Origin: Planotetraspora phitsanulokensis
GTDB taxonomy: Bacteria; Actinomycetota; Actinomycetes; Streptosporangiales; Streptosporangiaceae
DNA: 64,000 nt
NCBI RefSeq assembly: GCF_016863295.1
Contig: NZ_BOOP01000020.1
Coordinates: 62,001 to 126,000 of the forward strand
Reading direction: 5' to 3'
Shown here: positions 1 to 64,000 of the stretch, one piece after another
Layout of the letters: each line of letters starts with the position of its first letter
Position numbering within the stretch: position 1 is the stretch's first letter
Notes under the pieces: model-generated
The model's input: the letters and a program-made list of their open reading frames with translations, nothing else
What the model was told of the DNA's origin: nothing
Databases searched by the model: none
Program-made: the position numbers and the translations under genes

Positions 1-381
1 CAGAGCGGCCTGCCGCAGCAGGGCAACAACGCGAACATCGCGAAGATCCAGGAAGCGGTGAACACGAGCCTCGCCGAGGACTTCAAGTCGACGCTGGGCG
101 GGGAGTTCCTGACCGACATCCACTTCAACCTCTCCCGCGTCACCCTGCCGCCCGAGGTCCAGGCGGCGGTCGACAAGGCGCAGGCCGCCTTCGCGCAGGT
201 CAGCGAGGCCCAGGCCAAGGTCGCCTCGGCCCGCGCCGAGGCGGACGCCAACAAGGCGCGCCAGGACGGCTACAACAGGTGCCCCACGTGTGCTGAGATC
301 GAGAAGCTCAAGGCGCTTCCGCAGGGCATCACGGTGTACGCGCCGGGCAACACCGGCGGCGTCGCGCTGCCCACCAAGTGA
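1..381 (+). CDS. SPFH/band-7 family protein, C-terminal part
   Basis: The gene enters from the left edge; the reading frame is open from base 1 and about 126 residues are visible. The visible part has the end of an SPFH-like domain (FLTDIHFNLSRVTLPPEV), then an Ala/Gln/Glu/Lys-rich heptad-like helix, then a short tail with a CPTC pair and a Gly-rich end. This order is typical of band-7/prohibitin-like membrane scaffold proteins, whose coiled coil drives oligomerisation at the membrane. The N-terminal membrane anchor would lie outside the window. The next gene starts 34 bases downstream on the same strand, so the two are probably co-transcribed. Family call by resemblance only. Confidence 0.7.
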   Translation, partial: QSGLPQQGNNANIAKIQEAVNTSLAEDFKSTLGGEFLTDIHFNLSRVTLPPEVQAAVDKAQAAFAQVSEAQAKVASARAEADANKARQDGYNRCPTCAEIEKLKALPQGITVYAPGNTGGVALPTK

Positions 382-415
382 CGCGCTGAACTCGCGGGGA
401 AGGAGGCAAGACCCG

Positions 416-739
416 ATGCGGCTGTTCGCCCTCCCCGTGACGCTGATCGTGGTCGCCGCCCTGATCTACCTCCTGGTGGTCCTCCTCCGGGGGTGGAGGA
501 GGGCGGCGTCCGACGACGCGCGCGGCGCGCCCCGATGGGAGGTCGACACGGTCATGGAGGACGGCTGGACGCTGATCGTCGTCAAGCGGACCGCACTCGG
601 CCGCCGGGGCCCCGTGGAGCTCACGAGGCAGACGGTCCGGGCCATCCCCGACGACGACCCCCACTGGGACGAGCGGTATCGCGAAGCGATGCTGGAGGCC
701 CGTGCCCGCGTGGCCACGTTGGAGATCGAGTCGACCTGA
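416..739 (+). CDS. small single-span membrane protein, unknown function
   Basis: 107 residues. The ATG is preceded by a clear AAGGAGG ribosome site about 9 bases upstream, which fixes the start inside a longer open frame. Residues 3-26 form one strongly hydrophobic segment (LFALPVTLIVVAALIYLLVV), followed by an RGWRR basic stop. The rest is a soluble domain with WEVDTVMEDGWTLIVVKRT and a charged C-terminus. It follows the band-7 gene closely and may be its partner. I do not recognise a named family. Confidence 0.75.
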   Translation: MRLFALPVTLIVVAALIYLLVVLLRGWRRAASDDARGAPRWEVDTVMEDGWTLIVVKRTALGRRGPVELTRQTVRAIPDDDPHWDERYREAMLEARARVATLEIEST

Positions 740-792
740 CCGCCGCGCCGGACGTCCACGTCACTCGGCGCGGCGAGATCGCCGGGACCATA

Positions 793-810
793 CTTCAACA
801 ATGGTTCAGG
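793..810. promoter_or_regulatory. SoxR box upstream of soxR
   Basis: An 18-bp imperfect dyad. On the minus strand it reads CCTGAACCATTGTTGAAG and matches the classic SoxR operator CCTCAAGTTAACTTGAGG at the outer positions (CCT.AA and TTGA.G). It ends 17 bases before the soxR GTG. No divergent gene lies nearby, so the site most likely serves soxR itself. Motif match by eye. Confidence 0.6.
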
Positions 811-827
811 TCCGCTAGCGTGGGTGC

Positions 828-1280
828 GTGACTGTGTCCTGGCAGGCCCGCGAGCTCACGGTCGGCGACCTGGCAGAACGGAGCGGCGTCCCTTCGTCGG
901 CACTTCGGTTCTACGAGCGCCAGGGCCTCATCCGAAGCCGCCGCACGAGCGGCAACCAGCGGCGGTTCTCGCGCGACACCCTTCGCCGCGTCGCCTTCAT
1001 CCGCGTCGCCCAGCGCGTCGGCATCCCGCTCAGCCGGGTCAAGGATGTCCTGGCCCTGCTGCCCGAGGAACGCACCCCGAACCGCGAGGACTGGGCGCGC
1101 GTGTCCGCGTGGTGGCGGGACGACCTCACCGACCGCATCGAGCACCTCCAGCGGCTGCGGGACAACCTCACGGAATGCATCGGGTGCGGCTGCCTGTCGA
1201 TCGACCGGTGCGCCCTGGCGAACCCGTGCGACTCCCTCGGCGACGAGGGGCCCGGCGCACGACGCCTGCTCAGCCCCTGA
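828..1280 (+). CDS. soxR: redox-sensing MerR-family activator SoxR
   Basis: 150 residues with a GTG start, the usual size for SoxR. The N-terminal winged helix-turn-helix (LTVGDLAERSGVPSSALRFYE, with the RFYE signature) is followed by a dimerisation helix and a cysteine cluster C117-x2-C120-x-C122-x5-C128. That spacing is the [2Fe-2S] ligand pattern of E. coli SoxR. Oxidation of the cluster by redox-cycling compounds switches the bound protein to an activator; in actinomycetes such proteins answer to endogenous redox-active metabolites. A SoxR box just upstream suggests autoregulation. No obvious target other than itself is adjacent. Confidence 0.93.
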   Translation: MTVSWQARELTVGDLAERSGVPSSALRFYERQGLIRSRRTSGNQRRFSRDTLRRVAFIRVAQRVGIPLSRVKDVLALLPEERTPNREDWARVSAWWRDDLTDRIEHLQRLRDNLTECIGCGCLSIDRCALANPCDSLGDEGPGARRLLSP

Positions 1281-1343
1281 CGAGCCCCGAGGGCCGCCAG
1301 GACGCCTCCGGGTGCGCGTCCCGGGTTCACCCGCGCCGCATGC

Positions 1344-2402
1344 CTATCGGCCCTCCCCCGCCACGCCCAGGCGGCCTGGGCCCGCTACCGGGCTCGTGTT
1401 CATGCCGTTGACGATCGCGGCGCCGGCGGGCCGGGAGATCTCGTCGAGGTGCTCGATCGTTTCGGCCGGCAGGTCCGTGGCGAGCCCGGCGAGGTTGCCG
1501 TGGAGCTGGTCGAGCGTGCGTGGTCCGACGATGACGGACGTGACGCCCGGCCTGTGCCGTACCCACGCCAGGGCGACGGCCGCGGGGGTCGTGCCGAGTT
1601 CGGCGGCGGTCTCGACGACGTGGCCGGCGATGTCGAGGTTCGGTTCGTTGAGCAGGCCGTCGGCCCAGGCGCGGGCCATCGGCAGCGCGGACGCCTTCAG
1701 CCGGCCCATCCGGCTGCCCGCGTCGGGGGCGGCGCCTCGACGGTAGCGACCGGTCAGCACTCCGCCGCCGAGGGGAGACCAGACCAGAGTGCCCAGACCG
1801 TGCTTCCGGCAGGCCGGCAGGATCTCCGCTTCGATGCTCCGGGCCAGCAACGAGTACTGCGGCTGGAGGCTGATGAACGGCGTGGCGTTGGTACGCTGCG
1901 CCGCCCATTGGGACTCCACGATCTGGGCCGCGGAGAAGTTGGAGCAGCCGAGGTAGCGGACCTTGCCGGATCGCACGAACCCGTCCAGGGTCGCCATCGT
2001 CTCCTCGATGGGAGTGGAGTCGTCCCATTGGTGGCACTGGTAGAGGTCGATGTAGTCGGTGCCGAGCCGCCGCAGACTGGCCTCCAGCGCCCTGGTCAGG
2101 TGGACCCTGGACAGTCCCCTGTCGTTGGGGCCCGGCCCCTGGGGGAGGAACGCCTTGGTGGCCAGCACGACCTGGTCGCGCCTGCCTTTGACGGCCCGGC
2201 CGACGATCTGCTCGGACTCGCCGCCCGTGTAGGCGTCAGCGGTGTCGACGATGTTGCCGCCGGCGTCCAGGAAGGCGTCGACGATGCGAGCCGCCTCGGT
2301 TTCGTCGCAGGCGGCCACCCCGCCGGACGTGCCGAAGTTCATCGTTCCCAGGCAGGCCCGGGAGACCGTGAGGCCCGAGCGGCCGAGTGTCGTGTACTGC
2401 AT
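1344..2402 (-). CDS. aldo/keto reductase
   Basis: 352 residues from the ATG that begins MQYTTLGRSGLTVSR. The frame is open further upstream, but that stretch holds the operators and promoter and is not coding in character. Fold signatures of NADPH-dependent aldo/keto reductases are present: NIVDTADAYTGGESE carries the catalytic Asp and Tyr, LATKAF the Lys, and YQCHQWD the His. WSPLGGGVLTGRY and the C-terminal IVGPRTLDQL form the cofactor pocket. The protein probably reduces carbonyl substrates in the cytoplasm; the substrate is unknown. It is divergent from a tetR gene with shared palindromic operators, so it is the likely repressed target. It is convergent with soxR. Confidence 0.9.
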   Translation of the reverse strand: MQYTTLGRSGLTVSRACLGTMNFGTSGGVAACDETEAARIVDAFLDAGGNIVDTADAYTGGESEQIVGRAVKGRRDQVVLATKAFLPQGPGPNDRGLSRVHLTRALEASLRRLGTDYIDLYQCHQWDDSTPIEETMATLDGFVRSGKVRYLGCSNFSAAQIVESQWAAQRTNATPFISLQPQYSLLARSIEAEILPACRKHGLGTLVWSPLGGGVLTGRYRRGAAPDAGSRMGRLKASALPMARAWADGLLNEPNLDIAGHVVETAAELGTTPAAVALAWVRHRPGVTSVIVGPRTLDQLHGNLAGLATDLPAETIEHLDEISRPAGAAIVNGMNTSPVAGPGRLGVAGEGR

Positions 2403-2448
2403 CGGGAGGTCCTTCGTCCGCGAGGCGGCCGGTTGAGCCGCTAGGATC

Positions 2449-2491
2449 GGAACAGCTGTTCCGGTTAAGGAACATACGGAACAACTGTTCC
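2449..2491. promoter_or_regulatory. two TetR-type operator palindromes
   Basis: GGAACAGCTGTTCC (2449-2462) is a perfect 14-bp palindrome. GGAACAACTGTTCC (2478-2491) is the same site with one central change. Their centres are 29 bp apart, and a further half-site GGAACA sits between them. They lie between the divergent aldo/keto reductase and tetR genes, the usual place for a local TetR operator controlling both. Confidence 0.7.
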
Positions 2492-2500
2492 GGTTGTCAA
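2471..2500 (-). promoter_or_regulatory. promoter of the aldo/keto reductase gene
   Basis: On the minus strand TTGACA (2500-2495) and TATGTT (2476-2471) are separated by 18 bases. The spacer is filled by the palindrome GGAACAACTGTTCC, so a bound repressor would block RNA polymerase directly. Confidence 0.6.
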
Positions 2501-2516
2501 CGCGGCGAGGAGGACG

Positions 2517-3089
2517 ATGGGCGGGGAAGCCAAGCCGTTGCGCGCCGACGCGCGACGCAACCGGGAGCGGATTCTGGACGCGGCCGAGGTCATCGTGGCC
2601 CGTGACGGCCTGTCCGCCTCGATGCGGACGATCGCCCAGCACGCCGGTGTGGGGCTGGGCACGATCTACCGGAATTTCCCCACCCAGGAGGCCCTCTACG
2701 CAGAGGTGATCATCGACCGTACGCGGCGGCTCATCGCCGAGGCGGACGCGTCGCTGGCCGCGGATGATCCGGGTGCGGCGTTCTTCGAGTACCTCACCCG
2801 CATCGTGGTGGACGCGACCCAGAAGAAGACCTTGGCCGACGTGCTGACCCAGGCCGGCATCGACCCCAAGGCCGGGACGGCGGACATCAGCCGGGACATG
2901 AGAAACGTCATCGAGAGGCTGCTGGTCCGCGCCCAGGAGGCGGGCGCGGTCCGGCGGGACCTGCGCATGCCCGAACTGCTGGCCCTGCTGGCGGCCGCCT
3001 GCATGGCCGCCGAACGCGACCAGTGGAGCGAGGAACTGCGCACCCGAACGCTGGCCGTCGTCTTCGACGGGCTGCGCTCACAACGCTGA
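2517..3089 (+). CDS. TetR/AcrR family repressor
   Basis: 190 residues; the ATG is preceded by GAGGAGG. The N-terminal HTH spans residues 12-60, with ILDAAEVIVARDGLSASMRT and GVGLGTIYRNFPTQEAL (the recognition helix with the typical IYRNF). The C-terminal helical ligand domain is of the size seen in small SbtR/KstR2-like repressors and has no specific ligand signature that I can read. It is divergent from an aldo/keto reductase gene with palindromic operators in the shared region, so it probably represses that gene and itself until an electrophilic or carbonyl ligand binds (inference). Confidence 0.88.
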   Translation: MGGEAKPLRADARRNRERILDAAEVIVARDGLSASMRTIAQHAGVGLGTIYRNFPTQEALYAEVIIDRTRRLIAEADASLAADDPGAAFFEYLTRIVVDATQKKTLADVLTQAGIDPKAGTADISRDMRNVIERLLVRAQEAGAVRRDLRMPELLALLAAACMAAERDQWSEELRTRTLAVVFDGLRSQR

Positions 3090-3130
3090 CCCGGGCCCCG
3101 CGGCATGGCAGGCCTGTGTGAGCCCAGTGG

Positions 3131-4195
3131 TCAGGAGGTGCGGCGCAGGGGCGGGCGCCGGGCCCAGGTGGCCCACCGCCAGAGCCATTCCAGGGGTCCC
3201 TGGCGGTAGCGGCGCAGCCAGAGCGTGGACACCAGCCACTGGGGGACGAGGATCGCACCGGCGACCAGGAGCACCGTCGCCGAGGACCAGCCATCCGGTG
3301 AGCCGCCGACGATGCGGCCGGCCACCAGGACGAGAACCGTGGCGGACAGGTAGTTGGTGAGCGCCATTCGGCCCAGTGGCGCGAAAACCCCCTGGAGCAC
3401 CGGCCGGAGCGGCGTTCTGAGCAGGAGCAGCAGCGCGCACACGTACGCGCCTGCCGTCAGCAGCCCGGCGACGGCGAACCAGGTGCTGAAATCGTCCCTG
3501 CCGGCGGCGCCGGACTCGATCTGCATCCACACGGCGGGCACCGCCCCCGCCGCGAAGACCAGGCCGAGTACGGCCGGGACGCGGACGGAACGCCCGATCC
3601 GGTCGATCACGCCGTATCGGGTCAGCGCCGAGCCCAGCAGGAACAGCCCGGGTACCAGCACCACGCCGTTGCTGCCGAGGATCGGCGGCAACGCGACGAG
3701 GACGGCGGCGAGCCCTGCGACGGCCCGGCGCGGCAGCCAGGTCGAGGGCAGCAGCACCAGCAGACCGGCGACGGCGTAGATGGTCAGGATGTCGCCCCGC
3801 CACAGCAGGAACATGTGCGCCAGGCCCATGGCGAGCAACACCAGGAGCCGGCGCAGCAGGAGCACCCGTGGACGAGCGACACGGGCTCCCGCGGAGTCCA
3901 GCAGCAGCGAGAAACCGATGCCGAACAGCAGGGAGAAGATCGGGAAGATGCGCTGGTCGACGAACAACCCCAGCCCCAGCCAGGAGCCGTCCGTGTTCTC
4001 CGTCACCACCGCCTGTGTGGCCGACGCGGTGTGGAGCATGTGGGCGATCGGCTTGACGTTGGCCAGCAGGATCCCGCACAGGGCGAACCCGCGCAGCACG
4101 TCCAGCGCGGCGATGCGCGGCCGGCCGGAGGAGGTCGTCGTGGGCCGTCCAGGCCCCGTGACCTCCGGCGCAGGAGGAAGCGTTTCGTATGTCAT
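3131..4195 (-). CDS. DUF418 multi-spanning membrane protein
   Basis: 354 residues from the ATG of [12 protein letters not shown]. The frame is open upstream, but that part is low-complexity Arg/Thr/Ser and unlikely to be coding. [21 protein letters not shown] is the N-terminal signature of DUF418 proteins. About ten hydrophobic segments follow, and the C-terminal [15 protein letters not shown] and [10 protein letters not shown] motifs are diagnostic of the family. Members are inner-membrane proteins, distantly related to acyltransferase-3-type membrane proteins; none has an assigned reaction here. It stands alone between tetR and parE. Confidence 0.85.
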
Positions 4196-4331
4196 GAGGC
4201 CAAAGTCTGCGGCCCCGGTTCCGGCGACGGACCTGCCGAAAGAAGGGTTCAGAGCGGCCCCGGCCGTACTTCCGGCCGGTTCGCGCGCGTCACGGGGGGG
4301 CGAGCCCGCGGTGACGCGGCGTCGGCGGGTG

Positions 4332-6404
4332 CTACGCGTCGATGTGGTCGCGGTCGATCTCGGCCGCGTTGCCGACGATGAACTCGCGCCGCGGGGCGAC
4401 GTCACTGCCCATCAGGAGGTCGAAGATCCGCTCGCCCTCCTCGACGTCCTCGATCCTGACGCGGCGCAGGACGCGGTGGCGCGGGTCCATGGTGGTCTCG
4501 GCCAGCTGGTCGGCGTCCATCTCACCCAGACCCTTGTAGCGCTGGATGGGGTCCTTCCAGCGCTTGCCCCGCCGCTCCAGGTCACGCATGACCTTCCGCA
4601 GCTCGGCGTCGGAGTAGGTGTAGACGTACTTGTCCTGCCCCTTGCCGGGGTTGGTGACCTCGATGCGGTGCAGCGGAGGGACCGCGGCGAAGACCCTGCC
4701 GGCCTCGACCATGGGCTTCATGTAACGGTGGAAGAGGGTCAGCAGCAGGCAGCGGATGTGCGCGCCGTCCACGTCGGCGTCGGCCATCAGAATGATCTTG
4801 CCGTAGCGGGCCGCCTCGATGTCGAACGACCTGCCCGAGCCGGCGCCGACCACCTGGATGATCGCGGCGCACTCCGCGTTCTTGAGCATGTCGGCGACGG
4901 ACGCCTTCTGCACATTGAGGATCTTTCCCCGGATGGGGAGCAGCGCCTGGAACTCCGAGTCGCGGGCCAGCTTCGCGGTGCCGAGCGCGGAGTCTCCCTC
5001 GACGATGAACAGCTCGCTGCGGTCGATGGCGTCGCTCCGGCAGTCGACCAGCTTGGCGGGGAGCGCCGAGTTCTCCAGGGCCGACTTGCGGCGCTGGTTG
5101 TCGCGGTGCTCACGGGCGGCGATGCGGGCCTTGGCCGCGGCCACGACCTTCTCGAGCATCGCCCGCAACTGCAGCTTCTGCCCCCGCTTGGGATTGGCGA
5201 ACTGGGCCTTGAGCTCCCGCGCCACCACGTGCCCCACGATGCGGGTGGCCGCGGAGGTGCCGAGGACCTCCTTGGTCTGCCCCTCGAACTGCGGCTCGGG
5301 CACGCGGACGGTCACGACGGCCGTCAGGCCTTCGAGGATGTCCTCCTTCGTGACCGGGTCGTCGCCGTTCTTGAGCAGCCGCGTCTCGCGAAGCTGCTCA
5401 TTGATCGTCCGCACCAGGGCCCGCTCGAAGCCCGTCACGTGGGTGCCGCCCTTGGGGGTCGCGATCACGTTGACGAACGAGCGCACGGTCGTCTCGTAGC
5501 CCTTGCCCCACCGGAGCGCGACGTCGACGTTCAGCTCGCGCTCGACCTCGGTGGAGGTCATGTGGCCCTGCTCGTCGAGGACCGGAACGGTCTCGTGGAA
5601 GTGCCCGGCGCCCTGCAGCCTCAGCACGTCGCACACCGCCTCGTCGCGGGCGAGGAAGTCGGTGAACTCGCCGATGCCGCCGTCGAAGCGGTAGGTCTCC
5701 TCGACAGGCTCCTCGCCCCGGGAGTCGCGGAGCGTGAGGGACAGCCCCGGCACCAGGAACGCCGTCTGGCGCAGCCGCACATGGATCTCGTCGACCGAGA
5801 CCTCGGCCTCGGGCAGGAAGATCTGCCGGTCGGTCCACCAGCGGACCCGCGTGCCGGTGGACTTCCTCCCGGCCGCGCCGCCGTCGCGCAGCCCCGACTT
5901 CTTGCGGAACTTGGCCGTCGGACCGTCGCCGTCGAAGGCGCCGGCGACACCCCGGCGGAAGCTGATCTCGTGCGTGCGCCCGTCACGGTCGACGTGGACG
6001 TCCAGGCGCGAGGAGAGCGCGTTGACGACGGAGGCGCCCACGCCGTGGAGACCGCCGGACGCGCCGTAGGAACCGCCGCCGAACTTTCCGCCCGCGTGCA
6101 GCTTGGTGTAGACGAGCTCGACCCCGGCGAGGCCGGACTTGGGCTCGACGTCGACGGGGATGCCGCGCCCGTCGTCGCGGACCTCGAACGACCCGTCCGG
6201 ATGGAGCTCGACCTCGATGTGCGAGCAGAAGCCGGCGAGCGCCTCGTCGACACCGTTGTCCACGATCTCCCACAGGCAGTGCATCAGGCCTCGGGTGTCG
6301 GTGGACCCGATGTACATCCCCGGCCGCTTGCGGACGGCTTCCAGACCTTCCAGCACCGACAGATGGCGAGCCGTATAACCCGTCTCCGCGCTAACCGCCG
6401 TCAC
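4332..6404 (-). CDS. parE: DNA topoisomerase IV subunit B (type IIA, gyrase-B-like)
   Basis: 690 residues, GTG start with a GGGAG ribosome site. GHKL ATPase motifs are clear: [23 protein letters not shown] and the glycine lid [21 protein letters not shown] near residues 105-130. The transducer domain follows, then TOPRIM with EGDSALG and the metal-binding DADVDG, and the C-terminal [14 protein letters not shown]. There is no large insert of the kind seen in gamma-proteobacterial GyrB. A position two genes from the principal sigma factor matches Streptomyces parE near hrdB. It would pair with ParC encoded elsewhere to decatenate chromosomes. A second GyrB role cannot be excluded from sequence alone. 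Confidence 0.93.
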
Positions 6405-6649
6405 ACCGAGCTCCCACTTATCAATCGAACACGCGTACGCAGCTTACCTTCACCCACGTTTTTACGCGTACAAGCTTGCCAGGCGCAGCGGGGTCCTCCA
6501 CACCAACGCTGTGATCCGCGTCACTTCGCAGATCATTCCGCTCTCGGCGTAGTTGCGGCACGGTTGGGAAGCCCCCCATCGGGTTAGATGTTGTCCCAAG
6601 TGACTGACGCCAACGTCCCCACACGGTGGGGCGACCCGAAAGGCGATAC

Positions 6650-6883
6650 GTGACTGGAGCTCTCGCCCCCACCAAGCCGCTGACAGCCCTGGACCGGTGC
6701 GACCGGTGCGGAGCTCAGGCCTACATCCGCGCGACCCTGCCCCTGGCAGGCGGGGAGCTGCTGTTCTGCGCCCACCACGGGCGTCAGCACGTGGCTGCCC
6801 TGCGGGACAAAGGCGCTGAGATCCTGGACGAGTCGGCCCGACTCAGTGAATCCCCCGCGACCGCCCCGAACGACGAACGCTGA
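6650..6883 (+). CDS. DUF7455 small zinc-ribbon-like protein
   Basis: 77 residues from a GTG. The frame is open 24 bases further upstream, but VTGALAPTKPLTALDRCDRCG is the conserved start of this actinobacterial family. It contains CDRCGAQAYIRATL and LLFCAHHGRQH, giving a probable CxxC...CxHH metal site. The family is nearly always found beside the principal sigma factor and parE genes, as here. Its role is unknown; a transcription- or replication-linked zinc protein is a reasonable guess. It is divergent from parE. Confidence 0.85.
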   Translation: MTGALAPTKPLTALDRCDRCGAQAYIRATLPLAGGELLFCAHHGRQHVAALRDKGAEILDESARLSESPATAPNDER

Positions 6884-6898
6884 TCATCGAACGGTGCG

Positions 6899-6922
6899 GC
6901 CGGGATGATTCGTCATCCCGGC
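6899..6922. terminator. strong hairpin with TTCG tetraloop, bidirectional
   Basis: GCCGGGATGA and TCATCCCGGC pair perfectly over 10 bp around a TTCG loop. An outer GGTGC/GCACC pairing (6893-6897 with 6924-6928) extends the stem past one mismatch. It lies between the convergent DUF7455 and acetyltransferase genes and can end transcription from both sides. No T-tract, as is common in actinomycetes. Confidence 0.8.
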
Positions 6923-6938
6923 GGCACCGCCGGTGTCG

Positions 6939-7679
6939 TCAGGGTGCGATCCGGTAGTGATATCCCCCGGCGACGCCGAAGCCCTCACCCTCGTACAGGG
7001 CGCGGGCTCCGGCGTTCGTCATCGTGACCACGAGGTATGCGCTGCTCGCGCCCGTGTCCCGTCCCCAGGCGAGCAGGGCGCGCAGCACCGACCTGCCCAG
7101 CCCCCGGCGCCGTGCGCCGGGGTCCACGGCCATGCAGTAGATCCCCAGCCAGTCTCCCTGCGGCACACCGCGTCCCACCGCCGCCCCGGCCCCCGCCGAC
7201 GCGTAACCCGCGCGGACGCCGCCGAGGATGCGCTCGGCCCATTCCCGCGCCGGGACCCGCCCTCCTTCCGGATGCCGCCCTCCGTCCACGCCCCACCAGG
7301 TGCGCAACCACGGCTCGGACGGGCTGTCGCGCACCTCCGTGCCTTGCGGGACTCCCCCTGCCTGCTCCGCCAGCGGCGCCGTCATGACGAGAGTCGGGTC
7401 GGCCCGCCGGTATCCACGCCGGGCGAGTTCGGGGTCGAGGCCCGGCGGCGCCTGAGCCCCCACCGAGAACACGCACGGCAGGCCAAGCCCGGCGTAGAAA
7501 TCCTCGGCCTCGTCGACAGCTCGGGACAGATCCCGCCGCTCCCCCAGAGGCAGCACCGAGTTGGCCCGTTTGGTCACCCCGCCGGCGTGCCGGTAGATCC
7601 ATCCTTCCGCGTCCACCCGGTGCGGCGCGGGCCACGCCTGATTCACGAGCCGGTCGAACGGCGGCGTCTCCTCGTCCAT
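6939..7679 (-). CDS. GNAT family N-acetyltransferase
   Basis: 246 residues. The C-terminal half carries the acetyl-CoA site: IYCMAVDPGARRRGLGRSVL (the RxxGxG/A loop) near residues 176-196, then AYLVVTMTNAGARALYEGEGF with the NxxAxxLYE-like motif. The N-terminal half (FDRLVNQAWPAP, GWIYRHAGGVTKRANSV) is typical of actinobacterial double-GNAT proteins whose first domain is degenerate. The substrate cannot be deduced. It is divergent from yaaA with an 87-base gap. Confidence 0.88.
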   Translation of the reverse strand: MDEETPPFDRLVNQAWPAPHRVDAEGWIYRHAGGVTKRANSVLPLGERRDLSRAVDEAEDFYAGLGLPCVFSVGAQAPPGLDPELARRGYRRADPTLVMTAPLAEQAGGVPQGTEVRDSPSEPWLRTWWGVDGGRHPEGGRVPAREWAERILGGVRAGYASAGAGAAVGRGVPQGDWLGIYCMAVDPGARRRGLGRSVLRALLAWGRDTGASSAYLVVTMTNAGARALYEGEGFGVAGGYHYRIAP

Positions 7680-7766
7680 CCGTGGAGCGTAGCCGGGCCC
7701 CGGTGACGTCCCCTGTGCTCAGGGTGCCCGCACGCCCGGGTCAGGGGCCTAATAGAGTGCGGGATC

Positions 7767-8513
7767 GTGCTCATCCTGCTGCCACCCTCAGAGGGGAAGG
7801 CGCCCCGGGGGACTTCGAAACTCAGGCGGCTGAGCTTCCCCGAGCTGGCGTCACCGCGCGAGAAGGTTCTCGACGCCTTGATCGCGCTGTCCGAATCCGG
7901 GCAGGCGCAGTCGGTGCTCGGCCTGTCGGACGGCCAGGCGGCCGCGATCGACCTCAACCGCGAGCTGCGCACGGCCCCCAACCTGCCCGTGTCGGACCTC
8001 TACACCGGCGTCCTGTACGACAATCTCGGGCTGAGCACGCTGCCTTCTGATGCCAAGGCGAGGGCCACCAGGCGGATCGTGGTGTTCTCGGGGCTGTGGG
8101 GGCTGCTGAGGCTGGGCGACAGGGTCCCGCCGTACCGGCTGTCCATGGGCGTGCGGCTTCCGCCTATGGGCGGCCTGGCGGCGTTCTGGAAGCCGTACGT
8201 GGCGGAGGCGCTCGATCCCGTCAAGGGGCTCGTGGTGGACCTGCGCTCCACGACTTACGCGGCCGCCTGGCAGCCGGGCGAGCGGGCGGTCACCGTACGG
8301 GTGCTGCGTGAGGTCTCGGGGACGCGGACCGTGGTCAGCCACATGGCCAAGGCCACCCGGGGAGCAGTGGCCCGTTCTCTCGTGGAGTGCCCGGACAGAG
8401 TCGGCACGGCTCGGCAGCTCGCCGAATTCCTGACGGAGCGGGGGCATCGGGCAGAGCTGGGAAACCCGCCGCGGCCTGGCAGGCCGTGGACGCTGGATGT
8501 GATCGTCAGCTGA
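7767..8513 (+). CDS. yaaA: peroxide stress protein YaaA (DUF328/UPF0246)
   Basis: 248 residues from a GTG that begins MLILLPPSEGKAPRG, the invariant N-terminus of the YaaA family. Further motifs are YTGVLYDNLGLSTL, VVFSGLWGLLRLGDRVPPYRLSM and VVDLRSTTYAAAW. YaaA lowers free iron and limits oxidative DNA damage during peroxide stress in E. coli, and its fold binds DNA. An AT-containing TAATAG sits 17 bases before the GTG, so the transcript may be leaderless or nearly so. Confidence 0.92.
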   Translation: MLILLPPSEGKAPRGTSKLRRLSFPELASPREKVLDALIALSESGQAQSVLGLSDGQAAAIDLNRELRTAPNLPVSDLYTGVLYDNLGLSTLPSDAKARATRRIVVFSGLWGLLRLGDRVPPYRLSMGVRLPPMGGLAAFWKPYVAEALDPVKGLVVDLRSTTYAAAWQPGERAVTVRVLREVSGTRTVVSHMAKATRGAVARSLVECPDRVGTARQLAEFLTERGHRAELGNPPRPGRPWTLDVIVS

Positions 8514-8566
8514 CGTCGAACCGTCCGCACTCCCGCTGGTGGGGATCGCCCCGGCTCCCCAGATGA

Positions 8567-8608
8567 GCCGAGGCCCCCGCAGTGACGCCCCCAGCGGGCG
8601 GCCTCGGC
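8567..8608. terminator. inverted repeat between yaaA and sigA
   Basis: GCCGAGGCC and GGCCTCGGC form a 9-bp stem, with an inner CCCGC/GCGGG stem around a loop. It sits in the roughly 250-base gap between two convergent genes and probably ends both transcripts. I see no gene in the rest of this gap. Confidence 0.6.
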
Positions 8609-8765
8609 CGTGTCGCCGAGAAGGGCGTCCGCCCATGGACGGCCAGAGATCGCCCCCGACCCCCGAGCGGACGCCGGTTCACCTCGATCGCTCCCATGGG
8701 CCCGGAGGCCGTCCAGGAGCGCCGAGGTGCACTACCGCAACGTCATACGGAGAGGTTGAAGCCGA

Positions 8766-10490
8766 TCAGTCGAGGTAGTCCCGCAGAACCTGGGAGCGGG
8801 ACGGGTGCCGGAGCTTCGACATGGTCTTCGACTCGATCTGGCGGATGCGCTCCCGGGTCACGCCGTAGACCTTGCCGATCTCGTCGAGAGTCTTCGGCTG
8901 GCCGTCGGTGAGACCGAACCTCATCGAGACGACGCCCGCCTCCCGCTCGGACAGCGTGTCCAGAACGGAGTGCAGCTGCTCCTGCAGCAGCGTGAAGCTG
9001 ACGGCGTCGGCCGGGACGATGGCCTCGGAGTCCTCGATCAGGTCGCCGAACTCGCTGTCACCCTCCTCACCGAGGGGAGTGTGCAGAGAGATCGGCTCGC
9101 GGCCGTACTTCTGGACCTCGATGACCTTCTCCGGGGTCATGTCCAGCTCGCGGGCCAGCTCCTCCGGCGTGGGCTCCCGGCCGAGGTCCTGCAGCATCTG
9201 CCGCTGAACCCGGGCCAGCTTGTTGATCACTTCGACCATGTGGACCGGGATGCGGATGGTCCGCGCCTGGTCGGCCATGGCCCGGGTGATCGCCTGCCGG
9301 ATCCACCACGTGGCGTACGTCGAGAACTTGTAGCCCTTGGTGTAGTCGAACTTCTCGACCGCGCGGATCAGACCCAGGTTGCCCTCCTGGATCAGGTCCA
9401 GGAAGAGCATGCCGCGCCCGGTGTAGCGCTTGGCGAGCGAGACAACCAGTCGGAGGTTGGCCTCGAGCAGGTGGTTCTTGGCCCGGCGGCCGTCCTCGGC
9501 GATCCACTCCAGCTCGGCCCGGACGTCGACGGGCAACTGCTCGCCGTCGCCGGACAGCTGCTCCTCGGCGAACAGGCCGGCCTCGATCCGCTTGGCGAGC
9601 TCGACCTCCTGCTCGGCGTTGAGGAGCGGGACCTTGCCGATCTGCTTGAGGTAGTCCTTGACCGGGTCCGCGGTGGCTCCCGCGGCCGCGACCTGGGCGA
9701 CCGGCGCGTCGTCGTCGTCATCGGTGAGGATCAGGACCTCATCGTCGGATTGGACGACGGCCTCGGCCTTCGGCTCGTCACCCTCGGCCTCGGCGTCGGG
9801 CTCGCCCTCCGCGTCGGACTCGGACTCGGACTCGGACTCGGCGTCGCCCTCGGCCTCGATCTCGACGTCCTCGGCCTCCAGGTCGAAGTCCTCGATCTCG
9901 ACGTCGCCCTCGAGTTCGAGATCTTCCTCGTCCTCGGCCGCGTCGGCGGACTTGGCCTTGGTGTCGGCCTTGGCCGCCTTGGACTCGGGGCCGTTGGCGG
10001 GTGCGCCCGGCTTGTCCTTGGCGGCGGGCTTGGCCGCGGGCGCGGCCTTCTTGGCGGCGGCCTCCGCGGGCGCCTTCGCCGGAGCGGCCTTGGCGGCTCC
10101 CGGCTTCGCCGGCGCCTTCTTCGCCGCGGGCTTGGCCGCGGGCGCGGAGTCGGTCACCACGGCGGTGACGGTCTCCGGCTGCGACTCCTTGGCCGCGGCC
10201 GACTTGGTCGTCTTCTTGACGGGCGCGGTGGTGCGACGCTTGGATTGACCTCGGGACCGCTTCGGAGCTGCGGCGGAGTCAGCAGCGGTGACCACGACGG
10301 TCACACCCTCTTTGCTGAGGCTGCGCAGGAATCCAGCGGCGTGCGACAGCGGGATGTCCGCTTCCTCGAAGGCCTTGCGGACATCCTCGGACTCGAGGAA
10401 ACCCTGCGAGCGCCCACGCTCGAGGAGCTGCTGAATCACTGGCTCGTTCAGCTCCGACGGCTTCGAGCGAGTCGAACTTGCAGGCGACAC
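8766..10490 (-). CDS. sigA: principal RNA polymerase sigma factor (SigA/HrdB type)
   Basis: 574 residues from the GTG before [14 protein letters not shown]; the frame runs upstream, but GAGAGG lies five bases before this GTG. Residues 1-66 match region 1.1 of HrdB-type factors. Residues about 72-183 are a Lys/Ala/Pro linker and about 184-262 a highly acidic stretch. Region 1.2 starts near residue 275 ([20 protein letters not shown]). Region 2 contains [18 protein letters not shown] and [16 protein letters not shown], and region 4 ends with [20 protein letters not shown]. These are the primary sigma signatures, so this is the essential housekeeping factor. The upstream 217-base gap must hold its promoter. 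Confidence 0.97.
9814..9837. repeat. TCGGAC hexamer x4 inside sigA
   Basis: Four perfect tandem TCGGAC units encode alternating Ser/Glu in the acidic linker (the SESESESES stretch). The unit is in frame, so gain or loss of copies would change only linker length. Confidence 0.8.
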
Positions 10491-10695
10491 GAACACCTCT
10501 CGAACGAACGCATGACGGGAATGGACCCAGTGCTTCTTCTTTTCCGGTGGTGAGGCCGCGCGGACCGCGACATGCCATTGTGGCACGCCACGGCACGTAA
10601 TACGGCCGCGTACCGCCGGTTGCCTCTCCACCCTAGGCGGACCGAGAGACTAGTGCGTACGGAAGCCGGTCACTGATACCCGAAAGCAACCGTTA

Positions 10696-10714
10696 TGACT
10701 GATTCATTCAGTCA
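10696..10714. terminator. short hairpin overlapping the phosphatase stop codon
   Basis: TGACTGA and TCAGTCA form a 7-bp stem with a TTCAT loop. It overlaps the stop of the PP2C-type phosphatase gene and precedes the sigA promoter region. It is AT-rich and weak for an actinomycete terminator. Confidence 0.35.
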
Positions 10715-12798
10715 CTCTTCGTGGCGGACGGCACATGAACTGCGAGTACCGTAACGTCGTCATCTTGCTCGTACCCGGACAACATTCGATCCACCAGGAA
10801 ATCCAGCAACATATGAGGGCTGCTCACGACCTCTGGGGGCGCCTCGGCCACAACGGACGAAAGCTCGCGAAGCCCCGCATCCAGCCCTCGCTTGCGGTTC
10901 TCGACGAGGCCGTCGGAGTAGAGGACGGCGGTGTGCCCGGGCGGCACGCAGAACCGGAACTGCCTCCGGCTGGTGGCCCAGCCGAGCGGAGTCCCGGGCT
11001 CGGTCTCGTGGAGCAGTGCCGTCCCCTGGGGCGAGACCAGCAGGGGCGGCGGGTGGCCGGCCAGCGCCAGCGTGCCCTCTCCCGTGCCCGGCTCGACGAC
11101 CATGTAGGCCAGCGTGGTGACCTGCTCCTCCTCCTCGGTGGCCTCGAACACCCGGTCGAGACCGGTGAGGACGGCGGCGGGCGGCGGGTTGGTCAGCGCG
11201 AGGGCCCGCATCGCGTTGCGGATGCGGCCCATTCCGGCGGCGGCCTTGACGCCCTTGCCCATGACGTCGCCGACGACGGCCGCGACACGCCCGTCCTGCA
11301 GGACGAACGCGTCGTACCAGTCGCCGCCGACCTGGACGTGGCGCGAGCCCGACCGGAACCGCTGAGCCAGCTCCAGGCCCCGGACCACGGGCAGCCGGTC
11401 GGGCAGGAGGCTCCGCTGGAGCGTCTCGGCCGTCCGGTGCTCGCGCTCGAACAACGTCGCCCGCTCGACGGCGAGCGCGCACTGGCCCGCGAGGGCCTCC
11501 AGGAAGACGCCGTCCTCCTGCGAGATCTTCTGCGGGCGGGTGAAGGAGAACCGCAGCGCGCCGAGGGCGCGGCCGGCGGCCAGCAGCGGGAGGCCGACCC
11601 AGGCGCGCTCGTCGGTGTGCTTGAGGAAGCCCAGGATCTGCTCCTCCTCCGCGCCGGCGTCCACCAGCTTGGTCCGGAGGCTGTCCGGCGACTCGGCGAA
11701 GACCGGGCGGCGGCTGTTGACCGCGATGGTCATCACGCTGGACTGGGACAACAGGATGTCGTCCCCCGGCGCGCCGGGCGCGTCGGGGATGCCGCCACTG
11801 TTGATCACCTTGAGCGTGGCCCGATCGGGGTCGAGCAGGGCGACCGCCGAGTGGTCGGCGGCCAGGGCCGTACGGCCGACGTCGATGATGACCTGCACCA
11901 CCTGCTCGACGGTGAGGGCCTCGGCCAGCAGCGCCGTGGCGCCCTGAAGCCGGGCCGTGCGCAGAGCCGCGGCGCCGAGCTGGTCGGTCAGGCGGCCCCG
12001 CATCTCCTCCGCCTCGCGCTGCGGCGTGACGTCGGAGTTCGCGCCGACCCACTCGACCACCCGGCCGTGCCGGACGATCGGCACGGCGCGGACCTCGAAG
12101 TGCCGGTAGCCGCTGGCCCGGGTGCGGACCCGGTAGCTCCACTCGAACATCGTCCGGCCGCGCAGGGCCTCGCGCCACGCCTCCTCGGCGCCGGGGCGGT
12201 CGTCGGGGTGGACGGCCTCGAGCCAGCCGTGGGCGAGGTACTCCTCCAGGCCCTGGCCGGTGATGGCCCGCCACTGCGGCGCGTCCTCGACGACGCTGCC
12301 GCTCGGGGCGGTGATCCACACGAGCTGCTGCTGCGACTCGACGAGCGACCGGTACCGCTCCTCGCTGCGCCGCAGGTCCTCCTCGGTCATCTGCCGCTCG
12401 GTGAGGTCGATGCCGAACAGGGCGACGCCCACGACGCCCTCGTCACCGTGCATCGGGAAGAACGACACCGCCCAGTGGCGGCTGTCGCCGTTCTCCGCCC
12501 TGGTCCTGATCCGCTGGTCGGTGACCGGCAGCCCCTCCTCACCGATCCGCCGCAGGGCAGAGTCGATGAGCGCCGTGAGATCGGCGGCGAGAAGTTCCGC
12601 GGGGCGGCGGTCGAGATGCCGCTCGACTGGAAGTCCGGTCAGTTCGGTAAATGTGGAATTAACTCGGACAAATCGACCAGAAGGGTCGAAAAAGGCAAAG
12701 GCAAACGGAGCCTCCGACATCAGACCTCTGAAGAGGTCGGAGTCTGAGATGTCCAAACCGGACTCCCGGGGCCGGGGCACGGAGGTTTCGGCGCTCAT
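10708..12798 (-). CDS. PAS-PAS-GAF-PP2C (SpoIIE-type) protein phosphatase
   Basis: 696 residues from the ATG of MSAETSVPRPRESG, which has GGAGGT seven bases upstream; an earlier in-frame start lacks one. Order: PAS (about 25-135, FFDPSGRFVRVNSTFTELTG), second PAS with PAC (about 145-265, HFEVRAVPIVRHGRVVEWVG), GAF (about 290-450), linker LQRSLLPDRLP, then the SpoIIE/RsbU-like PP2C domain with GGDWYDAF, VGDVMGKG and LYSDGLVE. Such proteins sense signals through PAS/GAF and dephosphorylate anti-anti-sigma factors in partner-switching control of alternative sigma factors. No anti-sigma or anti-anti-sigma gene is adjacent, so the target is unlinked. No membrane segment is seen. Confidence 0.92.
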   Translation of the reverse strand: MSAETSVPRPRESGLDISDSDLFRGLMSEAPFAFAFFDPSGRFVRVNSTFTELTGLPVERHLDRRPAELLAADLTALIDSALRRIGEEGLPVTDQRIRTRAENGDSRHWAVSFFPMHGDEGVVGVALFGIDLTERQMTEEDLRRSEERYRSLVESQQQLVWITAPSGSVVEDAPQWRAITGQGLEEYLAHGWLEAVHPDDRPGAEEAWREALRGRTMFEWSYRVRTRASGYRHFEVRAVPIVRHGRVVEWVGANSDVTPQREAEEMRGRLTDQLGAAALRTARLQGATALLAEALTVEQVVQVIIDVGRTALAADHSAVALLDPDRATLKVINSGGIPDAPGAPGDDILLSQSSVMTIAVNSRRPVFAESPDSLRTKLVDAGAEEEQILGFLKHTDERAWVGLPLLAAGRALGALRFSFTRPQKISQEDGVFLEALAGQCALAVERATLFEREHRTAETLQRSLLPDRLPVVRGLELAQRFRSGSRHVQVGGDWYDAFVLQDGRVAAVVGDVMGKGVKAAAGMGRIRNAMRALALTNPPPAAVLTGLDRVFEATEEEEQVTTLAYMVVEPGTGEGTLALAGHPPPLLVSPQGTALLHETEPGTPLGWATSRRQFRFCVPPGHTAVLYSDGLVENRKRGLDAGLRELSSVVAEAPPEVVSSPHMLLDFLVDRMLSGYEQDDDVTVLAVHVPSATKSD

Positions 12799-12976
12799 GG
12801 TCGGCACCTCCGTCGCGTGCCAGGCTCTCCCACGAGGCACATCTCCATAACTGTGATTGGTAGCGCAGATCTGCCCTACATCATCGGCGATGGGCATGTG
12901 CGGACGGAAGCCCCGCCCGCCATACGGTCAACGCATCCTGTCAAAAGACCGGCGCCCCGCGCAGGAAGATCCGGGC

Positions 12977-13543
12977 TTACTTCTTGGCCGCCCGCTTGGC
13001 TTCCTGCTTGGTCGCACGGACCAGCTCCAGACTGCCGGCGTCGACGACGTCGGCCACCGACCGGTGCACGCCCTCCTCGCCGTACGGCCCTGCCGCCTCA
13101 CGCCACCCCTGCGGCCGGACACCGAGTTGTTTGCCCAGCAGTGCCACGAAGATCTGTGCCTTCTGCCGCCCGAATCCGGGCAGCGCCATCAACCGGCGCA
13201 GCAGTTCGGCACCGTCGCCGACATCTTCCCACACCCCGTCGGCCGAGCCGTCGTAATGCTCGACCAGGTAGACCGCGAGCTGCTGGATCCGGCCCGCCAT
13301 CGACTTCGGATAGCGATGAACCGCGGGCTTGGCCGCCAGCAGATCCGCGAACTGCGCAGGATCATAGGAGGCGATCTCCCGCGCGGCCAAGTCATGGCCC
13401 ATCCGATCGGCGATGGCCCGGGGTCCCGAGAACGCCCATTCCATCGGAATCTGCTGGTCGAGCAGCATGCCGATCAGAAGGGCGAGAGAGTTGCGGCCGA
13501 GCAACTCGTCGGCCTCAGGTTGTTGTGCGAGCTGGATCCGCAT
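12977..13543 (-). CDS. HhH-GPD-type base excision repair family protein
   Basis: 188 residues from the ATG of MRIQLAQQPEADELL; upstream in-frame sequence is not conserved in character. LLGRNSLALLIGMLLDQQIPMEWAF and LMALPGFGRQKAQIFVALLGKQ are the helix-hairpin-helix and Gly-rich elements of the actinobacterial HhH-GPD family (TIGR03252-like). The C-terminus is basic (KQEAKRAAKK), consistent with DNA contact. The protein is smaller than AlkA or Nth and has no Fe-S cysteine motif, and its substrate base is unknown. It is divergent from the 81-residue gene to its right. Confidence 0.85.
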   Translation of the reverse strand: MRIQLAQQPEADELLGRNSLALLIGMLLDQQIPMEWAFSGPRAIADRMGHDLAAREIASYDPAQFADLLAAKPAVHRYPKSMAGRIQQLAVYLVEHYDGSADGVWEDVGDGAELLRRLMALPGFGRQKAQIFVALLGKQLGVRPQGWREAAGPYGEEGVHRSVADVVDAGSLELVRATKQEAKRAAKK

Positions 13544-13643
13544 GCGACCAGCTTGGCATGCGACGTCATCAAAGGGTTGACAGTCGCCCGGAAAGAGGTG
13601 GAATAAGGGGCGGCAGGACCCCATTGAGCGAGGATTGCAGCCT

Positions 13644-13889
13644 ATGCCCGCACTCGCAATGCAGGTCAGTGGCGGCCCGTCCGCGGACGCCGATCTCCGC
13701 GGACATGTGATCGCCCGGCTGGCCGCCGAATTCCTGAGCATCCCCGTGAGCTCCATCAACCGGTGCGTCACGGACGTGTCCGCGTGCGCCGGCCACCTGG
13801 GGCTCGAGGTGACTCCCGAGATCGTCGAGCGGGTCGCCCGCGAGCACCTGCTCGGAAGGGTCAACTCCGCGCCGCCCTCGCGCACATAA
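13644..13889 (+). CDS. small conserved helical protein, unknown function
   Basis: 81 residues; the ATG is the best start, with GAGG about 10 bases upstream. The visible pattern is LRGHVIARLAAEFLSIPVSSINRCVTDV, then ACAGHLGLEVTPEIVERVAREHLLG, which predicts three helices. It resembles small actinobacterial proteins annotated with a three-helix-bundle dimerisation domain, but I cannot assign it firmly. The following gene begins 86 bases downstream on the same strand. Confidence 0.6.
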   Translation: MPALAMQVSGGPSADADLRGHVIARLAAEFLSIPVSSINRCVTDVSACAGHLGLEVTPEIVERVAREHLLGRVNSAPPSRT

Positions 13890-13975
13890 CGGGGACGTCA
13901 CCGGCCCGCGTTCCTGATGCCTTCCGGCCCGGGAATGCGAGAAGGTGGGAGCGTGAGCGAGCGGAGCGAGTTCTC

Positions 13976-15538
13976 GTGAGTCGTCGGCACCGGCGAGATC
14001 CCAGGGAGACCCGGCCGCCGGACGACGTTTTCGCGGAGATGTTGCTGGCGGCCAGGGAGCTGCTGGCCGTACGCAGCCCGCTCGACGCCGAGCTCATGGT
14101 GTCCGACATGCTCGGCGCCTGGTGGGGACGGCGGCTGCGCGGCGGCGACGTCGAGCAGATACTCGGCGAGGGCCTCGTCGACTACGCGGCCAAGGCCGGC
14201 ACCCCCGCGGCGCTGACGCTGCTCGTCTCCGTCGCCTATCTCGGCCCCGCCCGGCAGGCCGCCAAGGCCGAGGGCGCGGCGCTCGCGCTGATGGAGTCCG
14301 ACGTGGCCAGGCCGCAGTGGGCCGACCGCGTCGGCGCGGTGAAGCCCGCCGGCTGCTACGTCTCCCGGGACGTCTACGGCGACCAGGACACCGTCGTGTG
14401 CACCTTCGCCTACAACGGGCAGGACACGCACGCCCTGGTCCTGGTGGTCGACTACAACATGGGCGGCATGGCGCGGGACGCCTGGGTCTCGTCGCAGGTC
14501 GACAAGCTGCTCGAGCAGGCCAGGCAGGAGGCCTCGGGCAACGCCCTGCTCCGCTTCGAGGAGATCGAGCCGCAGCAGGCCCGGGCGCTCCTGGACTTCG
14601 CCATGAAGGCGACCGGGGCCGCCCAGGGGCGGAAGGCCCCCCAGCTCGTCAGCGACAGCTACAGCGCCTACCACGCCTTCGCCCGGTCCCGGATCAAGGC
14701 GCTGCCGCCGGGACGGCTGCGGCCGGCGCCGGCGCACACGGAGGCCCCCTACAGCCGAGACCGCCGTGCCATGCTCGCGGCCGAGTTCCTGGCCTCGGAC
14801 GCGGCGGAGAACCTCTCCGACCCCTCGGCGGCCTCGCGGTGCACCGACCACATCATCGACTACGGCTGCGACCAGGACTTCGGCCGGCCGATGCGGGTCA
14901 GCCCGACCAAGTGCGAGACGTTCCTGCTCGACTGGCTGCCACGCAAGGTCCTGCTCTCCCCCGCCGAGCAGGACGCCGTCCCGCACGTGCTGTCGGCCTG
15001 GGTGCGCTTCGCCGGACCGCGCATCGGCCTGCCGGAGGAGGGGATCCGGGCCACCCTGGACGCGGTCTGGGAGGCGACGGCGCGGTTCACCGAGGCCTAC
15101 CGGGACCCGACGTCGTTCGGCCTCGACCCGTCGCTGGTGCGCCGCCTGCTGCCCGACGGCGACCTGTCCGCCCTCGCGCGGCGGGCGTTCGCCTTCCCGC
15201 TGCTCCAGGGCATGCGGGGCTCGACCGACCTGGACCTGCTCAACCCGTCGGACGAAGCGGACCGGCGGATCCTGCTCGAGATCGACCACGCGGACGAGCT
15301 GAGCAGGCACGACCTCGAGGAGCATCTCGCCTGGCACGAGGAGATCGCGGGCCGGCTCTGGGTGGGAGACCCCCCGCAGCTGTGGGAGGCGGCCCAGCGC
15401 CTGATCGATCTCGGCCACGACCGGCACGACGTGCTGCACATCCTCATCGAGATCGCCGAGCGGATCGGCGACCACCCCGACGAGTTGGCCGCGGCCCTGG
15501 ACGACATCGCCGACATCCCGGACGAACCACCGGTCTGA
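13976..15538 (+). CDS. conserved actinobacterial protein of about 520 residues, unknown function
   Basis: The frame is open upstream, but a GTG beginning VSRRHRRDPRETRPPDD follows a GGAGCGAG stretch and gives a plausible N-terminus. I recognise no catalytic motif. Notable stretches are AEFLASDAAENLSD, CTDHIIDYGCDQDFGRP and SPTKCETFLLDWLPRK in the middle, and a C-terminal helix-rich region HDVLHILIEIAERIGDHPDEL. Three cysteines in the middle could matter. It is soluble, with no signal peptide. Similar proteins occur singly in actinomycetes. Start uncertain. Confidence 0.7.
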   Translation: MSRRHRRDPRETRPPDDVFAEMLLAARELLAVRSPLDAELMVSDMLGAWWGRRLRGGDVEQILGEGLVDYAAKAGTPAALTLLVSVAYLGPARQAAKAEGAALALMESDVARPQWADRVGAVKPAGCYVSRDVYGDQDTVVCTFAYNGQDTHALVLVVDYNMGGMARDAWVSSQVDKLLEQARQEASGNALLRFEEIEPQQARALLDFAMKATGAAQGRKAPQLVSDSYSAYHAFARSRIKALPPGRLRPAPAHTEAPYSRDRRAMLAAEFLASDAAENLSDPSAASRCTDHIIDYGCDQDFGRPMRVSPTKCETFLLDWLPRKVLLSPAEQDAVPHVLSAWVRFAGPRIGLPEEGIRATLDAVWEATARFTEAYRDPTSFGLDPSLVRRLLPDGDLSALARRAFAFPLLQGMRGSTDLDLLNPSDEADRRILLEIDHADELSRHDLEEHLAWHEEIAGRLWVGDPPQLWEAAQRLIDLGHDRHDVLHILIEIAERIGDHPDELAAALDDIADIPDEPPV

Positions 15539-15739
15539 CCTCGCGATCGGACCGATCTGCGGCAGGATTGGTGGTGCGAGGGGCGTTGCGGTGCCCGGGC
15601 CGGGGAGCGCCCGCGGCGAGGGTCGAGCCGGCATGCGACGGGGGCTGTGTACATCGCGATTAGTCGCGGTTCGTCGCGCGCCTCCGGCACGACCCACCGC
15701 CTCCAAGGCGCCCTGAGCCCTCCGAGCGGAGCGAGGACC

Positions 15740-16513
15740 ATGAACGCAATGATCGATCTGAACGCGGATCTCGGCGAGGGCTTCGGGGTCTGGAGGCTCG
15801 GCGACGATCTCGCCCTGCTCGATGTCGTGACGAGCGCGAACGTGGCGTGTGGATTCCACGCGGGCGACCCGCTCATCATCAGGAGGACCTGCGCCGCCGC
15901 CGTGGACCGGGGGGTGACCATCGGGGCCCAGGTCTCCTACCGGGACCTCGCCGGCTTCGGCCGCAGGGAGATGGAGGTCGACCCCGAGGAGCTCTGCGCC
16001 GAGGTGCTCTATCAGATCTCGGCCGTCGACGGGATCGCCAGGGCCATGGGCGGCATGGTGTCCTACGTCAAGCCGCACGGAGCCCTCTACAACCGGGCCT
16101 GCAGGGACGTCGAGCAGGCGCAGGCCGTGGCCGCCGCCGTGTCCGACTACATCCCCTCGGCCGGCCGGCCTCTGCCGGTCCTCACGCTGCCCGGCTCGGT
16201 GCTGCACGGGGTCGCCGCCGGGTACGGCGTGCCCACCGTGAGCGAGTCCTTCGCCGACCGGGCCTACACCCCGTCGGGCACGCTCGTGCCGCGGAGCGAG
16301 CCCGGCGCCGTCCTGCACGACCCGGACGAGGTGGCCGCCCGCGCGGTCCGGATGGCCCGTGAGGGGACGGTGACCGCCGTCGACGGCACCGAGGTCCGGA
16401 TCGACGCCCGGTCCGTCTGCGTCCACGGGGACACCCCCGGCGCCGTGGCGCTCGCCGAGGCCGTGCGCAAGGCCCTGACGGGGGCGGGCGTCACGATCGA
16501 GGCCTTCGCGTGA
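15740..16513 (+). CDS. pxpA: 5-oxoprolinase subunit A (LamB/YcsF family)
   Basis: 257 residues from the ATG of MNAMIDLNADLGEGFG. The family signatures DLNADLGEG, VTSANVACGFHAGDP and YVKPHGALYN are all present, and the C-terminal VCVHGDTPGAVALA is typical. With PxpB and PxpC it forms the ATP-dependent enzyme that opens 5-oxoproline to glutamate, a damage-control reaction. The gene overlaps pxpB by four bases. A 201-base gap upstream must hold the operon promoter. Confidence 0.95.
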   Translation: MNAMIDLNADLGEGFGVWRLGDDLALLDVVTSANVACGFHAGDPLIIRRTCAAAVDRGVTIGAQVSYRDLAGFGRREMEVDPEELCAEVLYQISAVDGIARAMGGMVSYVKPHGALYNRACRDVEQAQAVAAAVSDYIPSAGRPLPVLTLPGSVLHGVAAGYGVPTVSESFADRAYTPSGTLVPRSEPGAVLHDPDEVAARAVRMAREGTVTAVDGTEVRIDARSVCVHGDTPGAVALAEAVRKALTGAGVTIEAFA

Positions 16514-17127
16514 CGATCCGGCGGGCGGGCGAGCACGCCCTGCTGGTCGAGACGGGCTCGACGGCCGTCGCGCACCGCCTGGACGCGCTCCTGCGAGCCG
16601 ACCGCCCCGAGCACGTGGAGGACATCGTGCCCGGCCAGGAGACCGTGCTGGTCGTCGCGCCGGACGCCGACCAGGAGCGTCTGGAGTCGCGGCTGGCCGG
16701 CCTGCTCGCATCGGCGGAGGCCGCCGGCTCTCAGGAGGCGGGGACGCCGGTCGGGACCGTCGAGATCCCCGTGGTCTACGACGGCGCCGATCTCGAGTCC
16801 GTGGCCGCGCTGACCGGCCTCGGCGTCGACGAGGTGATCGCGCTGCACGCGGGATCGGAGTTCGTCGTGGGGTGGCTCGGCTTCGCCCCGGGGTTCGCCT
16901 ACCTCCTGGGGCTCGATCCACGGCTGCACGTGCCGCGTCTCGACGCGCCGCGCACGTCGGTCCCGCCTGGTTCGGTGGCGATCGCCGGCCCCTACTCCGC
17001 CGTCTACCCCTCGGCGTCCCCCGGTGGGTGGCGGCTGCTCGGCCGTACGGACCTGCGGGTCTGGGACGTGGCCGCCGATCCCCCGGCGAAGTTGCCGCCG
17101 GGGACGCGGGTCCGGTTCGTTCCATGA
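16510..17127 (+). CDS. pxpB: 5-oxoprolinase subunit B (KipI family)
   Basis: 205 residues, GTG start overlapping the pxpA stop (GTGA). Motifs: VGWLGFAPGFAYLLGLDPRLHVPRL and SVPPGSVAIAGPYSAVYP, diagnostic of the allophanate hydrolase subunit 1 / KipI family. It ends in an ATGA overlap with pxpC, so translation of the three genes is coupled. Confidence 0.95.
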   Translation: MTIRRAGEHALLVETGSTAVAHRLDALLRADRPEHVEDIVPGQETVLVVAPDADQERLESRLAGLLASAEAAGSQEAGTPVGTVEIPVVYDGADLESVAALTGLGVDEVIALHAGSEFVVGWLGFAPGFAYLLGLDPRLHVPRLDAPRTSVPPGSVAIAGPYSAVYPSASPGGWRLLGRTDLRVWDVAADPPAKLPPGTRVRFVP

Positions 17128-17996
17128 TCGAGATCGTGTCGCCGGGGCCGTACGCCACCGTCCAGGACCTCGGCCGGCCCGGATACGCCCATCTCGGCGT
17201 GCCGCGCTCCGGAGCGGCGGACGCCCCCAGCCTGTGCCTGGCCAACCGGCTGGTGGGAAACCCCGAGTCCGCGGCGGGGATCGAGCTGACCTTCGGGGGC
17301 GCGGTGCTGCGCTTCGGGGACAGCGCGTGGATCGCCCTGACCGGGGCTCCCTGCCCGGTGGAGGCGGACAGGCGGCCCGCGGGCATGTGCGCGCCCGTCT
17401 GGGTCCCCCAGGGCGTCACGCTCCGCGTCGGCGCACCACGCGAGGGCCTGCGGACGTACGTCGCCGTGCGGGGCGGGATCGCCGTCGAGCCGGTGCTGGA
17501 CAGCCGGTCGACGGACTCGCTGTCCGGGCTCGGCCCGCCGGCGTTGCGCGCGGGGACGGTCCTTCCCGTCGGCGACGCCGAGCAGCAGACCGCGATCAGG
17601 GTGGACTCCGCCGTCCAGAGCCCGTTCTCCTCGTGCCCTTCAGTACGGCTCGTCCTCGGGCCGAGGGCCGACTGGTTCGCGACGGACGCGGCCGGTGCGC
17701 TGGCTGCAGGCCCGTACGAGGTCGCGACCGAGACCAACCGCGTGGGCGTGAGGCTGCGGGGGACCACCCTGGAGCGGGCCCGCGAAGGCGAGATCCCCAG
17801 CGAAGGGATGCCTCTGGGGGCCGTCCAGGTTCCCCCGGACGGCCGGCCCATCGTGTTCCTCGCCGACCATCCGACGACGGGCGGTTACCCGGTGATCGGC
17901 GTGGTGGCGGCGCGCGACGTCCCCGTGGTCGCGCAGCTGCGCCCCGGCGACCGGCTGTGGTTCCGGCCGGTGCCGGGCCGCGGCGTCAGGACGTGA
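17124..17996 (+). CDS. pxpC: 5-oxoprolinase subunit C (KipA/biotin-dependent carboxyltransferase family)
   Basis: 290 residues from MIEIVSPGPYATVQDLGRPG. The motifs GVPRSGAADAPSLCLANRLVGN and EGMPLGAVQVPPDGRPIVFLADHPTTGGYPVIG are those of the allophanate hydrolase subunit 2 / KipA family. It is the last gene of the pxp operon. Its last 11 bases overlap the end of the convergent binding-protein gene. Confidence 0.95.
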   Translation: MIEIVSPGPYATVQDLGRPGYAHLGVPRSGAADAPSLCLANRLVGNPESAAGIELTFGGAVLRFGDSAWIALTGAPCPVEADRRPAGMCAPVWVPQGVTLRVGAPREGLRTYVAVRGGIAVEPVLDSRSTDSLSGLGPPALRAGTVLPVGDAEQQTAIRVDSAVQSPFSSCPSVRLVLGPRADWFATDAAGALAAGPYEVATETNRVGVRLRGTTLERAREGEIPSEGMPLGAVQVPPDGRPIVFLADHPTTGGYPVIGVVAARDVPVVAQLRPGDRLWFRPVPGRGVRT

Positions 17997-19686
17997 ATCC
18001 GATGTCGGCGAACTTGAGGTCGTAGAACCCGTTCGCCCCGATGTTGGCCAAAGTGGACCGCACGGCCACGCTCTGCGGCGTCTGGTAGAGCGGGAGGACG
18101 TTGATCTCCTGCCAGACCAGTGCGTCGGCCGTGTTGACGGACTCCTCGGCCTCCGCCGGGTCGAGCACGCTGCCCGCCCGGTACATCGCCTGGTCGATCT
18201 CGTGGCTGCCGGTTCGGCCCAGGTTGGAGTACCACTTCATGTCGTCTCCCTTGGCCGCCTCGCCGTTGGCGTACACGTCGAAGGCGTTGGAGATCGGGTA
18301 CGGCGTGGCCGGATACGAGAAGGCCGTGAGGTCGAAGTTGCCCGGGATCAGGTACTTGGTGAAGAAGTCGTTGAACGGCACCGTCTGGATGGTGACGCCG
18401 ACCCCGATGCGCCGGAGCATGAGCCGCGTGACCGTGGCCTCCGTGTCGCTCATGCCGACTCCCGCCGGAACCACGAAACGCAGGTTCAGCGGTGTGCCGT
18501 TCTTGGCCCTCGTCTTGCCGGAGAGCCTCCAGCCCGCCTCGTCGAGCAGTTGCCCGGCCCGCTGCGGGTTGTAGACGCCGAGGTCGCCCGCGTTGCCGCG
18601 ATACCCCTGCTGGCTGTTGGCCAGGAAGTGGTTGTCGAGCGTGACGGCCGGCCAGCCGAGCCCCTTCAGGTCGAGTTGCATCAGGGCGCGGCGGTCGAGC
18701 GCCATCGCCATGGCCCGGCGGACCTTGATGTCGGACAACGTCGGGCTCTCGCCGTTGAAAGTGAACTGCCGGAAGTCGGTGCCCGCCGCCTGCCGTACGA
18801 CGGCGTCCCAGGCGCCTCTCGCCCGCGAGTACTCGTCGGGAGAGGGGCCGACGTCGAAGACGTCCACCTCTCCCTTGGTGAAGGCGCGGACCATGTCGGT
18901 CTTGACGCCCTTGAAGACGATCTTGTCGAGCTTGGCCTTGTCGCCCCACCAGTTGTCATCGCGGTCGAGCGTGATCGTCTTGTTCTTCGCGTCGAACGAC
19001 GACAACCTGAACGGCCCGGCCGTGACGGGGATCTTGTTGACCCAGTCGGAGTTGAACGCCTCCGGAGTCGCGTTGGACGAGCTCGGATACAGGGGTGAGA
19101 ACAGCGACTGCCACTCGTTGAACGGCTGCGTCAGCGTGACCACCACCTCGTGGTCGCTCGTCCCCCGTGTCACGCTCTGGATGTTCTCGTAGGCGATCGT
19201 GGAGTCGACGCGGTAGGCCTTGTTCTGCCCGTTCATCGCCTTCCACTGCGCCGCGTAGTCGGCCCAGGTGATCGGCTTGCCGTCCGACCACTTGGCCTTC
19301 GGGTTCAGCGAGTAGGTGATGACCTGGTGGGGCGTGGTCGCGGTGACCCGGGCGTTGGTGACGTAGTCGAGGTCGAGGGAGACCTGCCCCCTCTCGTCCG
19401 ACCGGAAGGGCGTCGGCATCAGGGCGCCCATGACCGTGTCGACACTGGCGGTGTCGCCGTCTATGTGGTTCTGGTTCCACTGGACAGGGAAGTCGCCGAG
19501 CCCCCATTTCAGGGTGCCCCCGTCCTTCACCTTTTCTCGCGGCATGGGGTTGATGTCGATCGCCTTGACGGGAGACGGAGCGAGGCTGCTTCCACGCCAC
19601 CCCGGGAGGTTGTCGCCCCCGCAGGCGCTGACGGATCCCAGAGCGATCAGTGCGGCGGCCAGGGCGGCCGGCCATCGTGCTCTCAA
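17986..19686 (-). CDS. family 5 (peptide/opine-type) ABC substrate-binding lipoprotein
   Basis: 566 residues with a TTG start preceded by GGAGAG. The signal peptide ends in a lipobox (LGSVSACGG), so the protein is lipid-anchored outside the membrane. The domain is SBP_bac_5: YVTNARVTATTPHQVITYSL, KWSDGKPITWADYAAQWKAM, VRRAMAMALDRRALM. The usual ligands are di- or oligopeptides. No permease or ATPase gene is adjacent, so it works with an unlinked transporter. Its tail-to-tail overlap with pxpC places it next to 5-oxoproline metabolism, but a functional tie is only a guess. Confidence 0.9.
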   Translation of the reverse strand: MRARWPAALAAALIALGSVSACGGDNLPGWRGSSLAPSPVKAIDINPMPREKVKDGGTLKWGLGDFPVQWNQNHIDGDTASVDTVMGALMPTPFRSDERGQVSLDLDYVTNARVTATTPHQVITYSLNPKAKWSDGKPITWADYAAQWKAMNGQNKAYRVDSTIAYENIQSVTRGTSDHEVVVTLTQPFNEWQSLFSPLYPSSSNATPEAFNSDWVNKIPVTAGPFRLSSFDAKNKTITLDRDDNWWGDKAKLDKIVFKGVKTDMVRAFTKGEVDVFDVGPSPDEYSRARGAWDAVVRQAAGTDFRQFTFNGESPTLSDIKVRRAMAMALDRRALMQLDLKGLGWPAVTLDNHFLANSQQGYRGNAGDLGVYNPQRAGQLLDEAGWRLSGKTRAKNGTPLNLRFVVPAGVGMSDTEATVTRLMLRRIGVGVTIQTVPFNDFFTKYLIPGNFDLTAFSYPATPYPISNAFDVYANGEAAKGDDMKWYSNLGRTGSHEIDQAMYRAGSVLDPAEAEESVNTADALVWQEINVLPLYQTPQSVAVRSTLANIGANGFYDLKFADIGFTS

Positions 19687-19804
19687 CGTGCTCTCCGATT
19701 CCTCCAGCTACTTATCGCACTTGATTAGTAGCAGAAAGTAATCACTCCGGGCATCTGGACGCGCGAGCACGGAAAACATGGAAGGTCAGGAACGCTTCAG
19801 CGGG

Positions 19805-22156
19805 TCAGGACAATTCGTCGACCGCGCTGCGGACGTCCTCGCTGGTGATCGTCGTGAGCTCGGCGGCGTTGGCGGTCCCCAGGGCCGCCAACCGCACGTC
19901 GCGCCGCAGCGCGGCCTTCTCGTACAGCGAGCGGGCGAAGCGGCCGTTGCCGAGGCCGTCGATGAGTCCCTCGCGGCAGACCCAGTCGAAGACGTCCGCG
20001 AGGTCGCGGGCCGCCGCGTCGTCGAAGCGGTCTCCGCTTTTGGACGCCGTCAGCGCGGCGATCTCGGCCAGTTCCGCGGGGGCGTACGACGGGAACGACA
20101 CCCGCTGGTCGAACCGGGAGGCCAGGCCGGGGTTGGTCGCGAGGAAGGCGTCCATCTCCCGCCGGTACCCGGCCAGGACGATGACGACGCGGTCGCGGTC
20201 GTCCTCGGCTCGTTTCAGCAACGTCTGCACGGCCTCCGCGCCGAAGGCGTCGCCCCCGGAGTAGCCCGCGTTGACCAGGCCGTACGCCTCGTCGATGAAG
20301 AGCACTCCGCCGAGCGCCCGGTCGACGAGCTCGTTGGTCTTTATGGCGGTGGCCCCGAGGTGCTGGCCGACCAGGTCGGCGCGGGACGCCTCGACCACGT
20401 CGGGCCGGGCGAGCAGGCCCAGGGCGGAGAAGATCCGGCCGAGGATCCGGGCGACGGTCGTCTTGCCCGTGCCCGGCGGGCCGACGAAGACGAAGTGCCG
20501 CATCTGCGACTGGACGGGCAGTCCCTGCTCCTGGCGCATCCGCGCCACCTTCAGCTGGGCCGCTATCGCGTGGACCTGCTGCTTGACCGGCTCGAGGCCG
20601 GCCATGCGGTCGAGGTCGGCGAGGGCGTCCTCGAGTGTCGGAGTGGCCTGGTAGCCGCGGAAGCGCGCGGTGATCTCGTTGAACGCCCTGGTGACGTCGG
20701 CGGCGACGATGGTGACGAGGTCCTCGCCGCGCGGCGCGCCGCCGGCGCTGACGACCCGCACGTCACGGGCCTGCGCGGCGGCCTCGGTCAGGCTGCGCGC
20801 GAACCTGGCGTTGCCCAGCTCGTCGACGAGCCCGCGGCGGTGGACGTCCTCGTAGAGGCGGCGGAACACCGGCCTGGCGTCGTCGGCGAGGGCGTCGCCA
20901 CGCCTGGCCTGCAGCGATTCGGTGATCTCCAGCAGCTCGGCCGGCGTGTAGCTCGGGAAGCGGACCCTGCTGGCGAACCGGCTGGACAGACCGGGGTTGG
21001 ACGCGAGGAAGCCGTTCATCTCCTTCTCGTAGCCCGCCAGGATGACGATCAGCCGGTCGCGGTCGTCCTCGGCCCGCTTGAGCAGGGTCTGCACCGCCTC
21101 CGAGCCGAACCGGTCCGGCTGCCCGTCTCCGGAGTTGATCAGGCTGTACGCCTCGTCGACGAACAGGACGCCGCCGAGCGCCCGGTCGATGAGCTCGTTG
21201 GTCTTGATCGCCGTGGCGCCCAGGTACTCGCCCACGAGGTCGGCCCGCTGGGCCTCCACGACGAACGGGGTCTCCAGCAGCCCGAAGGCGTAGAAGATCT
21301 TGGCCACCGTGCGGGCGACGCTCGTCTTGCCCGTGCCCGGCGGCCCGACGAAGACGAAGTGCCGCATGGGCGCCTCGTTGGCGTAGCCCGCCTCCTTGCG
21401 GAGCCTGGCCGCTTCGATGGAGGCCGCGATCGCCCGCACCTGCTCCTTGACCGGCTCCAGGCCGATCATGGCCTCCAGCTCGCCGAGCGCCTGCTCGACC
21501 GTGATGGGCGGCGGCGCGCCCTTGTCGCCGGAGGGGGCCTGGTGGCCGCCCAGCCTGATGCGCTGCTGGGCAGCCGGAGTCTCGCCCTCCGTCCCGTCCT
21601 GCTCGTAGTCGGACCGCACCCCGCGGGCCAGGACGAACCGGAAGACGAGGACGGCGGCGGCCACGCCGTACGCGCTCCACACGGACGCGGCGGGCGACAG
21701 CCACGACACCGCGAACGCGGCGACGCCGGCCGGGGCGAGGGCCATGAGCGTGGTGACCCACGGCGTCACCCAGCGGATCAGGTGCGCGGCCGCGGCGACG
21801 GGGACGGCGAGGAACAACAACAGGGACGGCGCGAACGACTGCGTGCCGAACACGCCCAGGAACGGCCACAGCAGCAGCCCCCAGGCGGCCATGACGAGCG
21901 CGGTGGCCGCGGCCCTCGGATAGCTGAGCGTGAGCGCGACGAAGGCCAGCACCACCACGGTGCACACGAACGTCGTGCTGAGCGGCCAACTCAGCGCCGC
22001 GGCCAGGCCCATGACAGCGATCAGCAGCCCGACGAACACGACGCGTCTGGCGAACGGCGAAAGGCGGAAATAGCGAACGCGGACCTGTTCGAACACATCC
22101 CGTGCCGTGGTCCGTCTTAAGATCCCCGCGGACCGTGCCCTTTCGGAGTCTCGCAT
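19805..22156 (-). CDS. membrane-anchored ATPase with two CbbX-type AAA modules
   Basis: 783 residues from the ATG of MRDSERARSAGIL, which has GGGAGG upstream. Residues 37-180 hold about five or six membrane segments. Two AAA modules follow. The first (about 231-470) has Walker A GPPGTGKTSVAR at 271-282 and Walker B VLFVDEAYSL. The second (about 518-783) has GPPGTGKTTVAR and VLFIDEAYGL. The two share long identical runs such as VGxxLGATAIKTNEL and EAVQTLLKRAEDDRDR, pointing to internal duplication. The modules are of the CbxX/CfqX-SpoVK type also found in EccA of type VII secretion, but no ESX gene is nearby. The TPR membrane protein gene ends 57 bases upstream, so the two form one unit. The function is unknown; remodelling of a membrane or TPR-bound client is likely. 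Confidence 0.85.
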   Translation of the reverse strand: MRDSERARSAGILRRTTARDVFEQVRVRYFRLSPFARRVVFVGLLIAVMGLAAALSWPLSTTFVCTVVVLAFVALTLSYPRAAATALVMAAWGLLLWPFLGVFGTQSFAPSLLLFLAVPVAAAAHLIRWVTPWVTTLMALAPAGVAAFAVSWLSPAASVWSAYGVAAAVLVFRFVLARGVRSDYEQDGTEGETPAAQQRIRLGGHQAPSGDKGAPPPITVEQALGELEAMIGLEPVKEQVRAIAASIEAARLRKEAGYANEAPMRHFVFVGPPGTGKTSVARTVAKIFYAFGLLETPFVVEAQRADLVGEYLGATAIKTNELIDRALGGVLFVDEAYSLINSGDGQPDRFGSEAVQTLLKRAEDDRDRLIVILAGYEKEMNGFLASNPGLSSRFASRVRFPSYTPAELLEITESLQARRGDALADDARPVFRRLYEDVHRRGLVDELGNARFARSLTEAAAQARDVRVVSAGGAPRGEDLVTIVAADVTRAFNEITARFRGYQATPTLEDALADLDRMAGLEPVKQQVHAIAAQLKVARMRQEQGLPVQSQMRHFVFVGPPGTGKTTVARILGRIFSALGLLARPDVVEASRADLVGQHLGATAIKTNELVDRALGGVLFIDEAYGLVNAGYSGGDAFGAEAVQTLLKRAEDDRDRVVIVLAGYRREMDAFLATNPGLASRFDQRVSFPSYAPAELAEIAALTASKSGDRFDDAAARDLADVFDWVCREGLIDGLGNGRFARSLYEKAALRRDVRLAALGTANAAELTTITSEDVRSAVDELS

Positions 22157-22213
22157 CGACGCCTCCCCGGTTCGCCCCCGGTTATACCGCACGGGGCGGC
22201 GCAATGGGTGGAC

Positions 22214-24124
22214 CTAACGGGTGCGAGCCTGGTGGCGGCCGGGGTACTCCCGCATGAGGACGTGTCTCGGGGTGACGCGCAGGACGTCGTCGTCGGGCAC
22301 GGCGACGCCTCTGACCTCCGCCCAGAAGCGCGGATCGCCGACGTACAGCACGACCCGGGGGTCGCGCTCCACGGCGTCCCACGCCTCGTCCCCTGTGATC
22401 AGCCGGAACTCCCCCGACGCGCTGACCGAGGTGACCGCGCTCACCGCGAGCGCGCGCGGCCCTCCGGGCTCGGTGTAGGCCAGCACCACGCTCCGGGAGA
22501 AGGTCGCGGCGTGCCGCACGTCGTCGCTCAGGCTCGTCGAGGGGCTGACGTCGCCGGGCATCGGCGCGGACCGCGCGTCCGACATGACGAGGGAGGAGCG
22601 CAGGGGTCCGGGGCCGCCGCGCCACCACGCCCGTGCGGCCCGCGCGGCGAACGCGACGGCCACGACCGCCAGGGCGCCCGCCGCGCCCAGCAGCGCCGCC
22701 CGGGTGACGGCGGACGTCCCCGCACCCGCGGGCACTCCTTCCGTCTCCGGCCCGGCGAGGATCGCGGCGGTCCCGCCGGCGACCCCCGCCACGACGAGTC
22801 CGGCGGAGGCCACGAGCAGTGCCACCAGCGCGATCGCGAGCCACCGGTCGCCCCGCAGGATCACCCGCAGAGGAAGCCCTCCCGAGCCCGCGCGCGCGAC
22901 CCTCGCCCTGCCGTACAGGAGGGCGACCGGAACGGCCAGCGCGGCGACGGCCGCGAACGGCTCGCCGGTGACGGGGGGCAGCAGGGCGGCGATCGCGACC
23001 AGCCACCACGCGCGGCCCACAACGAGCCAGAGCGTCACGTCGATGTCGCGCAGTGCGGTCCTGTCGTCCCCGGCGGCGGCGAACTGCCTCAGCGCGGGGA
23101 CGAGCCTGCCCCGCCACGTCTCCACGATCAGGCGTGCCAGCGCGACGGCCAGGCCGTTGAACAGCACCAGGCCGAACGCGCCCGCCCACACGCCGTCCTC
23201 CGGCCGTGTCAGCGCCCCCGCGGTCGTGCCGGGAAGCGTCGGGTCGGAGAGCGTCGTGTCGGGAAGCGTCGCGACACCCGCCACGTAGGCCGCGACGACG
23301 AGGAGGCCGACGGACACCGACATGCTGAGCCACAGGTCGCGTCTCATCATCGGGACCACGTACGGCCAGGCCCGCACGCGGCCGGCCTGCCTGATGGTGA
23401 TCGCCAGCACCGCGGCGAGCACCGCCGCTCCCCCGATCTGCGCCTCCCTGCGCAGGTCGAACCCGAGGCCGGCGACCGACGCCGCCGTCAGCGCCAGCGC
23501 GAGCAGCACCCGGATCTGCCGCGACCACATCACGATGGCGTGCCTCGCGCGGCCCGTGTCGCGCGGGTCGGCCTCCCAGGCGGGGTCGTGGTGACCACGC
23601 GGCCGTTCCCAGCGCAGGAGCGTGAGGCCGAGGTTGATCCGCGCCACCCGATGGTCCCGCGACCGGCTCAGCGCGGCCTCGTACGCCCTGGCCGCCCTGT
23701 CGTGCTCTCCCCGGAGCAGGGCCAGATCCCCGGTGAGGACGTGCGGATCCGCCTCCTCCGGAGCGAACCGGACGGCCGTGCGCGCCTGGGCCCACGCCTG
23801 GCGCCACTGCCCGGACCCGCGGCGCAGGGCTCCGCCGAGCCGCAGCCGTGCGGCCCACGACCCGGGCACGAGCCGAACCGCCTCGCGCGCCGCCTCGACC
23901 GCCTCCGCGTCCCTGCCGAGACGTTCGAGCGCGAGGCTCGCCAGGCGATGCCCCCACTCGCCGTACGGGTCACGGTCGACCGCCTGGCGAGCCGCGTCCA
24001 GCGCCGACTCCTGCTGGCCGCGCGACAGTCTCGCCACCGCGACCGCGCACCAGGCCCGAGGGTCGGTGTGGTCGTGCGGGGGCGGAACCGGGGATGTGTC
24101 CCATTGATCGATCTCGCTCCCCAC
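22214..24124 (-). CDS. TPR-domain multi-spanning membrane protein
   Basis: 636 residues, GTG start without a strong ribosome site. Residues about 25-185 are tetratricopeptide-like (DRDPYGEWGHRLASLALERLG, then VRLVPGSWAARLRLGGAL, then LALLRGEHDRAARAYEAAL). About eight hydrophobic segments follow between residues 203 and 520. The C-terminal soluble tail of about 120 residues includes FRLITGDEAWDAVERDPRVVLYV. I do not recognise the membrane domain. It precedes the twin-AAA ATPase gene in the same direction and is probably its partner, the TPR part acting as the docking surface (inference). Confidence 0.75.
   Translation of the reverse strand: MGSEIDQWDTSPVPPPHDHTDPRAWCAVAVARLSRGQQESALDAARQAVDRDPYGEWGHRLASLALERLGRDAEAVEAAREAVRLVPGSWAARLRLGGALRRGSGQWRQAWAQARTAVRFAPEEADPHVLTGDLALLRGEHDRAARAYEAALSRSRDHRVARINLGLTLLRWERPRGHHDPAWEADPRDTGRARHAIVMWSRQIRVLLALALTAASVAGLGFDLRREAQIGGAAVLAAVLAITIRQAGRVRAWPYVVPMMRRDLWLSMSVSVGLLVVAAYVAGVATLPDTTLSDPTLPGTTAGALTRPEDGVWAGAFGLVLFNGLAVALARLIVETWRGRLVPALRQFAAAGDDRTALRDIDVTLWLVVGRAWWLVAIAALLPPVTGEPFAAVAALAVPVALLYGRARVARAGSGGLPLRVILRGDRWLAIALVALLVASAGLVVAGVAGGTAAILAGPETEGVPAGAGTSAVTRAALLGAAGALAVVAVAFAARAARAWWRGGPGPLRSSLVMSDARSAPMPGDVSPSTSLSDDVRHAATFSRSVVLAYTEPGGPRALAVSAVTSVSASGEFRLITGDEAWDAVERDPRVVLYVGDPRFWAEVRGVAVPDDDVLRVTPRHVLMREYPGRHQARTR
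23226..23270. repeat. three 15-bp tandem units within the TPR gene
   Basis: Units GTGCCGGGAAGCGTC, GGGTCGGAGAGCGTC and GTGTCGGGAAGCGTC follow without gaps. They encode the pentapeptides TLPDT, TLSDP and TLPGT in an extracytoplasmic loop between membrane segments. Confidence 0.75.
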
Positions 24125-24181
24125 GACCGCATGATCCGTTGCGGGTCGCGGCTTGCCTAGACAGCGGATATATACCTATAG

Positions 24182-24220
24182 CTCTCTAGAGAGACTTAGG
24201 GGGTATGACCCGATATCGGG
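24182..24220. promoter_or_regulatory. two perfect 12-bp palindromes upstream of the MFS and TPR genes
   Basis: CTCTCTAGAGAG (24182-24193) and CCCGATATCGGG (24209-24220) lie in the divergent region between the TPR-protein gene and the MFS transporter gene. The AT-rich stretch ATATATACCTATAG next to them is unusual for this genome and probably holds promoter elements. The binding protein is unknown. Confidence 0.45.
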
Positions 24221-24364
24221 GGGAGCTCACCGGAAGCGGCTGAGGAAGTCGCATGTGATGGCCTAAGCTGCCACGCATGTTCCAGCACCCCGAGGAGCCG
24301 TGATCCGCCTATGATCATGGTCGGGGTTGAGGCCGAGTCCGGCGCTGTCCGCGCTGGAGGCGTC

Positions 24365-25897
24365 GTGCATGAACACCGGGCGAACCGGTGGTGGATCCTT
24401 GTGCTGCTCTGCTTCAGCCTGCTCCTGATCGCCGTCGACGCCACCGTCCTGCACATCGCGGTGCCGGCGCTGACCGCCGCGCTCGAGCCGTCCTCGATCC
24501 AGCTGCTCTGGATCATCGACATCTACTCGCTCGTGGTCGCGCCGTTGCTGGTCACCTTCGGCACACTGGGAGACCGGTACGGCAGGCGGCGCTTCGTGCT
24601 CGCCGGCTACGTGGTCTTCGGGATCGCCTCGCTCGCCTCGGCGTTCGCCTGGAGCCCGCAGGCGTTGATCGTCTCGCGCGCCCTCCTCGGCGTCGGCGGC
24701 GCGATGATCATGCCGGCCACCCTCTCGATCATCCGGCAGGTGTTCACCGACCGCAGGGAACGCGCGATCGCGCTCGGCGTCTGGAGCGCGGTGGCGGCGG
24801 CCGGGGCGGCCGTCGGGCCGCTGATCGGCGGCGCGCTGGTCGAGCATCTGTGGTGGGGGGCGGTCTTCCTGATCAACGTCCCCCTGCTCGTCGTCGCGCT
24901 GCCGCTGGCGGTTCGGCTCCTGCCCCCGTCGGAGCACCGCTCCGGCCATTCGTGGGACGCGCTGAGCGCCGTCCTGTCGACGCTCGGCATCCTGTCGGTC
25001 GCGTTCGGGCTGAAGGAGGCCGGCTACGGCCACACGATCGGCCGTGGCCCGTCGGCGGCCGTGTTCCTCCTCGGCGTCGTCCTGCTGATCTGGTTCGTCC
25101 GGCGTCAGCGCCGCCTGGCGTTCCCACTGCTCGACGTCGGGCTCTTCAGGCAGCGCGGGTTCTCGACCGGCGTGGCCTGCGTGCTGTTCGCGATCTTCGC
25201 GCTGGTGGGGCTGGAGCTGATGCTCGCGCAGTACCTCCAGCTCGTGCTGGGCCTGACTCCGCTGGCCGCCGCGGTCCGCATGTTGCCCCTGATGGTGGCC
25301 GCCATCGCCGGAGGGCTCGCCGCGGCTCATGTGCTCCAGCGGATCGGCCTGCGCGCGACGACGAGCGGAGGGCTCGCACTCACCGCCCTGTCCCTCGTCC
25401 CCGTCCTGACCTGGGGCGTGGAGCAGCACCCGGTCATGCTCACGCTCTGCTTCATAGGGATCGGCTTCGGAGTCGAGGTGGCGCTGCTCGCGGCCTCGGA
25501 CACGATCATGGCGTCCGCCCCGGAGTCGCGCGCCGGAGGAGCGGCGGCGATCGAGGAGACGGCCTACGAACTGGGGGCGGGGCTCGGCATCGCGGTGCTC
25601 GGGACGATCACCGCGATCGTCTACGCGCCCTCGCTCGCGGCCGTCCCCGGCGTGCCCGAGCCCCTGATGGCCGAGGCACGCGAATCACTCGCCTCGGCCG
25701 CCCACGTGGCCGCCGAGACGGGGAGCACAGCGGGGCCGGAGTTGCTCGGCGCGGCCCGGGTCGCCTTCGTCACCGCCCTGCACTCCACGGTCGTCGTCAG
25801 CGTCGCCCTGCTCTGCCTGACCGCGCTCGCCGTCGCCGTGCTGATCCCCCGGCCCGACCCGTCGGCCCCCGAGGACGACGAACGCCTCTCCGCCTGA
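24365..25897 (+). CDS. MFS drug exporter, DHA2 (EmrB/QacA) family, 14 TM
   Basis: 510 residues from a GTG with GGAGG four bases upstream; an ATG 54 bases earlier is also in frame but has poorer spacing. The motifs are those of DHA2: AVDATVLHIAVPALT in helix 1, LGDRYGRRRFVLAGY (motif A) and LGVWSAVAAAGAAVGPLIGGAL (motif C). Roughly 14 membrane segments are visible. It is probably a proton-driven exporter of small hydrophobic compounds. No regulator gene is adjacent, although palindromes lie upstream. Confidence 0.9.
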   Translation: MHEHRANRWWILVLLCFSLLLIAVDATVLHIAVPALTAALEPSSIQLLWIIDIYSLVVAPLLVTFGTLGDRYGRRRFVLAGYVVFGIASLASAFAWSPQALIVSRALLGVGGAMIMPATLSIIRQVFTDRRERAIALGVWSAVAAAGAAVGPLIGGALVEHLWWGAVFLINVPLLVVALPLAVRLLPPSEHRSGHSWDALSAVLSTLGILSVAFGLKEAGYGHTIGRGPSAAVFLLGVVLLIWFVRRQRRLAFPLLDVGLFRQRGFSTGVACVLFAIFALVGLELMLAQYLQLVLGLTPLAAAVRMLPLMVAAIAGGLAAAHVLQRIGLRATTSGGLALTALSLVPVLTWGVEQHPVMLTLCFIGIGFGVEVALLAASDTIMASAPESRAGGAAAIEETAYELGAGLGIAVLGTITAIVYAPSLAAVPGVPEPLMAEARESLASAAHVAAETGSTAGPELLGAARVAFVTALHSTVVVSVALLCLTALAVAVLIPRPDPSAPEDDERLSA

Positions 25898-25972
25898 CGA
25901 TCACGCATGAGGGCGGGGGTTACGGGGAGAGTGTCTGGGCAAGCCCCTCCGATCCCCCCAGAATGAGGAGCC

Positions 25973-26779
25973 GTGAAGAAAACCCTCCAAGATCTCGCGT
26001 CGCTAGCGGCCCGGATGGGCGTCGGCGGAATCTTCTTCGCCAACGGCTGGCACAAGCTGGAAGCCGGCCTCGACGCGACGGGCGTGCAGTTCGCCGCGCT
26101 CGGAGCTCCCGCGCCCGACCTGTGGGCCGCGGCCACGATGCTCATCGAACTGGTGGGCGGCGCCCTGCTCATCGCGGGCCTGGCCGTGCCGGCCATCGGG
26201 CTCCTGCTGTTCGCCGAGGCCCTCGCCGTATTCGTCATCGCGGCCGGGGACACGGGGCTGCCGCTCACCGGCGGGAGCATCGAGCTGATGGTCGCACTGG
26301 GAGCCGCGTCCGTGCTGCTCGCGGTGGTCGGCGCGGGCCGCATCTCGGTCGACCACATGGTCGTGATCAAACGGCGTGAGGCCGAGGAGGCCGACGACTT
26401 CGCCACCGACGCCGAGGCCGACGCCGTGATCGCCGCGCTGCGCGAGCCCCGGCCCGGCGACACCCGGCCAGGCGAAGGCCCGGCCGGGACCGCGGGCGCC
26501 TCGCCGTCCGCGGGGAAGGCTGCGGCGCCCTCCGCGGGTAAGGGCGCGGCCGCCAAGGGCGCGACCTCCGGCACCTCGCCGGCCGGCGAGCCCGCGGGAG
26601 GCACGGGGGCCGGGGAACCGAAGAAGGCCGAGGACGCCGTGGTGAACGACACCGTGCCGAAGCCGAGGCTCCGCCGTCCCAAGCGGCCGGACGAGACGAC
26701 CGAGAGCCGCAGCGAGGCGCCGCCGTCCAAGCAGGGCGACACACTGGTCGCCGGCCGGCGGGTCGGCAGGCAGGACTGA
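25973..26779 (+). CDS. DoxX family membrane protein with long low-complexity tail
   Basis: 268 residues, GTG start. Residues 1-130 are a DoxX domain (RMGVGGIFFANGWHKLE, then four membrane segments, AGDTGLPLTGGSIELMV). From about residue 140 the protein is Ala/Gly/Pro/Lys-rich and then basic and charged (PRLRRPKRPDETTES), without predicted structure. DoxX proteins take part in thiosulfate/quinone or thiol redox systems; the closest actinobacterial relatives are uncharacterised. The tail, which doubles the family's usual length, is probably cytoplasmic. Confidence 0.82.
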   Translation: MKKTLQDLASLAARMGVGGIFFANGWHKLEAGLDATGVQFAALGAPAPDLWAAATMLIELVGGALLIAGLAVPAIGLLLFAEALAVFVIAAGDTGLPLTGGSIELMVALGAASVLLAVVGAGRISVDHMVVIKRREAEEADDFATDAEADAVIAALREPRPGDTRPGEGPAGTAGASPSAGKAAAPSAGKGAAAKGATSGTSPAGEPAGGTGAGEPKKAEDAVVNDTVPKPRLRRPKRPDETTESRSEAPPSKQGDTLVAGRRVGRQD

Positions 26780-26792
26780 CCGGCCCAGGCCG

Positions 26793-27707
26793 CTAGTCGG
26801 CGGCCACCGCGGCGACCGGGCGCCTGGACCTGCGAAGGGGGACGAGGCCCTGAATCACCGCGATCCCCGCGAGGACGACGAGGGCGCCGACAGGCTGGTG
26901 CCAGGTAAGCCGCTCATCGAGGATCGTGACGCCGGAGACGGTGGCGAACACCGGCAGGAGATACGTCACCGTCGAGGTGGTCGTGACGCCCGCGATTCGC
27001 TGGACGCGATAGAGGAGCAGGTAGGCGATTCCGGTGCCGAGCGCGCCGAGGGCGAGCAGGCTGGCCCAGACCTCCCCCGGCACGTCCAGGTCGACCAGCG
27101 GCACTCCGGCGAGCGGCGTGATGACGGCCAACTGGACGGTGCCCGCCAGGAGCTGGGAGGTCGCGAGCACGAGCGGCTCCTCCCCCCGTGGTGTGATGAA
27201 CCGGCCCATGTAGGCCCCGCCGACGCCGTAGCAGGCGGCGGCCGCGAAGCAGGCGAGGCTGCCGGTCAGCTCGCCGCCGGAGACGGGCTCCCAGACCCCC
27301 AGGACCACCATCACGCCGGCGAAGCCGACGCCGAGGCCGGTGATCTTGGCGGCGGTCGCCCGCTCGCTGCGGAGCAGCAGGGCGAACACGAGCGTGCACA
27401 GCGGCGTCGTGGCGTTCCAGATGGAGGCGACCACCGAGGACACGTGCTGCTCGCCGTACCCGAAGAGGGTGAACGGCAGGGTGGTGAGCACGACCGAGCC
27501 GAGGGCGAAGTGACCCCACAGCCGGAGATCCGTCGGAAGGCGCCGCCCACTGGCGAACAGCGCGACCAGCAGGGTAACCGAGGCGATCACCATCCGGCCG
27601 AAAGAGATCTGGAGCGGATGGAGGCTGCCGACGGCGACTTTGATGAAGAAGAAGCTGTTGCCCCAGATGGCGGCCAGCAGGATGAAGGAGGGAGCCCACC
27701 GGCGCAT
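26793..27707 (-). CDS. EamA (DMT superfamily) transporter
   Basis: 304 residues with ten hydrophobic segments in two EamA repeats: IWGNSFFFIKVAVGSLHPLQISFGR at the start, then VSSVVASIWNATTPLCTLVFA ending the first repeat, and SVTYLLPVFATVSGVTILDERLTWHQPVGALVVLAGI-like sequence ending the second. Relatives export amino acids or metabolites. It is convergent with the DoxX gene (13-base gap) and divergent from the oxygenase gene. Confidence 0.9.
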   Translation of the reverse strand: MRRWAPSFILLAAIWGNSFFFIKVAVGSLHPLQISFGRMVIASVTLLVALFASGRRLPTDLRLWGHFALGSVVLTTLPFTLFGYGEQHVSSVVASIWNATTPLCTLVFALLLRSERATAAKITGLGVGFAGVMVVLGVWEPVSGGELTGSLACFAAAACYGVGGAYMGRFITPRGEEPLVLATSQLLAGTVQLAVITPLAGVPLVDLDVPGEVWASLLALGALGTGIAYLLLYRVQRIAGVTTTSTVTYLLPVFATVSGVTILDERLTWHQPVGALVVLAGIAVIQGLVPLRRSRRPVAAVAAD

Positions 27708-27810
27708 GTATGCAGTCCTCCGCTCGGGAACGATCTCGTGCCGGTAAGGAGCGTAATGCCCAATGACACCTTAGTTCGAGCGTTTTCGGACTATGTGTTG
27801 GGATAGGAGA

Positions 27811-28800
27811 ATGTCGAGCGCATCGGGACCCTTGCCGATCATCAACGTGAGCTCCCTCGTCGGCCCCGGCTCACCCGAGGAGCGCGCGGAGGTCGCCCGT
27901 CAGATCGAGGCGGCCTGCCGGGACAGCGGGTTCTTCTACATCAGCGGGCACGGAGTCCCGCCGGAACTCGTGGCCGCGCTGGACGGCGCCGCCCGGCGCT
28001 TCTTCGCGCTCCCCCTCGAGCGCAAGATGGAGATCTCCATGAATAGGGGAGGCCGGGCCTGGCGCGGCTTCTTCCCCGTCGGCGGCGAGCTCACCTCCGG
28101 GCGTCCCGACCTCAAGGAGGGCGTCTACTTCGGCGCCGAGGCGCTCGACGACCGGCAGCGGCCGCTGTACGGCCGCAACCTCTTCCCCGCCGAGGTGCCG
28201 GAGTTGCGGGACGCGGTGCTGCGCTACCTCGACATGCTCACCGACGTGGGCCAGGCGGTCATGCGCGGGATCGCCCTGAGCCTCGGGCTCGACGAGGACT
28301 ACTTCTCCTCCGGCTACACCGCGGCGCCGACCGTGCTGTTCCGGATCTTCCACTACCCGCCGTCGCCGCGGGGCTCCGACGACTGGGGGGTGGGCGAGCA
28401 CACCGACTACGGGCTGCTGACGCTGCTGCTCCAGGACGGCAACGGCGGCCTCCAGGTCCACACCTCCCGGGGCTGGGTCGAGGCTCCGCCCGTTCCCGGC
28501 ACGTTCGTCTGCAACATCGGCGACATGCTCGACCGGCTGACCGGCGGCCACTACCGGTCGACTCCGCACCGCGTGCGCAACGTCAGCGGCCGGGACCGCC
28601 TGTCGTTCCCGTTCTTCTTCGACCCCGGGTGGGACTGCGAGGTGCCGCCGCTGCCCTCGCTCCCCCTGCGCAACGGCGGCCGCCCCCGATGGGACGGCCA
28701 GGACCTGCGCGCCTTCACCGGCACGTACGGCGACTACCTGCTCGGCAAGGTCGCGAAGGTCTTCCCTCAGCTGCGCGACGAGGTTCTCGATCAGCCGTGA
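27811..28800 (+). CDS. 2-oxoglutarate/Fe(II)-dependent oxygenase, isopenicillin N synthase family
   Basis: 329 residues from the ATG of [25 protein letters not shown] precedes it. The N-terminal DIOX_N segment ([18 protein letters not shown]) and the C-terminal jelly roll are complete. The iron ligands are HTD in [17 protein letters not shown] and the His of STPHRVRN, followed by [10 protein letters not shown] with the co-substrate Arg. The substrate is unknown; relatives act on amino acids, gibberellin-like compounds or peptides. It stands between the EamA and LtrA genes with no biosynthetic partners. Confidence 0.92.
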
Positions 28801-28846
28801 TGTAAGTGGTGCAATCTTGTAATCAAGAAAGCTCCACAATATCGGC

Positions 28847-29983
28847 ATGCGCCTGCCCACCTGGTTCAGCGAAAGGGTGGAGCCCACCTCCCCCGAGAAC
28901 GAGCTCCGCGTCTCGACGATCGAGCTCTTCTTCGACCTCGTCTTCGTCTTCACGGTCACGCAGCTGACCACGCTGGTCGTCGGCGACTTCACGGAACGGG
29001 CGCCCGGCGCGCACCACTTCGCCGGGCAGGGCGTCGTCCAGACGCTGCTCATCTTCGGCGTGCTGTGGTGGATGTACGCCGGCTACGCCTGGCTGACGAA
29101 CGCCGTCCCGCCGGAGCGGCCGGCGCGACGGGTGCTGATCCTCTGCGGCATGGCCGGATTCCTGATCATGGCCCTGGCGATCCCGAGCGCCTTCGACGGC
29201 GGCGGACTGTCGTTCGCGATCGGCTACCTCGTCATCGTGCTGGTCCACGGCGGCCTCTACCTGCAGGCGTCCAGCAGCGTGTTCCGGCTGCTGCCGTTCA
29301 ACCTCGGGGCGACCGCGCTCATCTTCGCCGCCGCGTTCGTGAACGCGCCGTGGAGCTACGTGCTGTGGGCCGCCGCGCTCGTCCTGGTGTGGACCAGCCC
29401 CTACTTCATCGGCCAGCGCGGCTTCGCCCTCCACCCGGCGCACATCGTCGAGCGGCACGGGCTGCTCGTCATCATCGTGCTGGGCGAGTCGATCGTCGCC
29501 ATCGGCATCGGCGCAAGCGGCGCCCACCCGTCGGCGGGGCTGATCGTCTCCGCGTTGCTCGGGCTGGCGCTCACGACCGCACTGTGGTGGGTGTACTTCG
29601 GCGGGGACGAGGAGGCCCCCGTCCGGGCGCTGCTCCGCCTGGAGGTCGTGAGCCGCACCCGGCACATCCTCGGGGCCTACTTCTACGCCCACATCCCTTT
29701 GCTGCTGGGCATCGTGGCCACGGCCGCCGGGATCAAGAAGGCCATCGGGCACGACCATCTCGACCTCGGGCCGGCCGTGGCCCTGGCGGCGGGCGTGGCC
29801 CTGTTCATGATCGGCGACGTGTGGTTCCGCCGCCATCTCGGGCTCGGCCGCGGGGCGGCCCGGCCGCTCGCCGCGCTGCTGGCCGCGGCGAGCTTCCCCA
29901 TCGGGCTGTGGTCGTCGGCCGCGCACCTCGGAGCGCTGGTCGCGCTCCTCGTCGTGACGCTGTCGGCCGAGCGCGCCCTCTAG
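28847..29983 (+). CDS. low temperature requirement protein A (LtrA) family
   Basis: 378 residues, ATG start, lying 46 bases after the oxygenase gene. VSTIELFFDLVFVFTVTQLT is the family signature, and about eleven membrane segments follow. ERHGLLVIIVLGESIVAIG and ALWWVYF are also characteristic. LtrA was named for cold growth in Listeria; its biochemical role is not established. Confidence 0.9.
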   Translation: MRLPTWFSERVEPTSPENELRVSTIELFFDLVFVFTVTQLTTLVVGDFTERAPGAHHFAGQGVVQTLLIFGVLWWMYAGYAWLTNAVPPERPARRVLILCGMAGFLIMALAIPSAFDGGGLSFAIGYLVIVLVHGGLYLQASSSVFRLLPFNLGATALIFAAAFVNAPWSYVLWAAALVLVWTSPYFIGQRGFALHPAHIVERHGLLVIIVLGESIVAIGIGASGAHPSAGLIVSALLGLALTTALWWVYFGGDEEAPVRALLRLEVVSRTRHILGAYFYAHIPLLLGIVATAAGIKKAIGHDHLDLGPAVALAAGVALFMIGDVWFRRHLGLGRGAARPLAALLAAASFPIGLWSSAAHLGALVALLVVTLSAERAL

Positions 29984-30049
29984 ATCCGACGCGAGCCCTC
30001 TGAGGCGTGTCCCGTGGATCGTCGATGGCGGTGATTCGGGGGAAACAGC

Positions 30050-31105
30050 TCAAGGCATTGAGAGGGGCAGTCCGAAGGGCGCGAAGTGCTCGGAGCCGAG
30101 GAATGATGTGATCTCGGCGATGTGGTCGTCGCGCAGAGTCAGCACGTTGATCGACCAGGCGTGGTGAACGCTGCTGAGGCTTTCCCCCAGATAGCACGCG
30201 ATGGCCGGCTGGCCGTTCGCGCTGGTGAGGCGGTGACGCCAGCTGGGACAGCGGGTCAACGGGACCTCGACGGCGAAGTCGGCGACGGCCGCGAGGCCGC
30301 GGTACCAGTGCGGCAGCGGCGGCATCGACCAGGTGACGTCCTCGGTCAGCAGCGCGACCAGGGCGTCGGCGTCGCCTCGTTCCAGCGCCGTGGCGAACCT
30401 GGTGACGATCTCCTGCACCCGGGCGTCGCCCATCTGGCGCAGCGCCCGCTGCTGAGCGGGACCGGGAACCTTCTCCGCGACGATCTTGCGGGCTCGGGCC
30501 AGGGCGGAGTTCACCGAGGTGGCCGAGGTGTCCATCATGGTGGCGATCTCGGACGAGGAGAAACCCAGGACATCGAACAGCAGCAGCGCCGCCCGCTGGT
30601 TGCCCGGCAGGTGTTGCAGGGCGGCGACGAAGGCGAGCTCGACGGCCTCCCGCTGCTCGTAGTGCGCGGCCGGCGTGGCGGGACCGTCACCGAGGCCGAC
30701 GTCGGGGTAGGGGCCCAGCCAGGCGACGTCGGTCAGTGGTGTCGAGTCGAGTACGGCGCGCTCACTGGACGGACCGAGGTCGACGGGCATCGCACGCTTG
30801 GCACGGGTGCCGACGATGTCCAGGCAGATGCGGGTTGCCACGACGTACAACCACGAGCGCAGTGAGCTGCGTCCCTCGAAACGCGCGAGCCCTCGCCACG
30901 CCCGCAGCAGCGCGTCCTGCAGCGCGTCGTCGGCGTCATGGGTGGAGCCGAGCATGCGATAGCAGTGCGCGTGCAGCTCCCGCCGCAACGGCTGGACCAG
31001 GCGGGTGAACGCCGCGTCGTCTCCCGCACGCGCCCGGGACAGGTCGGCGTGCTCGGCGGCCCTCACCTCGGAGCCCGCGGACGGTCCGGAAAAGACTTCA
31101 CCCAC
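30050..31105 (-). CDS. ECF sigma factor with SnoaL-like C-terminal domain
   Basis: 351 residues if started at the GTG of VGEVFSGPSAGSEV; the frame is open another 48 codons upstream and no start has a good ribosome site, so the N-terminus is uncertain. Region 2 is ELHAHCYRMLGSTHDADDALQDALLRAW and region 4 is LPGNQRAALLLFDVLGFSSSEIATMM. The C-terminal 130 residues (VQEIVTRFATALERGDADALVALLTEDVTWSMPP) are a SnoaL/NTF2-like domain, as in SigG/SigJ-type ECF factors that have no anti-sigma gene. The fused domain is thought to control activity. It is divergent from a mycothiol-dependent isomerase-type gene, its likely target. Confidence 0.88.
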   Translation of the reverse strand: MGEVFSGPSAGSEVRAAEHADLSRARAGDDAAFTRLVQPLRRELHAHCYRMLGSTHDADDALQDALLRAWRGLARFEGRSSLRSWLYVVATRICLDIVGTRAKRAMPVDLGPSSERAVLDSTPLTDVAWLGPYPDVGLGDGPATPAAHYEQREAVELAFVAALQHLPGNQRAALLLFDVLGFSSSEIATMMDTSATSVNSALARARKIVAEKVPGPAQQRALRQMGDARVQEIVTRFATALERGDADALVALLTEDVTWSMPPLPHWYRGLAAVADFAVEVPLTRCPSWRHRLTSANGQPAIACYLGESLSSVHHAWSINVLTLRDDHIAEITSFLGSEHFAPFGLPLSMP

Positions 31106-31200
31106 GAGCGACGATTCTGCCGTGCGGCGGGAGTCACCACTACGACTGACCGCCGTCACACGCGCGGCCGAGGTCATGAACCACGACAGGAGTCCACGAC

Positions 31201-31854
31201 ATGCCCAAGACGCGAGCGACGTCAGATCTCCGGCGCCGGACCGAGACATGGTCTCTCATCCATACCGAGCGCGCCGCCCTGGCGGCCGACCTCATGAACC
31301 TGACCGACGAGGGATGGGCGACACCGTCGCTGTGTACCGGGCTGACGGTACGCGAAGTGCTCGCCCACCTGACCGCCGGGGCCGGCCTGACCCCGGTGCG
31401 CTGGCTGGCGGGCGTGATCCGCTGCCGATTCGACTTCGACAGGCAGGTGGCCATGAGGCTGGCCGAGCAGCTCGGCTCGACCGAGGCCGAGACGCTCGAG
31501 AGATTCCGCGGCGTCATCACCAGCACCACCAAACCGCCCCTCCCGACTCTGGCGATGCTCGGCGAGACGATCGTGCACGCGGAAGACATTCGGCGCCCGC
31601 TGGACATCCACCGTGACTACCCGATCGACACATTGACGCGAGTAGCCGAGTACTACCAGGGCTCCGACCTCGTCGTCCTCGCCAAGGGGCGAATCGGCGG
31701 CCTACGACTCGTCGCCACCGACGGTCCGTTCACCACCGGAACCGGGCCACTCGTGTCCGGTCCCACTGTGGCCCTGATCATGGCGATGACCGGACGGACG
31801 GCGTACTGCGACGAATTGCAAGGAGACGGCGTCGCCACCCTCCGCCACCGCTGA
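31201..31854 (+). CDS. maleylpyruvate isomerase family mycothiol-dependent enzyme
   Basis: 217 residues; AGGAG lies eight bases before the ATG. LIHTERAALAADLMNLTDEGWATPSLCTGLTVREVLAHLTAG is the N-terminal signature of the DinB-fold, mycothiol-dependent family (TIGR03083), and HAEDIRRPL provides another metal-ligand His. Mycothiol is the actinobacterial thiol, in keeping with the host. The reaction cannot be deduced. The gene is divergent from an ECF sigma factor gene, the common arrangement for an ECF target. Confidence 0.85.
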   Translation: MPKTRATSDLRRRTETWSLIHTERAALAADLMNLTDEGWATPSLCTGLTVREVLAHLTAGAGLTPVRWLAGVIRCRFDFDRQVAMRLAEQLGSTEAETLERFRGVITSTTKPPLPTLAMLGETIVHAEDIRRPLDIHRDYPIDTLTRVAEYYQGSDLVVLAKGRIGGLRLVATDGPFTTGTGPLVSGPTVALIMAMTGRTAYCDELQGDGVATLRHR

Positions 31855-31914
31855 TCTCCGCACTCGGTCTTCCCGGTGGCCGGATCGGCCCGGGCGGTGG
31901 CCGCCGATCACGGC

Positions 31915-33198
31915 TCAGGACGGCAGGCCACCCCGCGCGATCACCTCGCGGTACCAGCGGGCGCTGTCCCTGGGAGTGCGCTCCAGGGTGTCGTAGTCGA
32001 CCCGGACCAGGCCGAACCTCATGTCGTAACCCCGGGCCCACTCGAAGTTGTCGAGCAGCGACCACACGAAGTAGCCGCGCACGTCCGCCCCCTTGCCGAT
32101 GGCGGCGTGCACGGCGCGCAGGTGCCCGTCGAGGTAGGCGGTCCGGCCCGGGTCGGCCACGCCGTCCGGCACGGCCACGCCGTTCTCCGTGATCATCAGC
32201 GGGACGTCCGGGTACTCCTGCGAGAGCCGTACGAGCAGGTCCTCGAGCCCGGACGGGATGACCTCCCAGCCCATCTCGGTGAGCTCTCCGTGGGGCGTCG
32301 CCCACGCGATCCCCTGAGTGCCCGGATGCTCCAGGGAGCCCTCGGCCTCGGGGTCGGCCACCACCCGGTTGACCGTGTAGTAGTTCACCCCGAGCACGTC
32401 GATCGGCTCGGCGATGGTCGCCAGGTCGTCCAGGTTCACCTCGGTGTAGCGGGACAGGTGCTCCAGGACGTCGTCCGGGTAGGCGCCGCGCAGCACCGGG
32501 TCGAGGAAGATCCGGTTCGCGAGGCCGTCGACGAGGCGGGCCGGCTCCGGGTCGCCGAGGATGGGCGTCAGGTTCAGGGTCAGCGAGATCGACTCGGCCC
32601 CCGCCGCGCGGAGCGCCTGGACGCCGAGGCCGTGCGCCAGCATGAGGTGGTGCGCGGCGGTGAAGGCCGCGGCGGGGTCGGCCACACCCGGCGCGTGCCG
32701 GCCCGAGCCGTGGCCCACGAAGGCGGAGACCCACGGCTCGTTCAGCGTGGTCCACGTCCGGACGCGGTCGCCCAGCAGGTCGTGGACGCGTGTGGCGTAG
32801 TCGGCGAACCGGTACGCCGTGTCCCGGTCGGTCCAGCCGCCCTTGTCCTGCAGGCTCTGGGGCAGGTCCCAGTGGTAGAGGGTGGCCACCGGCGCGATGC
32901 CCTTGTCGAGCAGCGCGTCCACGAGCCGGTCGTAGAAGCCGAGGTCGGCCAGGCGCGGCCAGGCGACGGAGAAGCGGTAGGCCCCCAGTCCGAGCCACGA
33001 CATCGTCTCGACGTCTTCGAGGTACCAGTGGTAGTGGTCGCACGCCACGTCGCCGGTGTGCCCGTCGCGGACCTTGCCGGGCGTGTGGGAGAAGGTGTCC
33101 CAGATCGAGGGGACGCGGCCGTCGGCGTGGACGGCGCCCTCGATCTGGTAGGAGGCGGTGGCCGCCCCCCAGAGGAAGCCTTCAGGAAATATCGTCAT
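31915..33198 (-). CDS. GH1 beta-glucosidase
   Basis: 427 residues. The N-terminal [19 protein letters not shown] is the family signature. The acid/base Glu154 lies in TLNEPW and the nucleophile Glu338 in [22 protein letters not shown] near the C-terminus binds the glycone. No signal peptide, so it acts on imported disaccharides or glucosides. Between AWPR and LGFYDRLV the loop that normally holds a GxGxVNxxG segment is about ten residues short, in frame. The start overlaps the stop of the upstream lacI gene by four bases, and it is the third gene of the GH3-LacI-GH1 operon. Confidence 0.93.
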
Positions 33199-34205
33199 TG
33201 AGTGCTCTCACGTATGGTCAGGCGGGGTTCGAGAAGGGTCGACTGCGGTACGGGATGGTCGTCCAGTTTGGCCATGAGCAGTCTGACGGCCTGTCGGCCG
33301 ACGTCTTCGGCGGGGACCAGCACTGAGGTCAGCGCCGGGCTGGCGCGCTCGGCGACGTCGTCCGGGCAGATCGCCACGACGGACACGTCCTCGGGCACCC
33401 TCTTGCCGAGGACTCGCAGCGCCCCCAGCACGTGCCCGACCGCGGCCTCGTTGTGCACCACCAGGCCGGACACGCCGGGGTGCTCGTCCATCAGGTCGCG
33501 TACGGCCGAGCAGACCTCGTCGAAGGACTCCTCGCAGGGCCGGGTGACCGCGCGCACGCCGTGCCTGCCCGCCGCTTCCACGAAGCCGGCCAGGGTGCGC
33601 TCGGCGAAGCCGGTGCCGCGCTCGTAGACCACGCTCGGCGCCCCGAGCAGGGCGATCTCCCGATGGCCGAGCCCGGCGAGGTGGTCGGCGCACAGCGCCC
33701 CGGCCCGGGCGAAGTCCAGGTCGACGCAGGTCAGCCCTTCCCTGTCCGCGGGGAAGCCGATCAGCACGCTCGGCTCGCCGAGATGGCGCAGCAGCGGCAC
33801 GCGCGGATCGTGCATCTCCACGTCCATCAGCAGCATGCCGTCGACCAGCGCGCTGGCCGCGACCCTGCGCAGCCCGTCAGGACCTTCGTCGGCCGTCATC
33901 AGCAGGACGTCGTGGTCGTACTGCCGCGCGGTGGTCACGACCGAGGTCGCGAACTGCATCAGCACCGGCAGGTTCATGCCCGCCCGCAACGGCAGCACGA
34001 GCGCGATCACCTTGGCGCGCTTGCTGGCGAGGGCGCGGGCTCCGGCGTTCGGGTGGTATCCGAGCGCCCGGACGCTGTCGAGCACCCGCTGCCGGGTGGT
34101 CGCCGAGATGGCCCGCTTGCCGCTCAGCACGTACGACACCGTGCTGACCGCGACTCCGGCGTGCTTGGCCACGTCGGCGATGGTCGCCGTTCTGGGAGAG
34201 CTCAC
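33195..34205 (-). CDS. LacI family repressor of the GH3/GH1 operon
   Basis: 336 residues from a GTG that overlaps the upstream GH3 stop (GTGA); GGAG lies eight bases before it. The frame stays open far upstream, but that stretch is antisense-frame shadow of the GH3 gene. The HTH is [26 protein letters not shown], with the hinge helix [18 protein letters not shown] periplasmic-binding-protein-like sugar domain follows. As a member of the operon it very probably binds the two GAAGCGCTTC-core operators before the GH3 gene and is released by a glucoside or xyloside. Confidence 0.92.
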
Positions 34206-37039
34206 GGGCGGAACTCCAGCGCGCTCACCGCGAGCCCCTCGTTCTCGAACACCACATAAAGATCGCGCACTCCGGCGGCTCCCGCCAGAGGGGTTCCGAG
34301 CCCGGCGAAGTCGTGCCTGCTCGGCGTGGGCGGCACAGTGACCGCTCCTATCACGTCGCCGAAGAGGGGGTCGTCGAGACGCAGCGTCAGGATTCCGCCC
34401 TGTGCGCCGCCGGCGGCGAGCGCGCAGCCGGACGGCGCGCCGGTGAGGTCGGCGTCGCGGAACACGATCCACGCCCCAGGCTCGGCGGACCGGACGGCGT
34501 CGCCGGCCTCCGGGGAGGCGTCGCACAGCACGACCCCGTCGTACTCGTCGTGGTCGGCGGCCTCGATCGGGCGTCCGACGACCTCGCGCGGGGGGATCCG
34601 CTCCCCCTTCACGGTCAGCGGCGCGCTGAGCTCGACGTCTCGCGACGAACGGCCCACCAGCACCTGGTGCGGCGCGTCCTCCACGACGAACCTGCCACGC
34701 GTCACGTCCCAGAACGCGAGGTCGGCCACCGGGACTTCCACCGAGACCGTACGGCTCTCGCCCGGCTCGAGCCGCAGCTTGCGGAAGCCCCTCAGCTGCC
34801 GAAGGGGCTGCTTGACGCGGGAGCGCCGCTGGTGGGTGTAGACCTGCACGACCTCCTCCCCCGCGCTTCCGCCCGTGTTGGTGACGCTCACGCGGACGGT
34901 CAGCGTGTCGCCCGGACCGACCTCGGCGGCGGACAGGACCAGGTCGGAGTACGCGAAGCGGGCGTAGCTGAGACCGTGGCCGAACGGGTAGAGCGGGGTG
35001 CCGAGGAAGTAGAGGTAGGTGGAGTCCGTCCCGATGATGTCGTAGTCCAGCAGGTCGGGAAGGTCCGCGGCCGAGCGGTACCAGGTCTGGGTGAGCCTGC
35101 CCCCGGGGTCCTCGTCGCCGAAGAGAACGTCGGCGAGCGCGTTGCCGTACTCCTGGCCGCCGTGAGACGACCAGACGATGGCAGGAACGTGCTCGTCGGC
35201 CCACGTGACCGCGAAGGGGTAGCCGCTGGAGACGACGAGGACGGTCGAGGGGTTGGCCGCGTGGACCGCCCTGACCAGGGACTCCTGCTGCCGCGGCAGG
35301 CGGAGGTCGGTCCGGTCCTCGGTCTCGCGGCCGTTGACGAGGGGGTGGTCGCCGACGACGACCACCGCCACGTCGGCCGCCGCGGCCGCCTCCGCCGCAC
35401 GCGCGCGGCCGCTCTCGATCAGTTCGACCGTGAGCACGGCCGCCGTCTCGGGGTCCTCGGCGACGGTGGCGACGCCGTCCGAGAGCGTGACGTAGTGACC
35501 TGTGGAGATGTTCCGCAGGACCATCCCGCCGGGCCGCTCCTCCATCCGGAAGGTCTGACGCACCTCCCAGCCGTTCGGCCCCGGCTGGTCGTTGACGAGG
35601 ACGCCGTCGTCGCCCGCCGACACGTGCTGCCCGTTGGCCGCCGCCCGGAAGGCGTACGCTCCGCCGCCCCAGTCGAACACGTCGAACGCCGACCTGTCCG
35701 GCCCGACGCTCAGCGGGCCGCCCGCCGGGTCGTCGGTCGCCTGGAGGTACCCACCGTCGGCGCGCAGCGCGACCCGGTCGACGCCCTCGCAGTGCACGGT
35801 CCTGCACCGCCCGCCGAGGGCCCCGCGCGCCGTCACCTGGTAGGGCAGCGTGCCGCTGTACCAGTCCTCCAGCAAAACGTCGGAGAGCGGTCCGATCACC
35901 GCGACCGTCTTCGGCGCGCTGAGAGGCAGGATGCCGTCGTTCTTCAGCAGGGTGATCGACTGCCGGGCCGCCTCCCGCGCGAGCGCGCGATGCTCGGGGC
36001 CGTTGACGACGTCCTGAGTGATCCCGTCGTACGGCGTGGCGGGGTCGAACTCGCCCAGGCGGACCCGGATGGCGAGCACGCGCCCCGCCGCGGCGTCGAC
36101 GTCGCGCTCGCTCAGCAGTCCGCGCTCCAGCGCGGCCTTGAGGTGACCGAGTGTCGCCGCCGTGTTCGCGTCGTCCTGGGTGAAGCTGTCCAGGCCCGCC
36201 CGGACGGCGTGCGCGTACGCCTCGGGGAGGTCCTCGTGGTAGCGCTGCAGGCAGGCGAGGTTCGCGGGCGCGTGGGCGTCGCTGACGACCAGGACGTCGT
36301 CGTCCGTCCAGGCCCGCACCTGCGTGCCGATGAGCGGCGACAGGTGGGCGGGGCGTCCGTTGACCAGGTTGTACGACGGCATGACGGCGACCGCCGCCCC
36401 CGACTCGATCGCGGGCCTGAAGGCCTTGAGCTCGTATTCGTGCAGGACACGGGGCGGAACGCTGCTCGACGTCACCTGTCGGTCGGTCTCGTTGTTGTAG
36501 GCGAGGAAGTGCTTGAGGGTGGGGGCCGTCTTCAACACCTCGTGGTCGCCGCGCAGGCCGCGGGCGTAGGCCGTGCCCATCACCCCGGTCAGCCAGGGGT
36601 CCTCGGCGTAGCCCTCCTCGTTGCGGCCCCAGCGCGGATCCCTGAGGGGGTTCACCACGGGCGCCCAGACGTTGCGTCCCGCCCCGCCGGGATCCTTGTG
36701 GTGGAAGGCCAGCACCTCGTCGGCCGTGGCCGCCCCCACCTGCTCGACCAGGCCGGGGTTCCACGTGCTCGCCAGCCCCACGGCCTGCGGGAACACGGTC
36801 GCCGGGCCGAGCCACGCCAGGCCGTGCAGCGCCTCTGTGCCGGTGCGGAACGCCCTGAGTCCGAGCCGGTCGACCGGAGCCTGGTACTGGTGCAGCAGGC
36901 CGAGCTTCTCCTCAAGGGTGAGCCGGCCGAGCAGGTCGTCCACCCGCTCCCGGACGGGCAGCGCGGCGTCCCTGAACAAGCAGGCGTCACGGGCCTCGTC
37001 GTCGGCCGCCGGACCGGAGGCGGTGACCGGTTCGTTCAT
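34202..37039 (-). CDS. GH3 beta-glycosidase, cytoplasmic, with fascin-like insert and CBM6-like tail
   Basis: 945 residues, ATG start, no signal peptide. The GH3 N-domain has DDLLGRLTLEEKLGLLHQY, KHFLAYNNETDRQ and the nucleophile Asp254 in VLVVSDAHAPAN. The second domain (GRETEDRTDLRLPRQQESLV, GGQEYGNALADVLFGDEDPGGRL) is interrupted near residues 430-540 by a beta-trefoil/fascin-like segment. A fibronectin-III-like domain follows (QVYTHQRRSRVKQPLRQLRGF), then a C-terminal CBM6-like module (GAWIVFRDADL). Family members are beta-glucosidases or beta-xylosidases. It is a paralogue of the secreted GH3 gene ending at 44244. First gene of its operon. Confidence 0.9.
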   Translation of the reverse strand: MNEPVTASGPAADDEARDACLFRDAALPVRERVDDLLGRLTLEEKLGLLHQYQAPVDRLGLRAFRTGTEALHGLAWLGPATVFPQAVGLASTWNPGLVEQVGAATADEVLAFHHKDPGGAGRNVWAPVVNPLRDPRWGRNEEGYAEDPWLTGVMGTAYARGLRGDHEVLKTAPTLKHFLAYNNETDRQVTSSSVPPRVLHEYELKAFRPAIESGAAVAVMPSYNLVNGRPAHLSPLIGTQVRAWTDDDVLVVSDAHAPANLACLQRYHEDLPEAYAHAVRAGLDSFTQDDANTAATLGHLKAALERGLLSERDVDAAAGRVLAIRVRLGEFDPATPYDGITQDVVNGPEHRALAREAARQSITLLKNDGILPLSAPKTVAVIGPLSDVLLEDWYSGTLPYQVTARGALGGRCRTVHCEGVDRVALRADGGYLQATDDPAGGPLSVGPDRSAFDVFDWGGGAYAFRAAANGQHVSAGDDGVLVNDQPGPNGWEVRQTFRMEERPGGMVLRNISTGHYVTLSDGVATVAEDPETAAVLTVELIESGRARAAEAAAAADVAVVVVGDHPLVNGRETEDRTDLRLPRQQESLVRAVHAANPSTVLVVSSGYPFAVTWADEHVPAIVWSSHGGQEYGNALADVLFGDEDPGGRLTQTWYRSAADLPDLLDYDIIGTDSTYLYFLGTPLYPFGHGLSYARFAYSDLVLSAAEVGPGDTLTVRVSVTNTGGSAGEEVVQVYTHQRRSRVKQPLRQLRGFRKLRLEPGESRTVSVEVPVADLAFWDVTRGRFVVEDAPHQVLVGRSSRDVELSAPLTVKGERIPPREVVGRPIEAADHDEYDGVVLCDASPEAGDAVRSAEPGAWIVFRDADLTGAPSGCALAAGGAQGGILTLRLDDPLFGDVIGAVTVPPTPSRHDFAGLGTPLAGAAGVRDLYVVFENEGLAVSALEFRP

Positions 37040-37056
37040 GAGGATCCGACCTTCCT

Positions 37057-37072
37057 GTCGAAGCGCTTCGAC
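37057..37072. promoter_or_regulatory. LacI-type operator 1 (GH3 operon)
   Basis: GTCGAAGCGCTTCGAC is a perfect 16-bp palindrome with the central CG typical of LacI sites. It lies 18 bases upstream of the GH3 ATG, where bound protein would block transcription or early elongation. Confidence 0.8.
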
Positions 37073-37151
37073 GACCTGGCGGAAAAACGCGCCCTGAGGC
37101 GCGACTGTGCATTCGACCGGCCGTGTTCGGTTCGCTGAAGCGCCATCGGAG

Positions 37152-37165
37152 TCGAAGCGCTTCGA
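37152..37165. promoter_or_regulatory. LacI-type operator 2 (GH3 operon)
   Basis: TCGAAGCGCTTCGA repeats the core of operator 1 exactly. The centres are 94 bp apart, about nine helical turns, which would suit DNA looping by a tetramer or two cooperating dimers. Confidence 0.8.
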
Positions 37166-37275
37166 AAAGGATTCTCTGAGTTTCCGATGTGTTAATTCCG
37201 GACTTATCCGGAAGACTGCCCCTTTGTTGGCTTCCGGTCAAGACCCAAGACGGTCACCCGCACGCCCGTACACCC

Positions 37276-37303
37276 AGGGTCGCCCGTACGGGTCGGGCAC
37301 CCT
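37276..37303. terminator. possible terminator after the ROK gene
   Basis: AGGGT/ACCCT arms enclose the palindrome CCCGTACGGG. It sits just past the ROK regulator stop in the 306-base gap between that gene and the GH3 start. The rest of the gap holds the two operators and no gene. Confidence 0.35.
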
Positions 37304-37345
37304 AGACGCGCCCTGCGGCGAACGGGGTGCCCGGGTTCCTCCCGA

Positions 37346-38557
37346 TCAGGGCCGCGGCGGGAGGCGCCCGGAGTCGACCGAGTCGAGCACGCGGGCCGCG
37401 GCGCCCAGGGCCGCAGCACGATGACCGAGCGTGGAGACGACCAGCCGGCAGCCGCCCGCGCCGGGGGCGAGCGAGCGGCGGAGCATCTCGTCCTCCGCGG
37501 GTCCGAGCAGCCACGGCCCGAGAGGGACGTAGTAACCGCCGAGGACGACGACCTCGGGGTTGAGCAGGTTGGCCGCGATCGCCACGCCCTTGCCGAGTCC
37601 CCTGCCGACGGTCTCCAGCAGCGCCAGCACCTCCGGGTCGTTCCGCTTCGCCCGGCGGACGACCTCGTCGACCTCCGCCGCCAGTTCGGCCGGCGGGGCG
37701 CCGGGCGCGGTGCGGGCGAGGATGGCGCCGATGCCGGCGACCGCCTCCAGGCAGCCGCGGCGGCCGCAGCGGCACTCGGGCCCGCCGGGGTCGACCTCGA
37801 CATGACCGATCTCGCCGCTGTAGCCGTGTCCGCCGCGCCGCAGCCTGCCGTCCATGACGACGCCCGCGCCGACCCCGACCTCTCCGGTGACGTACACGAG
37901 GTCGCCGACGTCGCCGTGCGGACCGAAGCGGCACTCGGCCAGGGCGGCGAGGTTGGCGTCGTTGTCCACCAGCACGGGGAAGCCGGGATCACGGAGGGCC
38001 TTCATGAGGTCGCCGCCGAGGTCGGCGTCGCGCCAGCCCAGGTTGGGCGCGATGCGGACCGTGCCGTTCACGTCGACCAGGCCGGGGACCGCCACGGTCA
38101 GGCCGAGCACCTGCCGGGCCTCCCTCGTCATCCGGCTCACCGCGCGCTTGGCGATGGCGGCCACCGCGGCCACCGCCTGTCCGGCGCTCGACGTCCCCCC
38201 GGGGAAGGCGCGCCGCCAGTTCAGCAGTTGCTCGCCCTTGAGGTCGACCGCGACGGCCGTGATGTAGTCGACGTTGACCTCGATGCCGATCGCGGCGTAC
38301 GGCGAGCCGTCCAGCACGAGCATCGTGGCCGGGCGGCCGACCCGGTTCTCGGTCAGCCCGGTCTCGCGCAGCAGCCTGCGGTCGATCAGGTCGGCCACCA
38401 GACTGGACACGGTCGCCTTGTTGAGACCGGTCGACGCCGCGATGTCCGCACGCGAGCAGGGCGCGCCCTCCCGCACGAACCGCAACACGACCGCCAGGTT
38501 GGTCGCCCGGACGTCGGTGAAGTCGGCAGGCTGAGGCCCGTTGTGCGATGTGATCAA
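37346..38557 (-). CDS. ROK family transcriptional regulator (NagC/XylR type)
   Basis: 403 residues with a TTG start. N-terminal winged HTH: TNLAVVLRFVREGAPCSRADIAASTGLNKATVSSLVADLI. The ROK domain has the substrate segment PVLVDNDANLAALAE, the His of GEIGHVEVDPGG and the zinc site CRCGRRGCLE. Such repressors bind xylose, glucose or GlcNAc. It lies downstream of, and points the same way as, the transhydrogenase gene, and it ends near the GH3 operon promoter without overlapping it. An inverted repeat upstream may be its own operator. Confidence 0.9.
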   Translation of the reverse strand: MITSHNGPQPADFTDVRATNLAVVLRFVREGAPCSRADIAASTGLNKATVSSLVADLIDRRLLRETGLTENRVGRPATMLVLDGSPYAAIGIEVNVDYITAVAVDLKGEQLLNWRRAFPGGTSSAGQAVAAVAAIAKRAVSRMTREARQVLGLTVAVPGLVDVNGTVRIAPNLGWRDADLGGDLMKALRDPGFPVLVDNDANLAALAECRFGPHGDVGDLVYVTGEVGVGAGVVMDGRLRRGGHGYSGEIGHVEVDPGGPECRCGRRGCLEAVAGIGAILARTAPGAPPAELAAEVDEVVRRAKRNDPEVLALLETVGRGLGKGVAIAANLLNPEVVVLGGYYVPLGPWLLGPAEDEMLRRSLAPGAGGCRLVVSTLGHRAAALGAAARVLDSVDSGRLPPRP

Positions 38558-38638
38558 AAGTCAGCCCCGTTCGTGCTCCGGCTCATCATGCCGCATGGGC
38601 GGGCGGCCCGGCATGCCACACACCTTCCTGCGGGCACG

Positions 38639-38682
38639 GCGTTCCCATTTTGTTTGACCTCAATACTAACTAACGGGAACGC
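38639..38682. promoter_or_regulatory. 8-bp inverted repeat in the ROK promoter region
   Basis: GCGTTCCC (38639-38646) and GGGAACGC (38675-38682) flank an AT-rich 28-base core that contains TAGTAT on the minus strand, a possible -10 for the ROK gene. The arrangement suits an autoregulatory site. Confidence 0.4.
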
Positions 38683-38725
38683 GGGGCGGGAGTGGCGGCT
38701 CGCGGCCGGAGCACGGAGGCCCTCG

Positions 38726-40129
38726 TCAGTCGGTGATCCTGGCCACCCTCCTGAGCTTGTTGACGGCGTCGAGTGCGGCCACCTTGTACGACTCGGCCAG
38801 CGTCGGGTAGTTGAAGACCGCGTCCACCAGGTAGTCGATGGTGCCGCCGCAGCCCATGACCGCCTGGCCGATGTGGATGAGCTCGGTCGCCCCCGTGCCG
38901 AAGACGTGCACTCCGAGCAGCGTCCGGTCCTCCGGCGAGACCAGCAGCTTCAGCATGCCGTAGGTGTCGCCGATGATCTGGCCGCGGGCGAGCTCGCGGT
39001 AGCGGGAGACTCCCACCTCGAACGGGATGAGGGAGTCGGTCAGCTCGTCTTCGGTCTTCCCGATGAAGCTGATCTCCGGGATGGTGTAGATCCCGATCGG
39101 CTGGAGCCCGTTCAACCCGCTGACCGGCTCGTCGCAGGCGTGGTAGGCCGCCAGCCTGCCCTGCTCCATCGAGGTCGCCGCGAGCGAGGGGAAACCGATG
39201 ACGTCGCCGACGGCGTAGATGTGCGGGACGGAGGTCCGGTAGAACTCGTCGACCGCGATCCTGCCCCTGTCGTCGGCCGACAGCCCCGCGGCCGTCAGGG
39301 CGAGGTTCTCGGTCATCCCCTGGCGGCCCGCCGAGTACATGACCGTGGACGCCGGGATCTTCTTGCCGCTCTCCAGGATGGTGAGGGCTCCGCGCGGGTG
39401 CTTCTCGACCGCGGCGACCGTCTCGCCGAACCGGAACGTCACCGCGAGGTCGCGCAGGTGGTACTTGAGCGCCTCGACCACCTCGAGGTCGCAGAAGTCC
39501 AGCATCCGGTCGCGCCGCTCCACCACGGTGACCTTCGTGCCGAGGGCGGCGAACATCGAGGCGTACTCGATGCCGATGACCCCGGCGCCGACGACCACCA
39601 TGGAGTCGGGCACCCGGTCCATCTGCAGGATGCCGTCGGAGTCGATGATCGTCTGGTCGTCGAACTGCACACTGGCGGGCCGCGCGGGCCGCGTGCCCGT
39701 AGCGACGATGATCTTGTCGGCCGAGACCTTCAGCTCGTTGCCGCGATCGTCGACCACGGCCACGGTGTGCGGGTCCACGAAATGGCCCGAGCCGCTCAGG
39801 ACCGTCACCCGGTTGCGGGCGAGCTGGTTGCGGATCACGTCGACCTCGCGGCCCACGACGTGCCGCGTCCGCACGGTCAGGTCGGTGACGGTGATGTCCT
39901 CCTTCAGCCGGTAGCTCTGGCCGTACATGTCCCGCTGGGTCAGGCCCGTCAGGTACAGCACCGCCTCGCGGAGCGTCTTGGAGGGGATGGTCCCCGTGTT
40001 GATGCAGACGCCGCCGATCATGTCGCGGCGTTCGACGATGGCGACCCGTCGTTCCAGCTTCGCCGCGGCGATCGCCGCCTTCTGCCCACCTGGCCCGGAG
40101 CCAAGGACAAGTACGTCAAAGTCGGTCAC
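38726..40129 (-). CDS. sthA: soluble pyridine nucleotide transhydrogenase
   Basis: 467 residues, GTG start. It is a flavoprotein of the disulfide reductase family: FAD motif [17 protein letters not shown] and NAD motif [34 protein letters not shown] has a single Cys and Thr where true disulfide reductases have CxxxxC, which is the signature of Sth[15 protein letters not shown] and the C-terminal dimer interface are intact. It moves reducing equivalents between NADPH and NAD in the cytoplasm. It is the first gene in a row of redox genes that runs to about 43.4 kb. Confidence 0.94.
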
Positions 40130-40272
40130 ATCGTTAGTTTGAGGCTCCGAGTTGGCGCCGGAAAGAGTTCCCTTCGTTTCACCTGGCCCGACGTGACATA
40201 TTGATCCGCATTTCGCGAAAAGTTCACACGGCCCCGGAATGACGATCCTGGGCCGGCCTGAGACGGCCGGGG

Positions 40273-41508
40273 TCAGCCGGCGGCCACCTGGGGCAGCGGC
40301 ACGCCGGGGTCGGCGAGCCTGCCTCGGTCGACGGGGGCGCCCGAGCGGATCAGCGCCTGGATCTGGTCGGCGACGCCCCAGACGTTGACGTTCATGCCGG
40401 CCGTCACCTTGCCGTCCGCGATCCAGAACGCGATGAACTCACGGGACGCGAGGTCGCCTCGCACCACGACGTCGTCGATGTGGCCGGGTGAGGGGTGGCC
40501 GCTGTACTCCATGCCCAGGTCGTACTGGTCGGTGTAGAAGTAGGGCAGCCGGTCGTAGGCGACGTCCCGGCCGAGCATGGCGCCCGCGGCGACCACGGGC
40601 TGGTTGAGGGCGTTGGCCCAGTGCTCGACGCGGATGTGGACGCCCAGCAGCGGGTGGTAGGCCGCGGCGACGTCGCCGGCCGCGAAGATGTCGGGATCCG
40701 ACGTGCGCAGGTCTGCGCCGACCCGCACCCCGTCGCCGACGGTCAGCCCGGCGGCCGCGGCGAGACCGGTGTTGGGGACCGCGCCGATCCCGACGACGAC
40801 CGCGTCCACGTCCAGCTGGGCGCCGCCGGCCAGTCGCACCCCCCGGACCCGTCCGTCCTCGCCGGTGATCTCGGCGACCCGCGCTCCCAGCCGCAGGTCC
40901 ACGTCGTGGTCACGGTGCAGGTCGGCGAAGACGGAGGCGATCCGGGGGCCGAGCACGCGCAGGAGCGGCTGCGACTCGACCTCCAGGACGCTCACCCGGA
41001 CCCCGGCGGCGCGGGCGGCGGCGGCGACCTCCAGGCCGATCCACCCCGCGCCGACGATCGCGATCCGGGAGGCGGTGGCCAGGGTGTCCCGGATGCGCTC
41101 GCTGTCCCCCACGGTGCGCAGGTACAGCACGCCGTCCAGGTCCGCTCCCGGGACGGTCAGGCGGCGGGGCGAGGCGCCGGTGGCCAGCAGCAACTTGTCG
41201 TAGCCGAGCCGTTCTCCGCCGGACAGCGTGACCCGATGGGCGCCGGGGTCCACCGCGGTCACCGCGACGCCCGAGCGCAGGTCGACGTCGTGCTCCCGGT
41301 ACCAGCCGGCGTCGTGGACGAAGATCTTCTCCCGCTCCGACCTCCCCTGCAGGTAGTCCTTGGACAGGGGCGGCCGCTCGTACGGCGGATGGGGCTCGTC
41401 GCCGATCAGTACGACCCGGCCGTCGAAACCCTGCTCCCGCAGCGCCTGGGCGGCCTTGGCCGCGGCGAGCCCGCCGCCTGCGACAACGAACGTGGGGGGT
41501 GTGGACAT
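40273..41508 (-). CDS. NAD(P)/FAD oxidoreductase, ferredoxin-reductase type
   Basis: 411 residues from the ATG of [20 protein letters not shown]; the open frame upstream overlaps the regulator gene and is a shadow. FAD motif [31 protein letters not shown] motif [17 protein letters not shown] and [16 protein letters not shown] are those of reductases that feed ferredoxins of P450s and dioxygenases (BphA4/ThcD type). The C-terminal Reductase_C domain ([11 protein letters not shown]) is present. It starts four bases after the stop of the SufR-like regulator gene, so the two are coupled. No ferredoxin or P450 gene is adjacent. Confidence 0.92.
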
Positions 41509-41512
41509 GACG

Positions 41513-42235
41513 TCATGCTCCAGTCGGGCTCGTGGCGGACGCGGGCGGGACGGCTGTGCCGAGCTCGACGCAGCAGGCTCCCGGCCGGGGCGCCAGAGTG
41601 GCGGTGAGGGTGGTGGCGCCGAGCCCGTCGAGGAACCCGGCCAGGAAGGCGTGGTTGATCGCACAGACCAGGTCGGGATCCTTGGCGGCCAGCGGGTGGA
41701 AGGGGCAGTTCTGCAGCCGGACCAGCGTCGGCGTGGCGCGCGCGGGCTCGAACCCATGGCGTTCCAGCATCTGGCCGGCGCAGGTCAGGGCGCGTTCGGC
41801 TCCCAGACGTCCCGGCCTCGTCCGCCCGCGCTCGGCGTCGCCCAGCTCGCGGCCGCGGTCGGCCGCCACGCGCAGCGCGGCGTCCCGTCCGCTCTCCCCC
41901 GGGTCCTGGGTGCGGACGGCGTCGAGCAGGATGTCCGCGAGCAGGCCGTGTTCACGCTGGGGGATGCTCACCTGGACGTCCAGATCGGTCGGCTCGTACA
42001 CCTTCGGCGCGCGGCCGACTCCGCGCGTCTCTCCCGGCCGGCCGTAGCCGGCCCGCAGCAGCCCCACGTCGACCAGCTTGTCCAGGTGGAAGGCCGCGAG
42101 CTTGCGGGAGATCCCGACGCTGTCGGCCGCCTCGTCCCGGGTGACCGGGCCGTCCGATCGCCGGATGAAGCCGTACATGCGGCGGCGAAGGTCGTCGCTG
42201 AGCACCGCGACGGCCGCGAGCGTGGAGTCGTCCAT
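41513..42235 (-). CDS. SufR-like winged-helix regulator with conserved cysteines
   Basis: 240 residues from the ATG of MDDSTLAAVAVLSDDL. The HTH spans about 12-65 (RRMYGFIRRSDGPVTRDEAADSVGISRKLAAFHLDKLVDVGLL). The C-terminus has Cys177 (NCPFHPLA), Cys191 (LVCAINHAFLAGFLDGLG) and Cys221-Cys222 (PGACCVEL), arranged as in actinobacterial SufR/ArsR-type repressors that bind an Fe-S cluster. It is divergent from folE with a 113-base shared region and coupled to the flavoprotein gene. It may sense iron-sulfur or redox state and control both sides (inference). No suf genes are in the window. Confidence 0.82.
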   Translation of the reverse strand: MDDSTLAAVAVLSDDLRRRMYGFIRRSDGPVTRDEAADSVGISRKLAAFHLDKLVDVGLLRAGYGRPGETRGVGRAPKVYEPTDLDVQVSIPQREHGLLADILLDAVRTQDPGESGRDAALRVAADRGRELGDAERGRTRPGRLGAERALTCAGQMLERHGFEPARATPTLVRLQNCPFHPLAAKDPDLVCAINHAFLAGFLDGLGATTLTATLAPRPGACCVELGTAVPPASATSPTGA

Positions 42236-42295
42236 GGTCACCCGACCACAGTAACACCCAAACTTGTTGGTTAAATAGCCCAGCCATCCTGCTTG

Positions 42296-42324
42296 TTGAC
42301 GTTCGTTCCCGATATGGCTAACAC
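42296..42324 (+). promoter_or_regulatory. folE promoter
   Basis: TTGACG (42296-42301), 17 bases, then TAACAC (42319-42324): a near-consensus sigA-type promoter 24 bases before the folE start. CTTGTTG occurs at the -35 and again 28 bases upstream, a possible operator pair. Confidence 0.7.
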
Positions 42325-42348
42325 TTGCTTCCGAAACAGGAGGTGGCA

Positions 42349-42984
42349 ATGTCCAGTCCGGCACACCAGGCCGAACGGCCGGTGACGATGGTCCCGGGAA
42401 CCCACGGGCGCCCGACGCGTCACGACGGCGTGGACGTCGCGGCGGCCGAACGCGCCGCCGGGGAGTTCCTCAGCGCCCTCGGCATCCCCGTCGACGCGGA
42501 GGGCCTGCGGGACACGCCTGGCCGGATGGCCCGCGCCTACGCCGAACTCTTCAGCCCGCGCCCCTTCGACCTCACCACCTTCCCCAACGACGAGGGGTAC
42601 GACGAGCTCGTCCTGGTCCGCTCCATCCCCGTCCGGTCCGTGTGCGAGCACCACATGCTGCCCTTCGCCGGTGTCGCCCACGTGGGCTACCTGCCCGGAC
42701 GGCGCATCGTCGGCCTGTCGAAGCTCGCCCGGATCGTGGAGCACTTCGCCTGCCGCCCCCAGGTCCAGGAACGGCTCACCAAGCAGGTCGCCGACTGGTT
42801 GCAGACCCGGCTCGAGCCCAAGGGAGTCGGCGTGGTCGTCGAGGCCGACCACACGTGCATGACGCTGCGCGGCGTCCGGGCCTCGGGATCGCACACGGTC
42901 ACCTCCGCCCTCCTGGGCGTGCTCCGCGACGACGCGCGCTCCCGCGGCGAGTTCTTCGCCCTCGCCCACCCCACCGGCCACTGA
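42349..42984 (+). CDS. folE: GTP cyclohydrolase I
   Basis: 211 residues; AGGAGGTGG precedes the ATG. Zinc ligands are Cys99 and His102 (SVCEHHMLPF) and Cys170 (ADHTCMTLRG). GVAHVGYLPGRRIVGLSKLARIVEHFACRPQVQERL and DTPGRMARAY are family signatures. It makes dihydroneopterin triphosphate from GTP, the first step to folate and pterin cofactors. It is not with other folate genes here; its setting opposite a SufR-like regulator suggests a second, inducible copy, which one could test by looking for another folE near ftsH/folP. Confidence 0.95.
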   Translation: MSSPAHQAERPVTMVPGTHGRPTRHDGVDVAAAERAAGEFLSALGIPVDAEGLRDTPGRMARAYAELFSPRPFDLTTFPNDEGYDELVLVRSIPVRSVCEHHMLPFAGVAHVGYLPGRRIVGLSKLARIVEHFACRPQVQERLTKQVADWLQTRLEPKGVGVVVEADHTCMTLRGVRASGSHTVTSALLGVLRDDARSRGEFFALAHPTGH

Positions 42985-42999
42985 GACGACGGGCACCCG

Positions 43000-43383
43000 A
43001 TGGAGATCTGGATCAATCCCGACTGCTCGAAATGCCGCTCGGCCCTGTCTCTTCTGGACGGCGCGGGCGCGGAGTACACCGTGCGCCACTATCTGGACGA
43101 GCCGCCCACGGAGGAGGAGCTCCGTGACGTGCTGACCAGGCTCGGCCTCGAACCGTGGGACATCACCCGGACCGGTGAGAGCGTGGCGGCCGGCCTCGGC
43201 ATGGCCGGCTGGCCGCGCGACCCCGGGGACCGCGACCGCTGGATCCGGGCCCTGGCCGCCCATCCGATCCTCATTCAGCGCCCCATAATCACGGTCGACG
43301 ACGGGCCCGCCGTCGTCGGCCGATCCCCCGACGCCGTCCGCTCCGTGCTCACGCCGCCCTCACCCAGGAACGGAACCCCCTAA
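43000..43383 (+). CDS. arsenate reductase-like (ArsC/Spx-fold) protein
   Basis: 127 residues, ATG 15 bases after folE, so co-transcribed. The thioredoxin-fold start is MEIWINPDCSKCRSALSLL with a CSKC pair. RHYLDEPPTEEELRDVL and LIQRPIITVDDGPAVVGRSPDAVRSVL are ArsC family motifs, with the RP of the substrate loop. The CxxC places it nearer to the glutaredoxin-coupled ArsC/YffB group than to Spx. True arsenate reduction is unproved; a thiol redox role beside folE is as likely. Confidence 0.85.
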   Translation: MEIWINPDCSKCRSALSLLDGAGAEYTVRHYLDEPPTEEELRDVLTRLGLEPWDITRTGESVAAGLGMAGWPRDPGDRDRWIRALAAHPILIQRPIITVDDGPAVVGRSPDAVRSVLTPPSPRNGTP

Positions 43384-43463
43384 CCGCTCGCACAGGTGCC
43401 CGGGGCAGGCGAAGCAATCCGAGTGCAACTCAGACGCAACTGGGGCGAGGCACCCTGCTAAGC

Positions 43464-43811
43464 ATGTGGAAGGACACTTCGCGCTACCTCAGCGAGCTCC
43501 TCATCTGGGAGATCGAGGACTATCTCAGCGCACAGGCGGTGAAGCCGGACAAGGCCCGCGTCGCGTACCTGCGGCTGGTCGACCAGCGGGCCGCGGCCGC
43601 GGTCGCCGCGGACCTGGAGGCGGGCGGCAGCTTCTACGCGGCGGCCAAGCGGGCGCACGTGTTCGGCATGACCCTGCCCGGCGACATGTTCGGCGTGGTG
43701 ACCCGGGCAGAGCGTCCCAGCGTGTTCGACGCCGTGCCCGGCACCACGTTCCCTCCCGTGCCCGACGGTGAGGGATATGTGATCATCAGGTTGATCGCCT
43801 TCGAGTCCTGA
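43464..43811 (+). CDS. hypothetical protein, 115 residues
   Basis: ATG beginning MWKDTSRYLSELLIWEIEDYL. Two helices rich in Ala, Arg and acidic residues are followed by a C-terminal region VFGMTLPGDMFGVV and a hydrophobic end VIIRLIAFES. No signal peptide or membrane segment. I do not recognise it. The 80-base upstream gap has GGTGCC/GGCACC arms that could form a hairpin. It is convergent with a small cysteine-rich gene at an 8-base distance. Confidence 0.6.
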   Translation: MWKDTSRYLSELLIWEIEDYLSAQAVKPDKARVAYLRLVDQRAAAAVAADLEAGGSFYAAAKRAHVFGMTLPGDMFGVVTRAERPSVFDAVPGTTFPPVPDGEGYVIIRLIAFES

Positions 43812-43819
43812 CCCCGGGA

Positions 43820-44074
43820 CTACCGCCGCCCTCCGGGGAGGGTCTCACGGTCGGCGATGGTCTTCGCGCCCGCTTCACGCGCACAGTGGGCGCAGCAGAA
43901 CCATCGCCCGTCCAGGGCCACGCCGTGCCCGACGATGCGGCACGAGCAGTGCTCGCACACGGGCGCCATCCTGGTGATCGCGCACTCGAAGCTGTCGAAG
44001 ACGTGCACCACCCCCTGAGCGTGCACCTCGAACGCCATGTCGTAATCGTTGCCGCAGACCTCGCAGGTCGCCAT
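43820..44074 (-). CDS. small cysteine-rich, probably zinc-binding protein
   Basis: 84 residues from the ATG of MATCEVCGNDYDMAFEV, with GGGGGTG five bases upstream. Cys pairs at CEVC, CEHCSCR and CCAHC, together with His residues, form two or three treble-clef-like knuckles. FDSFECAITRMAPVCEHC resembles actinobacterial proteins annotated as prokaryotic metallothionein-like or MYM-type zinc fingers. A role in metal binding is likely but not shown. Confidence 0.75.
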   Translation of the reverse strand: MATCEVCGNDYDMAFEVHAQGVVHVFDSFECAITRMAPVCEHCSCRIVGHGVALDGRWFCCAHCAREAGAKTIADRETLPGGRR

Positions 44075-44186
44075 GGTCACCCCCGGTCAGCCGATATTTC
44101 GACTCCGGCATACCCGTCCGGTCACACCGGCGAACCGCGATGTACCGCGCATAACAACGCACTGACCAGGACTTTCATCACCGGCG

Positions 44187-44223
44187 CCGGACGCCGCGCC
44201 CCCCGGTGGCACGCGGCGTCCGG
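44187..44223. terminator. strong hairpin after the GH3/ABC operon
   Basis: CCGGACGCCGCG and CGCGGCGTCCGG form a perfect 12-bp stem with a 13-base loop, 20 bases past the stop of the secreted GH3 gene. It is the probable end of the operon that starts at 52.7 kb. Confidence 0.8.
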
Positions 44224-44243
44224 AACCGGCGGCTCCGGCCTGG

Positions 44244-47198
44244 TCAACCGCCGAGGACGAAGTCCCTGATCCTCAGGTCTCCGGTGAAGACGAGGTACAG
44301 ATCCCTGACTCCCGCGACGGGGCCGACCGGGGCGGTGGCCGTTCCCCAGGCGTGGACGTCGCCCGTGGCGGGGACGGGGACGGTCGCGACGACCTTGCCG
44401 GTCGGCGAGCCCAGGCGCAGCTCGAACGATCCGCCGCTCACCGAGGAGACTCCCGCGGTGACCCGCGCCGGCTTCCTGAGGTCGGCGTCACGGAACACGA
44501 TCCAGTCGCCGCTCGAGGCGCCGACGGCGTCACCGCGCTCCTTCGTCTCGTCGACCATCTCGACGCCGGAGTAGTCGTCGAAGTCGACGGCCCTGGTCAG
44601 CCGGGTCAGGTCGCGGGGCGGGATCGTCTCCCCCGTGACGTTCAGCGTCGTCCGCCGGCGGACGCCGTCGGATGAGCCGCCCACCATGACGTCGTGCCCG
44701 GATGCCTCGACGACCCATCTGTTCCGGGTGACGTCCCAGATGGCCAGGTCGGCCGCCTTGAAGGACAACGTCACCGTCCTGGTCTGCCCGCGCTCGAGGT
44801 GGACGCGCTCGAACGCGCGGAGCCGCTTGACGGGCTGCTCCACCCGCGAGGACCGCTGGTGGGTGTAGAGCTGGACCACCTCGTCACCCGCGGCCGGGCC
44901 GGTGTTGGTGACCTTGACGGTCGCCACGACCGTGCCGTCCGGCCGCGCCGAGTTCGCGTTCAGCTTCAGCCCCTGGTACGCGAAGGTCGTGTAGCTGAGC
45001 CCGTGGCCGAACGGGTAGAGCGGCCGGTCCTTGGAGTACTGGTACGTCGCGCCGCTCTTGATGATGTCGTAGTCGAGGATGTCCGGCAGGTCGCCCGCCG
45101 AGCGGGGCCAGGTCTGGGTCAGGCGTCCCGCCGGGTTGACGTCGCCGAACAGCACGTCCGCGAGCGCGTGCCCGGTCTCGGCGCCGGCGTGCGTGGTCCA
45201 CAGGATGGCCGGGACGTTGTCCTGCTCCCAGCCGATCGTCGTCGGATAACTGTTCTCGAGGACCACCACGGTGTGGGGGTTGGCCTTCCTGACCGCCTTG
45301 ACCAGGGCCTCCTGTCCTTCGGCGAGGTTCAGGTCGGTGCGGTCGTGCGCCTCGCGGCCGTTGATGAACGGCATGCTGCCGACGACGACCACCGCGACGT
45401 CCGCGCCCCTGGCCGCCGCCGCGGCCGCCTCGACGCCGCTGGCGACCGTCTCCTTGGCGAACCTGGACGCCTGGTCGGCGGTGGTCAGCACGAGGGTCCC
45501 GTCGTCGCCGGCCTTGATGTAGGTGTTCGGCCCGAACCAGCTCTCGGCGGTCTCGTAGCCGGCGTAGCGCAGGAGGTAGGCGCCGTCGGCCTGCTTCTCC
45601 AGCTTGAACTGCTGCTGGACGAACCAGCCGTTCGGCTGGGCCTGGTCGTTGACGAAGTTCGACCAGTTGTACCCGGCGTACTTGCCGTTGGCCACGCTGC
45701 GCAGCGTCAGGACGCCCTGGCCCCAGTCGAACACGTCGAACTTCTCGGTGTCGCCCGCGGTGGTCGCGCTCTCCCTGAGCACCGCGCCAGCCTCTCCGGC
45801 GCCGGCGGTGATGTACCTGCCCGTCGCGACGTCCTTGAGGGCGATGCGGTCGGCGCCCTCGGTGCCGGTGACGGCGCCCGCGCCGAGCCGCTCCCGGATC
45901 CCGTCGAGCGGGGTCACCCGGTACGGCAGGCCGCCGGAGTACCAGTCGGTGTAGAGGGTCTGGCTGAGCGGGCCGATCACGGCCACCTTCCTGGCCGCCG
46001 GGCTCAGCGGAAGGGCCTTGTTCGAGTTCTTGAGCAGCACCATGGCCTCGGCCGCCGTCTTGCGGGCCAGCAGGCGGTGCTCCGGGCTGTCTACCACGTC
46101 CGCGCCGATCTTCCCGTACGGTCCGCCGTCCGGATCGAACTCGCCGAGCCGGAAGCGGATGGACAGGATGTGCCGGACGGCGGTGTCGACGTCTGACTCC
46201 GTGATCAGTCCCCGCTCCAGGGCGGCCTTGATCGCCGTGGTGGTGGGAGCCGCGTTGGTGTCGTCGGTGGTGAAGCTGTCGATGCCTGCCTTGAGCGCGG
46301 CCGCGTCCGCCTCGGCGAGGTTCGGATAGTAGGACTGGGAGCCGACGAGGTTGTTGGGAGCGCCGGCGTCGGTGACGTTCAGCAGGTCCTTCTCCGTCCA
46401 GGACCGCACGACGTCGTCCAGGTCGGGGTTGACGGTGGCGGGCCGTCCGTTGACCAGGTTGTAGGAGGCCATGACGCCGGTGGCGGCGCCGGCCTCGACG
46501 GCGGGCCTGAACGCGGCCTGGTCGTACTCCTGCTCGACCCGCGGCGGGAGGCCGGACGACGTGCTGTCCCGGCGCACCTCGTTGTTGTTGGCCAGGTAGT
46601 GCTTGAGCGTCGGCGCCGCCCTGAGGTGGTCGGGGTCGCCGCCCTGGATGCCCGAGCCGTACGCGGTGGAGATCGCGCCGGTCAGCGTCGGATCCTCGGA
46701 GTAGCCCTCCTCGTTGCGGCCCCAGCGCGGGTCGCGCAGCAGGTTGACCACCGGCGCCCACAGGTTCAGGCCCCAGACCCGCGGGTTGCGGCTGTTGAAG
46801 CCGCGCGCCTCGTCGCCGACCGCGGCGCCGACCCGCTCGATCAGGTCCGTGTCCCAGGTGCTGGCGAGGCCGACGGCCTGCGGGAAGACGGTCCCGTCCG
46901 CGGTCACGACCGCGCCGCCGTGGTCGATGTCGGTGGACCAGGCGACTCCGTGGAGGGCCTCGGTGCCGGTCTTGAACAGCCCGATGCCGAGCCTCGGGAT
47001 CGCGGGCTGGTACTGATGCAGCCACGAGATCTTCTCGTCGAGCGTGAGGCGGCCGAGCAGGTCGTCGATCCGCTGGCCGAGCGGGAGGGCGGGGTCGCGG
47101 AAGGGCGGGTCCTCCGCCGCCCTGGCGGCCGGGGCCGCCAGGAGCGTCATCAGCAGGCCGATGACGGCCGTCACCCATAACGGACGTCGCAGGGACAT
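44244..47198 (-). CDS. secreted GH3 beta-glycosidase with fascin-like insert and CBM6-like tail
   Basis: 984 residues. A signal peptide (MSLRRPLWVTAVIGLL to about ARAAED, cleavage near residue 27) marks export. The N-domain nucleophile is Asp277 in LLNVTDAGAPNN, with KHYLANNNEVRR and DPRWGRNEEGYSEDP. The second domain is interrupted by a beta-trefoil/fascin-like insert (about 450-585), then a fibronectin-III-like domain and a C-terminal CBM6-like module (GDWIVFRDADL). It shares its whole architecture with the cytoplasmic paralogue at 34.2-37.0 kb. As the last gene of a GH31-ABC operon it probably trims oligosaccharides outside the cell before uptake. Specificity unproved. Confidence 0.9.
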   Translation of the reverse strand: MSLRRPLWVTAVIGLLMTLLAAPAARAAEDPPFRDPALPLGQRIDDLLGRLTLDEKISWLHQYQPAIPRLGIGLFKTGTEALHGVAWSTDIDHGGAVVTADGTVFPQAVGLASTWDTDLIERVGAAVGDEARGFNSRNPRVWGLNLWAPVVNLLRDPRWGRNEEGYSEDPTLTGAISTAYGSGIQGGDPDHLRAAPTLKHYLANNNEVRRDSTSSGLPPRVEQEYDQAAFRPAVEAGAATGVMASYNLVNGRPATVNPDLDDVVRSWTEKDLLNVTDAGAPNNLVGSQSYYPNLAEADAAALKAGIDSFTTDDTNAAPTTTAIKAALERGLITESDVDTAVRHILSIRFRLGEFDPDGGPYGKIGADVVDSPEHRLLARKTAAEAMVLLKNSNKALPLSPAARKVAVIGPLSQTLYTDWYSGGLPYRVTPLDGIRERLGAGAVTGTEGADRIALKDVATGRYITAGAGEAGAVLRESATTAGDTEKFDVFDWGQGVLTLRSVANGKYAGYNWSNFVNDQAQPNGWFVQQQFKLEKQADGAYLLRYAGYETAESWFGPNTYIKAGDDGTLVLTTADQASRFAKETVASGVEAAAAAARGADVAVVVVGSMPFINGREAHDRTDLNLAEGQEALVKAVRKANPHTVVVLENSYPTTIGWEQDNVPAILWTTHAGAETGHALADVLFGDVNPAGRLTQTWPRSAGDLPDILDYDIIKSGATYQYSKDRPLYPFGHGLSYTTFAYQGLKLNANSARPDGTVVATVKVTNTGPAAGDEVVQLYTHQRSSRVEQPVKRLRAFERVHLERGQTRTVTLSFKAADLAIWDVTRNRWVVEASGHDVMVGGSSDGVRRRTTLNVTGETIPPRDLTRLTRAVDFDDYSGVEMVDETKERGDAVGASSGDWIVFRDADLRKPARVTAGVSSVSGGSFELRLGSPTGKVVATVPVPATGDVHAWGTATAPVGPVAGVRDLYLVFTGDLRIRDFVLGG

Positions 47199-47264
47199 GG
47201 TGCCTCCAGGTCAGGTGGGGGGCATGGAGTTCACTGGGTCCGGGAAGACGAGGGGATCGGGTCC

Positions 47265-48122
47265 TCACTTGATGGCGCCGACGGTCACCCCTCTGGTCAG
47301 CGTGCGCTGGAAGATCAGGAAGAAGGCGACGGCCGGCACGATGCCGAGCAGCGCCGATGCGCTCGACATGGTGGCGTCCATCATCTTCTCGCCCTGCAGG
47401 ACGCCCAGGGCGACCGGCACGGTCTGGTTGTCGTTGGAGATCAGGAAGATCAGCGGCAGGAAGAACTCGTTCCACGTCCAGATGAAGAAGAAGATCACCA
47501 ACACCGACAACGTCGGGCGGCTGATCGGGACGACGATCCGCGACAGCGCCCGCCACTTGCCCGCCCCGTCGATCGAGGCCGCCTCGAGGATCTCGCGGGG
47601 GAACTGCCCGAGCACCGACGAGAGCAGGTAGGTCCCGAACGCCGCCTGGATGACGGTGAAGATCAGGATCACGGCGAGCTTCGAGTCGTAGAGCCCCACT
47701 TCCTTCGACAGGTAGTAGAGCGGGTAGACGAGCGACTCCTGCGGGAGCGTGTTGGCGACGAGGAACAGCACCAGGATCCACAACCTGCCCCTGACCCGGC
47801 CGATGCCCAGCGCGTACGCGTTGAGCACGGACAGCACGACGGCGGCGATCGCGACCGCACCGCTGATGAGGAGGCTGTTCAAGAACTTCTCGCCGAAGTC
47901 CACCCGGTTCCAGAAGTCGATGATCCCGTCGAGGTAGAGCCCCTTGGGCAGGCTCAGCGGCCCTCCCGCGGAGTACTCCGCGGGCGACTTGAACGCGTTG
48001 AGCGTGACGATCACGAACGGGGACACCATCGCGACGGCCAGCACCACGAGGGCCGCGAGCACCGCCCACCTGCCGGGGGCGCGCACGCTGCGCACGGTGC
48101 GTACTGCGCGTACGGAGGTCAT
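47265..48122 (-). CDS. carbohydrate ABC transporter permease, MalG/CUT1 type
   Basis: 285 residues with six membrane segments. The cytoplasmic EAA loop is EILEAASIDGAGKWRALSRIVVPISRP. The start overlaps the stop of the partner permease by four bases. It works with the adjacent permease and binding protein; no ATPase gene is in the cluster. Confidence 0.93.
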   Translation of the reverse strand: MTSVRAVRTVRSVRAPGRWAVLAALVVLAVAMVSPFVIVTLNAFKSPAEYSAGGPLSLPKGLYLDGIIDFWNRVDFGEKFLNSLLISGAVAIAAVVLSVLNAYALGIGRVRGRLWILVLFLVANTLPQESLVYPLYYLSKEVGLYDSKLAVILIFTVIQAAFGTYLLSSVLGQFPREILEAASIDGAGKWRALSRIVVPISRPTLSVLVIFFFIWTWNEFFLPLIFLISNDNQTVPVALGVLQGEKMMDATMSSASALLGIVPAVAFFLIFQRTLTRGVTVGAIK

Positions 48123-49000
48123 GCGTCACGCTCCTGGACGCGCAGGAAGAGGAAGGTCACGACGACGATGATCAGCGCGAGGACGGTCGCGATGGCCGAG
48201 CCGTAGCCCACGTTGGCCTTCTGGAAGAAGTTCAGATACGAGAAGTACGAGGGCACCATCGTCGCGTTGCCCGGCCCGCCCCGGGTGAGCACGAAGATCG
48301 GCCCGAAGACCTTGAGGGCGGCGATAGTGCAGGTGAGGAGCACGACGAAGATCTCTGGCCTGATCTGCGGGATCGTGATGTGCCAGAACCTGCGCCACCA
48401 GGAGGCGCCGTCGATCTCGGCGGCCTCGTGCAGCGCCGGGTCGGCCCGCTGGAGCCCGGCCATGAAGATCACGACCGGGTAGCCGAGCTGGAACCACACC
48501 ATGATCGCCATGACCGTGGCGAGGGCGAGGTCGGGGTCCCCCAGCCAGTTGACCTTGGTTCCGAAGATCGCGTTGACCGCGCCGTACGACGGGTGCAGCA
48601 TCCAGTTCCACACCACGCCGGCCACGGCGATCGGCAGGATCTGTGGCAGGTAGTAGGCGGCGCGCAGGACCGACGCCGTGCGCGAGCCGAACTTCTTGCC
48701 GATGTAGTCGAACAGGGCCGCGGACAGCACGAGCCCGATCAGGGTCGGCACGACGGCCATGGCGACGATCAGGGCGACGTTGTGCTCGAACGACGTCCAG
48801 AACCGCTCGTCCTTGAACAGCTTCGTGTAGTTGTCCAGCCCGATCCAGGTGGGGGTGCCGACCCCGGACCAGCGGGTGAAGCTCGTCGCGACGTTCATGA
48901 CGAACGGCACGACGATGACGGCGAGGAACAGCACGAAACTGGGGATCAGGAAGATCCAGTAGCCGCCTCGCCCTCGGGGGCGCGCCGGAGATGGCGCCAT
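48119..49000 (-). CDS. sugar ABC transporter permease, MalF/CUT1 type
   Basis: 293 residues with six membrane segments (IFLIPSFVLFLAVIVVPFVM is the first). The EAA loop is ALHEAAEIDGASWWRRFWHITIPQIRP. It lies 78 bases after the binding-protein gene, with a stem-loop between them, and overlaps the second permease gene. Confidence 0.93.
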   Translation of the reverse strand: MAPSPARPRGRGGYWIFLIPSFVLFLAVIVVPFVMNVATSFTRWSGVGTPTWIGLDNYTKLFKDERFWTSFEHNVALIVAMAVVPTLIGLVLSAALFDYIGKKFGSRTASVLRAAYYLPQILPIAVAGVVWNWMLHPSYGAVNAIFGTKVNWLGDPDLALATVMAIMVWFQLGYPVVIFMAGLQRADPALHEAAEIDGASWWRRFWHITIPQIRPEIFVVLLTCTIAALKVFGPIFVLTRGGPGNATMVPSYFSYLNFFQKANVGYGSAIATVLALIIVVVTFLFLRVQERDA

Positions 49001-49022
49001 GAGCAGACCTTTCGGGATATGT

Positions 49023-49055
49023 CCGGCGGCGGGGGCCGGTCACCCCTGCCGCCGG
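49023..49055 (-). promoter_or_regulatory. intercistronic stem-loop between binding-protein and permease genes
   Basis: CCGGCGGC and GCCGCCGG pair over 8 bp, with an inner GGGG/CCCC stem. Such hairpins after a binding-protein gene stabilise the upstream mRNA or partly terminate it, giving more binding protein than permease. Confidence 0.65.
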
Positions 49056-49078
49056 GAGCCTTGCGTTCGCCTTGGGGG

Positions 49079-50392
49079 TCAGTTCCCGATGTCGGCGAGG
49101 TTGTCGTTGTACGGCTGGGCGATCTCGTCGAGCACCTGCTCGGGCGACTTGCTGCCGTTGATCAGCTCCTGCACGCCCGCGACGAGCACGTCGTAGTAGC
49201 CGGGTGCCGGCCAGTCGGGATAGAAGGCCAGGCCGTCCTGGGAGGAGAGCTTGTTGAAGTTCTCCACCAGTTCCTTGCTCTTGGGGTCGGTGATCGCGGT
49301 GGGGTCAGCCGCGACGGGAAGGCCGCCGGAGTTGCCCAGCAGGTTCTGGATGTCCTTCTTCATCGTGATGTCGATGAAGTCGTAGGCCAGGTCCTTGTTC
49401 TTCGCCTTCTCGGGGACGACCCACAGGTTGCCGCTGGATCCGGGCGCCATCGCGCCGCCTGGCCACAGGAACGAGCCCCAGTCGAAGTCCTTGATCTGCT
49501 CCTGGAACCGGCCGTACCACCAGCTGCCGGAGATCATGATCGGGAACTTGCCGCCGATGAACGAGACGCCCATGTCCTCGGCCTTGATCCCGGCCGAGTC
49601 CTTGCTGATGTAGCCCTTCTTCACCCAGTCGGCGAAGGTCTGCGCGCCGTAGGTGAACTCCGGCCCGTGGAAGTCGACCTTGCCCTTGTACTGCTGGAAG
49701 GCGTCGACCCAGGCCCGGTCGGCCTTGCTCAGCGCGAGCAGATACATGATCTGCTGGGCGGGGTACTCGGCGCCGCCGGTGGCGATGGGCGTGATGCCGG
49801 CCTTGGCGAACTTGTCCAGTGCGGCGGTGAACTCGTCGAAGGTCGTGGGCACCTCGATGCCCTGCTTCTTGAAGGCGTCCTTGTTGTAGTAGACCATCAC
49901 GTACTCGGCGTAGTTCGGGATGCCGAACCACTTGCCGGAGCCCATGATGCCGCGGTCGTCGTAGCGGGCCGTGGTCTGGAGCGACGGGCTGAGCAGCTTG
50001 TCCCAGCCGCGCTTGGCGGCCTCGTCGGACAGGTCGGTGAGCAGGCCCTGCTTCGACAGCAGGCCGGCCGTGGCGTTGCCCTTGTTGTACTCCATGACGT
50101 CGGGCGCCTCGTCGGAGTTGAGGACCATGCCCGCGGTCTTCTGGATCTGCTCGAAGCCCTTCTCCTCGAACTTCACCGTGACGCCGGGGTGGCTCGCCTC
50201 GAACTCCTTGATCGCCTGCGCCCAGGCCTTGCCCATGGCGCTGTCGGCGCCCTCGTAGTGCCACAGCGTGAGGGTCCTCGGGCCCGACGACGAGCCGCCG
50301 CCCCCGCCATCCGACGATCCGCCGCATGCGGCGAGCACCATCGCGGAGGCGGCCAGCACAGCCGCCGCGGCCGTCCTGCCTATCTTCAGCAT
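49079..50392 (-). CDS. sugar-binding lipoprotein of ABC transporter (CUT1)
   Basis: 437 residues from the second of two close ATGs, the one with GGAG at the right distance. The signal peptide and lipobox are MVLAACGGS, followed by a Ser/Gly linker. The fold is SBP_bac_1: TLTLWHYEGADSAMGKAW near the mature start, FVMVYYNKDAFKKQGIEVPTTFDEF-like sequence and the Trp-rich ligand wall SGSWWYGRFQEQ. The preceding GH31 gene points to alpha-xylosides or related oligosaccharides as ligand. Confidence 0.92.
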   Translation of the reverse strand: MLKIGRTAAAAVLAASAMVLAACGGSSDGGGGGSSSGPRTLTLWHYEGADSAMGKAWAQAIKEFEASHPGVTVKFEEKGFEQIQKTAGMVLNSDEAPDVMEYNKGNATAGLLSKQGLLTDLSDEAAKRGWDKLLSPSLQTTARYDDRGIMGSGKWFGIPNYAEYVMVYYNKDAFKKQGIEVPTTFDEFTAALDKFAKAGITPIATGGAEYPAQQIMYLLALSKADRAWVDAFQQYKGKVDFHGPEFTYGAQTFADWVKKGYISKDSAGIKAEDMGVSFIGGKFPIMISGSWWYGRFQEQIKDFDWGSFLWPGGAMAPGSSGNLWVVPEKAKNKDLAYDFIDITMKKDIQNLLGNSGGLPVAADPTAITDPKSKELVENFNKLSSQDGLAFYPDWPAPGYYDVLVAGVQELINGSKSPEQVLDEIAQPYNDNLADIGN

Positions 50393-50416
50393 GGTCATTC
50401 TCCAGGGGGTTTCGTG

Positions 50417-52699
50417 CTAGTTGATGATGACCGGGGCGCCGGGGCCCGTGAACTCGACGCCAGTGATCCGCTTGGGACCCTCGACCGTGACGACCAGGCG
50501 GTCGCCGTCGCGCACGGCGGTGACGACGGTGTCGCCGTCCAGGTCCCTGATGGTCGTACGGCTCTCGCGGGCGGGCACGCCGAAGGCGGCCAACGTGACC
50601 GGGGCGTCGTCGCCCACCGTGTCCCCCGGCTCGGTCACGGGGATGAGCGCGCCGTGCCGTACGAACAGGGGGATCTGGTCCAGCGGCGGGGAGACCGTGA
50701 TGTGGCGGCCGCCCTCGATCGCCTCCCCGGTCCAGTAGTCCACCCACACCCCCGCGGGCAGGTAGACCTTCCGGGTTCCGTCCGCCGAGATCATGGGGGC
50801 CACGAGCAGGTCGGTCCCGAGGAGGTATTCGAGGTCGGCCTGCCACGCGACGGGGTCGTCCGGGTAGTCGACGCACAGCGCCCGCATCATCGGCGCGCCC
50901 GTCTCCGCCGCCGTGACCGCCGCGGAGTAGATGTACGGCATGAGCCGGTAACGCAGCCGGATCGCCTCGACGGCGCCCCGCTCAGCGTGCGCGGGGAACC
51001 GCCACGGCTCCCGGGTGGTGGTGCCGTGGAAACGGATCAGCGGCGAGAGCGCGCTGAACTGCGACCAGCGGATGTAGAGATCGGGTGTCGGCGTCCCGGT
51101 GAAGCCGCCCGCGTCGTGGGTCCAGAACGGGATGCCGGACAGGCCGTGCGACAGGCCGCCCCTGATCGTGCTGCCCATCGAGGGATAGGCGGAGTCGACG
51201 TCGCCGCTCCACTGCGCGGCGTGCCGCTGGCCGCCCAGGTAGGACGAGCGGGCCCAGACCATGCCGTGTCCCGCGACCTCACGGGTGGCCTCGGAGACCA
51301 CGTCGTTGAACAGCAGCGAGTAGACGTTGTGCAGGTCGGTGCCGGTCATCCCGTTGAAGGCCACCGCGTCGGCCGGGACGCCCTCGGCGAAGTCGGTCTT
51401 GAAGACCGAGACGCCTTCGCGCAGGCGGTCGCGGAGCAGGCCCTTGAACCAGTCGACGGCGGCGGGGTTGGTGAAGTCGACGATGCCGCAGGCCGGGTGC
51501 GAGCCGTGCCAGGAGTCGGCCACGTAGACCTCGCCATCCTGCCTCCTGAGGAGATATCCGTTCTCGGCCGCCTCCGGGAAGGCCGGACTGAGATGTGAAA
51601 TATACGGATTCATCCAGAGGCAGACCCTGAAGCCCTGCTTCTTCAGGGCGGCCAGCATGCCCACGGGGTCGGGGAAGGTCTCGGGGTCCCACCGCATGTC
51701 CGACCAGTGGTCGCCGACCTGCCAGTAGGTGTCCAGGTGGAGGACGTCACACGGGATGCCCCTTTCTCTGATCGTCGCGGCCCGCTCCAGCACGCGCTCC
51801 TGGCTGTCCCGGAAGAACCCCGAGGAGATCCACGTGCCGAACGCCCACTTGGGCGGCAGTTCGGGCTTGCCGGTGAGCCGTCCGAATCGGGTGAGCACGT
51901 CCGCCGGGGCCGGTCCCGCGATCACGTAGTAGTCGAGCAGGTCGTCCGGCACGATGATCTGCACGTCGCTGTGCGTGGACTGGCACATGTCGAACTCGAC
52001 CGGGGAGCCGCTGTCGACCATGAGGCCGTATCCCCTGTTCGACAGGTAGAACGGCACGTTCTTGTAGGCGCGCTGCGACTCCGCGCCGAAGGCGTCGAAG
52101 TTCCACATCAGCGGCCGCTGGCCGCGCTTGTCCAGGGGCGTGAACGACTCGCCGAACCCGCCGAACGCCTCGTCCGCGGGGGCCAGGAACGTCTCGTGGT
52201 AGGCCACGGGCACGCCGTCGGCGCTCGACCGCCCGAAGGGCAGCGTGCGGAGCCGGCCGCTGATGTCCGGTTGCCCGGGGTCCTGCTCGACCAGCGTCCG
52301 TCCTGCGCGGTCGGTGAAGCGCATGTTCCACGGGTCGAGCCTGATCTCCGCCCGGAGCGAGCCCGCGTCGACGATCACCCTGCTGTGTCCCGCCTCCACG
52401 ACGGCGTCGCCGTACCGGCCGGGGGTGACCATCGTGATCGCCCGGGACGCACGGCTGCGGGCGTCGGCCTCCGCGCCGAGCCTGACCCGGATGACGCCCT
52501 CCCCCGCCACCGAGACCTGCACGACCAGCGTCTCGTCCGCCGAGGTCGAGCCCTTGAAGGTGACGCCGTCGCCGTCCGAGGCCACGACCTCGGCCCGCGT
52601 CACCGCCGACAGGCCGGTCTCCCCGGGCCTTCGCACGGGAAGCTCGGGCGGGTCCGCCACGAAGTACTCGCGCGCGATCAGGGGAGGGCGGTACGGCAT
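50417..52699 (-). CDS. GH31 alpha-glycosidase, alpha-xylosidase (YicI) type
   Basis: 760 residues from the ATG of MPYRPPLIAREYF, which has GGAG eight bases upstream. The nucleophile is Asp436 in VFKTDFAEGVP and the acid/base Asp500 in QWSGDVDSAY. KTDFxE with LHLDTYWQ and WTHDAGGF is the YicI-like alpha-xylosidase pattern rather than that of alpha-glucosidases. No signal peptide, so it acts in the cytoplasm on imported oligosaccharides such as isoprimeverose (inference). First gene of the five-gene operon GH31-SBP-permease-permease-GH3. Confidence 0.9.
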   Translation of the reverse strand: MPYRPPLIAREYFVADPPELPVRRPGETGLSAVTRAEVVASDGDGVTFKGSTSADETLVVQVSVAGEGVIRVRLGAEADARSRASRAITMVTPGRYGDAVVEAGHSRVIVDAGSLRAEIRLDPWNMRFTDRAGRTLVEQDPGQPDISGRLRTLPFGRSSADGVPVAYHETFLAPADEAFGGFGESFTPLDKRGQRPLMWNFDAFGAESQRAYKNVPFYLSNRGYGLMVDSGSPVEFDMCQSTHSDVQIIVPDDLLDYYVIAGPAPADVLTRFGRLTGKPELPPKWAFGTWISSGFFRDSQERVLERAATIRERGIPCDVLHLDTYWQVGDHWSDMRWDPETFPDPVGMLAALKKQGFRVCLWMNPYISHLSPAFPEAAENGYLLRRQDGEVYVADSWHGSHPACGIVDFTNPAAVDWFKGLLRDRLREGVSVFKTDFAEGVPADAVAFNGMTGTDLHNVYSLLFNDVVSEATREVAGHGMVWARSSYLGGQRHAAQWSGDVDSAYPSMGSTIRGGLSHGLSGIPFWTHDAGGFTGTPTPDLYIRWSQFSALSPLIRFHGTTTREPWRFPAHAERGAVEAIRLRYRLMPYIYSAAVTAAETGAPMMRALCVDYPDDPVAWQADLEYLLGTDLLVAPMISADGTRKVYLPAGVWVDYWTGEAIEGGRHITVSPPLDQIPLFVRHGALIPVTEPGDTVGDDAPVTLAAFGVPARESRTTIRDLDGDTVVTAVRDGDRLVVTVEGPKRITGVEFTGPGAPVIIN

Positions 52700-52737
52700 T
52701 TGCGACACTCCATCGTTGGTGCGAAGACTGTGGAGTT

Positions 52738-52766
52738 AGTTTGCCGTCCATCCGAACAAAGGTCAA
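52738..52766 (-). promoter_or_regulatory. promoter of the GH31/ABC operon
   Basis: On the minus strand TTGACC (52766-52761) and CAAACT (52743-52738) are 17 bases apart; the -10 can also be read as AAACTA with an 18-base spacer. An inverted repeat lies upstream at 52783-52806. Confidence 0.5.
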
Positions 52767-52782
52767 CGGCTCCGTGACGCTT

Positions 52783-52806
52783 CGAAGATCGAAATGAGCA
52801 TCTTCG
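52783..52806. promoter_or_regulatory. inverted repeat upstream of the GH31 promoter
   Basis: CGAAGAT (52783-52789) and ATCTTCG (52800-52806) are separated by 10 bases. The place is right for an activator or repressor site shared by the GH31 operon and the divergent small acidic protein gene. No regulator gene belongs to this operon. Confidence 0.4.
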
Positions 52807-52883
52807 TGCGACTTTCGCCTGTTTTATTCCGATTTATGCATGTTTTGGGTAATGTGACCGGCAATTAAGGGCCAGGAGGTGGC

Positions 52884-53240
52884 ATGAACAAGTTCGTTCA
52901 CGTGATGCCGCTCGACGACGTCATCAGCCATGAGGGCACGCCGGACTGCATCTGCGGACCGGCCGGGCAGATCGTGAGCGCGGCGGACCTCCTGGAGGAC
53001 CCCGACCTCGACGGCGTCGTCGACGCCGACGACCTGACCGGCTTCGAGGACGAGGACCTCCCGGACGGCGCGTACTCCCCGGACACGGGCGCGGACGACT
53101 GGGATCGGGCCGACGGCCTGGAACAGGCGGACGACGACGAGGGACCGGAGGGCGACCCCCGCCTGGCGGTCTGCATCATCATCTACCACCACTACGCGCT
53201 ACGCCCCTGCCACGAATGGGAAGCCTCCCCCGAGCCCTAA
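52884..53240 (+). CDS. small acidic protein with phage-type DCICGP motif
   Basis: 118 residues; AGGAGGTGG six bases before the ATG makes translation likely. The N-terminus VHVMPLDDVISHEGTPDCICGP and the C-terminus VCIIIYHHYALRP resemble the two ends of short phage and actinobacterial proteins with a 'P-L-x-D-hhxH...DCxCGP ... HHSLDGR' pattern. Here the ends are split by about 55 residues that are more than 40 percent Asp/Glu. Two Cys at each end could bind metal. It is divergent from the GH31 operon. Function unknown. Confidence 0.65.
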   Translation: MNKFVHVMPLDDVISHEGTPDCICGPAGQIVSAADLLEDPDLDGVVDADDLTGFEDEDLPDGAYSPDTGADDWDRADGLEQADDDEGPEGDPRLAVCIIIYHHYALRPCHEWEASPEP

Positions 53241-53256
53241 CGCAGCCCTTTTGGGG

Positions 53257-53542
53257 GTGATCATGCACACCTTCGTACACAGGCCTCCCGACCAGCCCTT
53301 TCACAGTGCGTGATCATGCACGCGAGGTCACAGAGGGCAGCCCACACTCTTCACGCCGGGCGTCCGCGTCCGCTTCGGCTCGCGCCGTACGGCAGGCGGG
53401 GCAATTCATGCATGATCACAGACGGGTTCGGCCAGGTCATGGGACAGGCGCGCGAATCTGCGCATGATCACGACAGGCCTCACCGCAGGTAAGCGGGCAC
53501 TCCCCCGAAGGTGTGCATGATCACACCCCAAAACATGATCAC
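53257..53542. repeat. left array of the GTGATCATGCACAC repeat
   Basis: The 318-base gap between two convergent genes carries direct copies at 53257-53270 and 53310-53321, and inverted copies at 53408-53419, 53462-53471, 53511-53524 and (shortened) 53534-53542. Direct copies come first and inverted ones last, so the transcript could fold into alternative long stems. The second copy is preceded by CTCCCGACCAGCCCTTTCAC, a stretch that recurs before a copy at 56000. Nothing else is seen in the gap. Confidence 0.8.
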
Positions 53543-53558
53543 CCCACAAATAAGGGGG

Positions 53559-54161
53559 TCAGGGGAAGGCACGGAGGGCGATTTCGACAGCGCGGGCGAG
53601 TTCCTCGCGGGTGGCGCCGGCGGCGGCGTGGACGGCCAGGCCCTCCGACACGGCCATGATGTAGCGGGCGAGGTCGTCGGGATCGTTCTCGGGGCCCAGG
53701 TCCCCGTCCTCGATCGCGCGGCGGAACCGGTCGCGCATCGCGAGTTCCCCGGCCTTGCGCGCCAGGGCGAGGGTTGAGGCCACCTCGGCGTTGTCGGGCC
53801 CGCAGGACAGGCCGCCCTGAATGGACAGACACCCCGGCGGCCGGCCCGGCATGGTCACGGCCTTGGCGTTCTCCCGCAGGAAGGTCTCGGCGACCTTCCT
53901 TGCGGTCGGCGCGGCGAGGGCGTCGCGCGCGTAGGCCAGGTCGACCTCGGCGTAGCGGGCGAGCGCCTTCCCGAACAGCTCACGCTTGTTGCCGAAGGCG
54001 GCGTACATGCTGGTCTTGTTGATGCCCATCGCCTCGGTGAGGTCACTGAGCGAGGCGCCCTCGTAGCCCTGACGCCAGAAGACCTCAAGCGCACGGTCCA
54101 GTGCCGCGTCGGCGTCGAATCCGCGGGGCCGGCCGATCACGGCCCGTCCAGTGCTGCTCAT
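53559..54161 (-). CDS. TetR/AcrR family repressor
   Basis: 200 residues from the ATG of MSSTGRAVIGRPRGFDADAAL. HTH: ALDRALEVFWRQGYEGASLSDLTEAMGINKTSMYAAFGNKREL, the pattern of the NemR/AcuR-like group with GRPRGFD at the start. The C-terminal domain has CLSIQGGLSCGPDN with two cysteines that might be redox-active, as in NemR. It is divergent from an SDR gene with shared ATCGGTAC-type operators. Confidence 0.9.
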   Translation of the reverse strand: MSSTGRAVIGRPRGFDADAALDRALEVFWRQGYEGASLSDLTEAMGINKTSMYAAFGNKRELFGKALARYAEVDLAYARDALAAPTARKVAETFLRENAKAVTMPGRPPGCLSIQGGLSCGPDNAEVASTLALARKAGELAMRDRFRRAIEDGDLGPENDPDDLARYIMAVSEGLAVHAAAGATREELARAVEIALRAFP

Positions 54162-54184
54162 GTCTTCAGGGTAGCCAACGAAAA

Positions 54185-54243
54185 ACCGATCGGTACACAA
54201 GTCGGCCGACGAGTGCTATCGTCCTTTTCAGTACCAATCGGTA
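54185..54243. promoter_or_regulatory. two TetR-type operators between tetR and SDR genes
   Basis: ACCGATCGGT (54185-54194) is a perfect palindrome. ACCAATCGGT (54233-54242), within GTACCAATCGGTACC, is nearly the same. They are 48 bp apart, one near each gene. Confidence 0.65.
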
Positions 54244-54272
54244 CCGAAGTTTCCGCAGGAAAGGACCGAGTA

Positions 54273-55022
54273 ATGGGACAGCTCGAAGGCAAGACCGCGG
54301 TCGTCACCGGAGGCACCACCGGCATCGGACTCGCCGCGGCCCAGCGGCTGGCACAGGAGGGCGCACTCGTGTTCGTCCTCGGCAGGCGCAAGCCGGAACT
54401 CGACGACGCGGTACGGAAGATCGGCCCCAACGCCGTCGGCGTCCAGGGCGACGTGTCGGACCCGACGGACCTCGACCGCCTCTACACGGCGGTCGGGCAG
54501 CGTGGGCAGGGAGTGGACGTGCTGTTCGCCAACGCGGGCGGCGGCGCCTTCGCCCCGCTCGAGCAGGTCACCGAGGAGCACTTCGACCAGACCTTCGACA
54601 CCAACGTCAAGGGCACGCTCTTCACCGTCCAGAAGGCGCTGCCGCTGCTCAACGACGGCGCGTCGATCGTCTTGACCTCCTCCTCCAGCGCGGACTCCGG
54701 CAGCGAGGCCTTCGGTGTGTACGCGGCGTCCAAGGCGGCCGTCCGCTCCTTCGCCCGCACCTGGGCCAACGAGCTCAGGGGCCGCGGCATCCGGGTGAAC
54801 GCCATCACTCCCGGGGCGGTCGACACCCCCGGATTCAGCGGCCTGGCCCCCGACGAGCAGCAGGCCGAGCAGCTCAAGGGCCATATGGCGAGCCAGGTGC
54901 CCATGGGCCGGCTGGGCCGGCCGGAGGAGATCGCCGACGCGGTCCTGTTCCTCGCCTCCGGCCAGAGCACCTTCGTCACCGGCGCCAACCTCTACGTCGA
55001 CGGCGGCCTCAACCAGATCTGA
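54273..55022 (+). CDS. short-chain dehydrogenase/reductase (SDR)
   Basis: 249 residues from the ATG of MGQLEGKTAVVTGG, with GGAAAGG upstream. The Rossmann motif TGGTTGIG, the NAG motif LFANAGGG, the catalytic Ser in SSSSADSG and YAASK are all in place, with PGAVDTPG and the C-terminal YVDGGLNQI. Arg at the end of beta-2 (VLGRRK) favours NADPH. It is the likely repressed target of the divergent TetR gene and is followed by an LLM oxidoreductase gene. Confidence 0.93.
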   Translation: MGQLEGKTAVVTGGTTGIGLAAAQRLAQEGALVFVLGRRKPELDDAVRKIGPNAVGVQGDVSDPTDLDRLYTAVGQRGQGVDVLFANAGGGAFAPLEQVTEEHFDQTFDTNVKGTLFTVQKALPLLNDGASIVLTSSSSADSGSEAFGVYAASKAAVRSFARTWANELRGRGIRVNAITPGAVDTPGFSGLAPDEQQAEQLKGHMASQVPMGRLGRPEEIADAVLFLASGQSTFVTGANLYVDGGLNQI

Positions 55023-55055
55023 GACCAGAACTGAGACCAGGACTGAGACCGGCTC
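55020..55055. repeat. 12-bp tandem repeat starting at the SDR stop codon
   Basis: TGAGACCAGAAC, TGAGACCAGGAC and TGAGACCGGCTC follow one another; the first TGA is the SDR stop, and each unit repeats the stop in frame. A decayed fourth unit follows. Confidence 0.75.
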
Positions 55056-55089
55056 TGGAACCAACGACAGACCGACAGGAGCGTCAACG

Positions 55090-55950
55090 ATGGACCTGGG
55101 ACGAACGGGAATCTGGAGCACGGAGCTCCGCCTCGGCGATCCGGGCGAGACAGCGGAGGCCGCGGCCGAACTCGACGATCTCGGCTGGGGAACACTGTGG
55201 ATCCCCGGCCTGGGCGGCGGCGACGTCCTCGGCGACGTGGAAAGGCTGCTGCGCGCCACCCGTGCGACCACGGTGGCCACCGGCGTCATCAGCATCTGGC
55301 GGCACCACGCCGAGGAGATCGCCCGGGGTCACGCCGCACTCCGGGAGGCGTACGGCGCACGCGTCCTCACGGGCCTCGGGGTGAGCGACCCCGCCGCCGC
55401 GGATGGGGCGGGCCGCCCGTTCCGGCCGGTGGAGGACATGAACGGGTATCTCGACCGCCTCGACCACACGGGCGCCCCCCTCCCTGCAGACGAGCGGATC
55501 CTCGCCGCGCTGAGCCCGCGCCTCGTACGGCTGGGCGGGGAGCGCACCGCGGGGGTGCACCCGTTCATGGTCACGCCCGAGTCCACGGCGGCCACCCGGG
55601 AGTCGCTTGGGCGGGCGCCCACGCTCGCCCCCTACCAGGCCGTCGTGCTGGACGGGGATCCCGGCAGGGCGCGCGCCACCGCGCGCGGCTTCCTCGGGCC
55701 GTTCCTGACCATGGACCACTACGCCAGGAGCCTGCGCCGCCAGGGGTTCGCCGACGAGGATCTGGCCGGTGGCGGCAGCGACCGCCTGATCGACCGAGTC
55801 GTGGCCTGGGGGGAGGTCGAGACGATCGCCGGTCGCCTGAGAGAACACCACGACGCTGGGGCCGATCACGTCGCCCTCCACGTCCTGCGCGCGGACGGGG
55901 CGTTCCCGCGCCGCGAGTGGCGGGAACTGGCACCCCTGACCCGTGCGTGA
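55090..55950 (+). CDS. LLM class F420-dependent oxidoreductase
   Basis: 286 residues, ATG with AGGAG nine bases upstream. The N-terminal AELDDLGWGTLWIPGLGG and ATGVISIWRHHAEEIARGHAAL belong to the TIGR03620 group of luciferase-like proteins, with HVALHVL near the C-terminus. F420 is an actinobacterial deazaflavin. With the SDR it probably handles a small-molecule redox reaction induced through the TetR. Its stop codon lies inside a copy of the GTGATCATGCACAC repeat. Confidence 0.88.
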   Translation: MDLGRTGIWSTELRLGDPGETAEAAAELDDLGWGTLWIPGLGGGDVLGDVERLLRATRATTVATGVISIWRHHAEEIARGHAALREAYGARVLTGLGVSDPAAADGAGRPFRPVEDMNGYLDRLDHTGAPLPADERILAALSPRLVRLGGERTAGVHPFMVTPESTAATRESLGRAPTLAPYQAVVLDGDPGRARATARGFLGPFLTMDHYARSLRRQGFADEDLAGGGSDRLIDRVVAWGEVETIAGRLREHHDAGADHVALHVLRADGAFPRREWRELAPLTRA

Positions 55951-56092
55951 TCATGCACACGTTCGGGCCGAAACCCTCCGACCAGCCTCTTCACGGGTCG
56001 TGATCATGCACACATTCTAGGAGGCCCCTCTGTGATCACGGTCGGTATTCCTCCAGTTCAGCGCATGTTCTGTCGAATGTGTGCATGATCAC
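55947..56092. repeat. right array of the GTGATCATGCACAC repeat
   Basis: Direct copies at 55947-55960 and 56000-56013, an inverted copy at 56079-56092 and a GTGATCAC half-copy at 56032-56039. The first copy supplies the last codon and stop of the LLM gene. The stretch before the second copy, CTCCGACCAGCCTCTTCAC, matches the left array. The array fills the gap between two convergent genes and may act as terminator. Confidence 0.8.
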
Positions 56093-56101
56093 GCTGAGGG
56101 G

Positions 56102-57631
56102 TTATCGGTGGGCGAACGCCCCCATCGCGGGGAGCGCCCGATCGTCGTAGCCGAACAGCGCCTGGTTCTCCCAGCCGTTTCCGGAGGAGGGATCGGCGGG
56201 GTCCCAGCCGTTGCCGGCCACGGCGGTCCAGGTGGGCTCCCAGTACACGGCCCCGAGCCCGCGCCCGTCCGGCACCGCCTGGACGATGCTCAGCACGTCG
56301 CGGAACATCGCGGTCTGGCCCGCGCGCGTGGCCGGATAGTTCGGGTACGGCTCGGCCGAGGTGATGATGTTGGTGAGGGGGTCGTTCTCGGCGTCGGTGA
56401 AGGGATAGGCCGTCTCCGCGACGAGCACGGGCTTGCCGTACCGGGCGGCGATGTCGTCGATGTTCGCCTGGAAGGCCCCGAGCGTCCCGTGCCAGTACGG
56501 GTAGTAGGAGACGCCGATCACGTCGTAGCGGACCCCGTTGGCCGCGGCGCTGTCGAACCACCAGCGGAACAGCCCGTTGTTGCCGCCCTCGGCCACGTGC
56601 AGGACGACCATCGTCTCGGCCGAGACGTCCTTCACCGCCTGGTATCCGGCGTTCAGCAGGCCGGCGAGGTCGGCGAAGTGCGAACTGCGGCCCTCCTCCC
56701 ACAGGATCCCGTCGTTGATCTCGTTGCCGACCTGGACCATGTCCGCCGTGGTCCCCTGCGCCTTCAGCGCGTTGAGGACGTCGTAGGTGTGGTCGTAGAG
56801 CGCGGTCTTCAGCCCCGCATAGTCCAGGTCCGCCCACGCGGCGGGCTTGTACTGCTTGCCCGGGTCGGCCCACGCGTCGGAGTAGTGGAAGTCGATCAGC
56901 AGCCCCATGCCGAGCGCCTTGACGCGTCTGGCCATGGCCAGCACGTGTGCCTTGTCGTTGTAGCCGTCGGCCGGGTCGACCCACACCTTGAGCCGCACGT
57001 AGTCCGCCCCGGCGCCGTGCATGATCTTCAGTGGGTCGGCTCGCTTTCCGCTCGCGGTGAAGTACCTGCCGCCGTTCGCCTCCGACTTGGGCAGGCTCGA
57101 GGTGTCGGCTCCCTTCACGGCGAGCGTCGCCTTCCCCGGGGCGAAGGTGACGTCGTCGAAGTCGGCCCAGCCTCCGGCGGCCGCGTCGGTGGCCAGGCTG
57201 ATCGTGCACCTGCCCCGCGTCACCTTCTGGGTGACCGCGATGTGCAGCCACTCGGAACCGGACGCCGGGACCCAGGTGGACGTGTCCGGCGAGCCGCAGT
57301 CCTTCAGGGTGATCCTGCTCTGGTTCATCGCACCGGCACGCACCCAGGCGCGCAGCGTGTAGTAGCCGTCCCGCAGCCCGGACACCGTCTGGCGGGTCTC
57401 GGCCCGGGACGCCGTCGCCGCCTGCTGCGTCAGCCGTGACGAGCCGCTGTGCCCTCCTGCCTGGGTGAGAGCCGACGCGCCCTTGCCCGTGGACGTCCGC
57501 CAGCCGGTGACTCCCTTCTCGAAACCGCTGTTGGTGACCGCGGGAGGACCGGACGAGGCGGCCCGTGCCGGTTGGATCGCGACGAGCGTCGCGGCGGCGC
57601 ACAGGGTGAGCGCCATCAGGGTCTTGTTCAT
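56102..57631 (-). CDS. secreted GH53 endo-beta-1,4-galactanase with carbohydrate-binding module
   Basis: 509 residues. Signal peptide to about residue 25 (VAIQPARAASS). Residues 30-165 form a CBM-like beta-sandwich (NSGFEKGVTGW, DGYYTLRAWVRAG, FDDVTF). The GH53 barrel follows: GADYVRLKVWVDPADGYND, acid/base Glu304 in VQVGNEINDG, nucleophile Glu406 in PVLVAETAYP and YWEPTW. It cuts beta-1,4-galactan side chains of pectin outside the cell. It lies downstream of the GH42 gene on the same strand and feeds the ABC transporter encoded on the other side. Confidence 0.94.
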   Translation of the reverse strand: MNKTLMALTLCAAATLVAIQPARAASSGPPAVTNSGFEKGVTGWRTSTGKGASALTQAGGHSGSSRLTQQAATASRAETRQTVSGLRDGYYTLRAWVRAGAMNQSRITLKDCGSPDTSTWVPASGSEWLHIAVTQKVTRGRCTISLATDAAAGGWADFDDVTFAPGKATLAVKGADTSSLPKSEANGGRYFTASGKRADPLKIMHGAGADYVRLKVWVDPADGYNDKAHVLAMARRVKALGMGLLIDFHYSDAWADPGKQYKPAAWADLDYAGLKTALYDHTYDVLNALKAQGTTADMVQVGNEINDGILWEEGRSSHFADLAGLLNAGYQAVKDVSAETMVVLHVAEGGNNGLFRWWFDSAAANGVRYDVIGVSYYPYWHGTLGAFQANIDDIAARYGKPVLVAETAYPFTDAENDPLTNIITSAEPYPNYPATRAGQTAMFRDVLSIVQAVPDGRGLGAVYWEPTWTAVAGNGWDPADPSSGNGWENQALFGYDDRALPAMGAFAHR

Positions 57632-57690
57632 GTGTCCTCGCTCAGGTGAGGAGTGATGCGGACATCCCCGAACCCCCGTGCGTCCCCGGT

Positions 57691-57719
57691 GCCGCGCCGC
57701 GGTCAGGCGTCGGCGCGGC
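57691..57719. terminator. hairpin between the GH42 and GH53 genes
   Basis: GCCGCGCCG and CGGCGCGGC form a perfect 9-bp stem with an 11-base loop. It may end the GH42 transcript or set the ratio of the two products. Confidence 0.55.
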
Positions 57720-57730
57720 CCCGAGGACCT

Positions 57731-59743
57731 CTATGTGCGGACCACCGCCACCCCTCCGGGCGGGACGGTGGCGGATCCCCGGTGTTCCACGCCGTCGAGC
57801 AGGCCGGTTCCCGTCACGCCGGGAACCGTGACCGGCCGGTCGCCGTGGTTGAAGAGGAACAGATGGGCGCCGCGGCGGACGACCTCGACGTCCTCGGGAA
57901 CATCCGCGAGCCGCCGTACGCCCGCGTGGTCGAGCACCTCCCCGAGCAGCCCCCGCAGGCCGTACGGGCCGCGCGGCCCGGAGCCGGAAGCCTCGTCGAG
58001 GGCGGTCGCAACGTACCAGGCCGCACCGGCGCCGAGGTCGTGCCTGGTCACCGCGGGGTGACCGGCGTCGGGACCGTCGGCGAACGTCCACAGGGCCGCC
58101 GCCTCCCCGAGCCGGACGCGCTCGGACCAGATCCGGCCGGCGTACTCCCCGGCACCGGAGCTCACGGCGACCGTTCCGTGCTCACGGAGCGGATGGAACT
58201 CCTCCACCGACAGGCCGAGCACCTCGCGGAGCACACCCGGGTACGGGCCCCCGTGGATGGCGTCGTTCTCGTCGACGATGCCGGAGAAGAACGAGACGAG
58301 CAGGTGGCCTCCCGCCTCGACGTAGCGGTGCAGGTTCTTGGCCGACCCTTCGGTCAGCAGGTACGCGCTGGGCACGACCACCAGCCGGTACGCGGACAGG
58401 TCGGCCGACGGGTGGACGAAGTCGACGGTGACGTGCTCACGCCACAGGGCCTCGTAGAACGCGCCCACCCGCTCCCGGAACCCCAGGTCCGCCGAGGGAC
58501 GCCACTCCAGTTCGAGGGCCCAGTACGACTCCCAGTCCCAGACGACGGCGACGTCGGCCTCGACGCGCGAACCGCGGACCGGGGCCAGGCGGCCGAGGTC
58601 GGCTCCCAGGTCGACGACGTCCCGCCACACCTCGGAGTCGGTCCCGGCGTGGGGCACCATCGCCGAATGGAACTTCTCCGCGCCGTGGCGTGAGGCGCGC
58701 CACTGGAAGAACATCACCGAGTCCGAGCCCCTGGCGACGTGCGCGAGGCTGTTGCGCCGCATCTCCCCTCGGCGTTTGGCGAGGTTGCGGGGCTGCCAGT
58801 TGACCGCGCCCGTCGAATGCTCCATCAGCATCCACGGCCGGCCGCCGGAAACCGAGCGCGTGAGGTCCGCCGCCATCGCCAGCCCGATGTGGGCGTCGGG
58901 CGTCTCCGCGTCGAGGTAATGGTCGTTCGCGACGACGTCGACCTCGGCCGACCACCGCCAGTAGTCCATCGGCTTGCAGTTGGGGATCATGAAGTTGGTG
59001 GTCACCGGCAGGTCGCTGAACCGCCGGACGGCCTCCCGCTCGCGCCGGTAGTTCGCGATGTGCGCGTCGACGGAGAAGCGCATGAAGTCGAGCTGGAGTC
59101 CGGTCAGCAGGCCGGGCGGGGCGAGCAGCGGCGGTTCGACCTCGTCGAACGAGCCGTAGGTCAGGCCCCAGAACGTGGTCCCCCACGCGGCGTTGACGGC
59201 GCCGACGTCCCCGTACCGCTCTCGCAGCCAGGCGCGGAACGCCTCCGCGGAGGTCGGGCAGTAGCAGTGCGCGTTGGCCCAGCCGTACTCGTTGTGCACG
59301 TGCCACATGGCCAACGCCGGGTGACCGGCGTACCGCTCGGCCAGCCGTCCGGCCACGCGCTCGGAGGCGGCGGCGTATTCGGGCGAGCTCGGGCAGAAGC
59401 TGTGGCGGGTGGCGCCGCCGAGCACGTGGCCCTCCCGGTCCACGAGCCGGCTTCCCGGGTGGCGGTTGCGGAACCACACGGGCGGCGAGGACGTCGGGGT
59501 CCCGAGGTCGACCTTGATGCCCTCGGAGTGCAGCAGGTCGAAGATCCGGTCGAGCCGGTCGAAGTCGTACACGCCCTCCGCGGGTTCGATCAGGCCCCAG
59601 TTGAAGACGCCGACCGTGACCAGGTTCACCCCGGCCTGCCGCATCAGCCGGACGTCCTCCTGCCACACCTCCTCCGGCCACTGCTCGGGGTTGTAGTCCC
59701 CCCCGTATGCGAGGCCCTCGGGCAGGGCGGGATATCCAGGCAA
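57731..59743 (-). CDS. GH42 beta-galactosidase
   Basis: 670 residues, TTG start just after a GGGGGAG stretch. The N-terminal GGDYNPEQWPEEVWQEDVRLM is diagnostic. Acid/base Glu152 is in MWHVHNEYG and nucleophile Glu308 in PWMLMEHSTGAVNWQPRN. The zinc cysteines (HSFCPSSP, HCYCPTS) are largely kept. No signal peptide: it hydrolyses imported galacto-oligosaccharides in the cytoplasm. It is divergent from the binding-protein gene with operators between them. Confidence 0.94.
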   Translation of the reverse strand: MPGYPALPEGLAYGGDYNPEQWPEEVWQEDVRLMRQAGVNLVTVGVFNWGLIEPAEGVYDFDRLDRIFDLLHSEGIKVDLGTPTSSPPVWFRNRHPGSRLVDREGHVLGGATRHSFCPSSPEYAAASERVAGRLAERYAGHPALAMWHVHNEYGWANAHCYCPTSAEAFRAWLRERYGDVGAVNAAWGTTFWGLTYGSFDEVEPPLLAPPGLLTGLQLDFMRFSVDAHIANYRREREAVRRFSDLPVTTNFMIPNCKPMDYWRWSAEVDVVANDHYLDAETPDAHIGLAMAADLTRSVSGGRPWMLMEHSTGAVNWQPRNLAKRRGEMRRNSLAHVARGSDSVMFFQWRASRHGAEKFHSAMVPHAGTDSEVWRDVVDLGADLGRLAPVRGSRVEADVAVVWDWESYWALELEWRPSADLGFRERVGAFYEALWREHVTVDFVHPSADLSAYRLVVVPSAYLLTEGSAKNLHRYVEAGGHLLVSFFSGIVDENDAIHGGPYPGVLREVLGLSVEEFHPLREHGTVAVSSGAGEYAGRIWSERVRLGEAAALWTFADGPDAGHPAVTRHDLGAGAAWYVATALDEASGSGPRGPYGLRGLLGEVLDHAGVRRLADVPEDVEVVRRGAHLFLFNHGDRPVTVPGVTGTGLLDGVEHRGSATVPPGGVAVVRT

Positions 59744-59762
59744 AGCTCCCCCTCAACTTGTT

Positions 59763-59778
59763 CTGTGAACGTGCACAG
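59763..59778. promoter_or_regulatory. LacI-type operator, GH42 side
   Basis: CTGTGAACGTGCACAG is a 16-bp near-palindrome with a central CG, 20 bases upstream of the GH42 start. It shares CTGTGAACGT with the site at 59886. Confidence 0.7.
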
Positions 59779-59882
59779 TAATCCAGCCACTCGGGAGAGA
59801 AAAGAGTCGTCGCAAACATCGCAGATCAAGGCGTCAGTTAACGACAACGTAACGAGCATTGACACCCGCAGACCGGGATTCC

Positions 59883-59904
59883 AGTCTGTGAACGTTCCCA
59901 GACT
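59883..59904. promoter_or_regulatory. LacI-type operator, ABC operon side
   Basis: A 22-bp dyad with AGTCTG/CAGACT outer arms and core GTGAACGTTCCC; only one symmetrical pair deviates. It follows TTGACA (59859-59864) at the distance of a -10 region, so a bound repressor would block the promoter of the binding-protein gene. The LacI gene at the end of the operon is the probable binder. Confidence 0.7.
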
Positions 59905-59936
59905 GTTGACGTCTCCCCACCCCCATGGAGGCACGT

Positions 59937-61250
59937 ATGCGTTCAGGTCGGCTCGCAGTGGCGGGGGCCGCGGTCCTCGCCCTCGCCTTATCCGCCGGAT
60001 GCTCGAGCGGATCGCAGGAATCGGCCGCGCCGACGGCCGCCCAGACCTCCGCCGCGGGGCCGGTCACGCTCACCTACTGGAGCTGGGTCCCCAACATGGA
60101 CAAGATCGTGGCGGTCTGGAACAAGGCGCACCCCGACATCCAGGTCAACGTGAGCAAGCAGGCCGGCGGCGACGACGCGGCGGCCAAGTTCCTCACCGCG
60201 GCCAAGGCAGGGAACCCGCCCGACCTGATCCAGGCCGAGTACCAGATGTTGCCGTCGTTCGTGGCCGCCGACGCCGTCGCCGACCTCACGTCCGGCACCG
60301 CCCAGGTCAAGGGCGAGTTCGGCGAGGGGGTCTGGGGCCTGGTCACCCTCGGCACGGACGCCGTCTACGCGATCCCGCAGGACAGCGGCCCGATGATGCT
60401 CTACTACCGCAAGGACCTCTTCGAGAAGTTCGGCGTCGAGGTGCCCAAGACGTGGGACGAGTACGCGGAGGCCGCCCGCGCGGTGCACAAGGCCGACCCC
60501 AAGGTCTACCTCGGCACGTTCTCGAGCAAGGACCCCGGCTCGTTCGCCGGTCTGGCCCAGCAGGCGGGCGCCCAGTGGTGGTCGATCCAAGGTGAGTCGT
60601 GGAAGGTCGCCATCGACGACGCCGCGACGAAGAAGGTCGCCGACTACTGGGGCGGCCTCGTCAAGGAGGGGGTCATCGACGACCAGCCGTACTTCACCCC
60701 CGAATGGAACAAGGCGCTCAACGACGGCACGCTGCTGACCTGGCCGTCCGCCGTGTGGGGTCCGGGAGTCCTGTCGAGCAACGCCCCCAAGGGCAAGGGC
60801 AAGTGGGAGATCGCCCCGCTGCCGCAGTGGTCCGCCGGTGAGAACGCCACCGGGTTCTGGGGCGGCTCGTCGACCGCCGTCGCCCAGAAGTCGCCCAACC
60901 AGGCGGCCGCCACGCAGTTCGCCACCTGGCTGAACACCGACCCCGAGGCGCTGTCCCTGCTGGTCACGGAAGGCGCGGTCTACCCGGCGGCGACGAAGGG
61001 CGGCGCCGCGCTGACCAGCGCCCCCGACTACTTCTCCAACCAGCCGGACTTCTGGCAGCAGACCGCCGCCATCTCCGCGACGGCCCGGGGCTTCACCTTC
61101 GGACCGGACGTCAACGTGACCTACAACGCCTTCAAGGACGCCTTCGACAAGGCCCTGCAGAACGGGTCCTCGTTCTCCGACGCCGTCGGGGTGATGCAGG
61201 AGACGACCGTGGCGGACATGCAGAAGTCCGGATTCCAGCTCGCGCGATGA
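59937..61250 (+). CDS. galacto-oligosaccharide-type ABC binding lipoprotein
   Basis: 437 residues from the ATG with GGAGG five bases upstream. Signal peptide with lipobox LSAGCSSG. SBP_bac_1 fold: LTYWSWVPNMDKIVAVWNKA, then ALYYRKDLFEKFGVEVPKTWDEY-like sequence, and ATGFWGGSSTAVAQ. Beside GH42 and GH53 genes it most likely binds beta-1,4-galacto-oligosaccharides. Overlaps the permease gene by four bases. Confidence 0.93.
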   Translation: MRSGRLAVAGAAVLALALSAGCSSGSQESAAPTAAQTSAAGPVTLTYWSWVPNMDKIVAVWNKAHPDIQVNVSKQAGGDDAAAKFLTAAKAGNPPDLIQAEYQMLPSFVAADAVADLTSGTAQVKGEFGEGVWGLVTLGTDAVYAIPQDSGPMMLYYRKDLFEKFGVEVPKTWDEYAEAARAVHKADPKVYLGTFSSKDPGSFAGLAQQAGAQWWSIQGESWKVAIDDAATKKVADYWGGLVKEGVIDDQPYFTPEWNKALNDGTLLTWPSAVWGPGVLSSNAPKGKGKWEIAPLPQWSAGENATGFWGGSSTAVAQKSPNQAAATQFATWLNTDPEALSLLVTEGAVYPAATKGGAALTSAPDYFSNQPDFWQQTAAISATARGFTFGPDVNVTYNAFKDAFDKALQNGSSFSDAVGVMQETTVADMQKSGFQLAR

Positions 61251-62152
61251 GAGCGCACCGGCCGAGCGGCGCCCGCGGTGCGGGCGCCGCCCCCTACCTG
61301 TTCCTCGCGCCGGCCGTGGTGCTGTTCACGCTGTTCACCGCGGTCCCCATCGTGTACACCGCCTACCTCAGCCTCCGCAGGACGAAGGTCTCGGGTCTCG
61401 GCCTCGGCCGCGGGGCGCGCAGGGAGGTCTTCGCGGGTCTCGACAACTACAGTGCGGCGCTCGGCGACGGCGAGTTGTGGGCGGGCTGGCTGCGCGTGCT
61501 CGGCTACGGCGCGATCGTGCTGACCGTCATGCTCGGCCTCGCCCTGCTGTTCGCGCTGCTGCTCGACTCGGCACACGTACGGCTCGCCCGGTTCTCGAGG
61601 ATCGCCCTGTTCCTCCCGTACGCCGTGCCGGGCGTCGTGGCGACGTTGTTGTGGGGCTTCCTCTACCTGCCCAGCGTCACGCCCCTGCGCGACCTGGGTG
61701 TCGACGTCGTCCTGCTCGGCCCGGGCACCGTCACGTTCTCCATGGCCAACATCGCGATCTGGGGCGGCACCGGTTTCAACATGCTGGTCCTGTACACCGC
61801 GCTGCGGGCCGTCCCGCGCACCTACTACGAGGCCGCCCGCATCGACGGGGCGAGCGAACGCCACATCGCGCTGCGGATCAAGATCCCGATCCTGATGCCG
61901 GCGATCATCCTGACGACCGTGTTCTCGGTCATCGCCACGATCCAGGTGTTCACCGAGCCGACCGCGCTGCGCCCGCTGACGAACACGATCAGCTCCACGT
62001 GGAGCCCGCTCATGAAGGTCTACCGGGACGCGTTCGTCAACGGCGACCTGTACTCGGCCGCCGCCACGTCGATCGTCATCGCGGCGATATCCCTCGTCCT
62101 GTCGTTCGGTTTCCTGCGCGTCGTCCGCGACCGCGCGTTCCAGGAGGGCTGA
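61247..62152 (+). CDS. sugar ABC transporter permease, MalF/CUT1 type
   Basis: 301 residues with six membrane segments. The EAA loop is YYEAARIDGASERHIALRIKIPILMP. The start overlaps the binding-protein stop (ATGA), and the stop shares one base with the next start. Confidence 0.93.
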   Translation: MRAHRPSGARGAGAAPYLFLAPAVVLFTLFTAVPIVYTAYLSLRRTKVSGLGLGRGARREVFAGLDNYSAALGDGELWAGWLRVLGYGAIVLTVMLGLALLFALLLDSAHVRLARFSRIALFLPYAVPGVVATLLWGFLYLPSVTPLRDLGVDVVLLGPGTVTFSMANIAIWGGTGFNMLVLYTALRAVPRTYYEAARIDGASERHIALRIKIPILMPAIILTTVFSVIATIQVFTEPTALRPLTNTISSTWSPLMKVYRDAFVNGDLYSAAATSIVIAAISLVLSFGFLRVVRDRAFQEG

Positions 62153-63033
62153 TGGCCGTCACCACCCGAGCCGTCGCGACCCGCCGCGTGCTCAAGAGGC
62201 CGCTCCGGCCGTACGGCGTCGCCCCCACGGCGATCCTCCTGCTGGGCGCGGTCTACTGCCTCCTGCCGGTGAGCTGGGTGCTGGTCGCCGCCACCAAGTC
62301 GAAGGCCGAGCTGTTCTCGACGTCGACCTTCGCTCCCGGCACGGGACTGATGGCCAACCTCGCCGACCTGGCCGCCTACCGCGGCGGCGTGTTCTGGCTG
62401 TGGATGCTCAACACGCTCGTCTACGCGGGCGGCGGCGCGCTGCTGTCGACCGCGGTCTCGGCCGTGTCCGGCTACACCCTCGCGAAATACCGGTTCCGGG
62501 GCAGAAACCTGATCTTCAACGTGCTGATCGGCGGCATCCTCGTGCCGTCGGTGGTGCTGGCGATCCCGCAGTACGTGCTGTTCTCCTCGATCGGGCTGGC
62601 CGGTTCCTACTGGTCGGTCCTGCTGCCCCAGATCCTGCATCCGTACAGCATCTATCTGGCCCGGGTCTACGCCGGTGCGGCGATCCCCGACTCGCTCCTC
62701 GAGGCGGGCCGCATCGACGGGGCGGGGCACTGGCTGCTGCTCCGCCGGGTCGCACTGCCGCTCATGCTGCCGGGCATGGTCACGATCTTCCTGTTCCAGT
62801 TCGTCGCGATCTGGAACAACTTCCTGCTGCCGTTCATCATGCTCGGCGACGACCACACGTTCCCGCTCACTGTCGGGCTCTACACGCTGCTCGCGGCGGG
62901 GGCCAACCAGCCGGCGCTCTACAACCTGATCATCACCGGCGCGCTGGTCTCGCTCATCCCGCTGATCGCGCTCTTCCTCACGATGCAGCGGTACTGGCGC
63001 ACCGATCTGTCCAGCGGCGCCGTCAAGAGCTGA
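62152..63033 (+). CDS. sugar ABC transporter permease, MalG/CUT1 type
   Basis: 293 residues from the ATG of MAVTTRAVATRRVL, with GGAGG upstream; the longer open frame is shadow of the first permease. Six membrane segments; EAA loop LLEAGRIDGAGHWLLLRRVALPLMLP. No ATPase gene follows. Confidence 0.93.
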   Translation: MAVTTRAVATRRVLKRPLRPYGVAPTAILLLGAVYCLLPVSWVLVAATKSKAELFSTSTFAPGTGLMANLADLAAYRGGVFWLWMLNTLVYAGGGALLSTAVSAVSGYTLAKYRFRGRNLIFNVLIGGILVPSVVLAIPQYVLFSSIGLAGSYWSVLLPQILHPYSIYLARVYAGAAIPDSLLEAGRIDGAGHWLLLRRVALPLMLPGMVTIFLFQFVAIWNNFLLPFIMLGDDHTFPLTVGLYTLLAAGANQPALYNLIITGALVSLIPLIALFLTMQRYWRTDLSSGAVKS

Positions 63034-63047
63034 GTGACAATACCGGC

Positions 63048-64000
63048 ATGGCAAAGCGTCCGACCATTCACGACGTCGCGGCGGTGGCGGGCGTCTCCCG
63101 GGGCACCGTCTCCCGCGTGCTCAACGACGATCGGTACGTCAGCCCCGCGGCCCACGCCGCCGTCCGGCGCGCGATCGCCGAGACCGGCTACGTGGTCAAC
63201 CGCAACGCCCGCAGCCTCGTCACGCAGCGGACCGGGTCGGTCGTCATGGTGCTGTCCGAGCCGCACGAGAAGCTGTTCGAGGACCCCAACTACAGCGTGA
63301 CCATCCGGACGGCGGTCCGGCGGCTGGCCGAGCGGGACATCTCGCTGGTGATGATGGTGGCGGGGGACGACGGCGACCGCGACCGGGTGATCCGCTACGT
63401 CCGGGGCGGCCACGCCGACGGCGTGTTCCTGCTGTCCACCCATGCGGGCGACCGGATGGTGGACGCCCTGGTCGACATCGCGATTCCGGCGGTCGCCCTC
63501 GGCGCGGTCGTCGGCAGGGAGAGCGTGATCCCGCACGCGGCCGCCGACGACCGGGAGGGCGCCCGTCAGATGACCCGCCATCTCATCGAGGCGGGCCGCA
63601 AGAAGATCGCGACCATCACCGGGCCGATGGACACGCCGGGCGGCATCCAGCGGTTGGAGGGCTTCGCGGACGTCCTCGGCCGAAAGGCGTCCAGGAAGCT
63701 GATCGAGCACGGCGACTGGACCCAGCTGAGCGGGGAGAGCGGGATGGCCCGGCTTCTGGAGCGGACGCCGGATCTCGACGCCGTCTTCGTGGCCTCCGAT
63801 CTGATGGCCGCCGGCGCGCTGGCCACGCTGCGCGCGGCCGGGCGGCGGGTGCCGGACGACGTGGCGGTCGGCGGCTTCGACGACTCGTCGGTCGCCCTGT
63901 CCACCCATCCCCCGCTCACCACGATCCGCCAGCCGCTCGCCGAGGTCGCGGAGGAGACCGTGCGCCTCCTGCTGGCGCTCATCGACGGAGCGGAGCACGT
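63048..64000 (+). CDS. LacI family repressor of the galactan module, cut by window end
   Basis: 317 complete codons are visible from the ATG of MAKRPTIHDVAAVAGVSRG. HTH TIHDVAAVAGVSRGTVSRVLNDDR, hinge NRNARSLVTQRTGSVVMVL, then the sugar-binding domain up to PLTTIRQPLAEVAEETVRLLL, so only some 15-25 residues are missing. It lies 14 bases after the second permease gene. It probably represses the divergent GH42/ABC promoters through the CTGTGAACGT sites and is released by galactose or galactobiose. Confidence 0.93.
   Translation, partial: MAKRPTIHDVAAVAGVSRGTVSRVLNDDRYVSPAAHAAVRRAIAETGYVVNRNARSLVTQRTGSVVMVLSEPHEKLFEDPNYSVTIRTAVRRLAERDISLVMMVAGDDGDRDRVIRYVRGGHADGVFLLSTHAGDRMVDALVDIAIPAVALGAVVGRESVIPHAAADDREGARQMTRHLIEAGRKKIATITGPMDTPGGIQRLEGFADVLGRKASRKLIEHGDWTQLSGESGMARLLERTPDLDAVFVASDLMAAGALATLRAAGRRVPDDVAVGGFDDSSVALSTHPPLTTIRQPLAEVAEETVRLLLALIDGAEH

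Follow-up and report, generated by a model that had tools for sequence, protein, structure and literature searches.

Why should copies of one short motif, GTGATCATGCACAC, gather in the two convergent gaps that flank a block of three genes, TetR, SDR and LLM? The preliminary description of this locus offered an undescribed repeat family, perhaps REP-like and terminating, or a footprint left by insertion of the block. The window analyzed here is the whole 64,000-nucleotide stretch of Planotetraspora phitsanulokensis DNA. Gap 1 lies between a 118-aa ORF and the TetR gene and gap 2 between the LLM and GH53 genes (Table 1).

Repeat arrays in the window and in the genome

Five exact copies of GTGATCATGCACAC are present in the two gaps (53257+, 53511−, 55947+, 56000+ and 56079−), together with degenerate ones at 53310+ (1 mismatch), 53458− (2) and 53406− (3). 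The count of at least nine given at first is reached if degenerate copies are included, that is, eight at ≤3 mismatches and the tail-less core at 53534−, but not with exact copies. Across the window, 15 matches at ≤3 mismatches were found against 3.84 expected (maximum of 100 shuffles, 10), and all those with 0–2 mismatches are confined to the two gaps. The claim that the motif occurs only there holds for the window at that threshold but not genome-wide: the genome contains 27 copies of GTGATCATGCACAC (reversed control, 0) and 509 of TGATCATGC (control, 4), so that the motif is neither absent elsewhere nor at chance frequency. In each gap direct copies come first and inverted ones last, as described, and the LLM stop codon (55948–55950) does lie inside a copy, being the TGA of TGATCATG, the first gap-2 core. 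The longer stretch noted on both sides is real and is the remainder of a 53-bp unit (53258 to 53311 and 55948 to 56001).

Table 1. Arrays and genes at gap 1 and gap 2 (window positions)
Feature	Position	Strand	Remarks
118-aa ORF	52884..53240	+	upstream of gap-1 array; no Pfam match at E 0.001
Gap-1 same-sense array	53258..53323	+	starts 17 nt past stop of 118-aa ORF; full unit 53258–53310, second core at 53311; model R1 match 53258–53318 (E 1.4e-14)
Gap-1 inverted array	53406..53524	−	cores 53411, 53463, 53516 (spacings 52 and 53); R1 matches 53411–53462 (E 4.8e-7) and 53463–53523 (E 1.6e-14)
Tail-less extra core GTGATCATG	53534..53542	−	adjoins TetR stop
TetR-family regulator	53559..54161	−	PF00440, E 2.7e-11; convergent partner, gap 1
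Short-chain dehydrogenase (SDR)	54273..55022	+	PF13561, E 1.9e-62
Luciferase-like monooxygenase (LLM)	55090..55950	+	PF00296, E 3.2e-8; stop within gap-2 array
Gap-2 same-sense array	55947..56013	+	unit 55948–56000, core 56001; R1 match 55948–56008 (E 4.2e-14)
Gap-2 inverted unit	56033..56092	−	outer core 56084–56091, 10 nt from GH53 stop; R1 match 56033–56091 (E 1.1e-11)
GH53 glycosidase	56102..57631	−	PF07745, E 1.1e-124; convergent partner, gap 2

The arrays belong to a large genome-wide family of short oriented repeats. Spacing is exactly 53 bp for 78 of 91 same-strand neighbors. The unit runs from a C-rich leader through CGTGATCATGCACANRTTCG to YGACCTGC, its profile and consensus start with CGTGATCATG, a conserved block occupies positions 32–39 in the spacer, and A and T interchange at positions 37 and 44. 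The description of the family as new was borne out in that no published account of it was found in the literature open to search, which, with subscription literature out of reach, is no proof of absence. Papers containing any of four 11-letter core or complement strings were unrelated by title among the matches listed, and the single Rfam match, to a miRNA model, is a chance one (23.7 bits versus a gathering score of 69).

Two readings of the periodicity were rejected. A tandem mini-ORF (16 codons from ATG to the TGA of the next core; 53 = 3 × 17 + 2) is not reflected in the conserved bases, which are not codon-patterned, and among the matches listed the outer copy of g99 reads TTG TAG. A CRISPR array, judged on spacers and array orientation, does not fit spacers that have the conserved block 32–39 or the mirroring of many arrays.

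Position relative to stop codons

Arrays lie at gene 3′ ends in the sense of the gene and are often mirrored. In two contigs that are orthologous, so that their loci are not independent, arrays occupy 11/70 convergent gaps, 17/231 co-directional ones and none of the 110 divergent ones. Divergent gaps are occupied in 2/76 cases in the G000 regions and in 0/161 over four contigs with a stricter core definition. The first same-sense copy is found ≤40 nt from the stop in 27/28 cases in the two orthologous contigs (3.5 expected from uniform placement) and in 22/24 in the G000 regions (6.4 expected). Under the stricter definition 12/14 and 11/14 are stop-anchored in the same two contigs, and two further genera give 9/11 (1.8 expected) and 3/4 (0.9 expected). 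Of the 51 chains located behind a same-strand gene, 10 have a core whose TGA is the stop of that gene; stop and core TGA also coincide in 2/4 cases in G225 and at a single coding-like ORF in each of G432 and G579.

Not all copies obey this pattern. Among 95 same-strand chains, 25 lie unanchored after the start of an opposite-strand gene and 19 start within called genes. At a looser threshold 8/22 co-directional gaps contain nothing but antisense copies, and divergent gaps make up 5 of 44 occupied ones. In short loci of other families 12/18 chains have no coding-like stop ≤120 nt upstream. Equal copy number in both arms was considered and dropped (10 equal of 36, p = 0.18, not significant). Of 606 gene ends whose gap measures at least 60 nt, in a sample that includes regions chosen for copies, 50 bear arrays; the arrays are therefore not the general terminator, being found at only a minority of ends. 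Ten tested genes at array ends have mixed functions.

Stop-to-array distances are typically −3 to 20 nt. Such proximity would suit control at the level of translation, with ribosomes held up by the element at the stop, as PMC12306157 reports for E. coli REPs ≤15 nt from a stop codon. Nevertheless, stalling leaves several phased copies and an inverted partner unexplained, and we hold it to be highly improbable.

Convergent gaps are enriched in arrays (5/30 and 6/40 occupied, versus 9/166 and 8/175 other gaps; p = 0.04 and 0.03). Enrichment of this kind would suit binding sites of a chromosome-organizing protein or a topoisomerase through which supercoiling between converging genes is relieved, as at gyrase-binding BIMEs, and the A/T interchange at positions 37 and 44 suggests double-stranded reading. 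Against such sites stand the anchoring and orientation of arrays to single stop codons, the many co-directional cases, and a spacing that varies across lineages with no fixed number of helical turns, which together make this role very unlikely.

Conservation, turnover and RNA structure

Identity between two species over 51 units (13/13 loci) is 99.3% at unit positions 1–9, 97.5% at 15–18 and 91.2% at 32–39, while spacers reach 81–82% against 96.7% in aligned flanks. Purifying selection acts on the conserved blocks.

Three congeners, P. kaengkrachanensis, P. mira and P. silvatica, keep these genes and have arrays at the gap-1 position but none after LLM, so the bracketing is specific to the window species. 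The LLM/GH53 gap, which holds an array in the window, is occupied in P. mira and P. silvatica by a perfect hairpin that is GC-rich and 18–19 pairs long; gap 2 is thus not an insertion footprint. This exchange of hairpin for array was seen at one locus. Insertion of the TetR–SDR–LLM block would account for the arrays that bracket it in the window species, but in the three congeners the block persists with just one flanking array, and unrelated genes elsewhere in the genus are followed by similar arrays. We regard the footprint as scarcely tenable. That relatives lacking the repeats retain the same genes is true for gap 2 only.

Units turn over and are copied in inverted form between arms. Identity of at least 70% at variable positions was found in 5/45 rank-matched unit pairs, 2% of 101 mismatched pairs and 0.19% of 1057 between-locus pairs, and outer arm pairs have common spacers (47% versus 35%). 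Among 579 other copies from the fetched loci, the one that the first gap-2 unit most resembles comes from gap 1 of P. kaengkrachanensis (43/53). One locus carries an array in G003 that is absent from G002. As to a MITE, with terminal inverted repeats and target-site duplication, the only locus of apparent gain differs in its spacer and also in both stop codons, which is not a simple insertion. Beyond the genus, the core CGTGATC[A/T]TGCA recurs sporadically with different tails in distant actinobacteria. A class-wide survey counted 22–289 core copies in 8 of 394 genomes and ≤8 in all others. Unit spacing is 53, 52, 44, 37–41 or 32–55 bp according to lineage. Helical phasing (53 bp as five turns) was dropped because of the last three of these spacings.

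Sporadic high-copy amplification, unit turnover with inverted copying between arms, the kinship of the first gap-2 unit and the locus occupied in G003 alone are what would be expected of REP- or REPIN-like selfish repeats, which are copied by an enzyme or by recombination, survive only where they are harmless, just past stops, and serve no host function. Tolerance alone, however, does not predict same-sense anchoring ≤40 nt from the stop in long gaps, and 12/13 G003 loci with at least two copies are occupied in G002 too. The 53-bp tandem pattern had no match in viral contigs, nor one 521-bp array in plasmids. The RAYT-type transposase raised in the preliminary description did not appear in most carriers searched: PF01797 (Y1 transposase) has 0 matches in G000, G002 and G003 and in 9 of 13 array carriers of a wider survey, the remaining four being G001 (fragments), G037, G125 and G159. 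A purely selfish origin seems to us somewhat unlikely. Sporadic amplification and unit copying, taken by themselves, fit such a family equally well.

A 20-pair outer stem forms when the window's gap-2 array is folded (150 nt, −66.3 kcal/mol, z −6.4), and some facing cores of other families, in G093, G579 and G491, form compact hairpins. Facing arrays might thereby yield a long transcript hairpin that acts as an intrinsic-type terminator or 3′-UTR stabilizer with no special factor, and the orthologous gap with a plain hairpin in place of the array is consistent with this. Nevertheless, both orientations are present in only 17/44 occupied gaps, 9/17 convergent gaps are one-sided, and a U-run is missing after the window arrays. 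Long loops would also be slow to fold. Within the unit, covariation at the candidate stem 11–38..16–33 did not reach significance over 135 units (z ≤2.8; 1378 column pairs compared), pair 13–36 being C–C in 34 units. Non-homogenized arms showed no excess of compensation between spacers, and a long RNA hairpin kept by compensation was rejected on this ground. The lack of both stem covariation and arm compensation favors a factor over a fold, and we judge the purely RNA-based explanation quite unlikely.

Local hairpins are weaker at array ends (median −15.8 kcal/mol, n = 33) than at convergent ends (−24.8 kcal/mol, n = 182), a contrast that is mostly base composition and marginal against shuffles (p = 0.054). 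On the sense strand, the stretch from the stop to the first core is richer in C than in G (0.46 vs 0.25); at other gene ends the first 15 nt give 0.39 vs 0.34. The skew is stronger in three G093 loci (C 0.48–0.58, G 0.15) and weak in four G432 loci (C 0.32–0.38, G 0.29–0.31).

Relation to known systems and proposed role

According to PMC3733652, REP/BIME elements are extragenic and number in the hundreds; most lie downstream of genes, in gaps of the convergent and unidirectional kinds, inverted pairs are frequent, and the distribution is patchy. Our arrays likewise are extragenic, downstream and rare in divergent gaps. Unlike a 20–40-bp self-complementary REP, however, the unit measures 53 bp with no covarying stem, and it starts with CGTGATCATG rather than carrying a terminal GTAG or CGTC tag. 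A match to the RAYT cognate to GTAG REPs is lacking in most of the carriers searched, although CGTC REPs also occur without a dedicated transposase according to the same source, the main text of which contains the word Actinobacteria 0 times. Units tandem in one orientation, often mirrored and stop-anchored, and a common 12-bp core further set the arrays apart. The best reading is that they are REP/BIME-like in behavior but not REP/BIME members. The REP-like terminator family first proposed thus stands for placement and, plausibly, for a terminator-like nature, and not as a REP in the strict sense.

Compared by description only, the mycobacterial MIRU ETR-D/MIRU04 (77- and 53-bp units) is, according to PMC2453075, also actinobacterial, intergenic and tandem, but ETR-D lies between senX3 and regX3. 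Intrinsic GC-hairpin terminators of actinomycetes occupy the same slot, with one orthologous exchange; the arrays differ in their long loops, AT-rich core, oriented units and, in the window, absence of a U-run. The compact GC-rich hairpin with U-run of an intrinsic terminator was not found, but the composition-controlled hairpin contrast is marginal. The DUS of Neisseriaceae combine a short conserved core with high copy number and genus dialects, and inverted DUS pairs serve as terminators. Our arrays are sparser, mostly intergenic and phased; their array form and placement argue against a role in DNA uptake.

The reading that we prefer, with a probability of roughly 0.4, is that the arrays are oriented, factor-dependent 3′-end or terminator elements; termination, its polarity, additivity of copies and the factor itself are what we infer. 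An array-bearing gene typically carries one to six same-sense 53-bp units, from the stop codon to about 35 nt past it, often mirrored by an inverted array that would serve the convergent gene or face back in a co-directional gap. A sequence-specific factor would recognize the oriented core, either as a DNA roadblock or by Rho-like loading on the C-rich transcript, and RNA polymerase coming from the gene side would be halted by the factor-bound array, which would thus act as a polar terminator or insulator. No candidate for a cognate factor emerged.

More broadly, the arrays might represent an unrecognized, sequence-specific system of polar termination or 3′-end formation in actinomycetes, in which a patchily distributed factor reads CGTGATC[A/T]TGCA and phased arrays of dialect sites load gene ends and can replace intrinsic terminators plus the stop codons of both genes; this extension we consider unlikely, and offer it tentatively. 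One 12-bp core has been amplified in distant actinobacterial families and not in most of the sampled genomes between them, which raises the question of whether a cognate factor travels with its sites. If selfish, the arrays would form a REP-like superfamily that needs no RAYT. If terminating, they would give high-GC bacteria a third way of ending genes and would be usable as an insulator part.

A 53-bp unit repeated genome-wide

The two convergent gaps flanking the TetR, short-chain dehydrogenase (SDR) and luciferase-like monooxygenase (LLM) genes contain eight copies of GTGATCATGCACAC at ≤3 mismatches, five of them exact, and a ninth copy without the tail. The preliminary description had confined the motif to these gaps. 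In the genome containing the window (G000), however, GTGATCATGCACAC occurs exactly 27 times (reversed control, 0) and TGATCATGC 509 times (control, 4), showing a repeat family above chance rather than a local peculiarity.

A unit was derived from 153 distinct copies with TGATCATG on both sides. It reads CG|TGATCATGCACANRTTCG (positions 52-53 and 1-18); past a segment that varies come YGACCTGC (32-39), an A/T site at 44 and a run rich in C. Same-strand neighbors less than 400 bp apart (fetched loci L058-L097, n = 91) were spaced by exactly 53 bp in 78 cases and 106 bp in 3, while a larger set gave 53 bp in 195 and 52 bp in 5. Mutual information was highest between adjacent columns (13-14, 43-44 and 21-22) and weaker between distant ones (30-44, z 5.0; 10-28, z 4.8). 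The sole plausible stem, 11-38 to 16-33, showed no standout mutual information (z ≤2.8). A and T interchange at positions 37 and 44. Tandem pairs numbered 134 in G000 and 551-688 in each of its four congeners (G001-G004), a pattern that decay or a smaller expansion of the family in the G000 lineage would produce.

Coordinates of the gaps, arrays and neighboring features (G, genome; C, contig; L, fetched locus)
Feature	Position	Observation
Gap 1	window, 53.26-53.54 kb	
Gap 2 (LLM, GH53)	window, 55.95-56.09 kb	
118-aa acidic ORF	window, 52884-53240	No Pfam match; ends in CIIIYHHYALRPCHEW-type stretch; DNA kept 5' of the gap-1 array at all three named Planotetraspora loci
12-bp tandem near-copies (ACCAGAACTGAG)	window, 55012-55059	SDR gene end and before LLM
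Letter-identical adjacent 53-bp units	G002:C1:150747 and 150800; G000:C11:221054 and 221107	Apparent recent single-unit duplications
Array start 13 nt from called opposite-strand gene start	L064 (5079-5139); G003:C1:305128; G002:C1:307978	Perhaps a missed or mis-stranded gene
G003 array missing in G002	G003 60118	Gene caller puts a different gene at this place in G002

Placement at gene ends

Genes were called with a purpose-built codon-model caller, and copies were located by a position-weight scan (threshold 8: 165 matches, 1 in reversed sequence). In sampled Planotetraspora DNA, which takes in G000 regions chosen for holding copies, 51 of 95 same-strand chains follow a same-strand gene end, 25 follow an opposite-strand gene start and 19 begin within a called gene. 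The chain start lies -13 to 58 nt from the stop in 48 of the 51 gene-end chains. It is exactly -3 in 10 of them, where the TGA of the gene is that of the 12-bp core, CGTGATC[A/T]TGCA; the same is seen at the window LLM.

Contiguous stretches of two congeners (G003:C1, 382 kb; G002:C1, first 400 kb) were surveyed for gaps of ≥60 nt. Copies occupied 11/70 convergent, 17/231 co-directional and 0/110 divergent gaps. The first copy oriented with the preceding gene was ≤40 nt from the stop in 14/14 and 13/14 cases. Copies spread uniformly over the same gaps would give 1.7 and 1.8 such cases; the two contigs are orthologous and their loci non-independent. A stricter core definition gave 12/14 and 11/14. 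In the G000 regions, chosen for their copies, occupancy was 12/44, 11/147 and 2/76, respectively, and 22/24 first copies were ≤40 nt from the stop (expected 6.4). At a looser threshold, 17 of 44 occupied gaps carry both orientations and 5 are divergent; among the 22 that are co-directional, 8 have every copy in antisense. One mirrored example, a 586-nt gap, has five direct copies then five inverted.

Between stop and first core the sense strand contains C at 0.46 and G at 0.25, compared with 0.39 and 0.34 at other gene ends (first 15 nt). Near the stop, three loci of genome G093 showed C 0.48-0.58 and G about 0.15, and four of G432 a weaker skew (C 0.32-0.38, G 0.29-0.31).

Selection, turnover and the window locus

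Units picked by motif presence in G003 alone were compared with G004; 51 orthologous units were alignable, from 13/13 loci. Identity was 99.3% at positions 1-9, 97.5% at 15-18, 91.2% at 32-39, 81-82% in the spacers and 96.7% in aligned flanks. Twelve of 13 G003 loci with ≥2 copies are occupied in G002 too. Opposite arms of a locus occasionally carry, at the same rank, units that are copies of each other: 5/45 pairs reached ≥70% identity over variable positions, compared with 2% of 101 mismatched-rank pairs and 0.19% of 1057 pairs between loci. The less similar arm pairs showed zero excess spacer identity, and spacer pairing is therefore not maintained. The Y1 transposase PF01797 is present as four fragments in G001, one with internal stops; no PF01797 match was found in G000, G002, G003 or G004.

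The LLM protein has its nearest named matches in three species of Planotetraspora, at 94% in P. mira and P. silvatica and 89% in P. kaengkrachanensis. The window genome and its genus, g1, are taken as Planotetraspora on this basis. The orthologous gap 1 bears an array in all three, with units recognizable across species (≤50/53 identical), and this array looks old. The gap between LLM and the glycosidase GH53 is different: P. mira has a GC-rich hairpin of 19 perfect pairs there (-52.8 kcal/mol over 73 nt) and P. silvatica one of 18 (-52.1 kcal/mol, also over 73 nt). The proposal that the repeats bracket TetR-SDR-LLM as an insertion footprint is therefore abandoned. P. kaengkrachanensis is the most distant of the four species by SDR+LLM identity (92.4-93.0% to the other three, which share 94.2-96.0%). 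Its LLM is followed by a left arm resembling that of the hairpin, as judged by eye, and no GH53 match was found in the 5 kb examined there. The simplest reading of these four species is that the hairpin would be ancestral and the gap-2 array acquired in the window lineage. The difference extends into both stop codons: LLM ends in LTRA in the window and LTR in the hairpin-bearing relatives, and GH53 in HR (TAA) and HQ (TGA), respectively. Comparison of the first gap-2 unit with 579 other copies from the fetched loci gave a P. kaengkrachanensis gap-1 unit as the best match (43/53; background 99.9th percentile, 41). The gap-1 array, 2.7 kb away, may therefore have seeded it.

Distribution and possible function

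A sequence-only unit model matched 18/200 family genomes (E ≤0.001), strongly in Planotetraspora and genus g93, also in g34 and part of g99, and singly in six others; match counts per genome are lower bounds. Among the matches listed, dialects differ: TGATCATGCACAGGTTCCCG in g93, CGTGATCTTGCAGAAACTCGCA in g34 and, in g99, CGTGATCTTGTAGTTTGTCGCA for the outermost copies and CGTGATCATGCA for inner ones. The outermost are alike between loci and unlike inner ones (G159, G225, G232, G238, G241), so rank within the array may be meaningful. The 53-bp tandem pattern occurs in 15/341 family genomes and 6/68 genera (Planotetraspora 5/5, g99 5/15).

The core reaches 22-289 copies in eight of 394 class genomes from five families (G000, G159, G091, G093, G414, G432, G491, G579) and ≤8 in the remainder; 290/394 have at least one (reversed control ≤2). 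Its tails elsewhere are ATCCCGCCACCC (G093), [CG]RTCCTGGG (G432), CGTTCGCCC (G491) and CGCCAGCGCA (G579), and spacings outside the family vary (37-41, 32-55, 44). The facing-core pattern, more stringent than the core count, was seen in G000 and G093 only among 296 phylum genomes (270 outside the class). First copies were ≤40 nt from the stop in 9/11 cases in g93 (expected 1.8) and 3/4 in g99 (expected 0.9), and 0/51 divergent gaps held copies. Short loci from other families showed stops of coding-like ORFs at distances of -3, 11 or 42 nt (G432), 19 nt (G491) and -3 or 40 nt (G579); for 12/18 chains none was found within 120 nt, several of the loci concerned being just 600 nt. At L297 (G491) and L327 (G579), a gene we take to be rpmB-like ends in a conventional GC-rich hairpin after its stop, with a core hairpin nearer the opposite side, placing both gene-end kinds within one gap.

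In behavior the closest known elements are REP/BIMEs. According to PMC3733652, these lie 3' of genes, whether the gap is convergent or unidirectional, form inverted pairs and are patchily distributed. In E. coli, REPs ≤15 nt from a stop codon reportedly cause ribosome stalling (PMC12306157, citing earlier work). The arrays share the former behavior, and to this extent the initial REP-like label holds. Nevertheless, they are not members of that superfamily: the unit has neither the tag nor self-complementarity and, as regards GTAG REPs, the linked transposase (RAYT) had no match in most carriers searched. No description of this family was found in open-licence full texts. A selfish REP-like family is the main rival, at a probability not far below that of the preferred reading. 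The weak points of a terminator reading include the single exchange locus, a marginal composition-controlled hairpin contrast (p 0.054) and the many chains that are unanchored or start inside genes.

A function at gene ends is suggested by where the arrays lie, how they are oriented, their scarcity in divergent gaps, selection on the blocks and the hairpin/array exchange. RNA covariation was absent, A and T replace each other at positions 37 and 44, and the core is shared, all of which favors a factor that reads the element over a fold. Accordingly, we tentatively read the arrays, at roughly 40% probability, as putative factor-dependent, polar 3'-end or terminator arrays; the C-rich, G-poor sense strand near the stop would also be compatible with RNA-level, Rho-like reading.
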